Translations under genes and position numbers: made by a program | Notes under the pieces: generated by a model | Seen by the model: the letters and a program-made list of their open reading frames with translations, nothing else | Told to the model about the DNA's origin: nothing | The model's database searches: none | Part shown: one piece after another, positions 1-32,191 of the stretch | Position numbering within the stretch: the stretch's first letter is position 1 | How the letters are laid out: the number at the start of each line of letters is the position of its first letter | Source of the DNA: Chloroflexota bacterium | GTDB lineage: Bacteria > Chloroflexota > Dormibacteria > Dormibacterales > Dormibacteraceae | Length of the DNA stretch: 32,191 nucleotides | Direction of reading: 5' to 3' | Assembly (NCBI GenBank): GCA_005879985.1 | Contig: VBIA01000166.1 | Span: 1 to 32,191, forward strand

Positions 1-1
1 C

Positions 2-94
2 TCGACGCTGGAGCAGGTCTTCGACCCATGGGCGGGCCTGGAGAACACCGACCTGGCCTTCGAGCGACTCTCCCTCGGAGTGAAGACCGCTTGA
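2..94 (+). CDS. purB: C-terminal fragment, probably adenylosuccinate lyase (PurB)
   Basis: Open frame from the window edge, STLEQVFDPWAGLENTDLAFERLSLGVKTA*, resembles a PurB C-terminus and lies directly upstream of purC; only 30 residues visible. Confidence 0.5.
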   Translation, partial: STLEQVFDPWAGLENTDLAFERLSLGVKTA

Positions 95-281
95 TCCGGC
101 GATCCCGGCCGGAGGCCCTCGCCGGATCTTCGGGGCCCATGCGACCCATCTTCGGGTTCAGCGGCTCCGCTGCTCGCTCTCGCAGTTCTCCAATGCGTTC
201 GCTCCGCTGCTCGCCGCTTCACCCGAATCTGAGCCCCCTGGATCCCCGAATCTCTCGTCGAGGTCTCCTGCCGTGATCGCC
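92..281 (+). repeat. Copy 1 of ~182-190 bp intergenic element (purB/purC gap)
   Basis: Aligns without gaps to 1191..1380 at an offset of exactly 1099 bp, about 22 mismatches in 190 by hand count; runs from the purB stop TGA to the purC start GTGATCGC. Confidence 0.93.
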
Positions 282-1193
282 GGTCCCGCGGTCAGCAACA
301 CGGAGCTGCCGCTGAAGCTTTTCGCGCGCGGCAAGGTGCGCGACACGTACGAGCTGCCCGACAACCAGCTGCTGATGGTTGCGACCGACCGGCTCTCGGC
401 GTTCGATCACGTGCTGCCCACCGGCATCCCCGACCGCGGCAAGGTGCTGACCCAGCTGTCGATCTTCTGGTTCTCGCAGACGCACACGTTCCAGGAGAAC
501 CACCTCGTGTCGGGCATGGTCCCCGACCTGCCCGCCGCCCTTCGCGACCACCGCGAAGAGCTCGCCGGCCGATTCATGATCGTGCGCAAGGCCAAGCGCA
601 TCGACTTCGAGTGCGTCGTCCGCGGCTACCTTGCCGGGAGCGCGTGGAAGGAGTACGAGAAGTCGCACACGCTGGCCGGCGAGGAGATGCCACCCGGCCT
701 GCGGCAGAGCGAGAAGCTGGCGTATCCGATCTTTTCGCCCGCGACCAAGGCCGAAACCGGCCACGACGAGAACATCACGTACGCGCAGCTGAAGAAGGAG
801 CTCGGCGACGACCTGGCGCAGAAGCTGCGCGACGCAAGCCTCGAGCTTTACAAGCACGCGTCGCAGCACGCGGAGAGGCGCGGCATCATACTGGCCGACA
901 CCAAGTTCGAGTTCGGCCAGATCGACGACGAGCTCATTCTCATCGACGAGGTCCTCACGCCCGACAGCTCGCGGTTCTGGGACGCGGTCACCTACGGCGT
1001 AGGCACGACCCCCGACTCGTACGACAAGCAGTTCGTGCGCGACTGGCTCACGCGCTCGGGCTGGGACAAGGAGTCCGATCCACCGGCCCTGCCGCCCGAG
1101 ATCGTCGCCCAGACCCGCGAGCGCTACCTCACCGCGTATCACCGCCTCGTGGGCAAGCCCCTCTTTCCGAAGAAGCCGAGGAACGAAAAATGA
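273..1193 (+). CDS. purC: Phosphoribosylaminoimidazole-succinocarboxamide synthase
   Basis: KLFARGKVRDTYELPDNQLLMVATDRLSAFDHVLPTGIPDRGKVLTQLS; ILADTKFEFG; LIDEVLTPDSSRFW - SAICAR synthetase motifs; GTG start. Confidence 0.97.
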   Translation: MIAGPAVSNTELPLKLFARGKVRDTYELPDNQLLMVATDRLSAFDHVLPTGIPDRGKVLTQLSIFWFSQTHTFQENHLVSGMVPDLPAALRDHREELAGRFMIVRKAKRIDFECVVRGYLAGSAWKEYEKSHTLAGEEMPPGLRQSEKLAYPIFSPATKAETGHDENITYAQLKKELGDDLAQKLRDASLELYKHASQHAERRGIILADTKFEFGQIDDELILIDEVLTPDSSRFWDAVTYGVGTTPDSYDKQFVRDWLTRSGWDKESDPPALPPEIVAQTRERYLTAYHRLVGKPLFPKKPRNEK

Positions 1194-1380
1194 TTTGGCG
1201 ATCCCGTCCCGAGCCCCTCGACGGAGCTTCGGCGCCCATGCGGCCCATCTTCGGGCTCAGCGGCTCCGCTGCTCGCTTACGCAGTTCTCCAATGCGCTCG
1301 CTCCGCTGCTCGCCGCTTCGTCCGAATCTGGGCCACCTGGATCGCCGAATCTCTCGCCGAGGTCTCGGGACGTGATCGCG
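1191..1380 (+). repeat. Copy 2 of ~182-190 bp intergenic element (purC/purS gap)
   Basis: Ungapped match to 92..281; runs from the purC stop TGA to the purS start GTGATCGC. Confidence 0.93.
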
Positions 1381-1635
1381 CGAATAGTCGTGGTGCCGAA
1401 ACCGGTCGTCAACGACCCGCAGGGGGTCACGGTCCGGCAGGGTCTCGCGTTGCTGGGCTTCGGTGAGGTCACCGAGGTCCGCGTCGGCAAGTACATCGAG
1501 GTCAGGCTGGACGCGACCTCCGAGCGCGCGGCGCGCGAGCGCGTCGACGCGATGTGCAGCCGGCTGCTCGCCAACCATGTGATCGAGGACTACCACTTCG
1601 AGCTCGAGCACGAGAGCAAGGGCGCGATGCGATGA
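1372..1635 (+). CDS. purS: Phosphoribosylformylglycinamidine synthase subunit PurS
   Basis: GTG start; [46 protein letters not shown], 87 aa, followed by purQ with ATGA overlap. Confidence 0.95.
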
Positions 1636-2336
1636 AGTTTGGGGTCGTGGTTTTCCCGGGCACGTGGTCCGACCGCGACTGCGGGTGGGTCGTCGACCAG
1701 GTGCTCGGCGCGCACCTCCAGTACCTGTGGCACAAGGACGCGGACCTGAAGGGCTGCGACTGCATCATCCTGCCGGGCGGATTCGCCTACGGCGACTACC
1801 TCCGCACTGGCGCGATCGCTCGTTTCGCGCCGGTGATGGAGAGCATCGGCGAGTTCGCGGACCGCGGCGGACTGGTGTGGGGCATCTGCAACGGATTCCA
1901 GATCCTGTGCGAGTCCGGCCTGCTGCCCGGAGCGCTCATCCGCAACGCATCGCTCGAGTACCGCTGCGAGTGGACGAACCTTGTCGTCGAGCGCGCAGAT
2001 CTGGCGTTCACGTCGCAATGCGACGAGCGCGAGGTCCTCCGCGTGCCCATCTCGCACGGTGAGGGCAGCTACTTCGCAGACCCGGCCACGCTGTCGCGTC
2101 TCGAGCAGAACGGCCAGGTGGTGTTCCGCTACTGCGACGTCGAGGGCCGCGTCCGCCCCAACTCCAACCCGAACGGATCGCTGCACAACATCGCGGGCAT
2201 CGTCAACAGCCGCGGCAACGTGCTGGGCATGATGCCGCACCCGGAGCGCTGCGCCGAAGCCGAGCTCGGCGGCACCGACGGGCTCAAGCTGTTCCGCTCG
2301 GTGATGCACAGCGCGGCGCAGGTGCTGACGGCATGA
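1632..2336 (+). CDS. purQ: Phosphoribosylformylglycinamidine synthase subunit PurQ (glutamine amidotransferase)
   Basis: [56 protein letters not shown] overlap with purS and purL. Confidence 0.97.
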
Positions 2337-4537
2337 AGCTGGAGGACCGCAACGTTGACGAGCGCAGGCTGCGCGAGGTCGCGCTCACGGCTGACGAGTA
2401 CCGCGTCATCGTCGAATCGCTGAAGCGGCCGCCCAACGACCTCGAGCTCGGGATGCTCGGCGTGCTGTGGTCGGAGCACTGCTCGTACAAGACGTCGAAG
2501 GCTTTGCTTCGCCGGCTGCCCTCGAGCGGGGCGGCGGTGCTGCAAGGCCCTGGTGAGAACGCCGGCGCGGTCAGCCTCGGCAACGGGTGGGCTGTCGTTT
2601 TCAAGATCGAGTCCCACAACCATCCGTCGGCCATCGAGCCGTACCAGGGCGCGGCAACCGGCGTGGGCGGCATCCTCCGCGACGTCATCGCCATGGGCGC
2701 GCGGCCGATCGCGCTGCTCGACTCGCTGCGTTTCGGTCCGCTGCCGGAATCCCGCCGGCACTTCGATGGCGTGGTCGCCGGCATCGGTGGATACGGCAAC
2801 TGCATAGGCGTGCCGACCGTCGGGGGCGAGGTCTACTTCGAGGACTGCTACGCGCAAAACCCGCTGGTCAACGCGATGTGTGTGGGCCTGGTCCGGGCCA
2901 ACGACCTGATGCGTGCGCGCGCCGAGGGCACCGGCAACAAGCTGCTGCTCGTCGGCGCCGACACCGGCCGCGATGGCATCCACGGCGCGGCATTCGCGTC
3001 GCTCGAGCTTGACGAGGACAGCTCGCAGCGCCGACCGGCGGTGCAGGTCGGCAACCCATTCCTCGAGAAGTGCCTGCTCGAAGCGTGCATGGACCTATCG
3101 CTGACCGACGCCGTGGTCGCGATCCAGGATCTGGGCGCCGCGGGGCTCACGTCATCGGTGGCGGAGTGCGCGGGCCGCGTGCCCGGTGCGGGGGCGAAGA
3201 TCGACGTGTCGCGCGTGCCGCGCCGCGAGCGAGGCATGACTCCCTACGACGTGATGCTCTCGGAGTCGCAGGAGCGGATGCTGGTGGTCGTGAGGCGCGG
3301 CCGCGAAGCCGACATCGAACGCATCTTTGAGACCTGGGACCTCACGTCGGCGGTGATCGGCGAGGTCACCAACGACGGGCATCTGACTGTCGTGGATCAC
3401 AAGGAGCAGGTCGCCCGCGTGCCGATTCAGCTGCTCACTGAAGGCGCGCCTCTGCGGCGGCTCGTCGGACTTCCGCCCGAGCCCGCGCCGGCGCTCGATA
3501 TCGACGCGCTGCCCCCGCCCGCTGACATCGGCGCCGCGCTTCTGCGGATGCTTGCGAGCCCGAACCTCTGCAGCCGCGGGCCGATCATCCGCCGCTACGA
3601 CCACATGGTGGGCGACGCGACGGTCATTCCTCCGGGCGGCGACGCGGCGATGCTGCGCGTGAAGGGCACGAAGATCGGCATCGCGATGACCACTTCGTGC
3701 AACGCGCGCTACTGCCATCTCGACGCGAACCTCGGCGCGCAGCTCGCGGTCGCCGAGGCGGCGCGCAACATCATCGCCACCGGCGCTCAGCCGCTCGCCA
3801 TAACCGACTGCCTGAACATGGCTAACCCGGACCGGCCCGAGGTCTACTGGCAGCTGGAAGAGACGGTCAGCGGGATGGCGCAGGCGTGCAGGTCGCTGGA
3901 CCTCCCGATCGTCAGCGGCAACGTCAGCCTGTACAACGAGTCCGCGGGCGGGGCCGCCATCTACCCGACCCCGGTGATCGGTATGGTGGGCCAGATCGAC
4001 GACTACGACCGCCGCCTGCAGGCTGGCTTCAAGCACGAGGGTGACTTCGTGCTGCTCATCGGCTCGAGCCACAACGACCTGGGTGGAAGCGAGTACCTGA
4101 AGGTCGAGCACGACATGGTCGCCGGCAGGCCGCCTGAGCTGGACCTCGCGCGCGAGCGCGCGGTCGGCAAGCTCATCCTCACGGCCGCACGCGCCGGCCT
4201 CATCAAGACCGCGCATGACTGCTCGGACGGCGGAATGCTCGTGGCGCTCGCCGAGTGCTGCCTGCTTGGCGGCATCGGCATGCGAGGCCCCGCGCTGAAT
4301 CCGGAGCCGCCGCTCCGCATCGACGCAGCGTTCTTCGGCGAGTCGCCGAGCCGGTTCATCGTCAGCGCTCCTTCCCGCGCGACGCCCGAGCTTCAGTCGC
4401 TTGCACGCCGGCATCACGTCGAGATCGCGCTGCTCGGGCTGACCGGCGGCGACGCGCTCGAGCTCGAAGGCCAGCTGAAGCTGACGGTGCAGGAGATGCG
4501 AGAGGCGTGGGAAGGTGGACTAGGAGGGCCGGCCTGA
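2333..4537 (+). CDS. purL: Phosphoribosylformylglycinamidine synthase subunit PurL
   Basis: [45 protein letters not shown]; 734 aa. Confidence 0.97.
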
Positions 4538-4540
4538 GGA

Positions 4541-5971
4541 ATGTGCGGGGTTTTTGGAATCTGCGCCTCTGGCAAGGTTGACGTCGCCAACCTGACGTAC
4601 TTCGGGCTCTTCGCGCTGCAGCACCGCGGCCAGGAGTCGGCGGGCATCGCCGTTTCGGACGGCAAGTCGGTGCGCGTGCATCGCGGCATGGGCCTGGTCG
4701 CGCAGGTGTTCAACCCGGCGAAGGTGAAGGAGATGGGCGAAGGCTCGGTGCTCGCCCTCGGCCACACTCGGTACTCGACCACCGGCTCGTCGCGCGCTGA
4801 GAACGCGCACCCGCTGCCGTTCCATCACCCGCAGCTGGGCTCTGGCGCCATCGCCCACAACGGCAACCTCCTGAACGCTCAAGCCCTGCGCACGCAGCTC
4901 GAGGAGGAGGGCGCGACCTTCGAGTCCGGTCTCGACACCGAGGTGATGGCGCGGCTCATCGAGCACACGCACGGCCGGACGTGGGAGGACGTCGTGCGGC
5001 GCGCGTTCGCCCGCGTGGTCGGCGCTTACTCGTGCGGCATCATCACGCCGAATCAGCTCATCGCGCTCCGCGACCCTTTCGGGTTTCGGCCGCTGTGCAT
5101 CGGTTTCATACCGCTCGCCGGCCAGCCCGCGCATGTGATGGCGTCGGAGACGTGCGCGCTCGACACCGTGCACGCAACCTTTGTGCGCGAGGTCCAGCCG
5201 GGCGAGATGGTCGTGATGGACGAGCACGGCGTGCACAGCGCGACGTTCCAGACCTCGAACAAGCACGCGATGTGCGTGTTCGAGTTCATCTACTTTGCGC
5301 GTCCCGACTCCATCCTCAAGAACTGCGAGCTCGAGGAGGCACGCATGCGAATGGGCCACGAGCTCGCCAAGGAAGCGCCGGTCGAGGCGGACATGGTGAT
5401 CGCGTTCCCCGACAGCGGCACCCCCGCCGCGATCGGGTACGCCGAGGCCTCTGGCATCCCATACCGCGAGGCGCTGATGAAGAGCCGCTACATCAATCGC
5501 ACGTTCATCCAGCCCGACCAGTCGCTGCGCGAGGCGGGCGTGATGCTGAAGCTCAACCCGCTGCCGCGCTCCATCAGGGGCAAGCGTCTCATCGCAGTCG
5601 ACGACTCCATCGTCCGCGGCACCACGTCCCATCGCATCATCGACCGCCTGCGGGCGGCGGGTGCGAAGGAGATCCACATGCGCATATCGAGCCCACCCAT
5701 GCGCTACCCGTGCTTCATGGGTGTCGACATCGGCTCCACCAAGGAGCTCATCGCGGCGGGGCGAACCGTCGAGGAGGTCCGCAAGCACATCGGCGCCGAC
5801 AGCCTGTCGTACCTGTCCATCCCGGGCCTGATGCGGGCCATCGGGCGCGGCACCTCGCAGGAGTTCTGCCGCGCGTGCTTCGATGGCTCGTACCCTGTGG
5901 CCGTGCCGCAGCAGCTCGAGATGGATAAGTTCGCCTTCGAATCGAATCAACAAGCTCCTCTGAAGAATTGA
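4541..5971 (+). CDS. purF: Amidophosphoribosyltransferase
   Basis: MCGVFGI N-terminal nucleophile, LQHRGQESAGIAV, CVFEFIYFARPDS, VDDSIVRGTT PRTase motif. Confidence 0.97.
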   Translation: MCGVFGICASGKVDVANLTYFGLFALQHRGQESAGIAVSDGKSVRVHRGMGLVAQVFNPAKVKEMGEGSVLALGHTRYSTTGSSRAENAHPLPFHHPQLGSGAIAHNGNLLNAQALRTQLEEEGATFESGLDTEVMARLIEHTHGRTWEDVVRRAFARVVGAYSCGIITPNQLIALRDPFGFRPLCIGFIPLAGQPAHVMASETCALDTVHATFVREVQPGEMVVMDEHGVHSATFQTSNKHAMCVFEFIYFARPDSILKNCELEEARMRMGHELAKEAPVEADMVIAFPDSGTPAAIGYAEASGIPYREALMKSRYINRTFIQPDQSLREAGVMLKLNPLPRSIRGKRLIAVDDSIVRGTTSHRIIDRLRAAGAKEIHMRISSPPMRYPCFMGVDIGSTKELIAAGRTVEEVRKHIGADSLSYLSIPGLMRAIGRGTSQEFCRACFDGSYPVAVPQQLEMDKFAFESNQQAPLKN

Positions 5972-6960
5972 GTCGTCTTCCGCTGGGGTCCCCACGCAAA
6001 GCGTGGGAGGCAGCGGAAGGGCTGTCGTACGCCGAGGCCGGCGTCGACATCGAGGCGTACGAGCGCGTGCTGGAGCGGGTCAAGCCGCTGATCGCGGCGA
6101 CCCAGGGCGCGCAGGTCGCCGCGGGCGTCGGCCCGTTCGCCGGCCTGTATCAGCTGCCGGACGGCAGCCGGCTGGCGGCAAGCGCCGACGGCGTCGGCAC
6201 CAAGATCAAGGTCGCCATCGCTGCCGGGCGCCATCGCGGCATCGGCGTAGACATCGTCAACCACTGCGTCAACGACATCGCGTGCGCAGGCGCTCGGCCC
6301 CTGTTCTTCCTCGACTACTTCGCGACCGGCAAGCTGGATCCAAAGGTCTTCGAGCAGGTGGTCGAAGGAATGACCGAGGCGTGCAGCGCAGCCGGATGCG
6401 CGCTGCTCGGCGGCGAGACTGCGGAGATGCCGGGTGTCTACGCGTTGGGTGACTACGACCTGGCGGGGTTCATCGTTGGCGTTGTGGATGGCGGCGCCGA
6501 TCGAGGCGCGGTCAACGAGGGGGACCTGCTGGTCGGCCTTCCATCGAACGGCCTACACACCAACGGCTACTCGCTCGCGCGCAAGGTGTTCGAGGGCACG
6601 CCGCTGACCAGGAAGCTCGCCGACCAGCTGCTTGCACCGCACCCCTCGTATCTCGACGCCATGCGCTCGCTGCGCTGGAAGGCGGCGGCGCACATCACCG
6701 GAGGGGGCATCCTCGGCAACCTGCCCCGCTGCCTGCCCGACGGACTCGGCGCGGTGCTTCACAGAGAGAGGTGGAAGGTGCCGCCGATCTTCGGCGAGAT
6801 CCAGGCTCGCGGCCGCGTCTCCGCCGACGAGATGTACGGCACGTTCAACATGGGACTCGGGATGATCCTGGTCGTCGATGCCAAGAACGTGGACGCAGGC
6901 TCCCTCGTGGTGGGCGAGGTTATCGAACAGAAAGGGCCCGAGCGGGTGCTGCTTCGCTGA
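5968..6960 (+). CDS. purM: Phosphoribosylformylglycinamidine cyclo-ligase
   Basis: SYAEAGVDIEAYERV; ADGVGTKIKVA; GVDIVNHCVNDI; GLPSNGLHTNGYSLAR. Start uncertain: TTG 5968 (TTGA overlap with purF) or CTG 6022. Confidence 0.95.
   Translation: MSRLPLGSPRKAWEAAEGLSYAEAGVDIEAYERVLERVKPLIAATQGAQVAAGVGPFAGLYQLPDGSRLAASADGVGTKIKVAIAAGRHRGIGVDIVNHCVNDIACAGARPLFFLDYFATGKLDPKVFEQVVEGMTEACSAAGCALLGGETAEMPGVYALGDYDLAGFIVGVVDGGADRGAVNEGDLLVGLPSNGLHTNGYSLARKVFEGTPLTRKLADQLLAPHPSYLDAMRSLRWKAAAHITGGGILGNLPRCLPDGLGAVLHRERWKVPPIFGEIQARGRVSADEMYGTFNMGLGMILVVDAKNVDAGSLVVGEVIEQKGPERVLLR
5977..6019 (+). repeat. Strong hairpin at the purF/purM junction
   Basis: CTTCCGCTG (5977-5985) pairs with CAGCGGAAG (6011-6019); inner CCCACGC-AAA-GCGTGGG (5991-6007). 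Confidence 0.75.
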
Positions 6961-7529
6961 AGTTAGGTGTCTGCGTCTCCGGTCAGGGCACCAACCTCCG
7001 CAACCTGGTCGAGCGTGGGTTCGATGTGGTCGCGGTTGCCACCAACCGGCCGTCGTGCGCAGGTGCTGCATTCGCGCGCGAGCGGCGCATCCCGCTGGCG
7101 GAGCTGTCGCAAAAACGGTTCGAATCGATCGAGCACCGAGACGGGGCGATGCGCGACTTCTTTCTCGAGCACGGCGTGCAGCTCGTCGTCGACGCCGGCT
7201 ATGACCGCGTGCACTCGGCGCCGTTCCTCGAGGCATTTCGCGACCGGATAATCAACGTGCATCCGTCGCTGCTGCCAGCGTTCGGCGGCGGCATGGACGC
7301 GGTGGAGAAGGCGCTGGCAGCGGGCGTGACCACGACAGGGGCAACAGTGCACGTCGTCACGGATGCGCTTGACGCCGGGCCGATCCTCACGCAGGAATCG
7401 ATTGAGATCCTGCCCGGCGACACGGTCGAAACTCTCAGTCAGCGAGTGCACGAGGTCGAGTACCGTTTGCTCCCAGAAGCGATCCGGTTGATGGAGGCGA
7501 GGATTGCCAAGGGCTCTGCTGTCGGTTAG
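6957..7529 (+). CDS. purN: Phosphoribosylglycinamide formyltransferase
   Basis: LGVCVSGQGTNLRNL; DRIINVHPSLLPAFGG; TGATVHVVTDALDAGPIL. Best start is CTG at 6957 in a CTGA overlap with the purM stop. Confidence 0.93.
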   Translation: MKLGVCVSGQGTNLRNLVERGFDVVAVATNRPSCAGAAFARERRIPLAELSQKRFESIEHRDGAMRDFFLEHGVQLVVDAGYDRVHSAPFLEAFRDRIINVHPSLLPAFGGGMDAVEKALAAGVTTTGATVHVVTDALDAGPILTQESIEILPGDTVETLSQRVHEVEYRLLPEAIRLMEARIAKGSAVG

Positions 7530-8952
7530 CGACAAGACAGGACTCGCAGGGTTCGCGCGCGGCCTCCGCCGGCTCGGCTTCGAGGTCTTCGCGACTGGCA
7601 GCACGCTGCAGACGCTTTCCGACGCGGCGATCGACGCGCGGCCGGTGTCGGACCTGACCGGATTCCCTGAGATCCTGGACGGCCGCGTCAAAACGCTTCA
7701 CCCAGGCGTGCACGCCGGCCTGCTCGCACGCCGCGACCGCCCCGAGCACCTGGAGACCCTTCGCAGCCACGGCCTGCAGGAGATCGATCTTCTGTGCTGC
7801 AACCTGTACCCGTTCGTCGAGACGGTGACGCGCCCTGATGTGACCTTCGAGGAGGCGATCGAGCAGATCGACGTCGGCGGACCGGCGATGATCCGAGCGG
7901 CGGCCAAGAACCACGAGGCGGTGGTGGTTGTCGTCCGGCCCGAGCGCTACTCCGAAATCCTCGACGAGCTGCACTCGGGCGGTCCCGACCAGCCGACGCG
8001 GCGCCGTCTGGCGGCGGAGGCTTACGCGCACACGGCGGCACTCGCGCAGCCCCTGAAATACGGTGAGAACGAGCACCAGCCCGCGGCGTTCTACGGGTAC
8101 GGTCCGGATTCCGGCGGCATGGGCGGGGCGCGCCAGCTCCAGGGCAAGGAGCTCGGCTACAACAACATCCAGGACGCTGCGGCTGGGATCCAGCTGGTGA
8201 GTGATTACACCTCACCGGCCACGGCGATCATCAAGCACACCAACCCGTGCGGGCTCGCGGTCGCGGACAGCATCAGCCTCGCGTACCGCATGGCCTACGA
8301 ATGCGACAAGATCAGCGCGTTCGGCGGCATCGTCGCCGTGAACCGGCCGCTCGACCGCGACACAGCAGAGCAGATCGTGCAGATCGTCACGCACGTCGTC
8401 ATCGCGCCCGAGGTTATGGACGAAGCGCTCGAGGTTCTCGCCCGCCGCAGGGCGATGATCGTGCTCGTCGCCGAGCCCACCAAGCACGTGCTGCTCGATT
8501 ACGACCTGCGCTCGGTGTCGGGTGGCTTCCTGGTGCAGGCCTGGGACCGCGGCGGCTTCGACCGCGGCTCGTGCACCGTGCCCACCAAGCGAGTGCCGAC
8601 CGAGGCGGAGTGGGAGCAGCTGGGCCATGCCTGGGTCGCGGTCAAGCACGTGAAGTCGAACGCGATCGTGATGTTCAAGGATGGCTCGGCCGTGGGCGTC
8701 GGGGCGGGCCAGATGTCGCGTGTGGAGGCGGTGCAGATCGCCGCGCATCGAGCCGGTGATCGCGGGCGGGGCTCGGTGATGGCCTCGGATGCTTTCTTCC
8801 CGTTCCCCGACGGGCTGGAGGAAGGCATCCGGGCAGGTGTGACCGCGGTCATCCAACCGGGCGGCTCGATGAAGGATCCCGAGGTGACGGCCGCCGCTGA
8901 CGCCGCCGGCATCGCCATGGTCATGACCGGACGACGCCATTTCAAACACTAA
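7504..8952 (+). CDS. purH: Bifunctional AICAR formyltransferase / IMP cyclohydrolase
   Basis: RALLSVSDKTGLAGFARGL; GRVKTLHPGVHAGLLARRD; IIKHTNPCGLA; KHVKSNAIV; QPGGSMKDPEV. Confidence 0.97.
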   Translation: MPRALLSVSDKTGLAGFARGLRRLGFEVFATGSTLQTLSDAAIDARPVSDLTGFPEILDGRVKTLHPGVHAGLLARRDRPEHLETLRSHGLQEIDLLCCNLYPFVETVTRPDVTFEEAIEQIDVGGPAMIRAAAKNHEAVVVVVRPERYSEILDELHSGGPDQPTRRRLAAEAYAHTAALAQPLKYGENEHQPAAFYGYGPDSGGMGGARQLQGKELGYNNIQDAAAGIQLVSDYTSPATAIIKHTNPCGLAVADSISLAYRMAYECDKISAFGGIVAVNRPLDRDTAEQIVQIVTHVVIAPEVMDEALEVLARRRAMIVLVAEPTKHVLLDYDLRSVSGGFLVQAWDRGGFDRGSCTVPTKRVPTEAEWEQLGHAWVAVKHVKSNAIVMFKDGSAVGVGAGQMSRVEAVQIAAHRAGDRGRGSVMASDAFFPFPDGLEEGIRAGVTAVIQPGGSMKDPEVTAAADAAGIAMVMTGRRHFKH

Positions 8953-8960
8953 ACAGAGCT

Positions 8961-9021
8961 GAGTGGAGCCTTAGGCCGGATTCATTCCGGCCGTAGCCTC
9001 GCGTGCACTTCGTACCCACTC
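8961..9021 (+). other. Possible structured RNA / terminator region downstream of purH
   Basis: Outer stem GAGTGG/CCACTC (8961-8966 with 9016-9021) enclosing GGCCGGA-TTCAT-TCCGGCC (8974-8992) and GTGC-ACTTC-GTAC (9003-9015). Confidence 0.4.
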
Positions 9022-9099
9022 CAGACATCGCGCCTGGCAGGTAGGGGTCCCGCGGGGGAGGACAGCGTCCTCACCCGCGCCTTTAACTAAGCTCGAGGT

Positions 9100-9531
9100 A
9101 TGGCACAGGAAAAACCCCAGGTTCCCTCGGATATGAGGGCATTGAACCGGCAGATCATCCAGGAGTTTCGCGCGACCAAGGGTCAGCTCAGCGGGCGCAT
9201 GGCCGGCCGCCAGCTGCTGCTGCTGACCACGACCGGCGCACGCTCAGGCGAGCCGCGCACCGCGGTCGTCGGATACCGAAAGTCGGGGGACATCTTTGTC
9301 GTGATCGCGTCCGACAACGGCGCGGCCGCGGATCCCGCCTGGTACGTCAACCTGCTCGCGAATCCGAATGCGACCGTCGAGGTCGGTCCCGAGAAGCTGA
9401 ACGTGCGCGCACGCACGGTCAAAGGCAAAGAGCGGGACAAGCTGGCAAAGCTGGTCGAGTACCTCGAGCCGCAGCAGAAGCTGACGGCCCGCAAGATTCC
9501 CGTGGTCGCGCTGGAGCGCGCGAAATCGTAA
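9100..9531 (+). CDS. Deazaflavin (F420)-dependent nitroreductase-family / DUF385 protein
   Basis: RQLLLLTTTGARSGEPRTAVVGYRKSGDIFVVIASDNGAAADPAWYVNLLANPNATVEVG is the family signature. Confidence 0.9.
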   Translation: MAQEKPQVPSDMRALNRQIIQEFRATKGQLSGRMAGRQLLLLTTTGARSGEPRTAVVGYRKSGDIFVVIASDNGAAADPAWYVNLLANPNATVEVGPEKLNVRARTVKGKERDKLAKLVEYLEPQQKLTARKIPVVALERAKS

Positions 9532-9569
9532 AACCGTCTTCCTTCGCCGGTGAGCGCCCCGAGCACCAT

Positions 9570-9725
9570 ATGAAGAAGACGCGCGTGGAGAATCCGCGCG
9601 TCACGTGCGGCTCGTGCCGCATGTTCGACGGCACCACGTGGTGCCGTCACTGGAACTTCCACACGACCGCCGAGTCGCCGCCGTGCCGTTTCTATAAACC
9701 CCACGAACTCAGAGCCAAGGCGTGA
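9570..9725 (+). CDS. Small 51-aa four-cysteine protein, putative metal-binding
   Basis: ATG ORF MKKTRVENPRVTCGSCRMFDGTTWCRHWNFHTTAESPPCRFYKPHELRAKA*; C-x2-C-x8-C-x13-C spacing. Confidence 0.6.
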   Translation: MKKTRVENPRVTCGSCRMFDGTTWCRHWNFHTTAESPPCRFYKPHELRAKA

Positions 9726-9735
9726 GTTCGTGGGG
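9699..9735. repeat. Palindromic element CCCCACGAACTC...GAGTTCGTGGGG
   Basis: Perfect 12-bp arms 9699-9710 and 9724-9735; near-identical arms at 14648-14674. Confidence 0.75.
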
Positions 9736-9771
9736 GCCCCTGGACCGGCAGGCGGCGAGCAGCAGGTCGAC

Positions 9772-11113
9772 CTAGGCGGCCTCGGCGACCGACTCCCGTG
9801 CGGGCTCTGGCACTTCGCGTGGACGCGTTGCGGTTCGCAGCGCAATCAGCGCCACGAGCAGGCCGCCCGCCACCAGCGCGGCGGCGATCGAAAACCCGAG
9901 CTGATAGCCGCCGGTCAGCGCCGCGGCGACGCTGTTGCCGCCGCGCACCAGGTCTCTCGCGCGATCCGCGGAGACGGTGCCGAGGGCTGCGAGTCCAAGC
10001 GCCGCGCCGACCTGCATGGTCACGTTGGCCACGCCCGACGCCACCCTGCCCGGCGGTCGCTTCGAGGGCTAGCGCGACGGTGATCGTGATCAGGCCGGGG
10101 ATCAGCAACGCTCGAGGACCAAAGGTGCGCATCAGCCGCGCGGTGACACCGAGTGACAGCGCCGCCAACGCGAGCGTTGCCGGAAGAAACGCGAGTCCGG
10201 TGTCGAAAGCGCTGAAGCCGCGCACGTGCTGCAGGTAAAGCGCGCCGAGGAAGAAGTTCGAGAACATGCCGGTGGCCAGCAGCGCTCGCGCTACGCTCGC
10301 GCCGGTGAGGCTGCGGATGCGCAAGATGCGTAGGGGCAGGATCGGGTTGCGCACGCTTGCCTCGACCACGAAGAAGATGACGAGAAGCGAGATCGCTGCG
10401 CCGCCGAACCCCTCGGTTTGAGCCGACGTCCAGCCCTCGCTCGAGGCTGTGACGATGGCGTAGACGGCGGCCATCATCGCAACGGTGACGAGCACCGAGC
10501 CGAGCACATCGACGCCCTGACGCAAGCCGAGGCCGTCGTTGTCCTCGATGAGCCGCCAGCCGAACACAAACGTCGCCACGCCGATGGGCAGGTTGATGAA
10601 GAAGATCCAGTGCCAGTTGATGGCCTCGGTCAGCGCCCCGCCGGCGAGCAGGCCCAGCGATCCGCCGCCCGCGAGCACGAAGGTGAAGACGCTCATGGCC
10701 TGGGCGCGCTCCTGCGGTCGCGGAAAAGCTGTGACCAGGATGGCGATGATGACGCCGGCCGACATCGCCCCGCCGATGCCCTGCAGCGCCCGTGCCGCAA
10801 TCAGTGTGATCGCGTCTGGAGCGAGCCCATCCAGTCCGGAGGCCAAGGTGAAGACGATCACCCCGGCGAGGAAGACCTTCTTGCGGCCGACCAGGTCGCC
10901 CGCGCGCCCGGCCAGCAGCAGCAGGCTGCCGTAGGTGACCAGGTAGGAGTTCACCACCCACGTGAGGTCGGCCTGACTGAAGTGCAGGTCGCGCTGGATC
11001 GAGGGCAGGGCGACGTTCACGATCGTCGAGTCGAGGACGATCATGAGCTGGCCCACGCACACCACGAGCAGGGCAAGCCACCTCCTGACCTGGTTTTGAG
11101 CTCCGCTATCCAT
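9772..11113 (-). pseudogene. DHA2-like (14-TM type) MFS drug efflux transporter, frameshifted with probable internal deletion
   Basis: N-terminal frame MDSGAQNQVRRWLALLVVCVGQLMIVLDSTIVNVALPSIQRDL... to LIPGLITITVALALEATAG; C-terminal MFS sequence resumes in another frame as VASGVANVTMQVGAALGLAALG near 10044-10060. Confidence 0.85.
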
Positions 11114-11144
11114 GACGCCTCCTAGATGAACCCGTTGACTTGAC

Positions 11145-11205
11145 GATCATTATAACGGGATCATTAGGGTCCTTATTGCATGATTTTCGCTAGGCTGGGA
11201 ATAAT
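11145..11205 (+). promoter_or_regulatory. Divergent marR/MFS control region
   Basis: Direct repeats GATCATTA at 11145-11152 and 11159-11166; candidate marR promoter TTGCAT (11176-11181), 18-bp spacer, AATAAT (11200-11205). Confidence 0.45.
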
Positions 11206-11226
11206 CAGGTTGGTGGTACGATCAAA

Positions 11227-11685
11227 ATGCATGGTGAGATGACAGCCAACCCCCGAGCCGGCCTGATGACGCTGGTAACCCAGGTCAACAAGGCCATGAA
11301 CAAGCGGGCGTCCGAGGAGCTCCTGGGGATGCGCCTTAAGCAGTTCCTCACCCTTTCCTACATCCAGGACCACGAGAACGTTACCCAGCAGGAGCTGGAG
11401 ACGGCCCTCCTGGTCGACGCGAACGCGGTGGTGCTGCTCCTCAACGACCTGGAGACGGCCGGCTACGTCATGCGGCGCCGCGACCCGGCTGACCGCCGGC
11501 GTCACCTTGTAGAGGTGACCCGCGCGGGAAAGGCCGCGCTGGAGCGCGCGGACAAGGCGCGAACCGCCCTGGCCGAAGAGATGCTGGCCGGCTTCACCCA
11601 GGAGGAGCGCGAGACGTTGCGAAGCCTGCTGCAGCGGGTGCTTGACAGCCTGCTCAGCGCCGCCCCGGAACAGGTCCGAAGCTGA
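11227..11685 (+). CDS. MarR-family transcriptional regulator
   Basis: LKQFLTLSYIQDHENVTQQELETALLVDANAVVLLLNDLETAGYVMRRRDPADRRRHLVEVTRAGKAAL: MarR winged-helix motif. Confidence 0.92.
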   Translation: MHGEMTANPRAGLMTLVTQVNKAMNKRASEELLGMRLKQFLTLSYIQDHENVTQQELETALLVDANAVVLLLNDLETAGYVMRRRDPADRRRHLVEVTRAGKAALERADKARTALAEEMLAGFTQEERETLRSLLQRVLDSLLSAAPEQVRS

Positions 11686-11697
11686 GGACCCGCACCG

Positions 11698-12750
11698 ATC
11701 AACCCCGCTGAGGCGCGATCGCAGTTTCCCGTCTTTGAGCGCTTCGCGTACCTGAACGCGGGCTCGGTCGGACCGTTGTCGCGCCGAACAGCCGACGCCA
11801 TGCACGGTGCCGAGTCCCGGGGACTCGCGCAGGGGCGCGGCTCGATGGCGGCGTTCGAAGAAGGCACCGCGCTCGAGACCGCGCTGCGCGAAAGCCTCGC
11901 CGCGCTCATCAACGTTGCGGCCGAGAAGGTCCTCCTCACCACCTCGACCACCGAAGGCTGCAACATCGTCATCAACGGGCTCGAGCTGGGCCCTGACGAC
12001 GAGGTCGTCACGACCGACGGCGAGCACCCGGGCCTGCTGCTGCCGCTCGTAGCGTCGGGCGCCAAGATCAAAAACGCGCGCGTGACCGGCATGCCGGCGA
12101 GCGAGGCGCTCGAGGCGATCACTGCCGAGGTCACCCCGGCGACGCGGCTGATCGCCCTGTCCCACGTGCTGTGGCTGAACGGCCACGTCCTGCCGCTGGC
12201 CGACATCAAGCGCGTGACGAACCTGCCTCTTCTCGTTGACGGCGCGCAGTCGGTGGGAGCGATCCCGGTCGATGCGTCGGTGGCCGACTGGTACACGGTG
12301 TCCGGGCAGAAGTGGCTGTGCGGCCCCGAGACTACGGGCGCGCTTTATGTCGCGGATCACGAGAGCCTGAAGCCGCGGATGAGGAGCTACTTCGCATTGG
12401 CGCGAACGGACGCGACCCGGCTGGCGGTGGTGCACCTCGGCCACCCGCTGGTGGCCGGCCTTCGAGCGGCGGTCGCGGATCTGCCCGAGTGGGGCTTCCG
12501 GCGCGCGGCGGAGCTGGTCGCGCGCTGCCGCGAGGCTCTCCTCAGTGCGGGCTTCGAGGTGCGCACCGAGGCCGGACACGGCACGCTCGTCTCGTTCCGG
12601 GCGCCCGGGGAGCCGGTCGAGGTCATGAAGGCGGCGTATGAGCGCGGCGTTGTGATCCGGTACCTGCCTGACGGCTGGCTGCGCGCGTCGGTCGGATGGT
12701 GGAACGATGAAAGCGATATCGAGAGGTTGGTCGAAGCGCTGGCTAGTTGA
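11698..12750 (+). CDS. Class V (PLP-dependent) aminotransferase
   Basis: INPAEARSQFPVFERFAYLNAGSVGPLSRRTADAM...; TTSTTEGCNIVINGL; LPLLVDGAQSVGAIPVD; VSGQKWLCGPETTGALYV (PLP lysine region). Start codon uncertain. Confidence 0.88.
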   Translation: MNPAEARSQFPVFERFAYLNAGSVGPLSRRTADAMHGAESRGLAQGRGSMAAFEEGTALETALRESLAALINVAAEKVLLTTSTTEGCNIVINGLELGPDDEVVTTDGEHPGLLLPLVASGAKIKNARVTGMPASEALEAITAEVTPATRLIALSHVLWLNGHVLPLADIKRVTNLPLLVDGAQSVGAIPVDASVADWYTVSGQKWLCGPETTGALYVADHESLKPRMRSYFALARTDATRLAVVHLGHPLVAGLRAAVADLPEWGFRRAAELVARCREALLSAGFEVRTEAGHGTLVSFRAPGEPVEVMKAAYERGVVIRYLPDGWLRASVGWWNDESDIERLVEALAS

Positions 12751-13906
12751 GCCGCTCCACGATCATGGCCATCCCCTGGCCGCCTCCGACGCACATCGTT
12801 TCCAGCCCGAACGTCTTGTCCTTCTCGCGCAGACCGTTGAGCAGCGTGCAAAGGATGCGCGCGCCGGTCATGCCGAAGGGATGGCCGAGCGCGATCGCGC
12901 CGCCGTGCGGGTTCAGCTTCTCGCTGTAAGGGTCGACACCCAGGCCTCGCGCGGACGGGATCACCTGCGCGGCAAAAGCCTCGTTGATCTCGACGATGTC
13001 GATGTCGTCGATGGTCATCTTGGCGCGCTTGAGCGCCTGCTTCGACGCGTCGATCGGGCCCAGGCCCATGAACTCGGGCTCGAGCGCCGACAGGCCGGTG
13101 GAGACCACGCGCGCCAGCGGCTTGATGCCGAGCTCCTTGGCTTTGCGCTGTGACATCACGACCACGGCGGCCGCGCCGTCGTTGAGCGGGCACGCGTTCC
13201 CGGCGGTCACCGTGCCGTCCTCGCGAAACACAGGCTTCAGCGCCGCGAGCCCCTCCATCGTCGTGCCCGGCCGCGGGCCGTCGTCCTTGGTGAACATCTC
13301 GCCGTTAGGCAGAGGCACAGTGATGATCTCGCGGTCGAAGAATCCGTTGTCGCGCGCAGCAACCGCTGCGCCCTGGCTCTTCACCGCGAAACGATCCTGG
13401 TCCTCGCGGCTGATCTTCTCCCGCCGAGCCACGTTCTCAGCGGTCTGGCCCATCGCTATGTAGATGTCGGGGTACTCCTCGGTGTTGCCAGGGACGAGCT
13501 TCTGGTTGTACGTGTCGGGCGCGTCGGGGTATCCGCTTCCATATCGCGACACGCACTCGACGCCAACCGAAAGGAACACGTCGCCCTCGCCGGCTTCGAT
13601 GGAATGCGCTGCCATGCGCGTGGTCATCAAGGACGATGAGCAGTAGCGGTTCACCGTCACGCCAGGCACGTCGAGGCGAGACAGGATGGACACTACGCGG
13701 CCGATGTTGTGGCCCTGCTCGCCACCGGGCAGGCCGCAGCCGCAGATGAGGTCTTCGATCTGGCTGTGGTCCAACTCGGGCACCTTCTCGAGCACCTTGT
13801 TGACGACGTACGCGGCCAGGTCGTCCGGGCGCACGTCAACGAGCGATCCCTTGCGAGCCCGACCGATCGGGGAGCGGCCCAAAGCGACGATGACGGCTTC
13901 AGTCAT
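12743..13906 (-). CDS. Acetyl-CoA acetyltransferase (thiolase family)
   Basis: VNRYCSSSLMTTRMAAHSIEAGEGDVFLSVGVE; GNACPLNDGAAAVVVMS; NPHGGAIALGHPFGMTGARI; CVGGGQGMA. Confidence 0.95.
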   Translation of the reverse strand: MTEAVIVALGRSPIGRARKGSLVDVRPDDLAAYVVNKVLEKVPELDHSQIEDLICGCGLPGGEQGHNIGRVVSILSRLDVPGVTVNRYCSSSLMTTRMAAHSIEAGEGDVFLSVGVECVSRYGSGYPDAPDTYNQKLVPGNTEEYPDIYIAMGQTAENVARREKISREDQDRFAVKSQGAAVAARDNGFFDREIITVPLPNGEMFTKDDGPRPGTTMEGLAALKPVFREDGTVTAGNACPLNDGAAAVVVMSQRKAKELGIKPLARVVSTGLSALEPEFMGLGPIDASKQALKRAKMTIDDIDIVEINEAFAAQVIPSARGLGVDPYSEKLNPHGGAIALGHPFGMTGARILCTLLNGLREKDKTFGLETMCVGGGQGMAMIVERLN

Positions 13907-13937
13907 GACTGGAATTATTACGCCCGCGGCGACCGCG

Positions 13938-14243
13938 CTATTTCAGGCGCAGGCGGCGATCGCCAAGCAGCGCGAACGCCAGCAGGGCGAGGAAGGCCAG
14001 TGCCACCGCGGCGAGCGCCATCGGCGCAGGCGCGTTGGCCCACTCGCCGAGGACCATGATCGCGACCAGCGAGGGCAGCCAGACGGCGCCCGCCAGCTCC
14101 CACCGGCCGACGCTGCGGAACCGCTTCGCGGCCATAACCTGCTCGCGCGTCAGCCGCTCGTCCGCATCGAGTGGCTTGAAGATCGTGTACATGCGCGCAC
14201 GATCCAGGCTGCGCAGGTCGGATTCGCTGCGAACTGTTGCCAT
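13938..14243 (-). CDS. Small membrane protein, 101 aa, two predicted TM segments
   Basis: MATVRSESDLRSLDRARMYTIFKPLDADERLTREQV...WELAGAVWLPSLVAIMVLGEW...APMALAAVALAFLALLAFALLGDRRLRLK; start inferred at 14243. Confidence 0.6.
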   Translation of the reverse strand: MATVRSESDLRSLDRARMYTIFKPLDADERLTREQVMAAKRFRSVGRWELAGAVWLPSLVAIMVLGEWANAPAPMALAAVALAFLALLAFALLGDRRLRLK

Positions 14244-14257
14244 CCTCTGAGCTGATG

Positions 14258-14605
14258 CTACGACCGGGTTTTCTTGGCGGCTGCGGTTTTGCGCGGTGCG
14301 GCCTTCCTGGCGGCCGCTCTGGCTGCCGGCTTCGGCTTGGGGGCCCGTTTCGGCGCTTGTTTCGGCACCTCTGGCTCCGCAGGCGCGGCCGGCGCCGCAG
14401 CCTCTTCCGGCACGGCTTCCTCGGCCTTCGGCTGGGGCACGCCCATCGTGCTCGACAGCGTGCGGTGGCAGCTCTCGCAATCGATGTTCGTGCGCACGAG
14501 TCCGCCAAGGTGCCGCTCTTCGCGGCGCAACGTCCGACTGCGCCGGCAGAACGGGCAGTAGCCCACCTCCGTGGTGACCGTGACCTGCGCCCCTGGCTTC
14601 GTCAT
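14258..14605 (-). CDS. Zinc-ribbon-like protein with histone H1-like Ala/Pro/Lys-rich tail
   Basis: N-terminal CPFC...CESC pair, then PKQAPKRAPKPKPAARAAARKAAPRKTAAAKKTRS. Confidence 0.65.
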   Translation of the reverse strand: MTKPGAQVTVTTEVGYCPFCRRSRTLRREERHLGGLVRTNIDCESCHRTLSSTMGVPQPKAEEAVPEEAAAPAAPAEPEVPKQAPKRAPKPKPAARAAARKAAPRKTAAAKKTRS

Positions 14606-14647
14606 CGCGGTCTACGGTAGCTGATAAACTTCCGCGACTAGAGGGGT

Positions 14648-14674
14648 CCCCGCGAACTCGAAGAGTTCGTGGGG
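14648..14674. repeat. Palindromic element CCCCGCGAACTC-GAA-GAGTTCGTGGGG
   Basis: 12-bp arms (one G.T pair) with 3-nt loop, same arms as 9699-9735. Confidence 0.75.
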
Positions 14675-14690
14675 TAAAAAGCCCCGCCCA

Positions 14691-14725
14691 CCTTTAAGTC
14701 CGGCACGGTGATGCCGGGAAGGAGG
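14691..14725 (+). promoter_or_regulatory. PyrR-binding-loop-like RNA hairpin sequestering the pyrB Shine-Dalgarno
   Basis: CCTTTAAGTCCGGCACGGTGATGCCGGGAAGGAGG: lower stem CCTT/AAGG, upper stem CCGGCA/TGCCGG, hexaloop CGGTGA fitting CNGNGA; SD AAGGAGG 14719-14725, ATG at 14732. Confidence 0.8.
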
Positions 14726-14731
14726 CAACCG

Positions 14732-15658
14732 ATGGCGATCGGTTCGCGACTGCGTCACATCGTCGAGAGCCAGCAGTTCTCGCGCGCGCTGCTCGAGGAC
14801 CTCTTCGTGCTCGCGGACGACATGAAGAGCCAGCCCCACCGCTACGCCGGGCGGCTGAAGGGTCAGCTGATGGCCGCGCTGTTCTACGAGCCGTCGACGC
14901 GAACCCGACTATCGTTCGAAGCCGCGATGCTGCGGCTCGGCGGCCGCACGATGGGCACTGACAACGCGCGCGAGTTCTCGTCGGCGGCCAAGGGCGAGAC
15001 CATCGAGGACACGATCCGCATCGTCAGCGGCTACTCGGACGTCATCGTCCTACGTCACTACGAGGAGGGCGCCGCCAGGCGCGCGGCCGCGGTGAGCAGC
15101 GTGCCCGTGATCAACGCGGGGGACGGACCGGGCCAGCACCCGACGCAGGCGCTGCTCGACCTGTACACGATCCGCGATGAGATCGGCCACATCGACGGCC
15201 TTCGGATCGCCATGGTCGGCGACCTCGCCAACGGACGCACCGTTCGGTCGCTCACGTACCTCCTCAGCAAGTTCCGCGACATCCGCGTCTCCTTCGTCGC
15301 GCCGCCGCAGGTCGCGATGCGTCAGGACATCAAGGAGCACCTCGACGAGCACCGCGTGACATGGGCCGAGACGCAGGACCTGGATTCGGTGCTGCCGCAG
15401 GTCGACGTGATCTATCAGACGCGCATCCAGAAGGAGCGCTTCCCCGACGAGGCCGCTTACCTCGCCGTGAAGGGCATCTACCGGATCGACGCGCGCGCGA
15501 TGGCGCTCCTGCGGGATTCGGCGATCGTCATGCACCCGCTGCCGCGCGTCGACGAGATCTCGCCGGAGATCGACTCCGACCCGCGCGCCGCCTACTTCCG
15601 GCAGGCGCGCAACGGCATGTACATCCGCATGGCGCTGCTCGACAGGGTGCTGTCATGA
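14732..15658 (+). CDS. pyrB: Aspartate carbamoyltransferase catalytic subunit
   Basis: LFYEPSTRTRLSFEAAMLRLGG; INAGDGPGQHPTQALLDLYTI; MHPLPRVDEI. Start moved from 14708 (GTG inside hairpin) to ATG 14732 after AAGGAGG. Confidence 0.96.
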   Translation: MAIGSRLRHIVESQQFSRALLEDLFVLADDMKSQPHRYAGRLKGQLMAALFYEPSTRTRLSFEAAMLRLGGRTMGTDNAREFSSAAKGETIEDTIRIVSGYSDVIVLRHYEEGAARRAAAVSSVPVINAGDGPGQHPTQALLDLYTIRDEIGHIDGLRIAMVGDLANGRTVRSLTYLLSKFRDIRVSFVAPPQVAMRQDIKEHLDEHRVTWAETQDLDSVLPQVDVIYQTRIQKERFPDEAAYLAVKGIYRIDARAMALLRDSAIVMHPLPRVDEISPEIDSDPRAAYFRQARNGMYIRMALLDRVLS

Positions 15659-15746
15659 GCGCCCCAAATGATTTGTATACAAAAGCGCGAAATCCCCGCG
15701 AAATGACGTGCGTTTGTATACAAACGCGCGGTTGGGACTCGCGCGC
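15655..15746. mobile_element. Putative 92-bp MITE-like insert with paired TTTGTATACAAA palindromes
   Basis: CATGAGCG at 15654-15661 and 15746-15753; palindromes at 15672-15683 and 15710-15727; near-terminal CCCAA/TTGGG. Confidence 0.45.
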
Positions 15747-16281
15747 ATGAGCGTCACCGAACGACGGCTGAAGGCGACCGTGATGGACGCAGAGCAGATC
15801 CGCCGCTCGCTGTCGCGCATCGCGCACGAGATCGTGGAGCGCAACCACGGCGCGGGCGAGGTGGTGCTGGTGGGTGTGTACTCGCGAGGCGATCACCTGG
15901 CGCGGCGGCTGGCCGGCCAGCTGGAGGAGCTCGAAGGGCATCCGATCGCGGTTGGCGCGATCGACACCAGCGAGCACCGCGACGACCGCCATCTGCGCGA
16001 GCCCGCGCACCGATTCAAGTCGGACGTGCCCGACGTCGACGGCAAGGTGGTCGTGCTCGTCGACGATGTGATCCACCGCGGACGCACCGCGCGAGCGGCG
16101 ATGGACGCGCTGCTCGACTTCGGGCGGCCGCGTGCGATCCAGCTGGCGGTGCTCGTCGACCGCGGCCATCGCGAGCTGCCGATCCGCCCCGACTACGTGG
16201 GCAAGAACGTGCCCACCTCGGACTCCGAGCGCATCGAGGTGCTCGTGGCCGAGGAGGACGGTCTCGACCAGGCGGTGATCG

Positions 16282-16292
<11 letters not shown>
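15747..16292 (+). CDS. pyrR: Bifunctional pyr operon regulator / uracil phosphoribosyltransferase PyrR
   Basis: [82 protein letters not shown]. Confidence 0.96.
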
Positions 16293-20590
<4,298 letters not shown>

Positions 20591-20613
<23 letters not shown>

Positions 20614-21358
20614 CGCGCCGCTGGTCGAGCGGCGCGGGGTGGCTCGGGACATGTGGGTGCTCGGCTTCGCGGCTCCTGAGATCGCAGCCTCGGTCAAAGC
20701 CGGGCAGTTCGTAAACATCGGGCTGCGGCTTGGATCGCTTCTCCGACGGCCGTTCTCCGTGTATCGCGCCGAGGGCGATCGCATCGAAGTGGTTCTCAAG
20801 GCGGTCGGGGTTGGGACGGCGCAGATGCTCGCGATGCGTGAGGGCGACGTCGCGAGCTGCCTTGGCCCGCTCGGATGCGGATTCGATCTGTCCCGTCCCG
20901 CGAAGTCGGTGACCCTCGTCAGCGGCGGGCTGGGCGTGGCGCCGATGCCGCTCGCGGTGCGCGACGCGCGAGCGGCGGGCCTGCATGTGACATGGGTGCA
21001 CGGTGCGCGCACGGCGGATGAGCTCTGCTCCGAGACGGACGGCGATGACGTGATCCTCGCCACCGACGACGGCAGCGCCGGATTCGCGGGAACGGTCGTT
21101 GCCGCCGCGCCCGACGCCGATCTGGTGCTTGCATGCGGCCCGAACCGCATGCTTGCCGCTGTCTCGCAGCGATGGCCGCAAGCGCAGGTGGCCGTCGAGA
21201 CGTACATGGGATGCGGTACCGGCGTATGCCTCGGGTGCGCCGTGCCGCTGACGGGCGGCGGATACGACCGCGCATGCACCGAAGGCCCGGTCTACCTAGC
21301 CGCGGACGTCGACTGGCAGGCGCTGCCATCCCACCTGTCCTATGCGGTGAGCGCGTGA
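20591..21358 (+). CDS. pyrK: Dihydroorotate dehydrogenase electron transfer subunit
   Basis: [42 protein letters not shown]...RACTEGPVY 2Fe-2S cysteines. Confidence 0.95.
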
Positions 21359-22269
21359 CGTCCGACCTGTCGGTGGAAGTCGGCGGCCTCGAGCTCCGCG
21401 GACCTGTGCTCGCCGCGTCGGGAACGTTTGGCTACGGCACCGAGGTTCCGCTGCTCGAGCGGCGCGCTCTTGGCGCGATGGTCTCCAAGGGCATCTTCCT
21501 CAAACCGCGCGCCGGCACTGCGCCACCCCGCATCGCCGAGACGCCCTCGGGGATGCTCAACGCGATTGGCCTGCAGGGCCCAGGCGTCGACGGGCTCATC
21601 CGCGACTACGCGCCCAAGTGGGCGGCCTGGGACTTCCCGGTGCTGGTCAACATCAACGGCGAGTCCGCCGCCGAGTACGGAGAGCTGTCCGCGCGGCTCG
21701 ACGGAGTGCCCGGCGTCGCGGGATTCGAGATCAACATCTCGTGTCCCAACGTCGAGCAGGGCGGCATGTACTTCGGCAACGACCCGCGCGCGGCGGCGTC
21801 GGTGACCGAGGCGGTGCGTAGGCGTACGAAGCTGCCGGTATGGGTCAAGCTCACGCCGATGGTCTCCGACATCGGCATCATCGCTCGCGCCGTGGAGGCC
21901 GCGGGCGCAGACGCGCTGTCGGCGGTGAACACGTTCGTTGGCATGTCGATGGACCTGAACGCTTACCAGCCGCGCCTGAGCTTCCGCACCGGCGGCCTGT
22001 CAGGACCTGCGATCCGGCCGCTGGCAGTGCACCTCGCACATCAGGCTGCGCGCGCGGTCGACATCCCGGTGATCGGCGTCGGCGGCATCATGCGGGCTGA
22101 GGACGCGCTCGAGTTCCTGGTCGCCGGCTGCCGCGCGGTGCAGGTCGGCACCGCCACGTTCGTGAACCCCAACGCGATCGCCGAGGTGCACGACGGCATC
22201 GCCGCCTTCATGGCGGCAAAGGGCTTCGCGTCTCTCAGCGAGCTGCCAAGGTATCTGCCTCGTGACTGA
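21355..22269 (+). CDS. pyrD: Dihydroorotate dehydrogenase, class 1B catalytic subunit
   Basis: LAASGTFGYGTE; EINISCPNVEQGG; GGLSGPAIRPLAV; IGVGGIMRAEDALEFLVAG; GTG start in GTGA overlap. Confidence 0.95.
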   Translation: MTSDLSVEVGGLELRGPVLAASGTFGYGTEVPLLERRALGAMVSKGIFLKPRAGTAPPRIAETPSGMLNAIGLQGPGVDGLIRDYAPKWAAWDFPVLVNINGESAAEYGELSARLDGVPGVAGFEINISCPNVEQGGMYFGNDPRAAASVTEAVRRRTKLPVWVKLTPMVSDIGIIARAVEAAGADALSAVNTFVGMSMDLNAYQPRLSFRTGGLSGPAIRPLAVHLAHQAARAVDIPVIGVGGIMRAEDALEFLVAGCRAVQVGTATFVNPNAIAEVHDGIAAFMAAKGFASLSELPRYLPRD

Positions 22270-22939
22270 GCTTCCGCCGCGCGACCCCGGCGTGTCGGAA
22301 AAGATCCAGATCCTCGCGACGGAGCACTGGAGCCTGATCGCCGCGCGGGCGCTCACCTACCAGGAGTCGCTCGGACGGGTGAGCATGTTCCTCGGGGTGC
22401 TGTCTGGCTCGGTGATCGCTCTTGCGCTCATCGCGCAGGTGGACCACTTCAGCACGACGTTCATAGCAGTCGCGATCTTCATGCTTGCGGTGGTGTTCTT
22501 CGTCGGTGTCGCCACCATCCGGCGACTCCAGATGCTTAACCTCGACGACTACAGGTGGGTCCTCGGCATGAACCGCCTGCGCCATGCGTACCTCGAGCTG
22601 CATCCGGAGCTGGAGCCGTACTTCATCACCAGCCAGTACGACGACGTCGGTGGCAACCTGAAGACGCTCGGGCTGGCCCCGGCGAGCGCCCCTCTGCTGG
22701 GCACCGTATTTCACGGCTTCATCACGCTGCCGGGAATGCTCGGCGTGATCGTGGCATCGGTGGGAGCCGCGATCGCCGGGCTGGCCGTCAGCGGCTTCGG
22801 GCAGTCGCCGAATGTGGTGCTGCTCGCCGGCGTCCTCGGATTTGCCGCGGTCCTCGCCATGGTCTTCTACACCAGCCGGCGTTCGTACCGCAGCTATGGC
22901 CCCAGCATCGAGCCCCGTTTTCCGACTCCCAAGGGATAG
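22262..22939 (+). CDS. Hypothetical membrane protein
   Basis: 225 aa with several hydrophobic segments, overlapping the pyrD stop. Confidence 0.75.
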   Translation: MTELPPRDPGVSEKIQILATEHWSLIAARALTYQESLGRVSMFLGVLSGSVIALALIAQVDHFSTTFIAVAIFMLAVVFFVGVATIRRLQMLNLDDYRWVLGMNRLRHAYLELHPELEPYFITSQYDDVGGNLKTLGLAPASAPLLGTVFHGFITLPGMLGVIVASVGAAIAGLAVSGFGQSPNVVLLAGVLGFAAVLAMVFYTSRRSYRSYGPSIEPRFPTPKG

Positions 22940-22963
22940 CCGGGCCTCACACTGGTAGGCCCC

Positions 22964-23770
22964 ATGCTGGAAGTCCGCTCGCTCGCCAAGCGATATGGCG
23001 ACGTGCTCGCTCTGACCGACCTGACCGTGAACGTGGGCGAGCGCTCGTGCCTCGTTCTTCTAGGTCGCAACGGCGCCGGCAAGACCACCGCCCTGCGCTG
23101 CATGGCCGGCGTGCTCGCGCCGAGCGCCGGCACGGTGCGGGTGGATGGCATCGACGCAGCATCTGATCCCGCGGCCGTGCGCGCGCGTGTGGGCCTCATG
23201 CCGGAGCTGCCCGGCCTATACGAGCGGATGTCGGCGCGCGCGTACCTCGACTACTTCGGCGCCATCTACGGGATGGACCAGGACGTGCGAAAGCGCCGTA
23301 TCGACGAGCTGCTGGACCTGTTCGAGCTCACCGACGCCGGCGACCGCTGGCTCGGCACCTTCTCGAAAGGCATGCGGCAGAAGGTCGCGCTGATCCGCGC
23401 CACGCTGCACCGCCCGCGCCTGGTGCTGGCGGACGAGCCGACCTCGGCTCTAGACCCCGACAGCGCGCGGCGCGCGTGGGCCTATCTCAAAGACCTGCAG
23501 GCGCACGGCTGCGCGCTCGTGATCTGCACGCACAACATGGACGAGGCCGAGCACCTCGGCGCATCGGACGATGGCGATGCTGCGATCGGCATCATGTCCG
23601 CCGGCCGCGCGCTGGCCATCGGGGACATGCCGTCCCTGCGCGTTCGGTCTGGGCTGCAGGTGCGGCGCGAGACGCGCGAGCTGCCGACTCTGCAGGACAT
23701 CTACCTCGCGGTCATTTCCAGCTACTCAGGCAACCACCAACATGAGCTGGTTGGATCTCGATCGGCGTAA
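22964..23770 (+). CDS. ABC transporter ATP-binding protein
   Basis: Walker A GRNGAGKTT; signature-like TFSKGMRQK; Walker B LVLADEPTSALDP. Confidence 0.95.
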   Translation: MLEVRSLAKRYGDVLALTDLTVNVGERSCLVLLGRNGAGKTTALRCMAGVLAPSAGTVRVDGIDAASDPAAVRARVGLMPELPGLYERMSARAYLDYFGAIYGMDQDVRKRRIDELLDLFELTDAGDRWLGTFSKGMRQKVALIRATLHRPRLVLADEPTSALDPDSARRAWAYLKDLQAHGCALVICTHNMDEAEHLGASDDGDAAIGIMSAGRALAIGDMPSLRVRSGLQVRRETRELPTLQDIYLAVISSYSGNHQHELVGSRSA

Positions 23771-25073
23771 GGCGGGGCTGGTAGCCGCTCGCGACCTGCG
23801 CGACGCGGTCAGCGAGCTCCGCCTCATCCTCGCCATGGTCGGGTTGACCATCGCGATCCCGGTCGCGAGCGCGATCGGCGTCAGGGGCCTTGCGCTATAC
23901 GGTGGCGGCACCGCGGTGGTCAACCGGCTCTCGGTCGTGGGAGCGTTCTTCGTCGTCTTCATCCCCGCGAGCTTCTCGCTCGTGCTGGCGCTCGAGTCGT
24001 TCGTCGGCGAGCGCGAACGCACGACGCTCGAGGTGCTCATCTCCACGCCGCTGAAGGAGGCCGAGATCTACGCGGGCAAGGTCGCGGCGGTCCTGGCGAT
24101 CTCGCTTGCGCTCTGTTACGGCGGGCTGGCCGTCTACTGCCTCGCCGTCTTTCCCGGTCTCGGCTACTTCCCCCTCGACGTGCTGATCGCGCTCGGCCTC
24201 TCGACCATCTGCCAGGTTGCGGCCATGGTCGCGGGCGCGGTGATCATCAGCCTCAACGCGCGCACGATGCGGGCGGCCAACGTGATGGCCTCTTTCATCA
24301 TCCTGCCCATGTCCGTGGCCCTGCAGGTGGAGGCGGCGCTCATCCTGCTCGGCCGGACGGAGTTCTTGTGGGGATTCGCGGGCCTGATGACCGTGCTAGC
24401 CGCGATCCTCCTGCGCATGGGCCTTAAGGGCTTCTCGCGCGAGGCGCTGCTCGCGCGCGATGCGGGGCTGCGCAGGCCGATGCAGCGAGCTGCCAACGCG
24501 CTGCGCGCGAGCTTCCAGCGCCGGCCAGGCATCCTGCGGCTTCTGTGGTGGCGTCGTACCGCGCTGCTCGTCGCCGCGTTCGGGCTTCCGGCCGGAGCGG
24601 TCGCGGGTTACGTCGCGGGCATCACCGGCGCGATCCGCGCACCGGTCGTCAAGCCGGCGCTTTCCGCGCTCATCGCCGCAGCCGGTGACGGCACGCAGCT
24701 CGATCAGGCGCTCTCAATCGTCAGCCACAACCTGCTGGCCATCCTGCTGGTGGCGCCGCTGGCTCTCATCACCGCCGGCCTGAGCGGCTTCCTGCTCACG
24801 TTCCTGCCGGGGTTTCTCCTCGGTTTCGCCGCGTCGCAGTCTTCGTGGTCGATCGCGCTGACCGGCATCATTCCCAACGGCCTGGTCGAGATCCCGGTGG
24901 CCATCATCGCCGGCGGGCTCGCCATCCACATAGGCGCGGCGGTAATACACATGGAGGCGTCCGGCGGCTGGACCGCACGAGTGCTCGCCGCGGGCGCGGA
25001 CTACGTGCGCGCGCTGCGATGGCTCGTGCCCGGGCTGATCGTCGCGGCTGTTCTAGAGGTCAGGTTCGGGTAG
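23742..25073 (+). CDS. ABC-2 type permease with C-terminal SpoIIM-like membrane domain
   Basis: MSWLDLDRRKAGLVAARDLRDAVSELRLILAMVGL...ERERTTLEVLISTPLKEAEIYAGKV; C-terminal NLLAILLVAPLALITAGLSGFLLTFLPGFLLGFAAS...IIPNGLVEIPVAIIAGGLAIHIG. Confidence 0.8.
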   Translation: MSWLDLDRRKAGLVAARDLRDAVSELRLILAMVGLTIAIPVASAIGVRGLALYGGGTAVVNRLSVVGAFFVVFIPASFSLVLALESFVGERERTTLEVLISTPLKEAEIYAGKVAAVLAISLALCYGGLAVYCLAVFPGLGYFPLDVLIALGLSTICQVAAMVAGAVIISLNARTMRAANVMASFIILPMSVALQVEAALILLGRTEFLWGFAGLMTVLAAILLRMGLKGFSREALLARDAGLRRPMQRAANALRASFQRRPGILRLLWWRRTALLVAAFGLPAGAVAGYVAGITGAIRAPVVKPALSALIAAAGDGTQLDQALSIVSHNLLAILLVAPLALITAGLSGFLLTFLPGFLLGFAASQSSWSIALTGIIPNGLVEIPVAIIAGGLAIHIGAAVIHMEASGGWTARVLAAGADYVRALRWLVPGLIVAAVLEVRFG

Positions 25074-26351
25074 AGCCGGTCGCTGAAAGACCGTCGGCCT
25101 GAGCAGCCGTGTCGCCACGACCACCGCGCCGGCGACAGTCGCCCCAATCGCCATCGCCCACGGCGCGCCCAGCAGCGTGGCCAGCGCGCCGGCCTGCATC
25201 GCGCCGAGCGGCCCGACCCCGATGAGCGCCTGCGCGTACAGCCCCATCACACGGCCACGCAGCCGGTCGGGCGTGAGCGTCTGGATACGGCTGTTCGCGG
25301 TGGCGACGAATGAGATCTGGCAGTAGCCCGCGGCGAAGAGCGCGGCCGCGGACAGAAGAAAGACGCGCGAAAACGAGAAGAGGAGCAGAGCGGCGACCCA
25401 GAGAAGGCCGAGCCAGAACTGGCGCGCCGGGTCCGCGCCGAGTCCAGGGAAGAACGCAAGGGTCAAGGCTCCCACCAGTGCGCCGAGTCCCATCGATGCC
25501 ATCAGGAACCCGAACCCGGATGCGCCTGCATGGAGCACCTGGTCTGCGAACAGGGGGATGAGAGTGAGGCGGTTCATCGCAAACAGCGAGAAGACCGCCA
25601 CGTCGATCAGCAGCAGGCCGACCATCGGCTCGCGCACAACGTACGCGGCTCCCTCCGCGAGTCGCTGCCGCCACCGCTGCTCGTGTTTCTCGCGGACGAC
25701 GGCGGGCAGGTTGCGCATCAGCAGCAGCGCGGCCACAGCTGCCAGGTAGCTCACCGAGGTCGCTAGAAAGCAAACAGGCACGCCCGCCGCGCCGATGATC
25801 ACGCCCGCCACCGACGGTCCCACGACAGCGGCGCCGTTGAACACCGAAGAGTTGAGCGCGATCGCGTTCATCAGGTCCTGCTTACCCACCATCTCGATCA
25901 CGAAGGACTGGCGGGCCGGCACGTCGAAAGCGTTGATGGTGCCGGTCGCAGCCGCGGCGATGAGCACCTCCCAGTACATCGCGTGGCCGCTCGAGCTAAG
26001 CAGGAACAGGGCGAACGACGGAATCGTGAACGCCGCCTGCGTGGTCAGCAGCACGGAGCGTTTGCGGTAGCGGTCGGCGACGATGCCGCCGAACTGGCTG
26101 CCCAGCAATACCGGCGTGAACTGCACGGCAAGCACGAGGCCGACGAGGAGTCCGCTGTGCGTCAGCTGCAGCGCGAGCCACGGCATGGCCACGCTCTGCA
26201 TCCACGTGCCGATCGTCGAGATGATCTGCCCGGTCAGGAACAGGCGGTAGTTCCGGTGCCGAAGCGCGCCAAGCATCCGCGCGCTGCCGGCGCGTGCGGC
26301 GGCCGGGTCGGGACCGCCCTCGGCGCGCCGCATTAGGCTTTTCTCATCCAA
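25053..26351 (-). CDS. MFS transporter (EntS/MFS_3-like)
   Basis: LGALRHRNYRLFLTGQIISTIGTWMQSVAMPWLALQLTHSG...; DRYRKRSVLL; start may instead be ATG at 26333. Confidence 0.92.
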   Translation of the reverse strand: MDEKSLMRRAEGGPDPAAARAGSARMLGALRHRNYRLFLTGQIISTIGTWMQSVAMPWLALQLTHSGLLVGLVLAVQFTPVLLGSQFGGIVADRYRKRSVLLTTQAAFTIPSFALFLLSSSGHAMYWEVLIAAAATGTINAFDVPARQSFVIEMVGKQDLMNAIALNSSVFNGAAVVGPSVAGVIIGAAGVPVCFLATSVSYLAAVAALLLMRNLPAVVREKHEQRWRQRLAEGAAYVVREPMVGLLLIDVAVFSLFAMNRLTLIPLFADQVLHAGASGFGFLMASMGLGALVGALTLAFFPGLGADPARQFWLGLLWVAALLLFSFSRVFLLSAAALFAAGYCQISFVATANSRIQTLTPDRLRGRVMGLYAQALIGVGPLGAMQAGALATLLGAPWAMAIGATVAGAVVVATRLLRPTVFQRPALPEPDL

Positions 26352-26353
26352 GC

Positions 26354-26812
26354 ATGAGCAAGATCCGCGAGAGCGTGATCATCAAAGCCCCGGCGGAGCG
26401 CGTGTGGGCGGTCGTGCAGGAAGACGTGGTCCACGCGCCGCGATGGACGACGAACCTCGAGAAGGTCGAGAAGCTCGATGCTGGAGCGCCGCGAGCCGGC
26501 ACGCGCTATCGCTATCACCTCGACCTACCGGGCGGCATCAAGGAGACGCTCGAGGTCCAGCAGAACGTGTTCACCAAGCCGAAGCACTGTTCCGGCAGGT
26601 TCATCAAGGGCCCACTCAAGGGCGACTGGTCATACACCTACGCAGAACGCAAGGATGGCACGCACGTCGTGTACGAGATGGACTTCGAGCTCACAGGCCT
26701 GCTGCGTTTTGCGGGTGGTTTGCTGTCGCGCCAGTACGCGGAGGGCATCCGCGACAACATGAAACGGCTCAAGGCGTACATCGAGTCGGGCAAGGGACCG
26801 AAGGAGAAATAA
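26354..26812 (+). CDS. SRPBCC-family (START-like) protein
   Basis: MSKIRESVIIKAPAERVWAVVQEDVVHAPRWTTNLEKVEKLDAGAPRAGTRYRYHLDLPGG; polyketide cyclase-like fold pattern. Confidence 0.85.
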   Translation: MSKIRESVIIKAPAERVWAVVQEDVVHAPRWTTNLEKVEKLDAGAPRAGTRYRYHLDLPGGIKETLEVQQNVFTKPKHCSGRFIKGPLKGDWSYTYAERKDGTHVVYEMDFELTGLLRFAGGLLSRQYAEGIRDNMKRLKAYIESGKGPKEK

Positions 26813-26858
26813 GTCGCTCGCGTACGTCTTCTCGCACCGGCCGGCATTAGGTGGGGAC

Positions 26859-27335
26859 GTGCAAGCCTACGAGGACGCCCTGAGGCGATTCCACGCCGAG
26901 CTGGCGCGCGGCGGGCCGGCGGGGTTTGTGGCCTCGACGACGTATCGATTCGACGACGGATACAGCGACTGGTACCTCGTCGAGAATTCGGCGGCTCTCG
27001 ACGTTCTGAACGAAGCTGCAGTCAGCGGCGCCCGGGCGGCCTCGCACGACGCCGCCGCGCGCATGGCGGCTTTGGGCAGCGGCAAGCTGCTCAGCCTGGC
27101 CCAGGGCGAGAGTGACGTGGACGCGCTGCACGAGGCCGCCTTCGCGAAGCCCCCGGGCATGGCTTACGGCGACCTGTACGCGATGACCGCAGCGTTCACA
27201 GCTCAGGAGGGCGTGGCGTTGTGGCGGCGGATGATGGTGCTGGGTCCGCCGCCGGAGTTCTGCTTCGTTTCGCGCGAGCCCAGGCAATTGCCGGCCGAAC
27301 TTGCGCCAGAGGTGCGCATCCGCAGGAAGATCTGA
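26859..27335 (+). CDS. Hypothetical protein, 158 aa, no recognised family
   Basis: GTG start ORF between SRPBCC and holin-like genes; no recognisable family. Confidence 0.65.
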   Translation: MQAYEDALRRFHAELARGGPAGFVASTTYRFDDGYSDWYLVENSAALDVLNEAAVSGARAASHDAAARMAALGSGKLLSLAQGESDVDALHEAAFAKPPGMAYGDLYAMTAAFTAQEGVALWRRMMVLGPPPEFCFVSREPRQLPAELAPEVRIRRKI

Positions 27336-27366
27336 CCCGCCAGGCGTTGCTTTCATAGCTGCAGAA

Positions 27367-27777
27367 ATGACCACGAAAGCAGAGCCCAGGAAGTCGAACG
27401 GAGCAATCAGGTCGGGCGACCTTGCGGCGGAGGTCGTTCAGGACCTCAACCGCCTGGTGAGCCTGGAGGTCGCGCTGGCCAAGCAGGAGCTGAAAGAGCT
27501 CGCCATCACCAACGCCATCGCGGTGGCTTGCTTCGCGGCCGCGGGCATCCTCGTGCTGCTGGCGCTGCTCGTCGCGGTACCGGTCATCGTCGTGGTGCTG
27601 GTGCCCTGGCACTGGGAAGCGGCGGTGGTGTGGGCTGTCGCCTACGTCCTCATTGCGGCAGTGCTCGCGCTGTATGGACGCACGCGGATGAACGTGACGC
27701 TGCCGCAGAAGACCATCAACAGCCTCAAGGAGACGAAGGAATGGGCGCTAAAGCGGATGAGATCGACCGCGAGATAA
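27367..27777 (+). CDS. Phage-holin-superfamily (DUF1469/Actino_PHX-like) membrane protein
   Basis: LAAEVVQDLNRLVSLEVALAKQELKELA followed by two TM segments. Confidence 0.8.
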   Translation: MTTKAEPRKSNGAIRSGDLAAEVVQDLNRLVSLEVALAKQELKELAITNAIAVACFAAAGILVLLALLVAVPVIVVVLVPWHWEAAVVWAVAYVLIAAVLALYGRTRMNVTLPQKTINSLKETKEWALKRMRSTAR

Positions 27778-28178
27778 GCGCAACGCGGGACCACGTCGAT
27801 CAGAACCTTGCGATCCTCGAGCGGCGCGCGATGAAGGGCGCCAGGCGCTACGGAAGCATGGCCGCCATCGGCCTGGTCACCGGCGTGCTGGTCGCGGGCG
27901 CCGCGTTCCTGATCTACCGAGCGGTTCGGAAGCCCGCGATGGCCGAACGGCTCCGCGGGATGATGCCCAACGCGCTCGGCGAGCTGCCCGACTCGGTGCG
28001 GGAGAAGCTCAAGCGGCGGCCGGTACGCGTGGTGATCTCCACGGCCGAGGACAGAGAGCGCGCGTGGGAGTCGGTCGCCCGCAAGATGGCGCCGATGATC
28101 GCGACGTCGGTCGCGACAGCCGTGGCATCGCGGATCGCGCGACCGGCACCAGGGACCGGCAAAAAATCGGAGGCTTGA
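27741..28178 (+). CDS. DUF3618-like membrane-anchored protein
   Basis: ADEIDREISATRDHVDQNLAILERRA motif plus one TM; overlaps neighbours. Confidence 0.75.
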   Translation: MGAKADEIDREISATRDHVDQNLAILERRAMKGARRYGSMAAIGLVTGVLVAGAAFLIYRAVRKPAMAERLRGMMPNALGELPDSVREKLKRRPVRVVISTAEDRERAWESVARKMAPMIATSVATAVASRIARPAPGTGKKSEA

Positions 28179-29170
28179 TCCGGAGAGTCCGGGAATCGCT
28201 CCCGGTCAGGGTGCTGCAGGCCTTCGGCGCCAGCCAGGCCGGCAATTACGCGTCGGCGCTTGCTTTCAACACGCTCCTTGCGATGTTCCCGCTGATGCTG
28301 GGAATCCTCGCCATCATCGGTTTCAGCATCCGCGACCCGGCGGCCGAGGCGAGGTTTCAGCTGCTGATCATCGCCACGTTTCCGAGCACGGCGCAGCCCG
28401 AGCTCATCCGCGCGCTGCATGGCGTGAAGGATTCGGCCGGGCTGCTCGGCATCATCTCCATCGGCGGCCTCATCTGGTCGGGCAGCGGCATCTTCGCGAC
28501 CATGGAGTTCGCTTTCGCCCAGATCTTCGGCATCCCGCAGCGCGACACCGTGCGGCAGAAGCTGATGGGGTTCGTGATGATGATCGTGCTGGTCGTCGCG
28601 GTCGGCGTGACGGTGGGCGCGAACGCGCTGGCGGGTGTGCTGCCGGCGGCGTGGCTCCTGAGCTTTGTCATCGGCGCGACCGCGATGGTCGGTCTGCTCG
28701 TGCTCCTGTACCGGCTGGTGCCGAATCGGACGTACACGCTGCGCGAAGTGCTGCCCGGCGCGCTGCTCGCAGGCGTGCTCATCGAGGTGCTGTCGCTCGC
28801 GTTCCCGCTGTACGAGCACATCGCCGGCGGCTTCAACACCTACGGCGCGCAGTTCGCGCTCTTCTTCCTGCTCGCCGCGTGGTTCTACTTGCTGAGCAAC
28901 CTGGTCCTGCTGGGTGCGGTCTACAACAAGTTCCGCGCCGGCACGCCGCAAAAGCCAGGACTGATCGCCAGCCCGCACCACGAAACGCGCGAGGTCGCGA
29001 GCCCGCATGAGGTCATCGAGGAGAAGAAGGCGGAGGTTCCTGCCGAGGCTTCGCGCTCACGGCCCGACCGGCCACCCCTTGTACGAAGGCTTGCTGGTCA
29101 TGTGCTCGCGGGCTTCGCTCTCGCCGCCGGGCTCTTCCGCCGCCGCGGCAGCCGCGCCGCCAAGACGTGA
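28175..29170 (+). CDS. YihY/BrkB family membrane protein
   Basis: GNYASALAFNTLLAMFPLMLGILAIIGF; GGFNTYGAQFALFFLLAAWFYLLSNLVLLGAVYN; TTGA overlap with the upstream gene. Confidence 0.9.
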   Translation: MIRRVRESLPVRVLQAFGASQAGNYASALAFNTLLAMFPLMLGILAIIGFSIRDPAAEARFQLLIIATFPSTAQPELIRALHGVKDSAGLLGIISIGGLIWSGSGIFATMEFAFAQIFGIPQRDTVRQKLMGFVMMIVLVVAVGVTVGANALAGVLPAAWLLSFVIGATAMVGLLVLLYRLVPNRTYTLREVLPGALLAGVLIEVLSLAFPLYEHIAGGFNTYGAQFALFFLLAAWFYLLSNLVLLGAVYNKFRAGTPQKPGLIASPHHETREVASPHEVIEEKKAEVPAEASRSRPDRPPLVRRLAGHVLAGFALAAGLFRRRGSRAAKT

Positions 29171-29269
29171 GGTAGGCCCAGATAGTTCATTTGTACGGCG
29201 ACAACCGCGACCGCCCGCCCATACTGGTCGCAGCCCGGGGGAAGCGGGGAAGGAAGGCCAGGGGGAGAG

Positions 29270-29515
29270 ATGAGCATCGTCGATTTTCCTATTTCGCGTC
29301 TTCGCGGCGCGTCTGATCGTGTGGCGCTGAGGATGGGCCTGGCCACGAGCCGGCCGCATCTGGAGGTGCTGAAGTGGCCCGAGGCGGGGCCAGTGCCACT
29401 GCCTTGCTACTGCGATCGATGCGCGACGGTCATCGAGTCGGGCGCCGTTCTGCACGGCACCGGCGTGTACTGCACCGTCGAGTGCTCGCTGGAGGGTCCC
29501 CGCACGCCGGCCTGA
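29270..29515 (+). CDS. Small Cys-rich (zinc-ribbon-like) protein, 81 aa
   Basis: CYCDRCATVIESGAVLHGTGVYCTVECS. Confidence 0.6.
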   Translation: MSIVDFPISRLRGASDRVALRMGLATSRPHLEVLKWPEAGPVPLPCYCDRCATVIESGAVLHGTGVYCTVECSLEGPRTPA

Positions 29516-29532
29516 GGACGAACTCCTCTGGA

Positions 29533-30003
29533 CTAGAGGTGACCGAACGGAAGCAGCTCGAGCTGTTCGAAGCGGTCCTGCACCGCCTTGCGCAGCTCGG
29601 AGGAGAGGATCTTCAGCCGCTCCTCCGCGTTGCGGTCGCCGAGCGCGAGCCCGCGCAATCGCCGCAGCGTGTTCTGCATCGCATAGAGGCCTGAGGCCTC
29701 GTCGGTCGCGAGCTTGGCCGCCGCGGCGCGCAGCTCGCGCGCGATCTCGTCCTGTCCGTGAGCTCGCAGCCACGTTGCGAGTCGAGTCGCAGACGCCAGC
29801 ACGCGCTGGGTCTTGGGATTGAGGCCCGATGCCGCCGGCTCCCTCGTGCGCGGCGCTTGCAGCGCGGCGAACGGGTTGCGCGAGCGCCTGATGCCGCGGA
29901 TGCGGCGGAGCATCGTCATCGTTTGCGGACCGAGGATGACCATGACGCCGGCCAGTATCAGCAGACCGGCGACGACCCCAACGAGCGCATCCAGCATCTG
30001 CAA
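29533..30003 (-). CDS. Hypothetical protein with N-terminal TM segment
   Basis: MLDALVGVVAGLLILAGVMVILGPQTMTMLRRIRGIRRSRNPF...; opposite to the SDR gene. Confidence 0.65.
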   Translation of the reverse strand: MQMLDALVGVVAGLLILAGVMVILGPQTMTMLRRIRGIRRSRNPFAALQAPRTREPAASGLNPKTQRVLASATRLATWLRAHGQDEIARELRAAAAKLATDEASGLYAMQNTLRRLRGLALGDRNAEERLKILSSELRKAVQDRFEQLELLPFGHL

Positions 30004-30028
30004 GCTCTAGGGTACGCTGCGCGGGAGT

Positions 30029-30781
30029 ATGGCGCCCACTTACAAGCCGATCGCCGTGGTGACCGGCGCATCATCAGGAATCGGGGCCGCGAGCGCGCGA
30101 GCTCTTGCGAAGCGCGGATACACAGTGGTCGGCGGCGCACGCCGGGTCGACCGCGTGAAGAGAGCGGTCGGGACGGCAGGGCTTGCTCTCGAGCTGGACG
30201 TCACTGAAAGGGAAAGCGTGGACCGCTTCGTTGGCGAAGTCCGCAAACGGTTTGGCCGTGTCGACGTCCTGATCAACAACGCAGGAGGCGCGCTGGGCCT
30301 CGAGCCGTTGGAAAAGGCGAAGGACGAGGACTGGACGGGGATGTGGAACGTCAACGTCTTCGGCCTGATGCTAATGACGCGCGCGTGCCTGCCGCTGCTG
30401 CGCAAAGCGAAGGTGGGGCACATCGTCAACATCGGATCGATCGCGGGCTTTGAGACCTACAAGGGCGGTGCGGGGTACACGTCGGTCAAGCACGCCGTGC
30501 GCGCCATCTCGCGCACGCTGCGCCTGGAGCTGAATGGCGAGCCGATCCGCGTCACCGAGATCGCGCCCGGGCTCGTCGAAACTGAGTTCAGCCTCGTCCG
30601 CTTCAAGGGCGACCGCGACGCGGCGAAGGCCGTCTACAACGGCCTCAAGCCGCTGACGGCGGAGGACGTGGCCGAGTGCGTCGTGTTCGCGGTCACCAGG
30701 CCGGCGCACGTTGACATCGACGAGATAGTCGTGCGGCCGGTCGCGCAGGCGACCACGTTCCAGGTGAGCCGGAAGACGTAG
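30029..30781 (+). CDS. Short-chain dehydrogenase/reductase
   Basis: VVTGASSGIGAASARALAKRGY; DVLINNAGGALG; YTSVKHAV catalytic Tyr/Lys. Confidence 0.95.
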   Translation: MAPTYKPIAVVTGASSGIGAASARALAKRGYTVVGGARRVDRVKRAVGTAGLALELDVTERESVDRFVGEVRKRFGRVDVLINNAGGALGLEPLEKAKDEDWTGMWNVNVFGLMLMTRACLPLLRKAKVGHIVNIGSIAGFETYKGGAGYTSVKHAVRAISRTLRLELNGEPIRVTEIAPGLVETEFSLVRFKGDRDAAKAVYNGLKPLTAEDVAECVVFAVTRPAHVDIDEIVVRPVAQATTFQVSRKT

Positions 30782-30830
30782 CTGGCCCCTACTTGATCAG
30801 TCCGGCCGCACGGGCCTCATCGCGCGTCAT

Positions 30831-31007
30831 TCAACAACCGGGATCGCCGTAATGGCCGCAGCACGGTTGAGCCTTGCCGCTGCCGATCCACGTTCGGCGC
30901 AGGAGGTTGCCCACGACACGTCCGGCTCGCTCGGCTGGGCCGAGGTCGCCGGCGGTCAGGTTCTTCACGAAACCGACGCCGAACGGCCGGCGCTGGCGCT
31001 TGCTCAT
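30831..31007 (-). CDS. Small 58-aa protein ending CCGHYGDPGC
   Basis: MSKRQRRPFGVGFVKNLTAGDLGPAERAGRVVGNLLRRTWIGSGKAQPCCGHYGDPGC*; ATGA overlap with the upstream DUF3465-like gene; below the ORF track length cutoff. Confidence 0.65.
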   Translation of the reverse strand: MSKRQRRPFGVGFVKNLTAGDLGPAERAGRVVGNLLRRTWIGSGKAQPCCGHYGDPGC

Positions 31008-31399
31008 TCGTAGTAGTTTCCCGCGAACTCGATCCAGCCAGGGTCAGGGCATCCGCTCGACGTGGTGGCGTGCGTGCAGTGAACGCCCGGTCGCGGCCCG
31101 GGATCGATGTACAGCTGGCCGTGGATGATGAGAGAGTCGCCGACGTGGGCGGGCACGTACGCTGCCAGGCTCGTGTTGTGGTCGACCTCCAGCACATCGC
31201 CTGCCGGGTCCTTGACCTGGAAGCGTTCGTGATTTTCAGACTCGGCGGGCTCGGTGAGGATGACCGCGTCGAATGTCACCTCGGTGCCGCTCCTGTCGCT
31301 GACGATGTCCTGGTGCAGCGCCTGATCGTCAGGCTGGTCCCTCTCGCCACACGCTGCGATGAGCAGCAGCACAGCCAGGGCCGGCGCGACGCGCCTCAC
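31004..31399 (-). CDS. DUF3465-like lipoprotein
   Basis: GTG start overlapping the hisA stop (GTGA); VLLLIAACGERD lipobox; FQVKDPAGDVLEVDHNTSLAAYVPAHVGDSLIIHGQLYIDPGPRPGVHCTHATTSSGCPDPGWIEFAGNYYE. Confidence 0.72.
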   Translation of the reverse strand: MRRVAPALAVLLLIAACGERDQPDDQALHQDIVSDRSGTEVTFDAVILTEPAESENHERFQVKDPAGDVLEVDHNTSLAAYVPAHVGDSLIIHGQLYIDPGPRPGVHCTHATTSSGCPDPGWIEFAGNYYE

Positions 31400-32100
31400 A
31401 ACGCGAGCGCGTCCTCCAGCAGGACCTTGCCCTCGTAGAGCGAGCGGCCGAGGATCACGGCGGTGGCGTCGGCCTCGCGCACAGCACGAAGGTCGTCGAG
31501 CGAGGAGATGCCGCCCGAGTACTGAATCGGAAGGCGGCTCATGCCTCGCAGGCGCGCCAGCGTCTCGAGGTCGGGGCCGGCCATGGTGCCGTCGCGATCG
31601 GTGGCGGTCAAGATGAGGCCCGCCAGCGGAAGCGCGTCCCAACGCGCGACCAGCTCGTGGATGTCGATGGTCTCGGTCTCGAGCCAGCCAGCAACCGCCG
31701 GCCTGCCGTTGCGGATGTCGAGCGCGGCCAGCACCTGTCCGGCGTGCTTGTGCGCGCACTCGGCGAGAAGCTCAGGCTCGCGGACCGCCGCCGTTCCCAT
31801 CACCACGGCCGTTGCCCCCATCGCTAGCCACGCGTCGATCTGCTCCGAGCTCCGAATACCGCCAGCGACCTGCACCGTGAGGCTGCTCGACTTGATCAGC
31901 GACTCGATGACCGCGCGGTTGTCGCCGCTCGATCGCGCCGCGTCCAGGTCGACCACGTGGACGCGCTGGGCACCCGCGCGCTCGAAGTCCACGGTCATCG
32001 CGGCGGGGTCGTCCGAGTAAGTGGTGGGCTGCTCGAAGTCTCCCTGCCACAGGCGGACGCACTTGCCGCCCAGGATGTCGATGGCGGGGATCACGAACAC
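31396..32100 (-). CDS. hisA: Phosphoribosylformimino-5-aminoimidazole carboxamide ribotide isomerase
   Basis: MFVIPAIDILGGKCVRLWQGDF; VQVAGGIRSSEQIDAWLAMGATAVVMGTAAV; LILTATDRDGTMAGPDLETLARL. Confidence 0.95.
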   Translation of the reverse strand: MFVIPAIDILGGKCVRLWQGDFEQPTTYSDDPAAMTVDFERAGAQRVHVVDLDAARSSGDNRAVIESLIKSSSLTVQVAGGIRSSEQIDAWLAMGATAVVMGTAAVREPELLAECAHKHAGQVLAALDIRNGRPAVAGWLETETIDIHELVARWDALPLAGLILTATDRDGTMAGPDLETLARLRGMSRLPIQYSGGISSLDDLRAVREADATAVILGRSLYEGKVLLEDALAL

Positions 32101-32191
32101 GGCCCTTTATGTTGAGGCAGAGGGCCCTCGCCCTGATCCTCTCCCGAATGAGACGGACTAGTGGTTACCGATAGTTGGTGAACTGCAGCGG

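Follow-up and report, generated by a model that had tools for sequence, protein, structure and literature searches.

In the 32,191-nt stretch of DNA analyzed here (the window), the gaps on both sides of purC are filled by nearly the same sequence, which raises the question of whether an intergenic region was duplicated locally or a dispersed element lies twice in one operon. The initial annotation had described two ungapped copies at a constant offset, each running from the stop of one gene to the start of the next, with no similar intergenic stretch elsewhere. A repeat search recovered the same pair (92-280 and 1191-1379; offset 1099; 88% identity over 189 ungapped nt, with ~22 mismatches) and found no third copy within the 32,191 nt. 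In a search of the genome, copy 2 matched copy 1 with an E value of 7.6e-65, beyond chance. Copy 1 begins with the stop codon of a purB-like frame (TGA, 92-94) and ends at the GTG of purC (273), while copy 2 spans from the TGA of purC (1191-1193) to the GTG of purS (1372), so that the placement claimed for both copies held. PurC and PurS were identified by Pfam (Table 1), and purB by synteny, the upstream gene of a relative being adenylosuccinate lyase. The window contig (C27) and the start of another source-genome contig (G000:C39) overlap across copy 1 (window 1-300) with two mismatches, so that the assembly breaks near the repeat. An apparent further copy at C39:19-207 was rejected, as it is the same locus at this contig overlap, with flanks matching purB and purC.

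Table 1. Positions of the two repeat copies, their parts, and the flanking genes in the window
Feature	Position	Strand	Evidence
Copy 1, hairpin element between purB and purC	92..280	+	Repeat and fold; predicted pairing 93 to ~285
Copy 2, hairpin element between purC and purS	1191..1379	+	Repeat, fold, and G001 empty site; predicted pairing 1193 to ~1385
TGAT, left copy of presumed target duplication; contains purB stop codon	92..95	+	Relatives: single xTGATCGC
TGAT, right copy; with G273 gives the GTG start of purC	274..277	+	Sequence, relatives
TGAT, left, copy 2; purC stop codon	1191..1194	+	Sequence; G001 empty site aaaaATGATCGCGC
TGAT, right, copy 2; with G1372 gives the GTG start of purS	1373..1376	+	Sequence, relatives
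Conserved center of copy 1, GGATCTTCGG...CCGAATCTCTCGTCG, apical module included	124..260	+	Copy alignment, information content
Conserved center of copy 2	1223..1359	+	Copy alignment
GAGG, right arm of copy 1, possible ribosome-binding site for purC, stem-paired	260..263	+	Sequence, fold; function inferred
GAGG, right arm of copy 2, possible ribosome-binding site for purS	1359..1362	+	Sequence, fold; function inferred
purC (SAICAR synthetase), flanking gene	273..1193	+	PF01259, E 3e-72
purS, flanking gene	1372..1635	+	PF02700, E 1.3e-28

The initial annotation had proposed a dispersed family if copies occurred at other gene junctions, or a simple local duplication if only these two existed, and had also allowed that the repeat might be missing from independent assemblies. 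The first of these is what was found. A total of ~26 distinct copies, plus deletion derivatives, were recovered from the source genome, and a sequence search found copies in 32 of 61 relatives of the same bacterial family, including genomes assembled independently. Exact matches to the core among GTDB genomes numbered 55, all in records titled as Dormi(i)bacterota/Dormibacteraeota or "Chloroflexi" MAGs, and viral contigs, plasmids, and phages yielded no match to the element. Element length is ~170 to 230 bp across the family. Hairpins in two further bacterial families mainly have the apical module GGCTCCTGCGCTCCTCGCTCACGCA...TGCGCTCGCTSCGGTGCTCG in common, most with quite different outer stems. 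Local duplication of the intergenic region, or an assembly artifact, is consistent with copy 1 being closer to copy 2 than to the rest of the copies in the genome; however, the many junctions that carry copies refute local duplication as a full account, and the copies dispersed over genomes from independent assemblies, together with both filled and empty orthologous sites, leave the probability of either close to nil.

Comparison of orthologous purB-purC-purS junctions, which the initial annotation had recommended, revealed filled and empty sites among the relatives. In G001, a sister species in the same genus, the purC-purS junction that holds copy 2 in the window reads ATGATCGCGC / aggaacgaaaaATGATCGCGC, a 4-bp stop/start overlap; with the ortholog of copy 1 present and this site empty in G001, copy 2 came by insertion. 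The same junction was filled in the source genome (G000), G020, G034, G023, and G025 and empty in G001, G011, G033, and G027. Flank searches found empty orthologous sites for ~15 further source-genome copies, mostly in G001, along with three sites filled in both genomes, and eight start/stop sites in relatives likewise had empty orthologs. Scars in which the middle is gone and the feet are left were found at L235, L305, and L335. The orthologous empty sites prove insertion, and the element family is mobile: it is short, non-coding, present in many copies, and polymorphic in insertion. Judging from sequence, copy 2 may have descended from copy 1, since the two have a common end type and no other copy in the genome matches copy 1 as well as copy 2 does. 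Thus, the repeat and its junction placement in the initial annotation stood, while the hairpin, the mobility, and the stop-codon rule described below were not seen there.

Inserts unlike the family were also observed at these junctions. A different insert of ~120 nt, predicted to form a stable hairpin (-58.8 kcal/mol), lies at the purC stop/purS start of L229 (G031), and an insertion of ~45 nt lies at the purB-purC overlap upstream of purC in L218 (G029) and L220 (G002). At one further junction, two species carry two different hairpin inserts (L268/L270 in G009:C43 versus L026 in the source genome), which suggests independent insertion at a hot spot.

The sites of insertion are xTGA overlaps and (C)TAG stop codons, and in most cases a short stretch of the target is duplicated. 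Orthologs that lack the element have at these positions a 4-bp stop/start overlap (ATGA, GTGA, or TTGA), a CTAG shared by two convergent stop codons, or, at short gaps, the stop of the upstream gene. Gene frames were called with a simple codon model, for which the window genes served as the training set; of 101 genes facing an element, 92 stopped within 12 nt of a fixed position at its foot, compared to 20 of 198 in the two remaining frames. Either orientation is found, and some copies lie between convergent genes. The target duplication is clear at CTAG and TGAT sites but not visible at L187, at L140, or in the G025 purC-purS copy; the duplication rule is therefore not universal. Where CTAG or TGAT is duplicated, both genes are left intact, and the upstream stop and the downstream start survive insertion. 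That elements survive at stop codons and gene overlaps alone would largely be a filter imposed by the compact genome.

Each copy folds as a full-length, imperfect hairpin (copy 1, z of -5.2 on the plus strand and -9.3 on the minus strand; copy 2, z of -7.3 on the plus strand), so that the element is an intergenic, dispersed, imperfect palindrome of the ERIC-like kind. Across 40 consensus pairs in 80 copies, 95.6% of cells were paired, compared to 79.4% with partners shuffled and 34 to 50% when slid by 1 to 3 columns. Changes on both sides of a pair were found in 549 cells (170 when shuffled) and in 30 of the pairs, and one-sided changes were rare relative to these. In the outer stem, 983 of 1,119 cells were Watson-Crick pairs, versus 565 after right arms were exchanged between copies. 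Arm parts were replaced by a side hairpin in the mosaic copies L012, L013, L015, L017, L019, L020, L142, L144, and L156; the side hairpin (e.g., CTCTGGGGTCCCCGTGGCGCAGCCACGGGAGTGGCCCC), in one or both arms, makes the fold branch around the apical region.

Such strong covariation might be expected of a cis-acting structured RNA that is selected at operon junctions and controls translation or transcription between neighbors, and it is consistent with this explanation that stop and start codons lie within the foot together with GAGG and that related species also carry a copy at some of the junctions. However, close relatives lack the element at most junctions, it has no match in Rfam, and the occurrence of copies in either orientation, as well as between convergent genes, fits poorly with such a role. 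The mismatches also argue against it: selection at the RNA level would make G-U outnumber A-C, yet outer-arm mismatches comprised 38 G-T and 55 A-C (P = 0.10), with no G-U excess, although mixed transcription orientation could blur these counts. These similar counts weaken RNA selection alone as the cause of the covariation. Furthermore, at tandem stop/start junctions the transcribed strand is the less stable one. A structured RNA is accordingly an improbable general explanation, although individual copies may have been recruited by the host. In the pur operon copies, the stem contains the GTG start as well as a GAGG located 9 nt ahead of it, and the upstream stop lies at the left foot. In tandem operons, the element would thus supply the downstream gene with its start codon and a putative ribosome-binding site inside the hairpin foot. 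Because a ribosome stopping at the upstream TGA would open this foot, the anatomy of the junctions suggests that translation of purC and of purS may depend on the preceding gene.

One site, that of L132, L136, and L320, bears on how the arms remain complementary. Empty orthologs there are mostly ATGAGCACC or similar, while the filled sites read GTGAGCACG (L136), GTGATCACG (L320), and GTGATCGCG (L132). In L132, GAGCACC of the empty site has become GATCGCG, complementary to CGCGATC in the element's own left arm, so that the first codons of the neighboring gene were apparently rewritten to fit the arm. The left foot as a guide that must match the target before insertion was rejected, as the match in L132, L136, and L320 arose after insertion. 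Hairpin arms can be generated and preserved by template switching during replication (PMC8794818), a process that also gives rise to mutations at quasipalindromes in Escherichia coli (PMC7202029). The arms are probably kept complementary mainly by such DNA-level correction, through template switching within the quasi-palindrome, which could also overwrite the first codons of a neighboring gene. Orthologs that are 95 to 98% identical mainly show broken pairs and few compensated ones, which suggests that the arms are corrected slowly or, for the most part, during transposition. Conserved mismatches in the center persist despite whatever corrects the arms.

Conservation decreases from the inside outward. 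Information content, counted on copies found without the exact core pattern, was ~1.7 bits per column in the center, compared to 0.5 to 0.7 in the feet. Because the searches recovered copies through their resemblance to the core or to a whole copy, the conservation of the center is partly ascertained; the outer pairing is not affected. Over one shared center lie several unrelated end types (AGGCGCGGCCGGAA, GCAGGCTGCTGAAAAAG, CCCGGCCGGAG with a start codon, GGGAGCTGCGGCGGG, and others), and terminal inverted repeats are not conserved across the family. One young subfamily (L021-L029), which ends in GCAGGCTGCTGAAAAAG, is near-identical and burst-like. Short deletion derivatives of this subfamily lie at L065:1500-1559 (G000:C75), with ~60 bp left, and at G000:C123:11235-11322.

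The burst-like subfamily is what a conventional MITE would leave, that is, a deletion derivative of an IS whose transposase acts on fixed terminal inverted repeats and duplicates a TA or YTAG target (IS630-, IS701-, or IS5-like). The IS701 family targets YTAG. The element is short and non-coding, with inverted ends and short duplications at CTAG/TAG. A conventional MITE would, however, not be expected to have ends that differ wholly between subfamilies over a common center, and no matching transposase was found. The search covered the domains DDE_5 (IS701-type), DDE_3 (IS630-type), and Y1_Tnp in MAG bins, which often lack IS elements; none of the three was present in the 88%-complete source genome, DDE_5 and DDE_3 were absent from most element-bearing relatives and few in the family, and Y1_Tnp occurred in no element-bearing relative. 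Among the 61 genomes, Y1_Tnp was found only in G012, a member of the same bacterial family, with eight matches, and no element match was found there. In 42 genomes, no paired ends of the GCAGGCTGCTGAAAAAG subfamily enclosed a gene at a distance of 1 to 2 kb. Considering these results, a conventional MITE is unlikely, though far from implausible.

The reading that we prefer, at a probability of roughly 0.7, is that these elements are non-autonomous mobile DNA hairpins of the soil bacteria Candidatus Dormibacterota that are moved in trans, insert at stop codons and gene overlaps, and combine a conserved center with complementary arms that are corrected at the DNA level. The bottom strand, with tandem G-A mismatches of the GAGCGAG type, gave the more stable fold in 80 of 80 copies under both RNA and DNA parameters. 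This stability and the free ends suggest that an enzyme acting in trans would recognize the folded center, most likely of the bottom strand with its tandem G-A mismatches and possibly as single-stranded DNA, rather than fixed termini; the enzyme and the strand are conjecture, since no mobilizing gene was found. A broader proposal, in which a type of mobilizing enzyme not yet described reads the conserved folded center and not the ends, while arms drift or are rewritten with the target in several families of one phylum, is speculative and on balance doubtful. Integron attC sites also form hairpins of the bottom strand, in which unpaired features are conserved while the complementary sequence varies; the Dormibacterota element is like them in these respects but differs in target and length.

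Other palindromic repeats offer parallels. According to Table 1 of PMC2229807, ERIC/IRU of enterobacteria and Correia/NEMIS of Neisseria are short dispersed repeats with inverted ends, long stem-loops, short target duplication, and TA at the termini. Dispersed imperfect palindromes with short target duplication, as described in PMC2229807 and PMC10969869, are a likeness of behavior, and no sequence kinship is claimed. In contrast to ERIC and Correia, the Dormibacterota element has interchangeable termini with the center alone in common, inserts at stop codons and overlaps, and belongs to a different phylum. YPAL/RU-2 of Yersinia, described in the same source as a palindromic repeat of ~168 bp whose termini lack the TA motif (PMC2229807), is also palindromic, but no stop/start rule was found in its description, and its host group is unrelated. 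REPs are 20 to 40 bp long with GTAG or CGTC tags, and the E. coli RAYT binds the REP palindrome in single-stranded form and cuts it (PMC3733652). Both features tested for a REP/RAYT system (IS200/IS605-type Y1) were absent; the element is ~190 bp, with no constant GTAG/CGTC tag at its feet and no Y1_Tnp in the source genome.

A description of this repeat family was not found in the open-access papers searched, and the elements are best read as a new palindromic mobile-repeat family, MITE/ERIC-like in behavior. The family is thereby defined in a largely uncultured group, with about two dozen pairs of filled and empty sites for study, and it shows mobile DNA entering operons of overlapping genes without breaking them, through duplication of the overlap. 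Two questions become testable here, since close orthologs, empty sites in sister species, and scars are all to hand: by what means palindromic repeats of bacteria are moved when they have no matching transposase, and whether hairpin arms are kept complementary by template switching or by selection. Separately from the family, a TPP riboswitch (64.8 bits) was found at L178:5665-5772, near a copy in another MAG.

Follow-up and report, generated by a model that had tools for sequence, protein, structure and literature searches.

A short dispersed hairpin element that appears to insert at NTGA gene overlaps and to bridge them with its own reading frame in one family of soil Chloroflexota

We analysed a 32,191-nt stretch of DNA (hereafter the window; it is contig C27 in a draft genome of 2.85 Mb) in which the purB–purC and purC–purS junctions are each occupied by a copy of a short dispersed element. 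This element has in all likelihood (probability roughly 0.84) inserted at NTGA overlaps, where its own frame bridges the junction in a MIRU-like design. Its occurrence is almost confined to a single family of soil Chloroflexota: matches were returned for 41 of the 101 genomes searched, 37 of them from the window's own family, and a bridging-peptide profile matched 39/42 family genomes with weak strays elsewhere. Phage, plasmid and viral collections gave no match to the element. The bridging ORF with its -4/-4 spacing is known from MIRUs, which went unmentioned in the first-pass annotation; an antisense-folding hairpin of ~180 nt and a hexamer matching the downstream start are new.

The window begins within the 3′ end of purB (1–94, plus strand; stop TGA 92–94), an open frame assigned by operon position and by its conserved end, which is the same in relatives and in contig C39. 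Copy 1 of the element (92–277, plus strand) is flanked by a TGAT duplication (92–95 and 274–277), and its bridging ORF (91–276, plus strand) overlaps the purB stop with its TTG (91–93) and the purC GTG (273–275) with its TGA (274–276). The start codon of purC (273–1193, plus strand; SAICAR synthetase, PF01259, E=3e-72) consists of the last G of the element and the duplicated TG, and an SD-like GAGGT, read from the sequence, lies inside the copy (260–264, plus strand), 8 nt 5′ of this GTG. Copy 2 (1191–1376, plus strand) carries TGAT at 1191–1194 and 1373–1376 and a bridging ORF (1190–1375, plus strand) whose ATG (1190–1192) overlaps the purC stop and whose TGA (1373–1375) overlaps the GTG (1372–1374) of purS (1372–1635, plus strand; PF02700, E=1.3e-28); its SD-like GAGGT (1359–1363, plus strand) was also read from the sequence and is 8 nt 5′ of that GTG. 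A native SD, GAGGA (1178–1182, plus strand), is located upstream of ATG 1190 and would now serve the bridging ORF of copy 2. In both copies, a left hexamer GCGATC (99–104 and 1198–1203, plus strand) is the reverse complement of GATCGC at the downstream start (275–280 for purC and 1374–1379 for purS), and folding predictions place a long hairpin on the minus (antisense) strand (99–280 and 1198–1379).

The two repeats proposed in the first-pass annotation (92–280 and 1191–1379) are real and share 88 % identity, and comparison of copy 1 with its own genome returned 32 BLAST matches, several of which are split or partial (~30 matches, the window copies making up two). Contig C39 overlaps the end of the window contig and repeats the purB end and copy 1, differing at two bases, which on sequence grounds suggests variation between strains inside the element. 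The assembly is interrupted at copy 1 (window 1–298 versus the C39 end, locus L002).

Removal of 92–273 yields ACCGCTTGATCGCC and removal of 1191–1372 yields GAGGAACGAAAAATGATCGCGCGAAT, as the first-pass annotation had reconstructed. The empty purC–purS site so predicted, AAGAAGCCGAGGAACGAAAAATGATCGCGCGAAT (1191–1372 cut out), is present letter for letter in G001, a genome of the same genus (L061), with the same native GAGGA. At purB–purC, where relatives were expected to retain the overlap, uninserted junctions are indeed mostly NTGA with TTG, ATG or GTG (e.g. ACTTGATCGC, CGTTGATCGC and CGGTGATCGC), the exceptions being two g2 genomes (L063 and L065) with a longer spacer. The purC–purS junction is filled in G000, G025, G023, G020 and G034; G033, which is very similar to G034 at this junction, is uninserted and reads ACGAAACATGATCGCC. 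Uninserted purC–purS joints are mostly NTGA, some having other small spacings. The pntA–pntB junction, surveyed with four loci unreadable, is filled in 4 genomes and empty in 21, all 21 empty sites being ATGA or GTGA. Filled junctions read at these three positions contain one copy each and no tandem arrays. The accompanying statement that junctions in the window typically overlap as NTGA holds at purS/purQ (GATGA, 1632), purQ/purL (CATGA, 2333) and 5968 (TTGA), but not at 4537/4541.

Several junctions contain other or reduced inserts. The purB–purC junction of G041 (L080) retains a strongly shortened element remnant of ~36 nt with the frame kept, and at pntA–pntB in G003 (L362) the stretch ATGACCGCGGAGTCGCGGCAGGAGGTCGACCTGTGA forms a short in-frame bridge from ATGA to GTGA, which may likewise be a shortened remnant. 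The short in-frame ATGATCACGCGAGTGAACGAATGATCGC at purC–purS in G024 (L071) resembles a small duplication by which ATGA is rebuilt. A different insert of ~112 nt occupies purC–purS in G031 (L074); it too keeps the frame, has NTGA on either side and, like the element, ends in CGAGGTCTCC. Its interior is unrelated, and we discarded it as a second repeat family because it is present as a single copy in G031.

An end-motif search that imposed no frame, and then a DNA profile, produced 188 distinct copies in the fetched loci. A right-hand TGA is present in 36/188, a left TGA as well in 35 of these 36 and an in-frame open ORF in 33 of these 35; after dropping L002, which is the copy 1 locus, and L016, which is probably not of the junction type, 33 distinct junction copies remained, window copies included. 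All 33 have TGA on both sides and are positioned at NTGA start codons; L179 is out of frame, and the other 32 can be read without interruption from the original NTG as far as a new TGA, which overlaps the following start (-4/-4). Right-hand starts comprise 30 GTG, 2 ATG and 1 TTG, and an SD-like motif precedes the right start in 27/33. Junction copy lengths (179, 182, 185, 203, 206, 218 and 227 nt) differ by multiples of three; non-junction core lengths are spread over all three phases (37/32/18). The ORF frame is open in 32/32 junction copies and the other sense frames in 10/32 and 22/32, and the interior is stop-poor in the ORF frame even in non-junction copies (77/87 open). Extra small hairpins occur in the central loop of L069, L185, L199 and L228 (e.g. 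CCCCATGCCTTTGGCATGGGG), with lengths that keep the frame in junction copies. The bridging peptide has no synonymous-site signal, its codon positions varying as in non-junction copies, which suggests that only the frame is kept; as there is no codon-position signal and the bridging ORFs have no Pfam match, a peptide product under selection was rejected.

Genes downstream of junction copies include core functions: PurC, PurS, PntB, HisG, CcmE, an NADH-quinone oxidoreductase/antiporter type and a nucleotidyl transferase of galU type. The galU-type copies L207 and L262, and probably L263, are positioned at a start codon without upstream overlap, as described for MIRUs. By eye, L207, L262 and L263 display TAGATT-like -10 motifs ~7–10 nt 5′ of the ATG. 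The sequences suggest that the galU-type genes may have leaderless transcripts beginning at the bridging ORF.

These data modify the initial view of the insertion itself. A TGAT duplication, evident in both window copies, does not extend to the wider set: across the 33 junction copies only TGA is invariant (33/33), and the next base agrees in 19/33, compared with 10.2 expected by permutation, so the duplication is better described as TGA or TGAN. The short direct duplication does rebuild stop and start, as proposed, but does not by itself preserve the gene chain; it is the ORF that does so, the junctions surviving by virtue of an uninterrupted frame in the element that overlaps both neighbours. 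Similarly, the description of an element adapted to coupling junctions fits one sub-type, whereas ~150/188 copies are located away from start/stop overlaps, abutting stop codons and often CTAG. In these non-junction copies (L004, L033, L116, L169 and ~146 others), the upstream stop is often 23–26 nt before the left anchor and the stop of a convergent gene often 20–23 nt past the right anchor, and CTAG is strongly over-represented at the outer ends, being found in 60/150 on the right and 26/150 on the left (background ~1 % per 16 nt). Loci L166, L149, L178 and L222 are intermediate, combining a junction-type body and a left TGA with a right end of CTAG or similar and no start codon.

Both window copies fold well as RNA, and the element as a whole is a hairpin of ~180 nt whose antisense strand is favoured in folding (consensus energy -103 kcal/mol antisense versus -51 kcal/mol sense). 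The antisense strand is the more stable in 33/33 junction copies and 145/146 other copies (178/179), compared with 18/33 in a flank control. On the sense strand, mismatches in the arms are A.C rather than G.T at a ratio of 150:23, and since A.C there is a G.U wobble on the antisense, this too favours the antisense strand, which is under structural constraint. Because the sign would be no different for single-stranded DNA, the strand bias does not prove an RNA form. The left hexamer, which usually begins four bases past the left TGA, is the exact reverse complement of the downstream start GANNNN in 29/33 junction copies and matches at 5/6 bases in the other four; in total, 194/198 hexamer bases match, against 132.6 when permuted, and 0/5000 permutations reached this value. 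Between the orthologous copies L135 and L137, a paired change from GATC/GATC to GCTC/GAGC keeps the pairing.

Copies that share a junction do not group as a single clade, suggesting that insertion was recurrent. One clade per junction was rejected at purC–purS (p-AU 0.010), pntA–pntB (0.014) and purB–purC (1e-7), and four copies from the window genus, g1 (purB–purC, purC–purS and pntA–pntB), group with one G024 copy (support 98/95), these support and AU values being rough as the tree bootstrap was not fully settled. Repeated insertion is the simplest reading, and the recurrence at many junctions that the first-pass annotation anticipated is borne out; as we found no transposase or autonomous partner, the case for mobility rests on the distribution of copies and the empty sites. 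That the elements are old inherited spacers at operon joints, lost in most lineages, is very improbable: occupied sites common to several genera and the shortened in-frame remnant in G041 (L080) would suit such a history, but the AU tests argue against one clade per site, the g1 copies cluster by genus and not by site, and spacer loss would need to have been exact many times over. A more serious contender, to which we give somewhat less than even odds, is wide insertion without target preference, with survival only at NTGA overlaps and beside stop codons. Most other insertion outcomes would break genes and the non-junction copies do adjoin stop codons; however, TGA is present on both sides of every junction copy, and among genomic copies a double-TGA flank away from a start codon was seen in none except the doubtful L016. 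NTGA may be either actively targeted or only a tolerated outcome, and survivorship may account for some of the pattern in orientation and frame.

The strength of the fold, with its compensatory changes, also invites the explanation that the hairpins are cis-regulatory RNAs useful to the host (attenuators, mRNA-stability elements or terminators) and not selfish insertions, and non-junction copies often abutting stop codons and CTAG, as well as several junctions filled in more than one genus, are in keeping with it. We nevertheless consider it distinctly unlikely, given that folding favours the strand opposite to the operon mRNA, most relatives lack the element at the same junction and the copies filling a given site do not constitute a single clade. 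A search of Rfam 15 (window 1–2000 and nine loci) returned no match at E<=1. Selection after insertion could, in turn, have produced the pairing of the hexamer with the start region, since the closing base pairs extend to the start codon in all junction copies and the double change at L135 versus L137 kept pairing. This appears rather unlikely to us: G.U intermediates are almost absent on the mRNA strand, exact complementarity stops after 6–7 nt, beyond the nearly fixed 4-nt spacer, and arm complementarity is equally present in non-junction copies, where there is no start codon. The early end of the match and the absence of G.U intermediates favour a process other than mRNA selection. We infer that the hexamer was either templated by the target during insertion or is maintained by subsequent correction; the data do not discriminate between target copying during insertion, later template-switch correction and selection.

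On our preferred reading, namely insertion at NTGA overlaps bridged by the element's own frame, the element sits at an NTGA in which NTG is a gene start and TGA is usually also the stop of the previous gene, and one -4 overlap has become two, bridged by an ORF of ~61 codons, with a new NTGA that is mostly GTGA. Ribosomes finishing the upstream gene, or starting at the native NTG, would translate the bridge, melt the hairpin in doing so and re-initiate at the GTG via the element's own GAGGT. Such bridge translation and re-initiation would allow the operon to retain its translational coupling, and essential gene chains would stay intact because the element frame rebuilds both overlaps. The form acted on in mobility is presumably antisense RNA or single-stranded DNA. 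We tentatively envisage that the two strands are divided in their roles, the sense strand being kept as the bridging ORF while the antisense hairpin is mobilised and the hexamer is copied from the target start by a target-templated fold-back, a scheme that is possible but well short of probable.

Candidate movers did not match the distribution of the element. The Y1 transposase PF01797 was detected in 1/42 family genomes (G012, which has no detected element copies) in a search that was positive in five known control genomes, and RVT_1 was detected in 9/42 but not in G020, the genome with the most profile matches (27; 99 % complete). Both a Y1/RAYT and a reverse transcriptase mover were rejected on this basis. 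No autonomous partner with the same ends was found, the movers sought being Y1 transposase and reverse transcriptase.

The element shares features with several known families. Like REPs and BIMEs it is a dispersed extragenic hairpin, and REPs also favour one strand; however, they are much shorter and have no bridging ORF, and, unlike in REP/RAYT systems, no cognate Y1 transposase tracks the element. It is reminiscent of MITEs in being short, near-palindromic, without its own transposase and associated with a short direct duplication, but its ends, although hairpin-shaped, vary by site and match the flanking sequence. In Rickettsia, palindromic elements are in-frame insertions inside genes that lengthen the protein; these too are palindromic and keep an open frame after insertion, whereas the frame described here bridges two genes at NTGA. 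HEARO RNAs were also considered, a search on these giving nothing relevant, and literature searches on repeats of this type brought up no paper outside MIRUs. The known families considered do not account for the antisense fold or the target-matching hexamer, two features that may point to an undescribed mechanism by which hairpin DNA is moved or corrected.

The closest likeness is to MIRUs, which are shorter than 179–227 bp and often tandem, unlike the single copy at each junction read here. As described in PMC12548453, citing Supply et al. 1997, MIRUs insert at start codons and possess an internal ORF coupled at -4 spacing. The Chloroflexota element likewise occupies an NTGA start/stop overlap or a start codon, with TGA on both sides (33/33 junction copies), and has an internal ORF overlapping both neighbours by 4 nt (32/33). 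It differs in its phylum, its length of 179–227 bp, its long hairpin and antisense-strand structure, its left hexamer complementary to the target and its larger sub-type abutting stop codons and CTAG. By design description the element appears to work like a MIRU, and the design was apparently reached independently. It would be the second example, and one from a different phylum, of small elements using translational coupling as a safe harbour, and the natural before/after pairs at core purC, purS and pntB make the MIRU hypothesis testable.

Follow-up and report, generated by a model that had tools for sequence, protein, structure and literature searches.

A dispersed, probably MITE-like repeat with a strand-polar structured core at gene stop/start overlaps in Dormibacteraceae (Chloroflexota)

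Small bacterial MITE-like repeats of 100-200 bp include ERIC/RU-1, RU-2, RU-3 and NEMIS (PMC2229807, PMC2759123, PMC10969869). They have no transposase, are dispersed at gene boundaries and sometimes have open frames running through them, features shared by the element described here. The element was found in a 32,191-nucleotide stretch of DNA from a bacterium of the Dormibacteraceae, in the soil-bacterial group Dormibacteria (GenBank assembly GCA_005879985.1, contig VBIA01000166.1), the whole of which is referred to as the window. It appears there as a repeat of 189 nt at 92-280 and 1191-1379, the two copies being 88% identical. A first-pass annotation had noted compensatory changes between the copies, and its quoted letters and coordinates are all correct when checked against the sequence: a closing stem pairs GGCCGGAG (107-114) with CTCCTGCC (265-272) in copy 1 and GTCCCGAG (1206-1213) with CTCGGGAC (1364-1371) in copy 2, and a second stem in copy 1 pairs TTCGGGTTCAGCGGC (151-165) with GCCGCTTCACCCGAA (213-227). 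The three double changes that it reported are genuine (108-271, G-C to T-A; 111-268, G-C to C-G; 157-221, T-A to C-G), while pair 156-222 differs by a one-sided change, to G.U. The predicted folds have energies of -96.5 kcal/mol for copy 1 (z -5.4 versus dinucleotide shuffles) and -106.7 kcal/mol for copy 2 (z -7.5). The features of the locus are as follows.

92..283, minus (folded strand): element copy 1 in the purB/purC interval; repeat 92-280, inverted arms reaching 96-283; hairpin, lower in energy on minus
119-263, minus: match of copy 1 to covariance model R1, 126.1 bits
91..276, plus: open frame across copy 1; begins with a TTG that overlaps the TGA stop of purB (92-94), runs for 61 codons and ends in a TGA that overlaps the GTG start of purC
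92..95 (left) and 274-277 (right), plus: TGAT, apparent 4-bp target duplication of copy 1, from the sequence; empty sites read NTGATCGC
98..104, plus: GGCGATC, end of the copy 1 left arm; reverse complement of GATCGCC at 275-281 (first purC codons), 7/7
273..1193, plus: purC, recognised by NCBIfam (399 bits, cut-off 251); its GTG start lies at copy 1's right end
1191..1382, minus (folded strand): element copy 2 in the purC/purS interval; repeat 1191-1379; empty site AAAAATGATCGCGCGAAT in sister genome G001
1218-1362, minus: match of copy 2 to model R1, 137.6 bits
1190..1375, plus: open frame across copy 2; begins with an ATG that overlaps the TGA stop of purC (1191-1193), runs for 61 codons and ends in a TGA that overlaps the GTG start of purS
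1191..1194 (left) and 1373-1376 (right), plus: TGAT, apparent 4-bp target duplication of copy 2, from the filled site versus the empty site in G001
1197..1203, plus: GGCGATC, end of the copy 2 left arm; complementary to GATCGCG at 1374-1380 (first purS codons), 6/7; codons already in the empty site
1372..1635, plus: purS, recognised by NCBIfam (95.6 bits, cut-off 75); its GTG start lies at copy 2's right end

The repeat belongs to a dispersed family. BLAST placed it at 32 positions in the window's own genome (G000; 2.85 Mb in 235 contigs) and covariance model R1 at 29, and the same model detected the element in 39 of 42 genomes of the family, with up to 51 copies per genome. In a sample of 201 genomes from across the phylum, 24 contained matches to R1, including weaker relatives of the element in far families, with at least 10 copies in one genome; copy numbers in this sample are lower bounds and covariance-model E-values are rough. 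What stays recognisable in remote relatives is the apex of the hairpin. A 22-nt core pattern was found in 87 stretches of one-per-species genomes, all in records of Dormibacteria-type or 'Chloroflexi' MAGs, and was unmatched in viral contigs; at L135 no element surrounds the pattern, which is probably a chance match there. As expected of MITEs, the elements are small (about 180-225 bp), present in many dispersed copies and devoid of a transposase of their own. Their neighbours are mutually unrelated (glycyl- and cysteinyl-tRNA synthetase, pntB, apt, an ABC transporter and others; all except the pur genes were named by eye from sequence) and include convergent genes, as called in these fragmentary MAGs with a home-made hexamer model that recovered the pur genes. 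At six loci (L012, L013, L015, L017, L019 and L020) the stem has an additional hairpin module, ctggggtccccgtggcgcagccacgggagtggcccc, at fixed positions. On a 47-kb contig of G000 (C39), L002:19-207 is 99% identical to window copy 1 and has the same purB and purC flanks; it lies at a contig end and reflects strain mixture or assembly redundancy. One genome of the same family, G012, has no element and, unlike its relatives, 119 TnpB-type and 13 Y1 transposase matches.

Comparison of filled and empty sites shows that the repeat is mobile. Most relatives have no element at purB-purC or purC-purS, where the genes overlap by 4 nt (NTGA), as in GGTGATCGCGG and GATGATTGCGCG. The purC site is filled in G000, G001 and G051 and the purS site in G000, G055, G023, G020 and G043; at the purS junction G001 reads AAAAATGATCGCGCGAAT, and the window reads AAAAATGAT, the element, and then TGATCGCGCGAAT. 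Similarly, the apt site is filled in G018 and G049, and TATGAC runs uninterrupted in related species. G044 retains element remnants at purC (32 nt) and at apt, and three different loci in the window's genome (L021, L022 and L023) are 98-99% identical over 180 bp. Empty sites in relatives (G001 and others) are accompanied by an apparent target duplication, as in MITEs; it has the form TGAN, with the fourth base equal in 12 of 20 copies. For the convergent-gene copy at glycyl-tRNA synthetase the neighbours in relatives are not syntenic, hence there is no empty-site comparison. The filled pur and apt sites look like independent, recent insertions at recurring sites and not like an ancestral regulator. 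Two other pur loci bear mention: the purC-purS junction of L151 (G048) has a 112-nt gap ending in GAGGTCTCCGAGGATGATCGCG that looks like a decayed hairpin, or another kind of hairpin, inserted at this position, and L297:4993-5134 is one more copy, within the G020 pur operon, flanked by apparent purL and purF.

Element ends coincide with stop codons or with gene stop/start overlaps. Among genes running into the left end, 55 of 71 stop within the element end, as do 30 of 38 at the right end. In the operon copies (purC, purS, apt and others; 21 copies, a class defined by the upstream stop), the mRNA strand keeps an open frame that links NTGA, at the upstream stop, to GTGA, at the downstream start. 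This frame is open in 21/21 copies from the overlap with the upstream stop (NTGA in 20/21) across the hairpin, and in 16/21 it ends 16 nt beyond the core, in a TGA overlapping a start codon (GTG or ATG). The cores of all 21 have a length of 1 mod 3 (130, 133, 151, 154, 166 or 175). Such conservation of frame and length would preserve translational coupling: ribosomes would cross operon copies through stop-to-start re-initiation, and an insertion would consequently leave coupling unbroken. The operon copies may thereby illustrate that insertion of a mobile element into a gene overlap of 4 nt can leave translation coupled, in the order ATGA, open hairpin and GTGA. The left arm has an outer stretch of 7 nt that mirrors the opening codons of the gene that follows, matching at a mean of 6.45 of 7 positions in 20 copies (several of them orthologues, and so not all independent) compared with 3.84 (maximum 5.05) for shuffled partners. 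As the arm-matching codons of purS and apt are present in empty sites, the target sequence predates insertion, and the target-mirroring arm raises a testable question of insertion-site choice.

From two sequences, the first-pass annotation had suggested selection on RNA or cruciform structure; covariation and strand-specific wobble pairs both give strong support to selection on a single-stranded fold. Homologues collected as it had proposed gave an alignment (A2) of 55 diverse cores, all taken in the minus-strand orientation of the element, in which 95.8% of cells are paired and 26 of 47 pairs show double changes. The 201 double-change cells lie far above the 54 (sd 8) obtained in shuffles, in which phylogeny is not modelled and of which 0/500 reach 201, and the 6-32 obtained with slid partners. 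Pair 38-119, for example, is G-C in 29 cores, C-G in 16 and U-A in 10, and the covariation overall is as dense as in known structured RNAs. The folded structure proposed earlier had been drawn on the weaker strand, the opposite strand folding better in every copy tested: RNAfold energies are lower on the minus strand in 107/107 copies (means of -122.7 kcal/mol for minus and -101.1 for plus; random windows, about -79), and DNA parameters agree. With the structure held fixed, the minus strand has 240 G.U versus 16 A.C cells, a comparison of wobble pairs between the two strands that reveals which is selected, and the minus-strand preference extends to 11/12 remote relatives. The same strand is selected whatever the direction of the flanking genes, and thus a sense-mRNA role, a cruciform, arm-to-arm correction and strand-biased deamination explain the pattern poorly; the cruciform, previously offered as an alternative, is disfavoured because it would not favour G.U on just one strand. 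Selection acting on one folded single strand, either RNA or ssDNA, would explain this polarity. The selected fold is a rod-like hairpin with conserved internal loops that, in our reading of the sequence, can be written as tandem G.A pairs, which are possible in both RNA and ssDNA. In 40 regions, each 10-20 kb long, neighbouring genes lie mostly on the strand opposite to the folded one (coding fraction 0.325, p = 7e-7), a bias that fits counter-selection of strong hairpins in mRNA. Third-position GC skew gave no signal of a replication-strand bias, the skew being too weak to tell.

A link to an insertion sequence was found for one subfamily, whose members end in TAGCAGGCYGCTGAAAAAG with TA at both ends. 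A search with this end led to G034, a genome of another family, where two inverted copies 1227 bp apart surround a transposase gene of the IS5 family (247 bits, cut-off 140) that carries DUF772 and DDE_Tnp_1. Among 21 loci carrying the TAGCAGGCYGCTGAAAAAG end, R1 matched a core in 17, so core-bearing elements lie between IS5-type ends in the manner of MITEs. G034 was the only genome in which the complete IS5 element turned up, and the core was not found in that IS itself. Terminal repeats shared with an autonomous transposon, with an IS5-type transposase between them, were thus seen for the TAGCAGG subfamily only; the route of the window's two copies is less certain, since they carry other ends and an apparent duplication of TGAN, not TA. 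By eye, the commoner end TAGAGGCGCGGCCGAAAAG appears to resemble the IS end. A 70-bp stretch in G000 (L359:1501-1570, contig C75) contains little beyond TAGCAGG ends and no core, and is an internal deletion derivative. Other candidate mobilisers were considered and rejected: the occurrence of IS110 is uncorrelated with the element, and RAYT/IS200, reverse transcriptase and TnpB are absent or uncorrelated. The reverse transcriptase expected of a retroelement (PF00078) is absent from G000 and most element-rich relatives, these MAGs being incomplete, and inspection by eye of the genes between paired copies revealed no transposase-like gene.

These data bear on several readings of the repeat. The first-pass annotation had suggested a structured RNA at purC/purS, to be probed in the pur mRNA with candidate ligands. 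One such reading is a cis-acting riboswitch or attenuator of the purine genes. A stable hairpin is present, with copies at purC and purS and, in other species, at apt and purF; however, the element lies beside dozens of unrelated genes, convergent ones too, and is tied to no single pathway, most sister species have empty purC and purS sites, the selected fold is antisense to the pur mRNA, and strict and relaxed searches of Rfam matched no family. We consider this reading very improbable. The repeat, dispersed, mobile and folding on the strand opposite to the pur mRNA, is instead best read as a new structured mobile element and not as a purine-sensing RNA. Equally hard to credit is a small protein gene encoding a conserved arginine-rich peptide of about 60 residues, even though the frame is open in every operon copy and has a recognisable consensus: conservation tracks base pairing, and the other 87 copies are held to no one length class (37, 30 and 20 in the three core-length classes; 37/87 are 1 mod 3), their three forward frames being open about equally (57, 58 and 64 of 87). 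That each copy yields a minus-strand noncoding RNA with a local host function, retained by selection, is doubtful, if less so. The covariation is typical of structured RNA, and in orthologous copy pairs double changes keep a pair in 58 cases and break one in 20 (single changes, 51 kept and 55 broken), counts that serve as support only, because some pairs may be re-insertions. Against it, site occupancy is patchy among species and the fold usually lies antisense to neighbouring genes.

Somewhat better placed, but still unlikely, is a hairpin transposon that moves as folded ssDNA, its minus strand recognised by a putative HUH-type or other enzyme and its 7-nt arm pairing with the target to guide insertion. 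This would account for a strand-specific fold in every copy, DNA parameters included, for an arm complementary to codons that are present in empty sites, and for outer arms that vary freely yet stay paired. It sits poorly with the subfamily that has IS5-type ends and TA sites, with the missing replication-strand signal (a weak test), and with the transposase content of element-rich genomes: Y1 transposase (PF01797) is absent from G000 and all other element-bearing family relatives searched, and TnpB from nearly all, albeit in incomplete assemblies. Taken together, our analysis favours, with a probability of roughly 0.8, a MITE-like mobile element that is non-autonomous, about 180-225 bp long and built around a structured core of marked strand polarity, with an IS5 link for one subfamily. 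An IS5-type transposase would move such elements in trans, and the folded single strand, RNA or ssDNA, would serve the element itself and not purine regulation. A plain MITE needs no strand-specific fold, and the MITE reading therefore leaves the strand-specific core unaccounted for. A more speculative proposal, to which we give only a small chance, is a phylum-wide selfish element whose mobility depends on the conserved folded single strand; its variable 7-nt arm would pair with the target, guiding or splinting insertion at stop/start overlaps, and the element would then represent an undescribed type of small nucleic-acid-guided transposon.

As far as searches of Rfam and the open literature show, the repeat family is undescribed, in a poorly studied phylum; no literature was found on Dormibacter repeats or on MITEs with covarying RNA. 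It also warns against taking compensatory changes as a sure sign of a riboswitch when a repeated intergenic hairpin lies next to a biosynthetic operon. Rickettsia palindromic elements are likewise palindromic and mobile with a translatable open frame, whereas the present element lies between genes rather than within them (1/108 copies was called inside a gene, and in-frame insertion within protein genes is not its pattern) and keeps its frame only where two genes overlap. REP/REPIN sequences with RAYT, and IS200/IS605, are also dispersed hairpins with strand-specific hairpin recognition, but our element is much longer and its element-rich genomes have no Y1 transposase. With IS5-family insertion sequences and their MITEs, the core-bearing subfamily shares the ends TAGCAGG..GCTGAAAAAG and TA sites of a complete IS5-family element, while the window copies have other ends and an apparent TGAT duplication, and the IS lacks the core. 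ERIC, RU-2, RU-3, NEMIS and RPE are described in the consulted parts of the literature (PMC2229807, PMC2759123, PMC10969869) as having hairpin transcripts and target duplications, features that our element would share, along with TA ends in one of its subfamilies; those parts contain no example of strand-polar covariation, stop/start bridging or a target-mirroring arm. Relative to ERIC, RU and NEMIS as portrayed there, the element is GC-rich, with strand-polar covariation and conserved internal loops, it forms a fixed-frame bridge of stop/start overlaps with an outer arm that mirrors its target, and it is spread over several families of Chloroflexota.

Follow-up and report, generated by a model that had tools for sequence, protein, structure and literature searches.

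Probable mobile hairpins at stop/start overlaps of the purine operon in a Chloroflexota family, with a terminal hexamer matched to the target

Short non-coding palindromes that are dispersed between genes and often transcribed within operons are known from the ERIC, YPAL, Correia (NEMIS) and Chunjie MITEs. The element described here shares these traits, but differs in that its start-type copies sit exactly on NTGA overlaps, rebuild the Shine-Dalgarno sequence (SD) and start codon, and carry a terminal hexamer matched to the target. In the passages of a MITE review available to us, Chunjie is cited as inserting in operons without disturbing operon structure (PMC10969869). Neither target-matched termini nor SD-supplying insertion at NTGA overlaps appears in the accessible passages of MITE reviews (PMC10969869 among them) or in the papers searched, most of the subscription literature lying outside our reach. 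REP/BIME sequences with their RAYT (Y1) transposases are likewise hairpins, but mobilisation of this kind was rejected since the element-bearing genomes searched lack a Y1 transposase: PF01797 gave no match in any element-bearing genome of the set, and its 8 matches all came from G012, which lacks the element. In the IS200/IS605 family, internal guide bases pair with bases of the target, whereas in our element it is the left end that pairs with the flank on the right. Integron attC sites are imperfect palindromes in which the outermost bases of the core differ from one copy to the next but remain complementary within each one; the element departs from them in its end (CCG-T-GANNNN, with right-end base frequencies reading CCG-T-G-A-Y-Y, rather than GTTRRRY/RYYYAAC), in having no cassette gene, and in that the matching bases belong to the host. 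Cis-regulatory RNAs such as riboswitches and ribosomal leaders resemble it in having the SD predicted as paired inside a stable structure at the 5' end; unlike them, the element is mobile, is tied to no pathway, and has no alternative fold and no Rfam match.

The window, by which we mean the whole 32,191-nt stretch of DNA that was analysed, contains a 189-nt repeat at 92-280 and 1191-1379, with 88% identity between the copies, at the purB-purC and purC-purS junctions (Table 1). We put at about 0.8 the probability that these are two copies of a non-coding, MITE-like mobile hairpin, one insertion mode of which is exactly onto in-operon NTGA overlaps. The upstream gene is identified as purB because the neighbouring contig C39, which overlaps positions 1-298 at 99.3% identity, carries an adenylosuccinate lyase frame. 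The match at C39:19-207 was rejected as an extra copy, being this same overlap (99.3% over 298 nt). The positions that the original prediction had assigned to GAGG, CCTCG and the GTG starts (273 and 1372), and the 9 nt between GAGG and GTG, are all correct. Two further features of the window were recorded: at the purF-purM junction (a TTGA overlap, 5968-6020) purM opens with an in-frame 43-nt hairpin, CTTCCGCTGGGGTCCCCACGCAAAGCGTGGGAGGCAGCGGAAG, whose module (C)TGGGGTCCCC...GGGAGG is also nested in the longer element copies L012, L013, L015, L017, L019 and L020; and a single 1443-aa open reading frame at 16282-20613 carries both CarA (small chain) and CarB (large chain) carbamoyl-phosphate synthase domains, an apparent CarA-CarB fusion.

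Table 1. Positions of the two element copies, their parts and the adjoining genes in the window
Feature	Position	Strand	Remarks
purB TGA stop, directly abutting copy 1	92..94	+	adenylosuccinate lyase frame, contig C39
Copy 1 spacer TCCG, 4 nt; sequence non-conserved, length constant	95..98	+	same length in most start-type copies
Copy 1 left hexamer H' GCGATC, reverse complement of host 275-280	99..104	+	
Copy 1 hairpin body; its final base, G273, opens the purC GTG	105..273	+	
Copy 1 left-arm CCTCG, SD-pairing	117..121	+	
GAGG, purC SD, element-supplied	260..263	+	
Host hexamer H GATCGC (third base of the purC start codon, then codon 2 and the start of codon 3)	275..280	+	present in element-free relatives
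purC (SAICAR synthetase)	273..1193	+	Pfam PF01259, E 3e-72
purC TGA stop, abutting copy 2	1191..1193	+	
Copy 2 spacer TTTG, 4 nt	1194..1197	+	
Copy 2 left hexamer H' GCGATC	1198..1203	+	
Copy 2 hairpin body; last base G1372 starts the purS GTG	1204..1372	+	empty site in same-genus genome G001
Copy 2 left-arm CCTCG, SD-pairing	1216..1220	+	
GAGG, purS SD, element-supplied	1359..1362	+	
Host hexamer H GATCGC (third base of the purS start codon, then codon 2 and the start of codon 3)	1374..1379	+	present in G001 empty site
purS	1372..1635	+	Pfam PF02700, E 1.3e-28

The element, about 180 nt long, was found by BLAST at 32 places on both strands of its own 2.85-Mb assembly, a count that includes the one contig overlap (C39:19-207) and a few split matches. 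With the purC copy as query, related copies were recovered from 32 of 61 genomes and from none outside the family; with a start-type copy as query, the element was detected in 39 of the 42 genomes from a single Chloroflexota family, and 24 other genomes from the class gave none. The nearest relatives that have names are MAGs of Chloroflexi from soil. Carriage by a phage or plasmid was rejected, as there was no match in plasmids or phages and no exact match to a viral contig. Many dispersed non-coding copies, orthologous empty sites and terminal inverted repeats, three of the traits by which MITEs are recognised, were observed.

Relatives mostly show an NTGA stop/start overlap at purB-purC and purC-purS. 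G001, a genome of the same genus, carries the element at purB-purC and lacks it at purC-purS, where its empty site reads AACGAAAAATGATCGCGCG and the occupied site in the window reads AACGAAAAATGATTTGGCGATCCC...GGGACGTGATCGCGCG. The insertion amounts to 182 nt: the TGA of purC is kept, the A of the ATG is replaced by the last G of the element to give GTG, and the displaced SD is replaced by the element's own GAGG. About 25 further relatives are without the element there. In a survey of about 30 genomes per junction, occupied sites were found at purC-purS in G000, G020, G023, G034 and G025, at purB-purC in G000, G001 and G065, and at pntA-pntB in G000, G023, G033 and G036, not counting the rows G008 and G027 ('OCC?'), which are false positives of the motif test; uvrC-rapZ and epimerase-apt are occupied as well. 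Orthologous empty sites at these five junctions, and at the TA-type sites described below, establish insertion. The occupied genomes lie dispersed among relatives with empty sites, which suggests repeated insertion at the same junctions.

Across the family, 39 copies lie at in-operon stop/start junctions, typically resupplying the SD and the G of GTG. These junctions are flanked by real protein ends and beginnings, and every one of the 26 resolved contexts is co-directional; they include gene pairs that we take, from recognising their translations rather than from a family search, to be tlpA/ccmE-like, nuoM/nuoN-like and ABC-transporter genes. Copies were called start-type by anchoring at fixed offsets together with a start codon and open frame after the right end, so that the set is defined by the right end and not by the hexamer match. 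Among copies at starts 77% have GAGG, whereas the figure is 38% for copies of the same subfamily located elsewhere (Fisher p = 0.001), which argues for its use as an SD; judged from this enrichment, it is probably the ribosome-binding site in use.

The usual anatomy of the 39 start-type copies is TGA - 4 nt - H'(6) - N - CGGCC ... GGCCG - T - H(6), with the TGA+4+6 spacing constant. H' is the exact reverse complement of H in 22 of 23 independent junctions, compared with a mean of 1.3 and a maximum of 7 in 20,000 shuffles. Read outward, the fraction paired at successive positions is 1.00, 1.00,.97, 1.00,.95 and 1.00, then.38 and.26, a sharp 6-nt edge. The match usually stops short of the T, because a C faces it in 74% of copies. 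At purC, purS, pntB, rapZ and apt, H also occurs in element-free orthologues (GATCGC, GACGAT, GACTGT, GACCGT, GACTCT, GACTTC), the GACTCG of G025 purS being the single exception among the hexamers checked at these five junctions; on this comparison, H is host sequence that pre-dates the insertion. The covarying closing stem seen in the original prediction is hence real as pairing, but of another origin, its six outer pairs using host bases older than the insertion.

When non-orthologous copies whose cores are 93% identical or more are compared, on average 53% of their H' positions agree, and L162 and L167, which have 95% identical cores at different loci, differ at 3 of 6, each fitting its own host. 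As far as these alignments can tell, H' follows the target and not the element lineage. Compensated hexamer changes occur among some of the copies that share a junction, and these could reflect selection for pairing instead of copying at insertion, and many non-start copies also have complementary ends. No clean target-site duplication was seen in start-type copies past TGA and about one base, the one next to it, at which the excess is weak; a 7-nt duplication (TGANNNN) was rejected, the matches beyond TGA being.56/.41/.21/.31 against.34/.30/.22/.24 in controls. As a separate observation, the apt copies L164 and L167 have 99% identical cores and, beside the stop, spacers that differ in 2 bases out of 4, which suggests either unusually fast spacer change or independent insertions.

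Other superfamily copies, mostly non-start, have fixed ends, TA-GAGGC.. or TA-GCAGG.., with TA on both sides. At L026 the empty site of G001, GAGCTC-TAGC, compares with an occupied GAGCTCTA[element]TAGC, a TA duplication that is clean by comparison with L438; at the remaining TA-type sites examined the element is absent in G001 and the junction alignment is less clean. From these sites the sister branch appears to duplicate TA at insertion, which makes the superfamily MITE-like, with the start-type copies in a different register. In the window's own genome, L021-L026 and L029 form a second near-identical subfamily of ~176 nt with ends TAGCAGGC...CCTGCTA, mostly TA-flanked. Smaller hairpins were also noted at the uvrC-rapZ junction. 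In L369, L376 and L380 (G025, G011 and G017) they are ~30-40 nt long and have the element's ends with the body missing and the H'/H match kept or nearly kept, and are apparently internal-deletion derivatives; in L381, L382 and L386 (G063, G036 and G018) different small hairpin-like sequences, for example gcgcgtttggcgcctgacgcgc, lie upstream of rapZ at the same junction.

Each copy is predicted to fold into one long hairpin, the whole element being an imperfect inverted repeat with conserved internal mismatches in its stem. Fold energies are -98 kcal/mol (z -5.7) for copy 1 and -109.9 (z -7.7) for copy 2. According to partition function calculations, the SD is paired with CCTC (116-120; 1216-1219) with a probability of being unpaired of at most 0.004, so that the masking of the SD anticipated in the original prediction from the complementarity of GAGG and CCTCG is borne out in the predicted fold. 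A competing inverted repeat, GGCGATCC (98-105 and 1197-1204) with GGATCGCC (1339-1346; counterpart GGATCCCC at 240-247 in copy 1), had further been proposed to give mutually exclusive folds or a pseudoknot. This part found no support, because GCGATC pairs with GATCGC at the start codon within a single nested fold and the pairing of GGCGATCC with GGATC(G/C)CC has a mean probability of 0.0 in the ensembles of both copies. Mismatches on the transcribed strand show no G·U excess, with 67 G.T against 154 A.C in start-type copies and a comparable ratio (203 against 462) in copies elsewhere, and RNA-level selection on the hairpin is not indicated. Rfam gave no match at gathering score within the window.

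The proposal that the repeat is a cis-regulatory RNA switch for purine synthesis, exposing and hiding the SD by alternative folds, has in its favour a stable stem that places the SD beside CCTCG and that none of 200 shuffles equals in stability. We nevertheless consider it very improbable: the same element stands before pntB, rapZ, apt, nuoN-like, ccmE-like and transporter genes and at non-start positions, and it is missing from most purC and purS orthologues. A switch dependent on a ligand or on conditions is unsupported given host genes so functionally mixed, a competing fold of about zero probability and the absence of a G·U excess or Rfam match; the observation behind the original prediction is real, its mechanism mostly wrong. 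The constant spacing, the enrichment of GAGG at starts and the compensated changes would also suit a portable translational coupler, in which selection on the mRNA preserves the pairing between H' and the first codons, and a ribosome that terminates at the TGA, 4 nt off, opens the foot of the hairpin and releases the downstream start. Such a coupler in its simple form is not favoured, because masking the footprint of the terminating ribosome in constrained folding leaves most of the SD pairing intact in copy 2 and in the majority of copy 1 models; the mismatch counts and the similar terminal complementarity of non-start copies also speak against it, and we regard it as unlikely.

A further proposal concerns effect and is compatible with mobility: the long hairpin may serve as an RNase III site at which mRNA segments are separated. 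The very long stem at a transcribed intra-operon position is in keeping with this, as is the cutting of Correia elements by RNase III reported in the review passages available to us (PMC10969869), but the conserved internal mismatches are not, and by analogy such a role seems possible, if somewhat doubtful. The match between H' and H could alternatively arise if an inherited terminal hexamer acted as a guide choosing matching targets. GATCGC is found at 4 of 4 GAT-type occupied purS sites against 5 of 17 empty ones (p = 0.02), and H' identity climbs somewhat with core identity; L162 and L167, however, differ in H' despite their near-identical cores and each fits its own host, and we think a guide improbable.

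We suggest, tentatively and with slightly less than even confidence, that with every insertion the mobile hairpin remakes its terminal 6-bp repeat as a copy of the target, and that it is specialised for stop/start overlaps through an outward ribosome-binding site. As read from occupied and empty sites, the element enters an NTGA overlap where the upstream gene retains its TGA, and its right end provides GAGG 9 nt upstream together with the G that makes a GTG start of the host 'TG'. Next to the left end, on its inner side, H' is the reverse complement of the six host bases after 'GT', so that the hairpin closes onto the first codons of the downstream gene. H' may be derived from the target during insertion, for instance through fold-back copying of a 6-nt segment or by an enzyme with a 6-nt register; such target-copying transposition would be unlike any mechanism known to us. 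In the pur mRNA, stop/start coupling would give way to an independent, damped initiation site without ligand sensing. Damped expression is expected from an SD embedded in a hairpin, and static damping of translation is plausible on the folding models.

A target-matched hexamer that ends so sharply after 6 nt is indicative of an insertion mechanism not yet described. There is also a caution here, as covarying stems at the start codons of a repeated element can mimic a regulatory RNA though they arise from the mode of insertion. By restoring stop, SD and start, a mobile element can occupy the tightest spaces of a compact genome, namely the overlapping codons in essential operons. If this is indeed a target-copying element with an outward ribosome-binding site, operons of essential genes could be entered without being broken.
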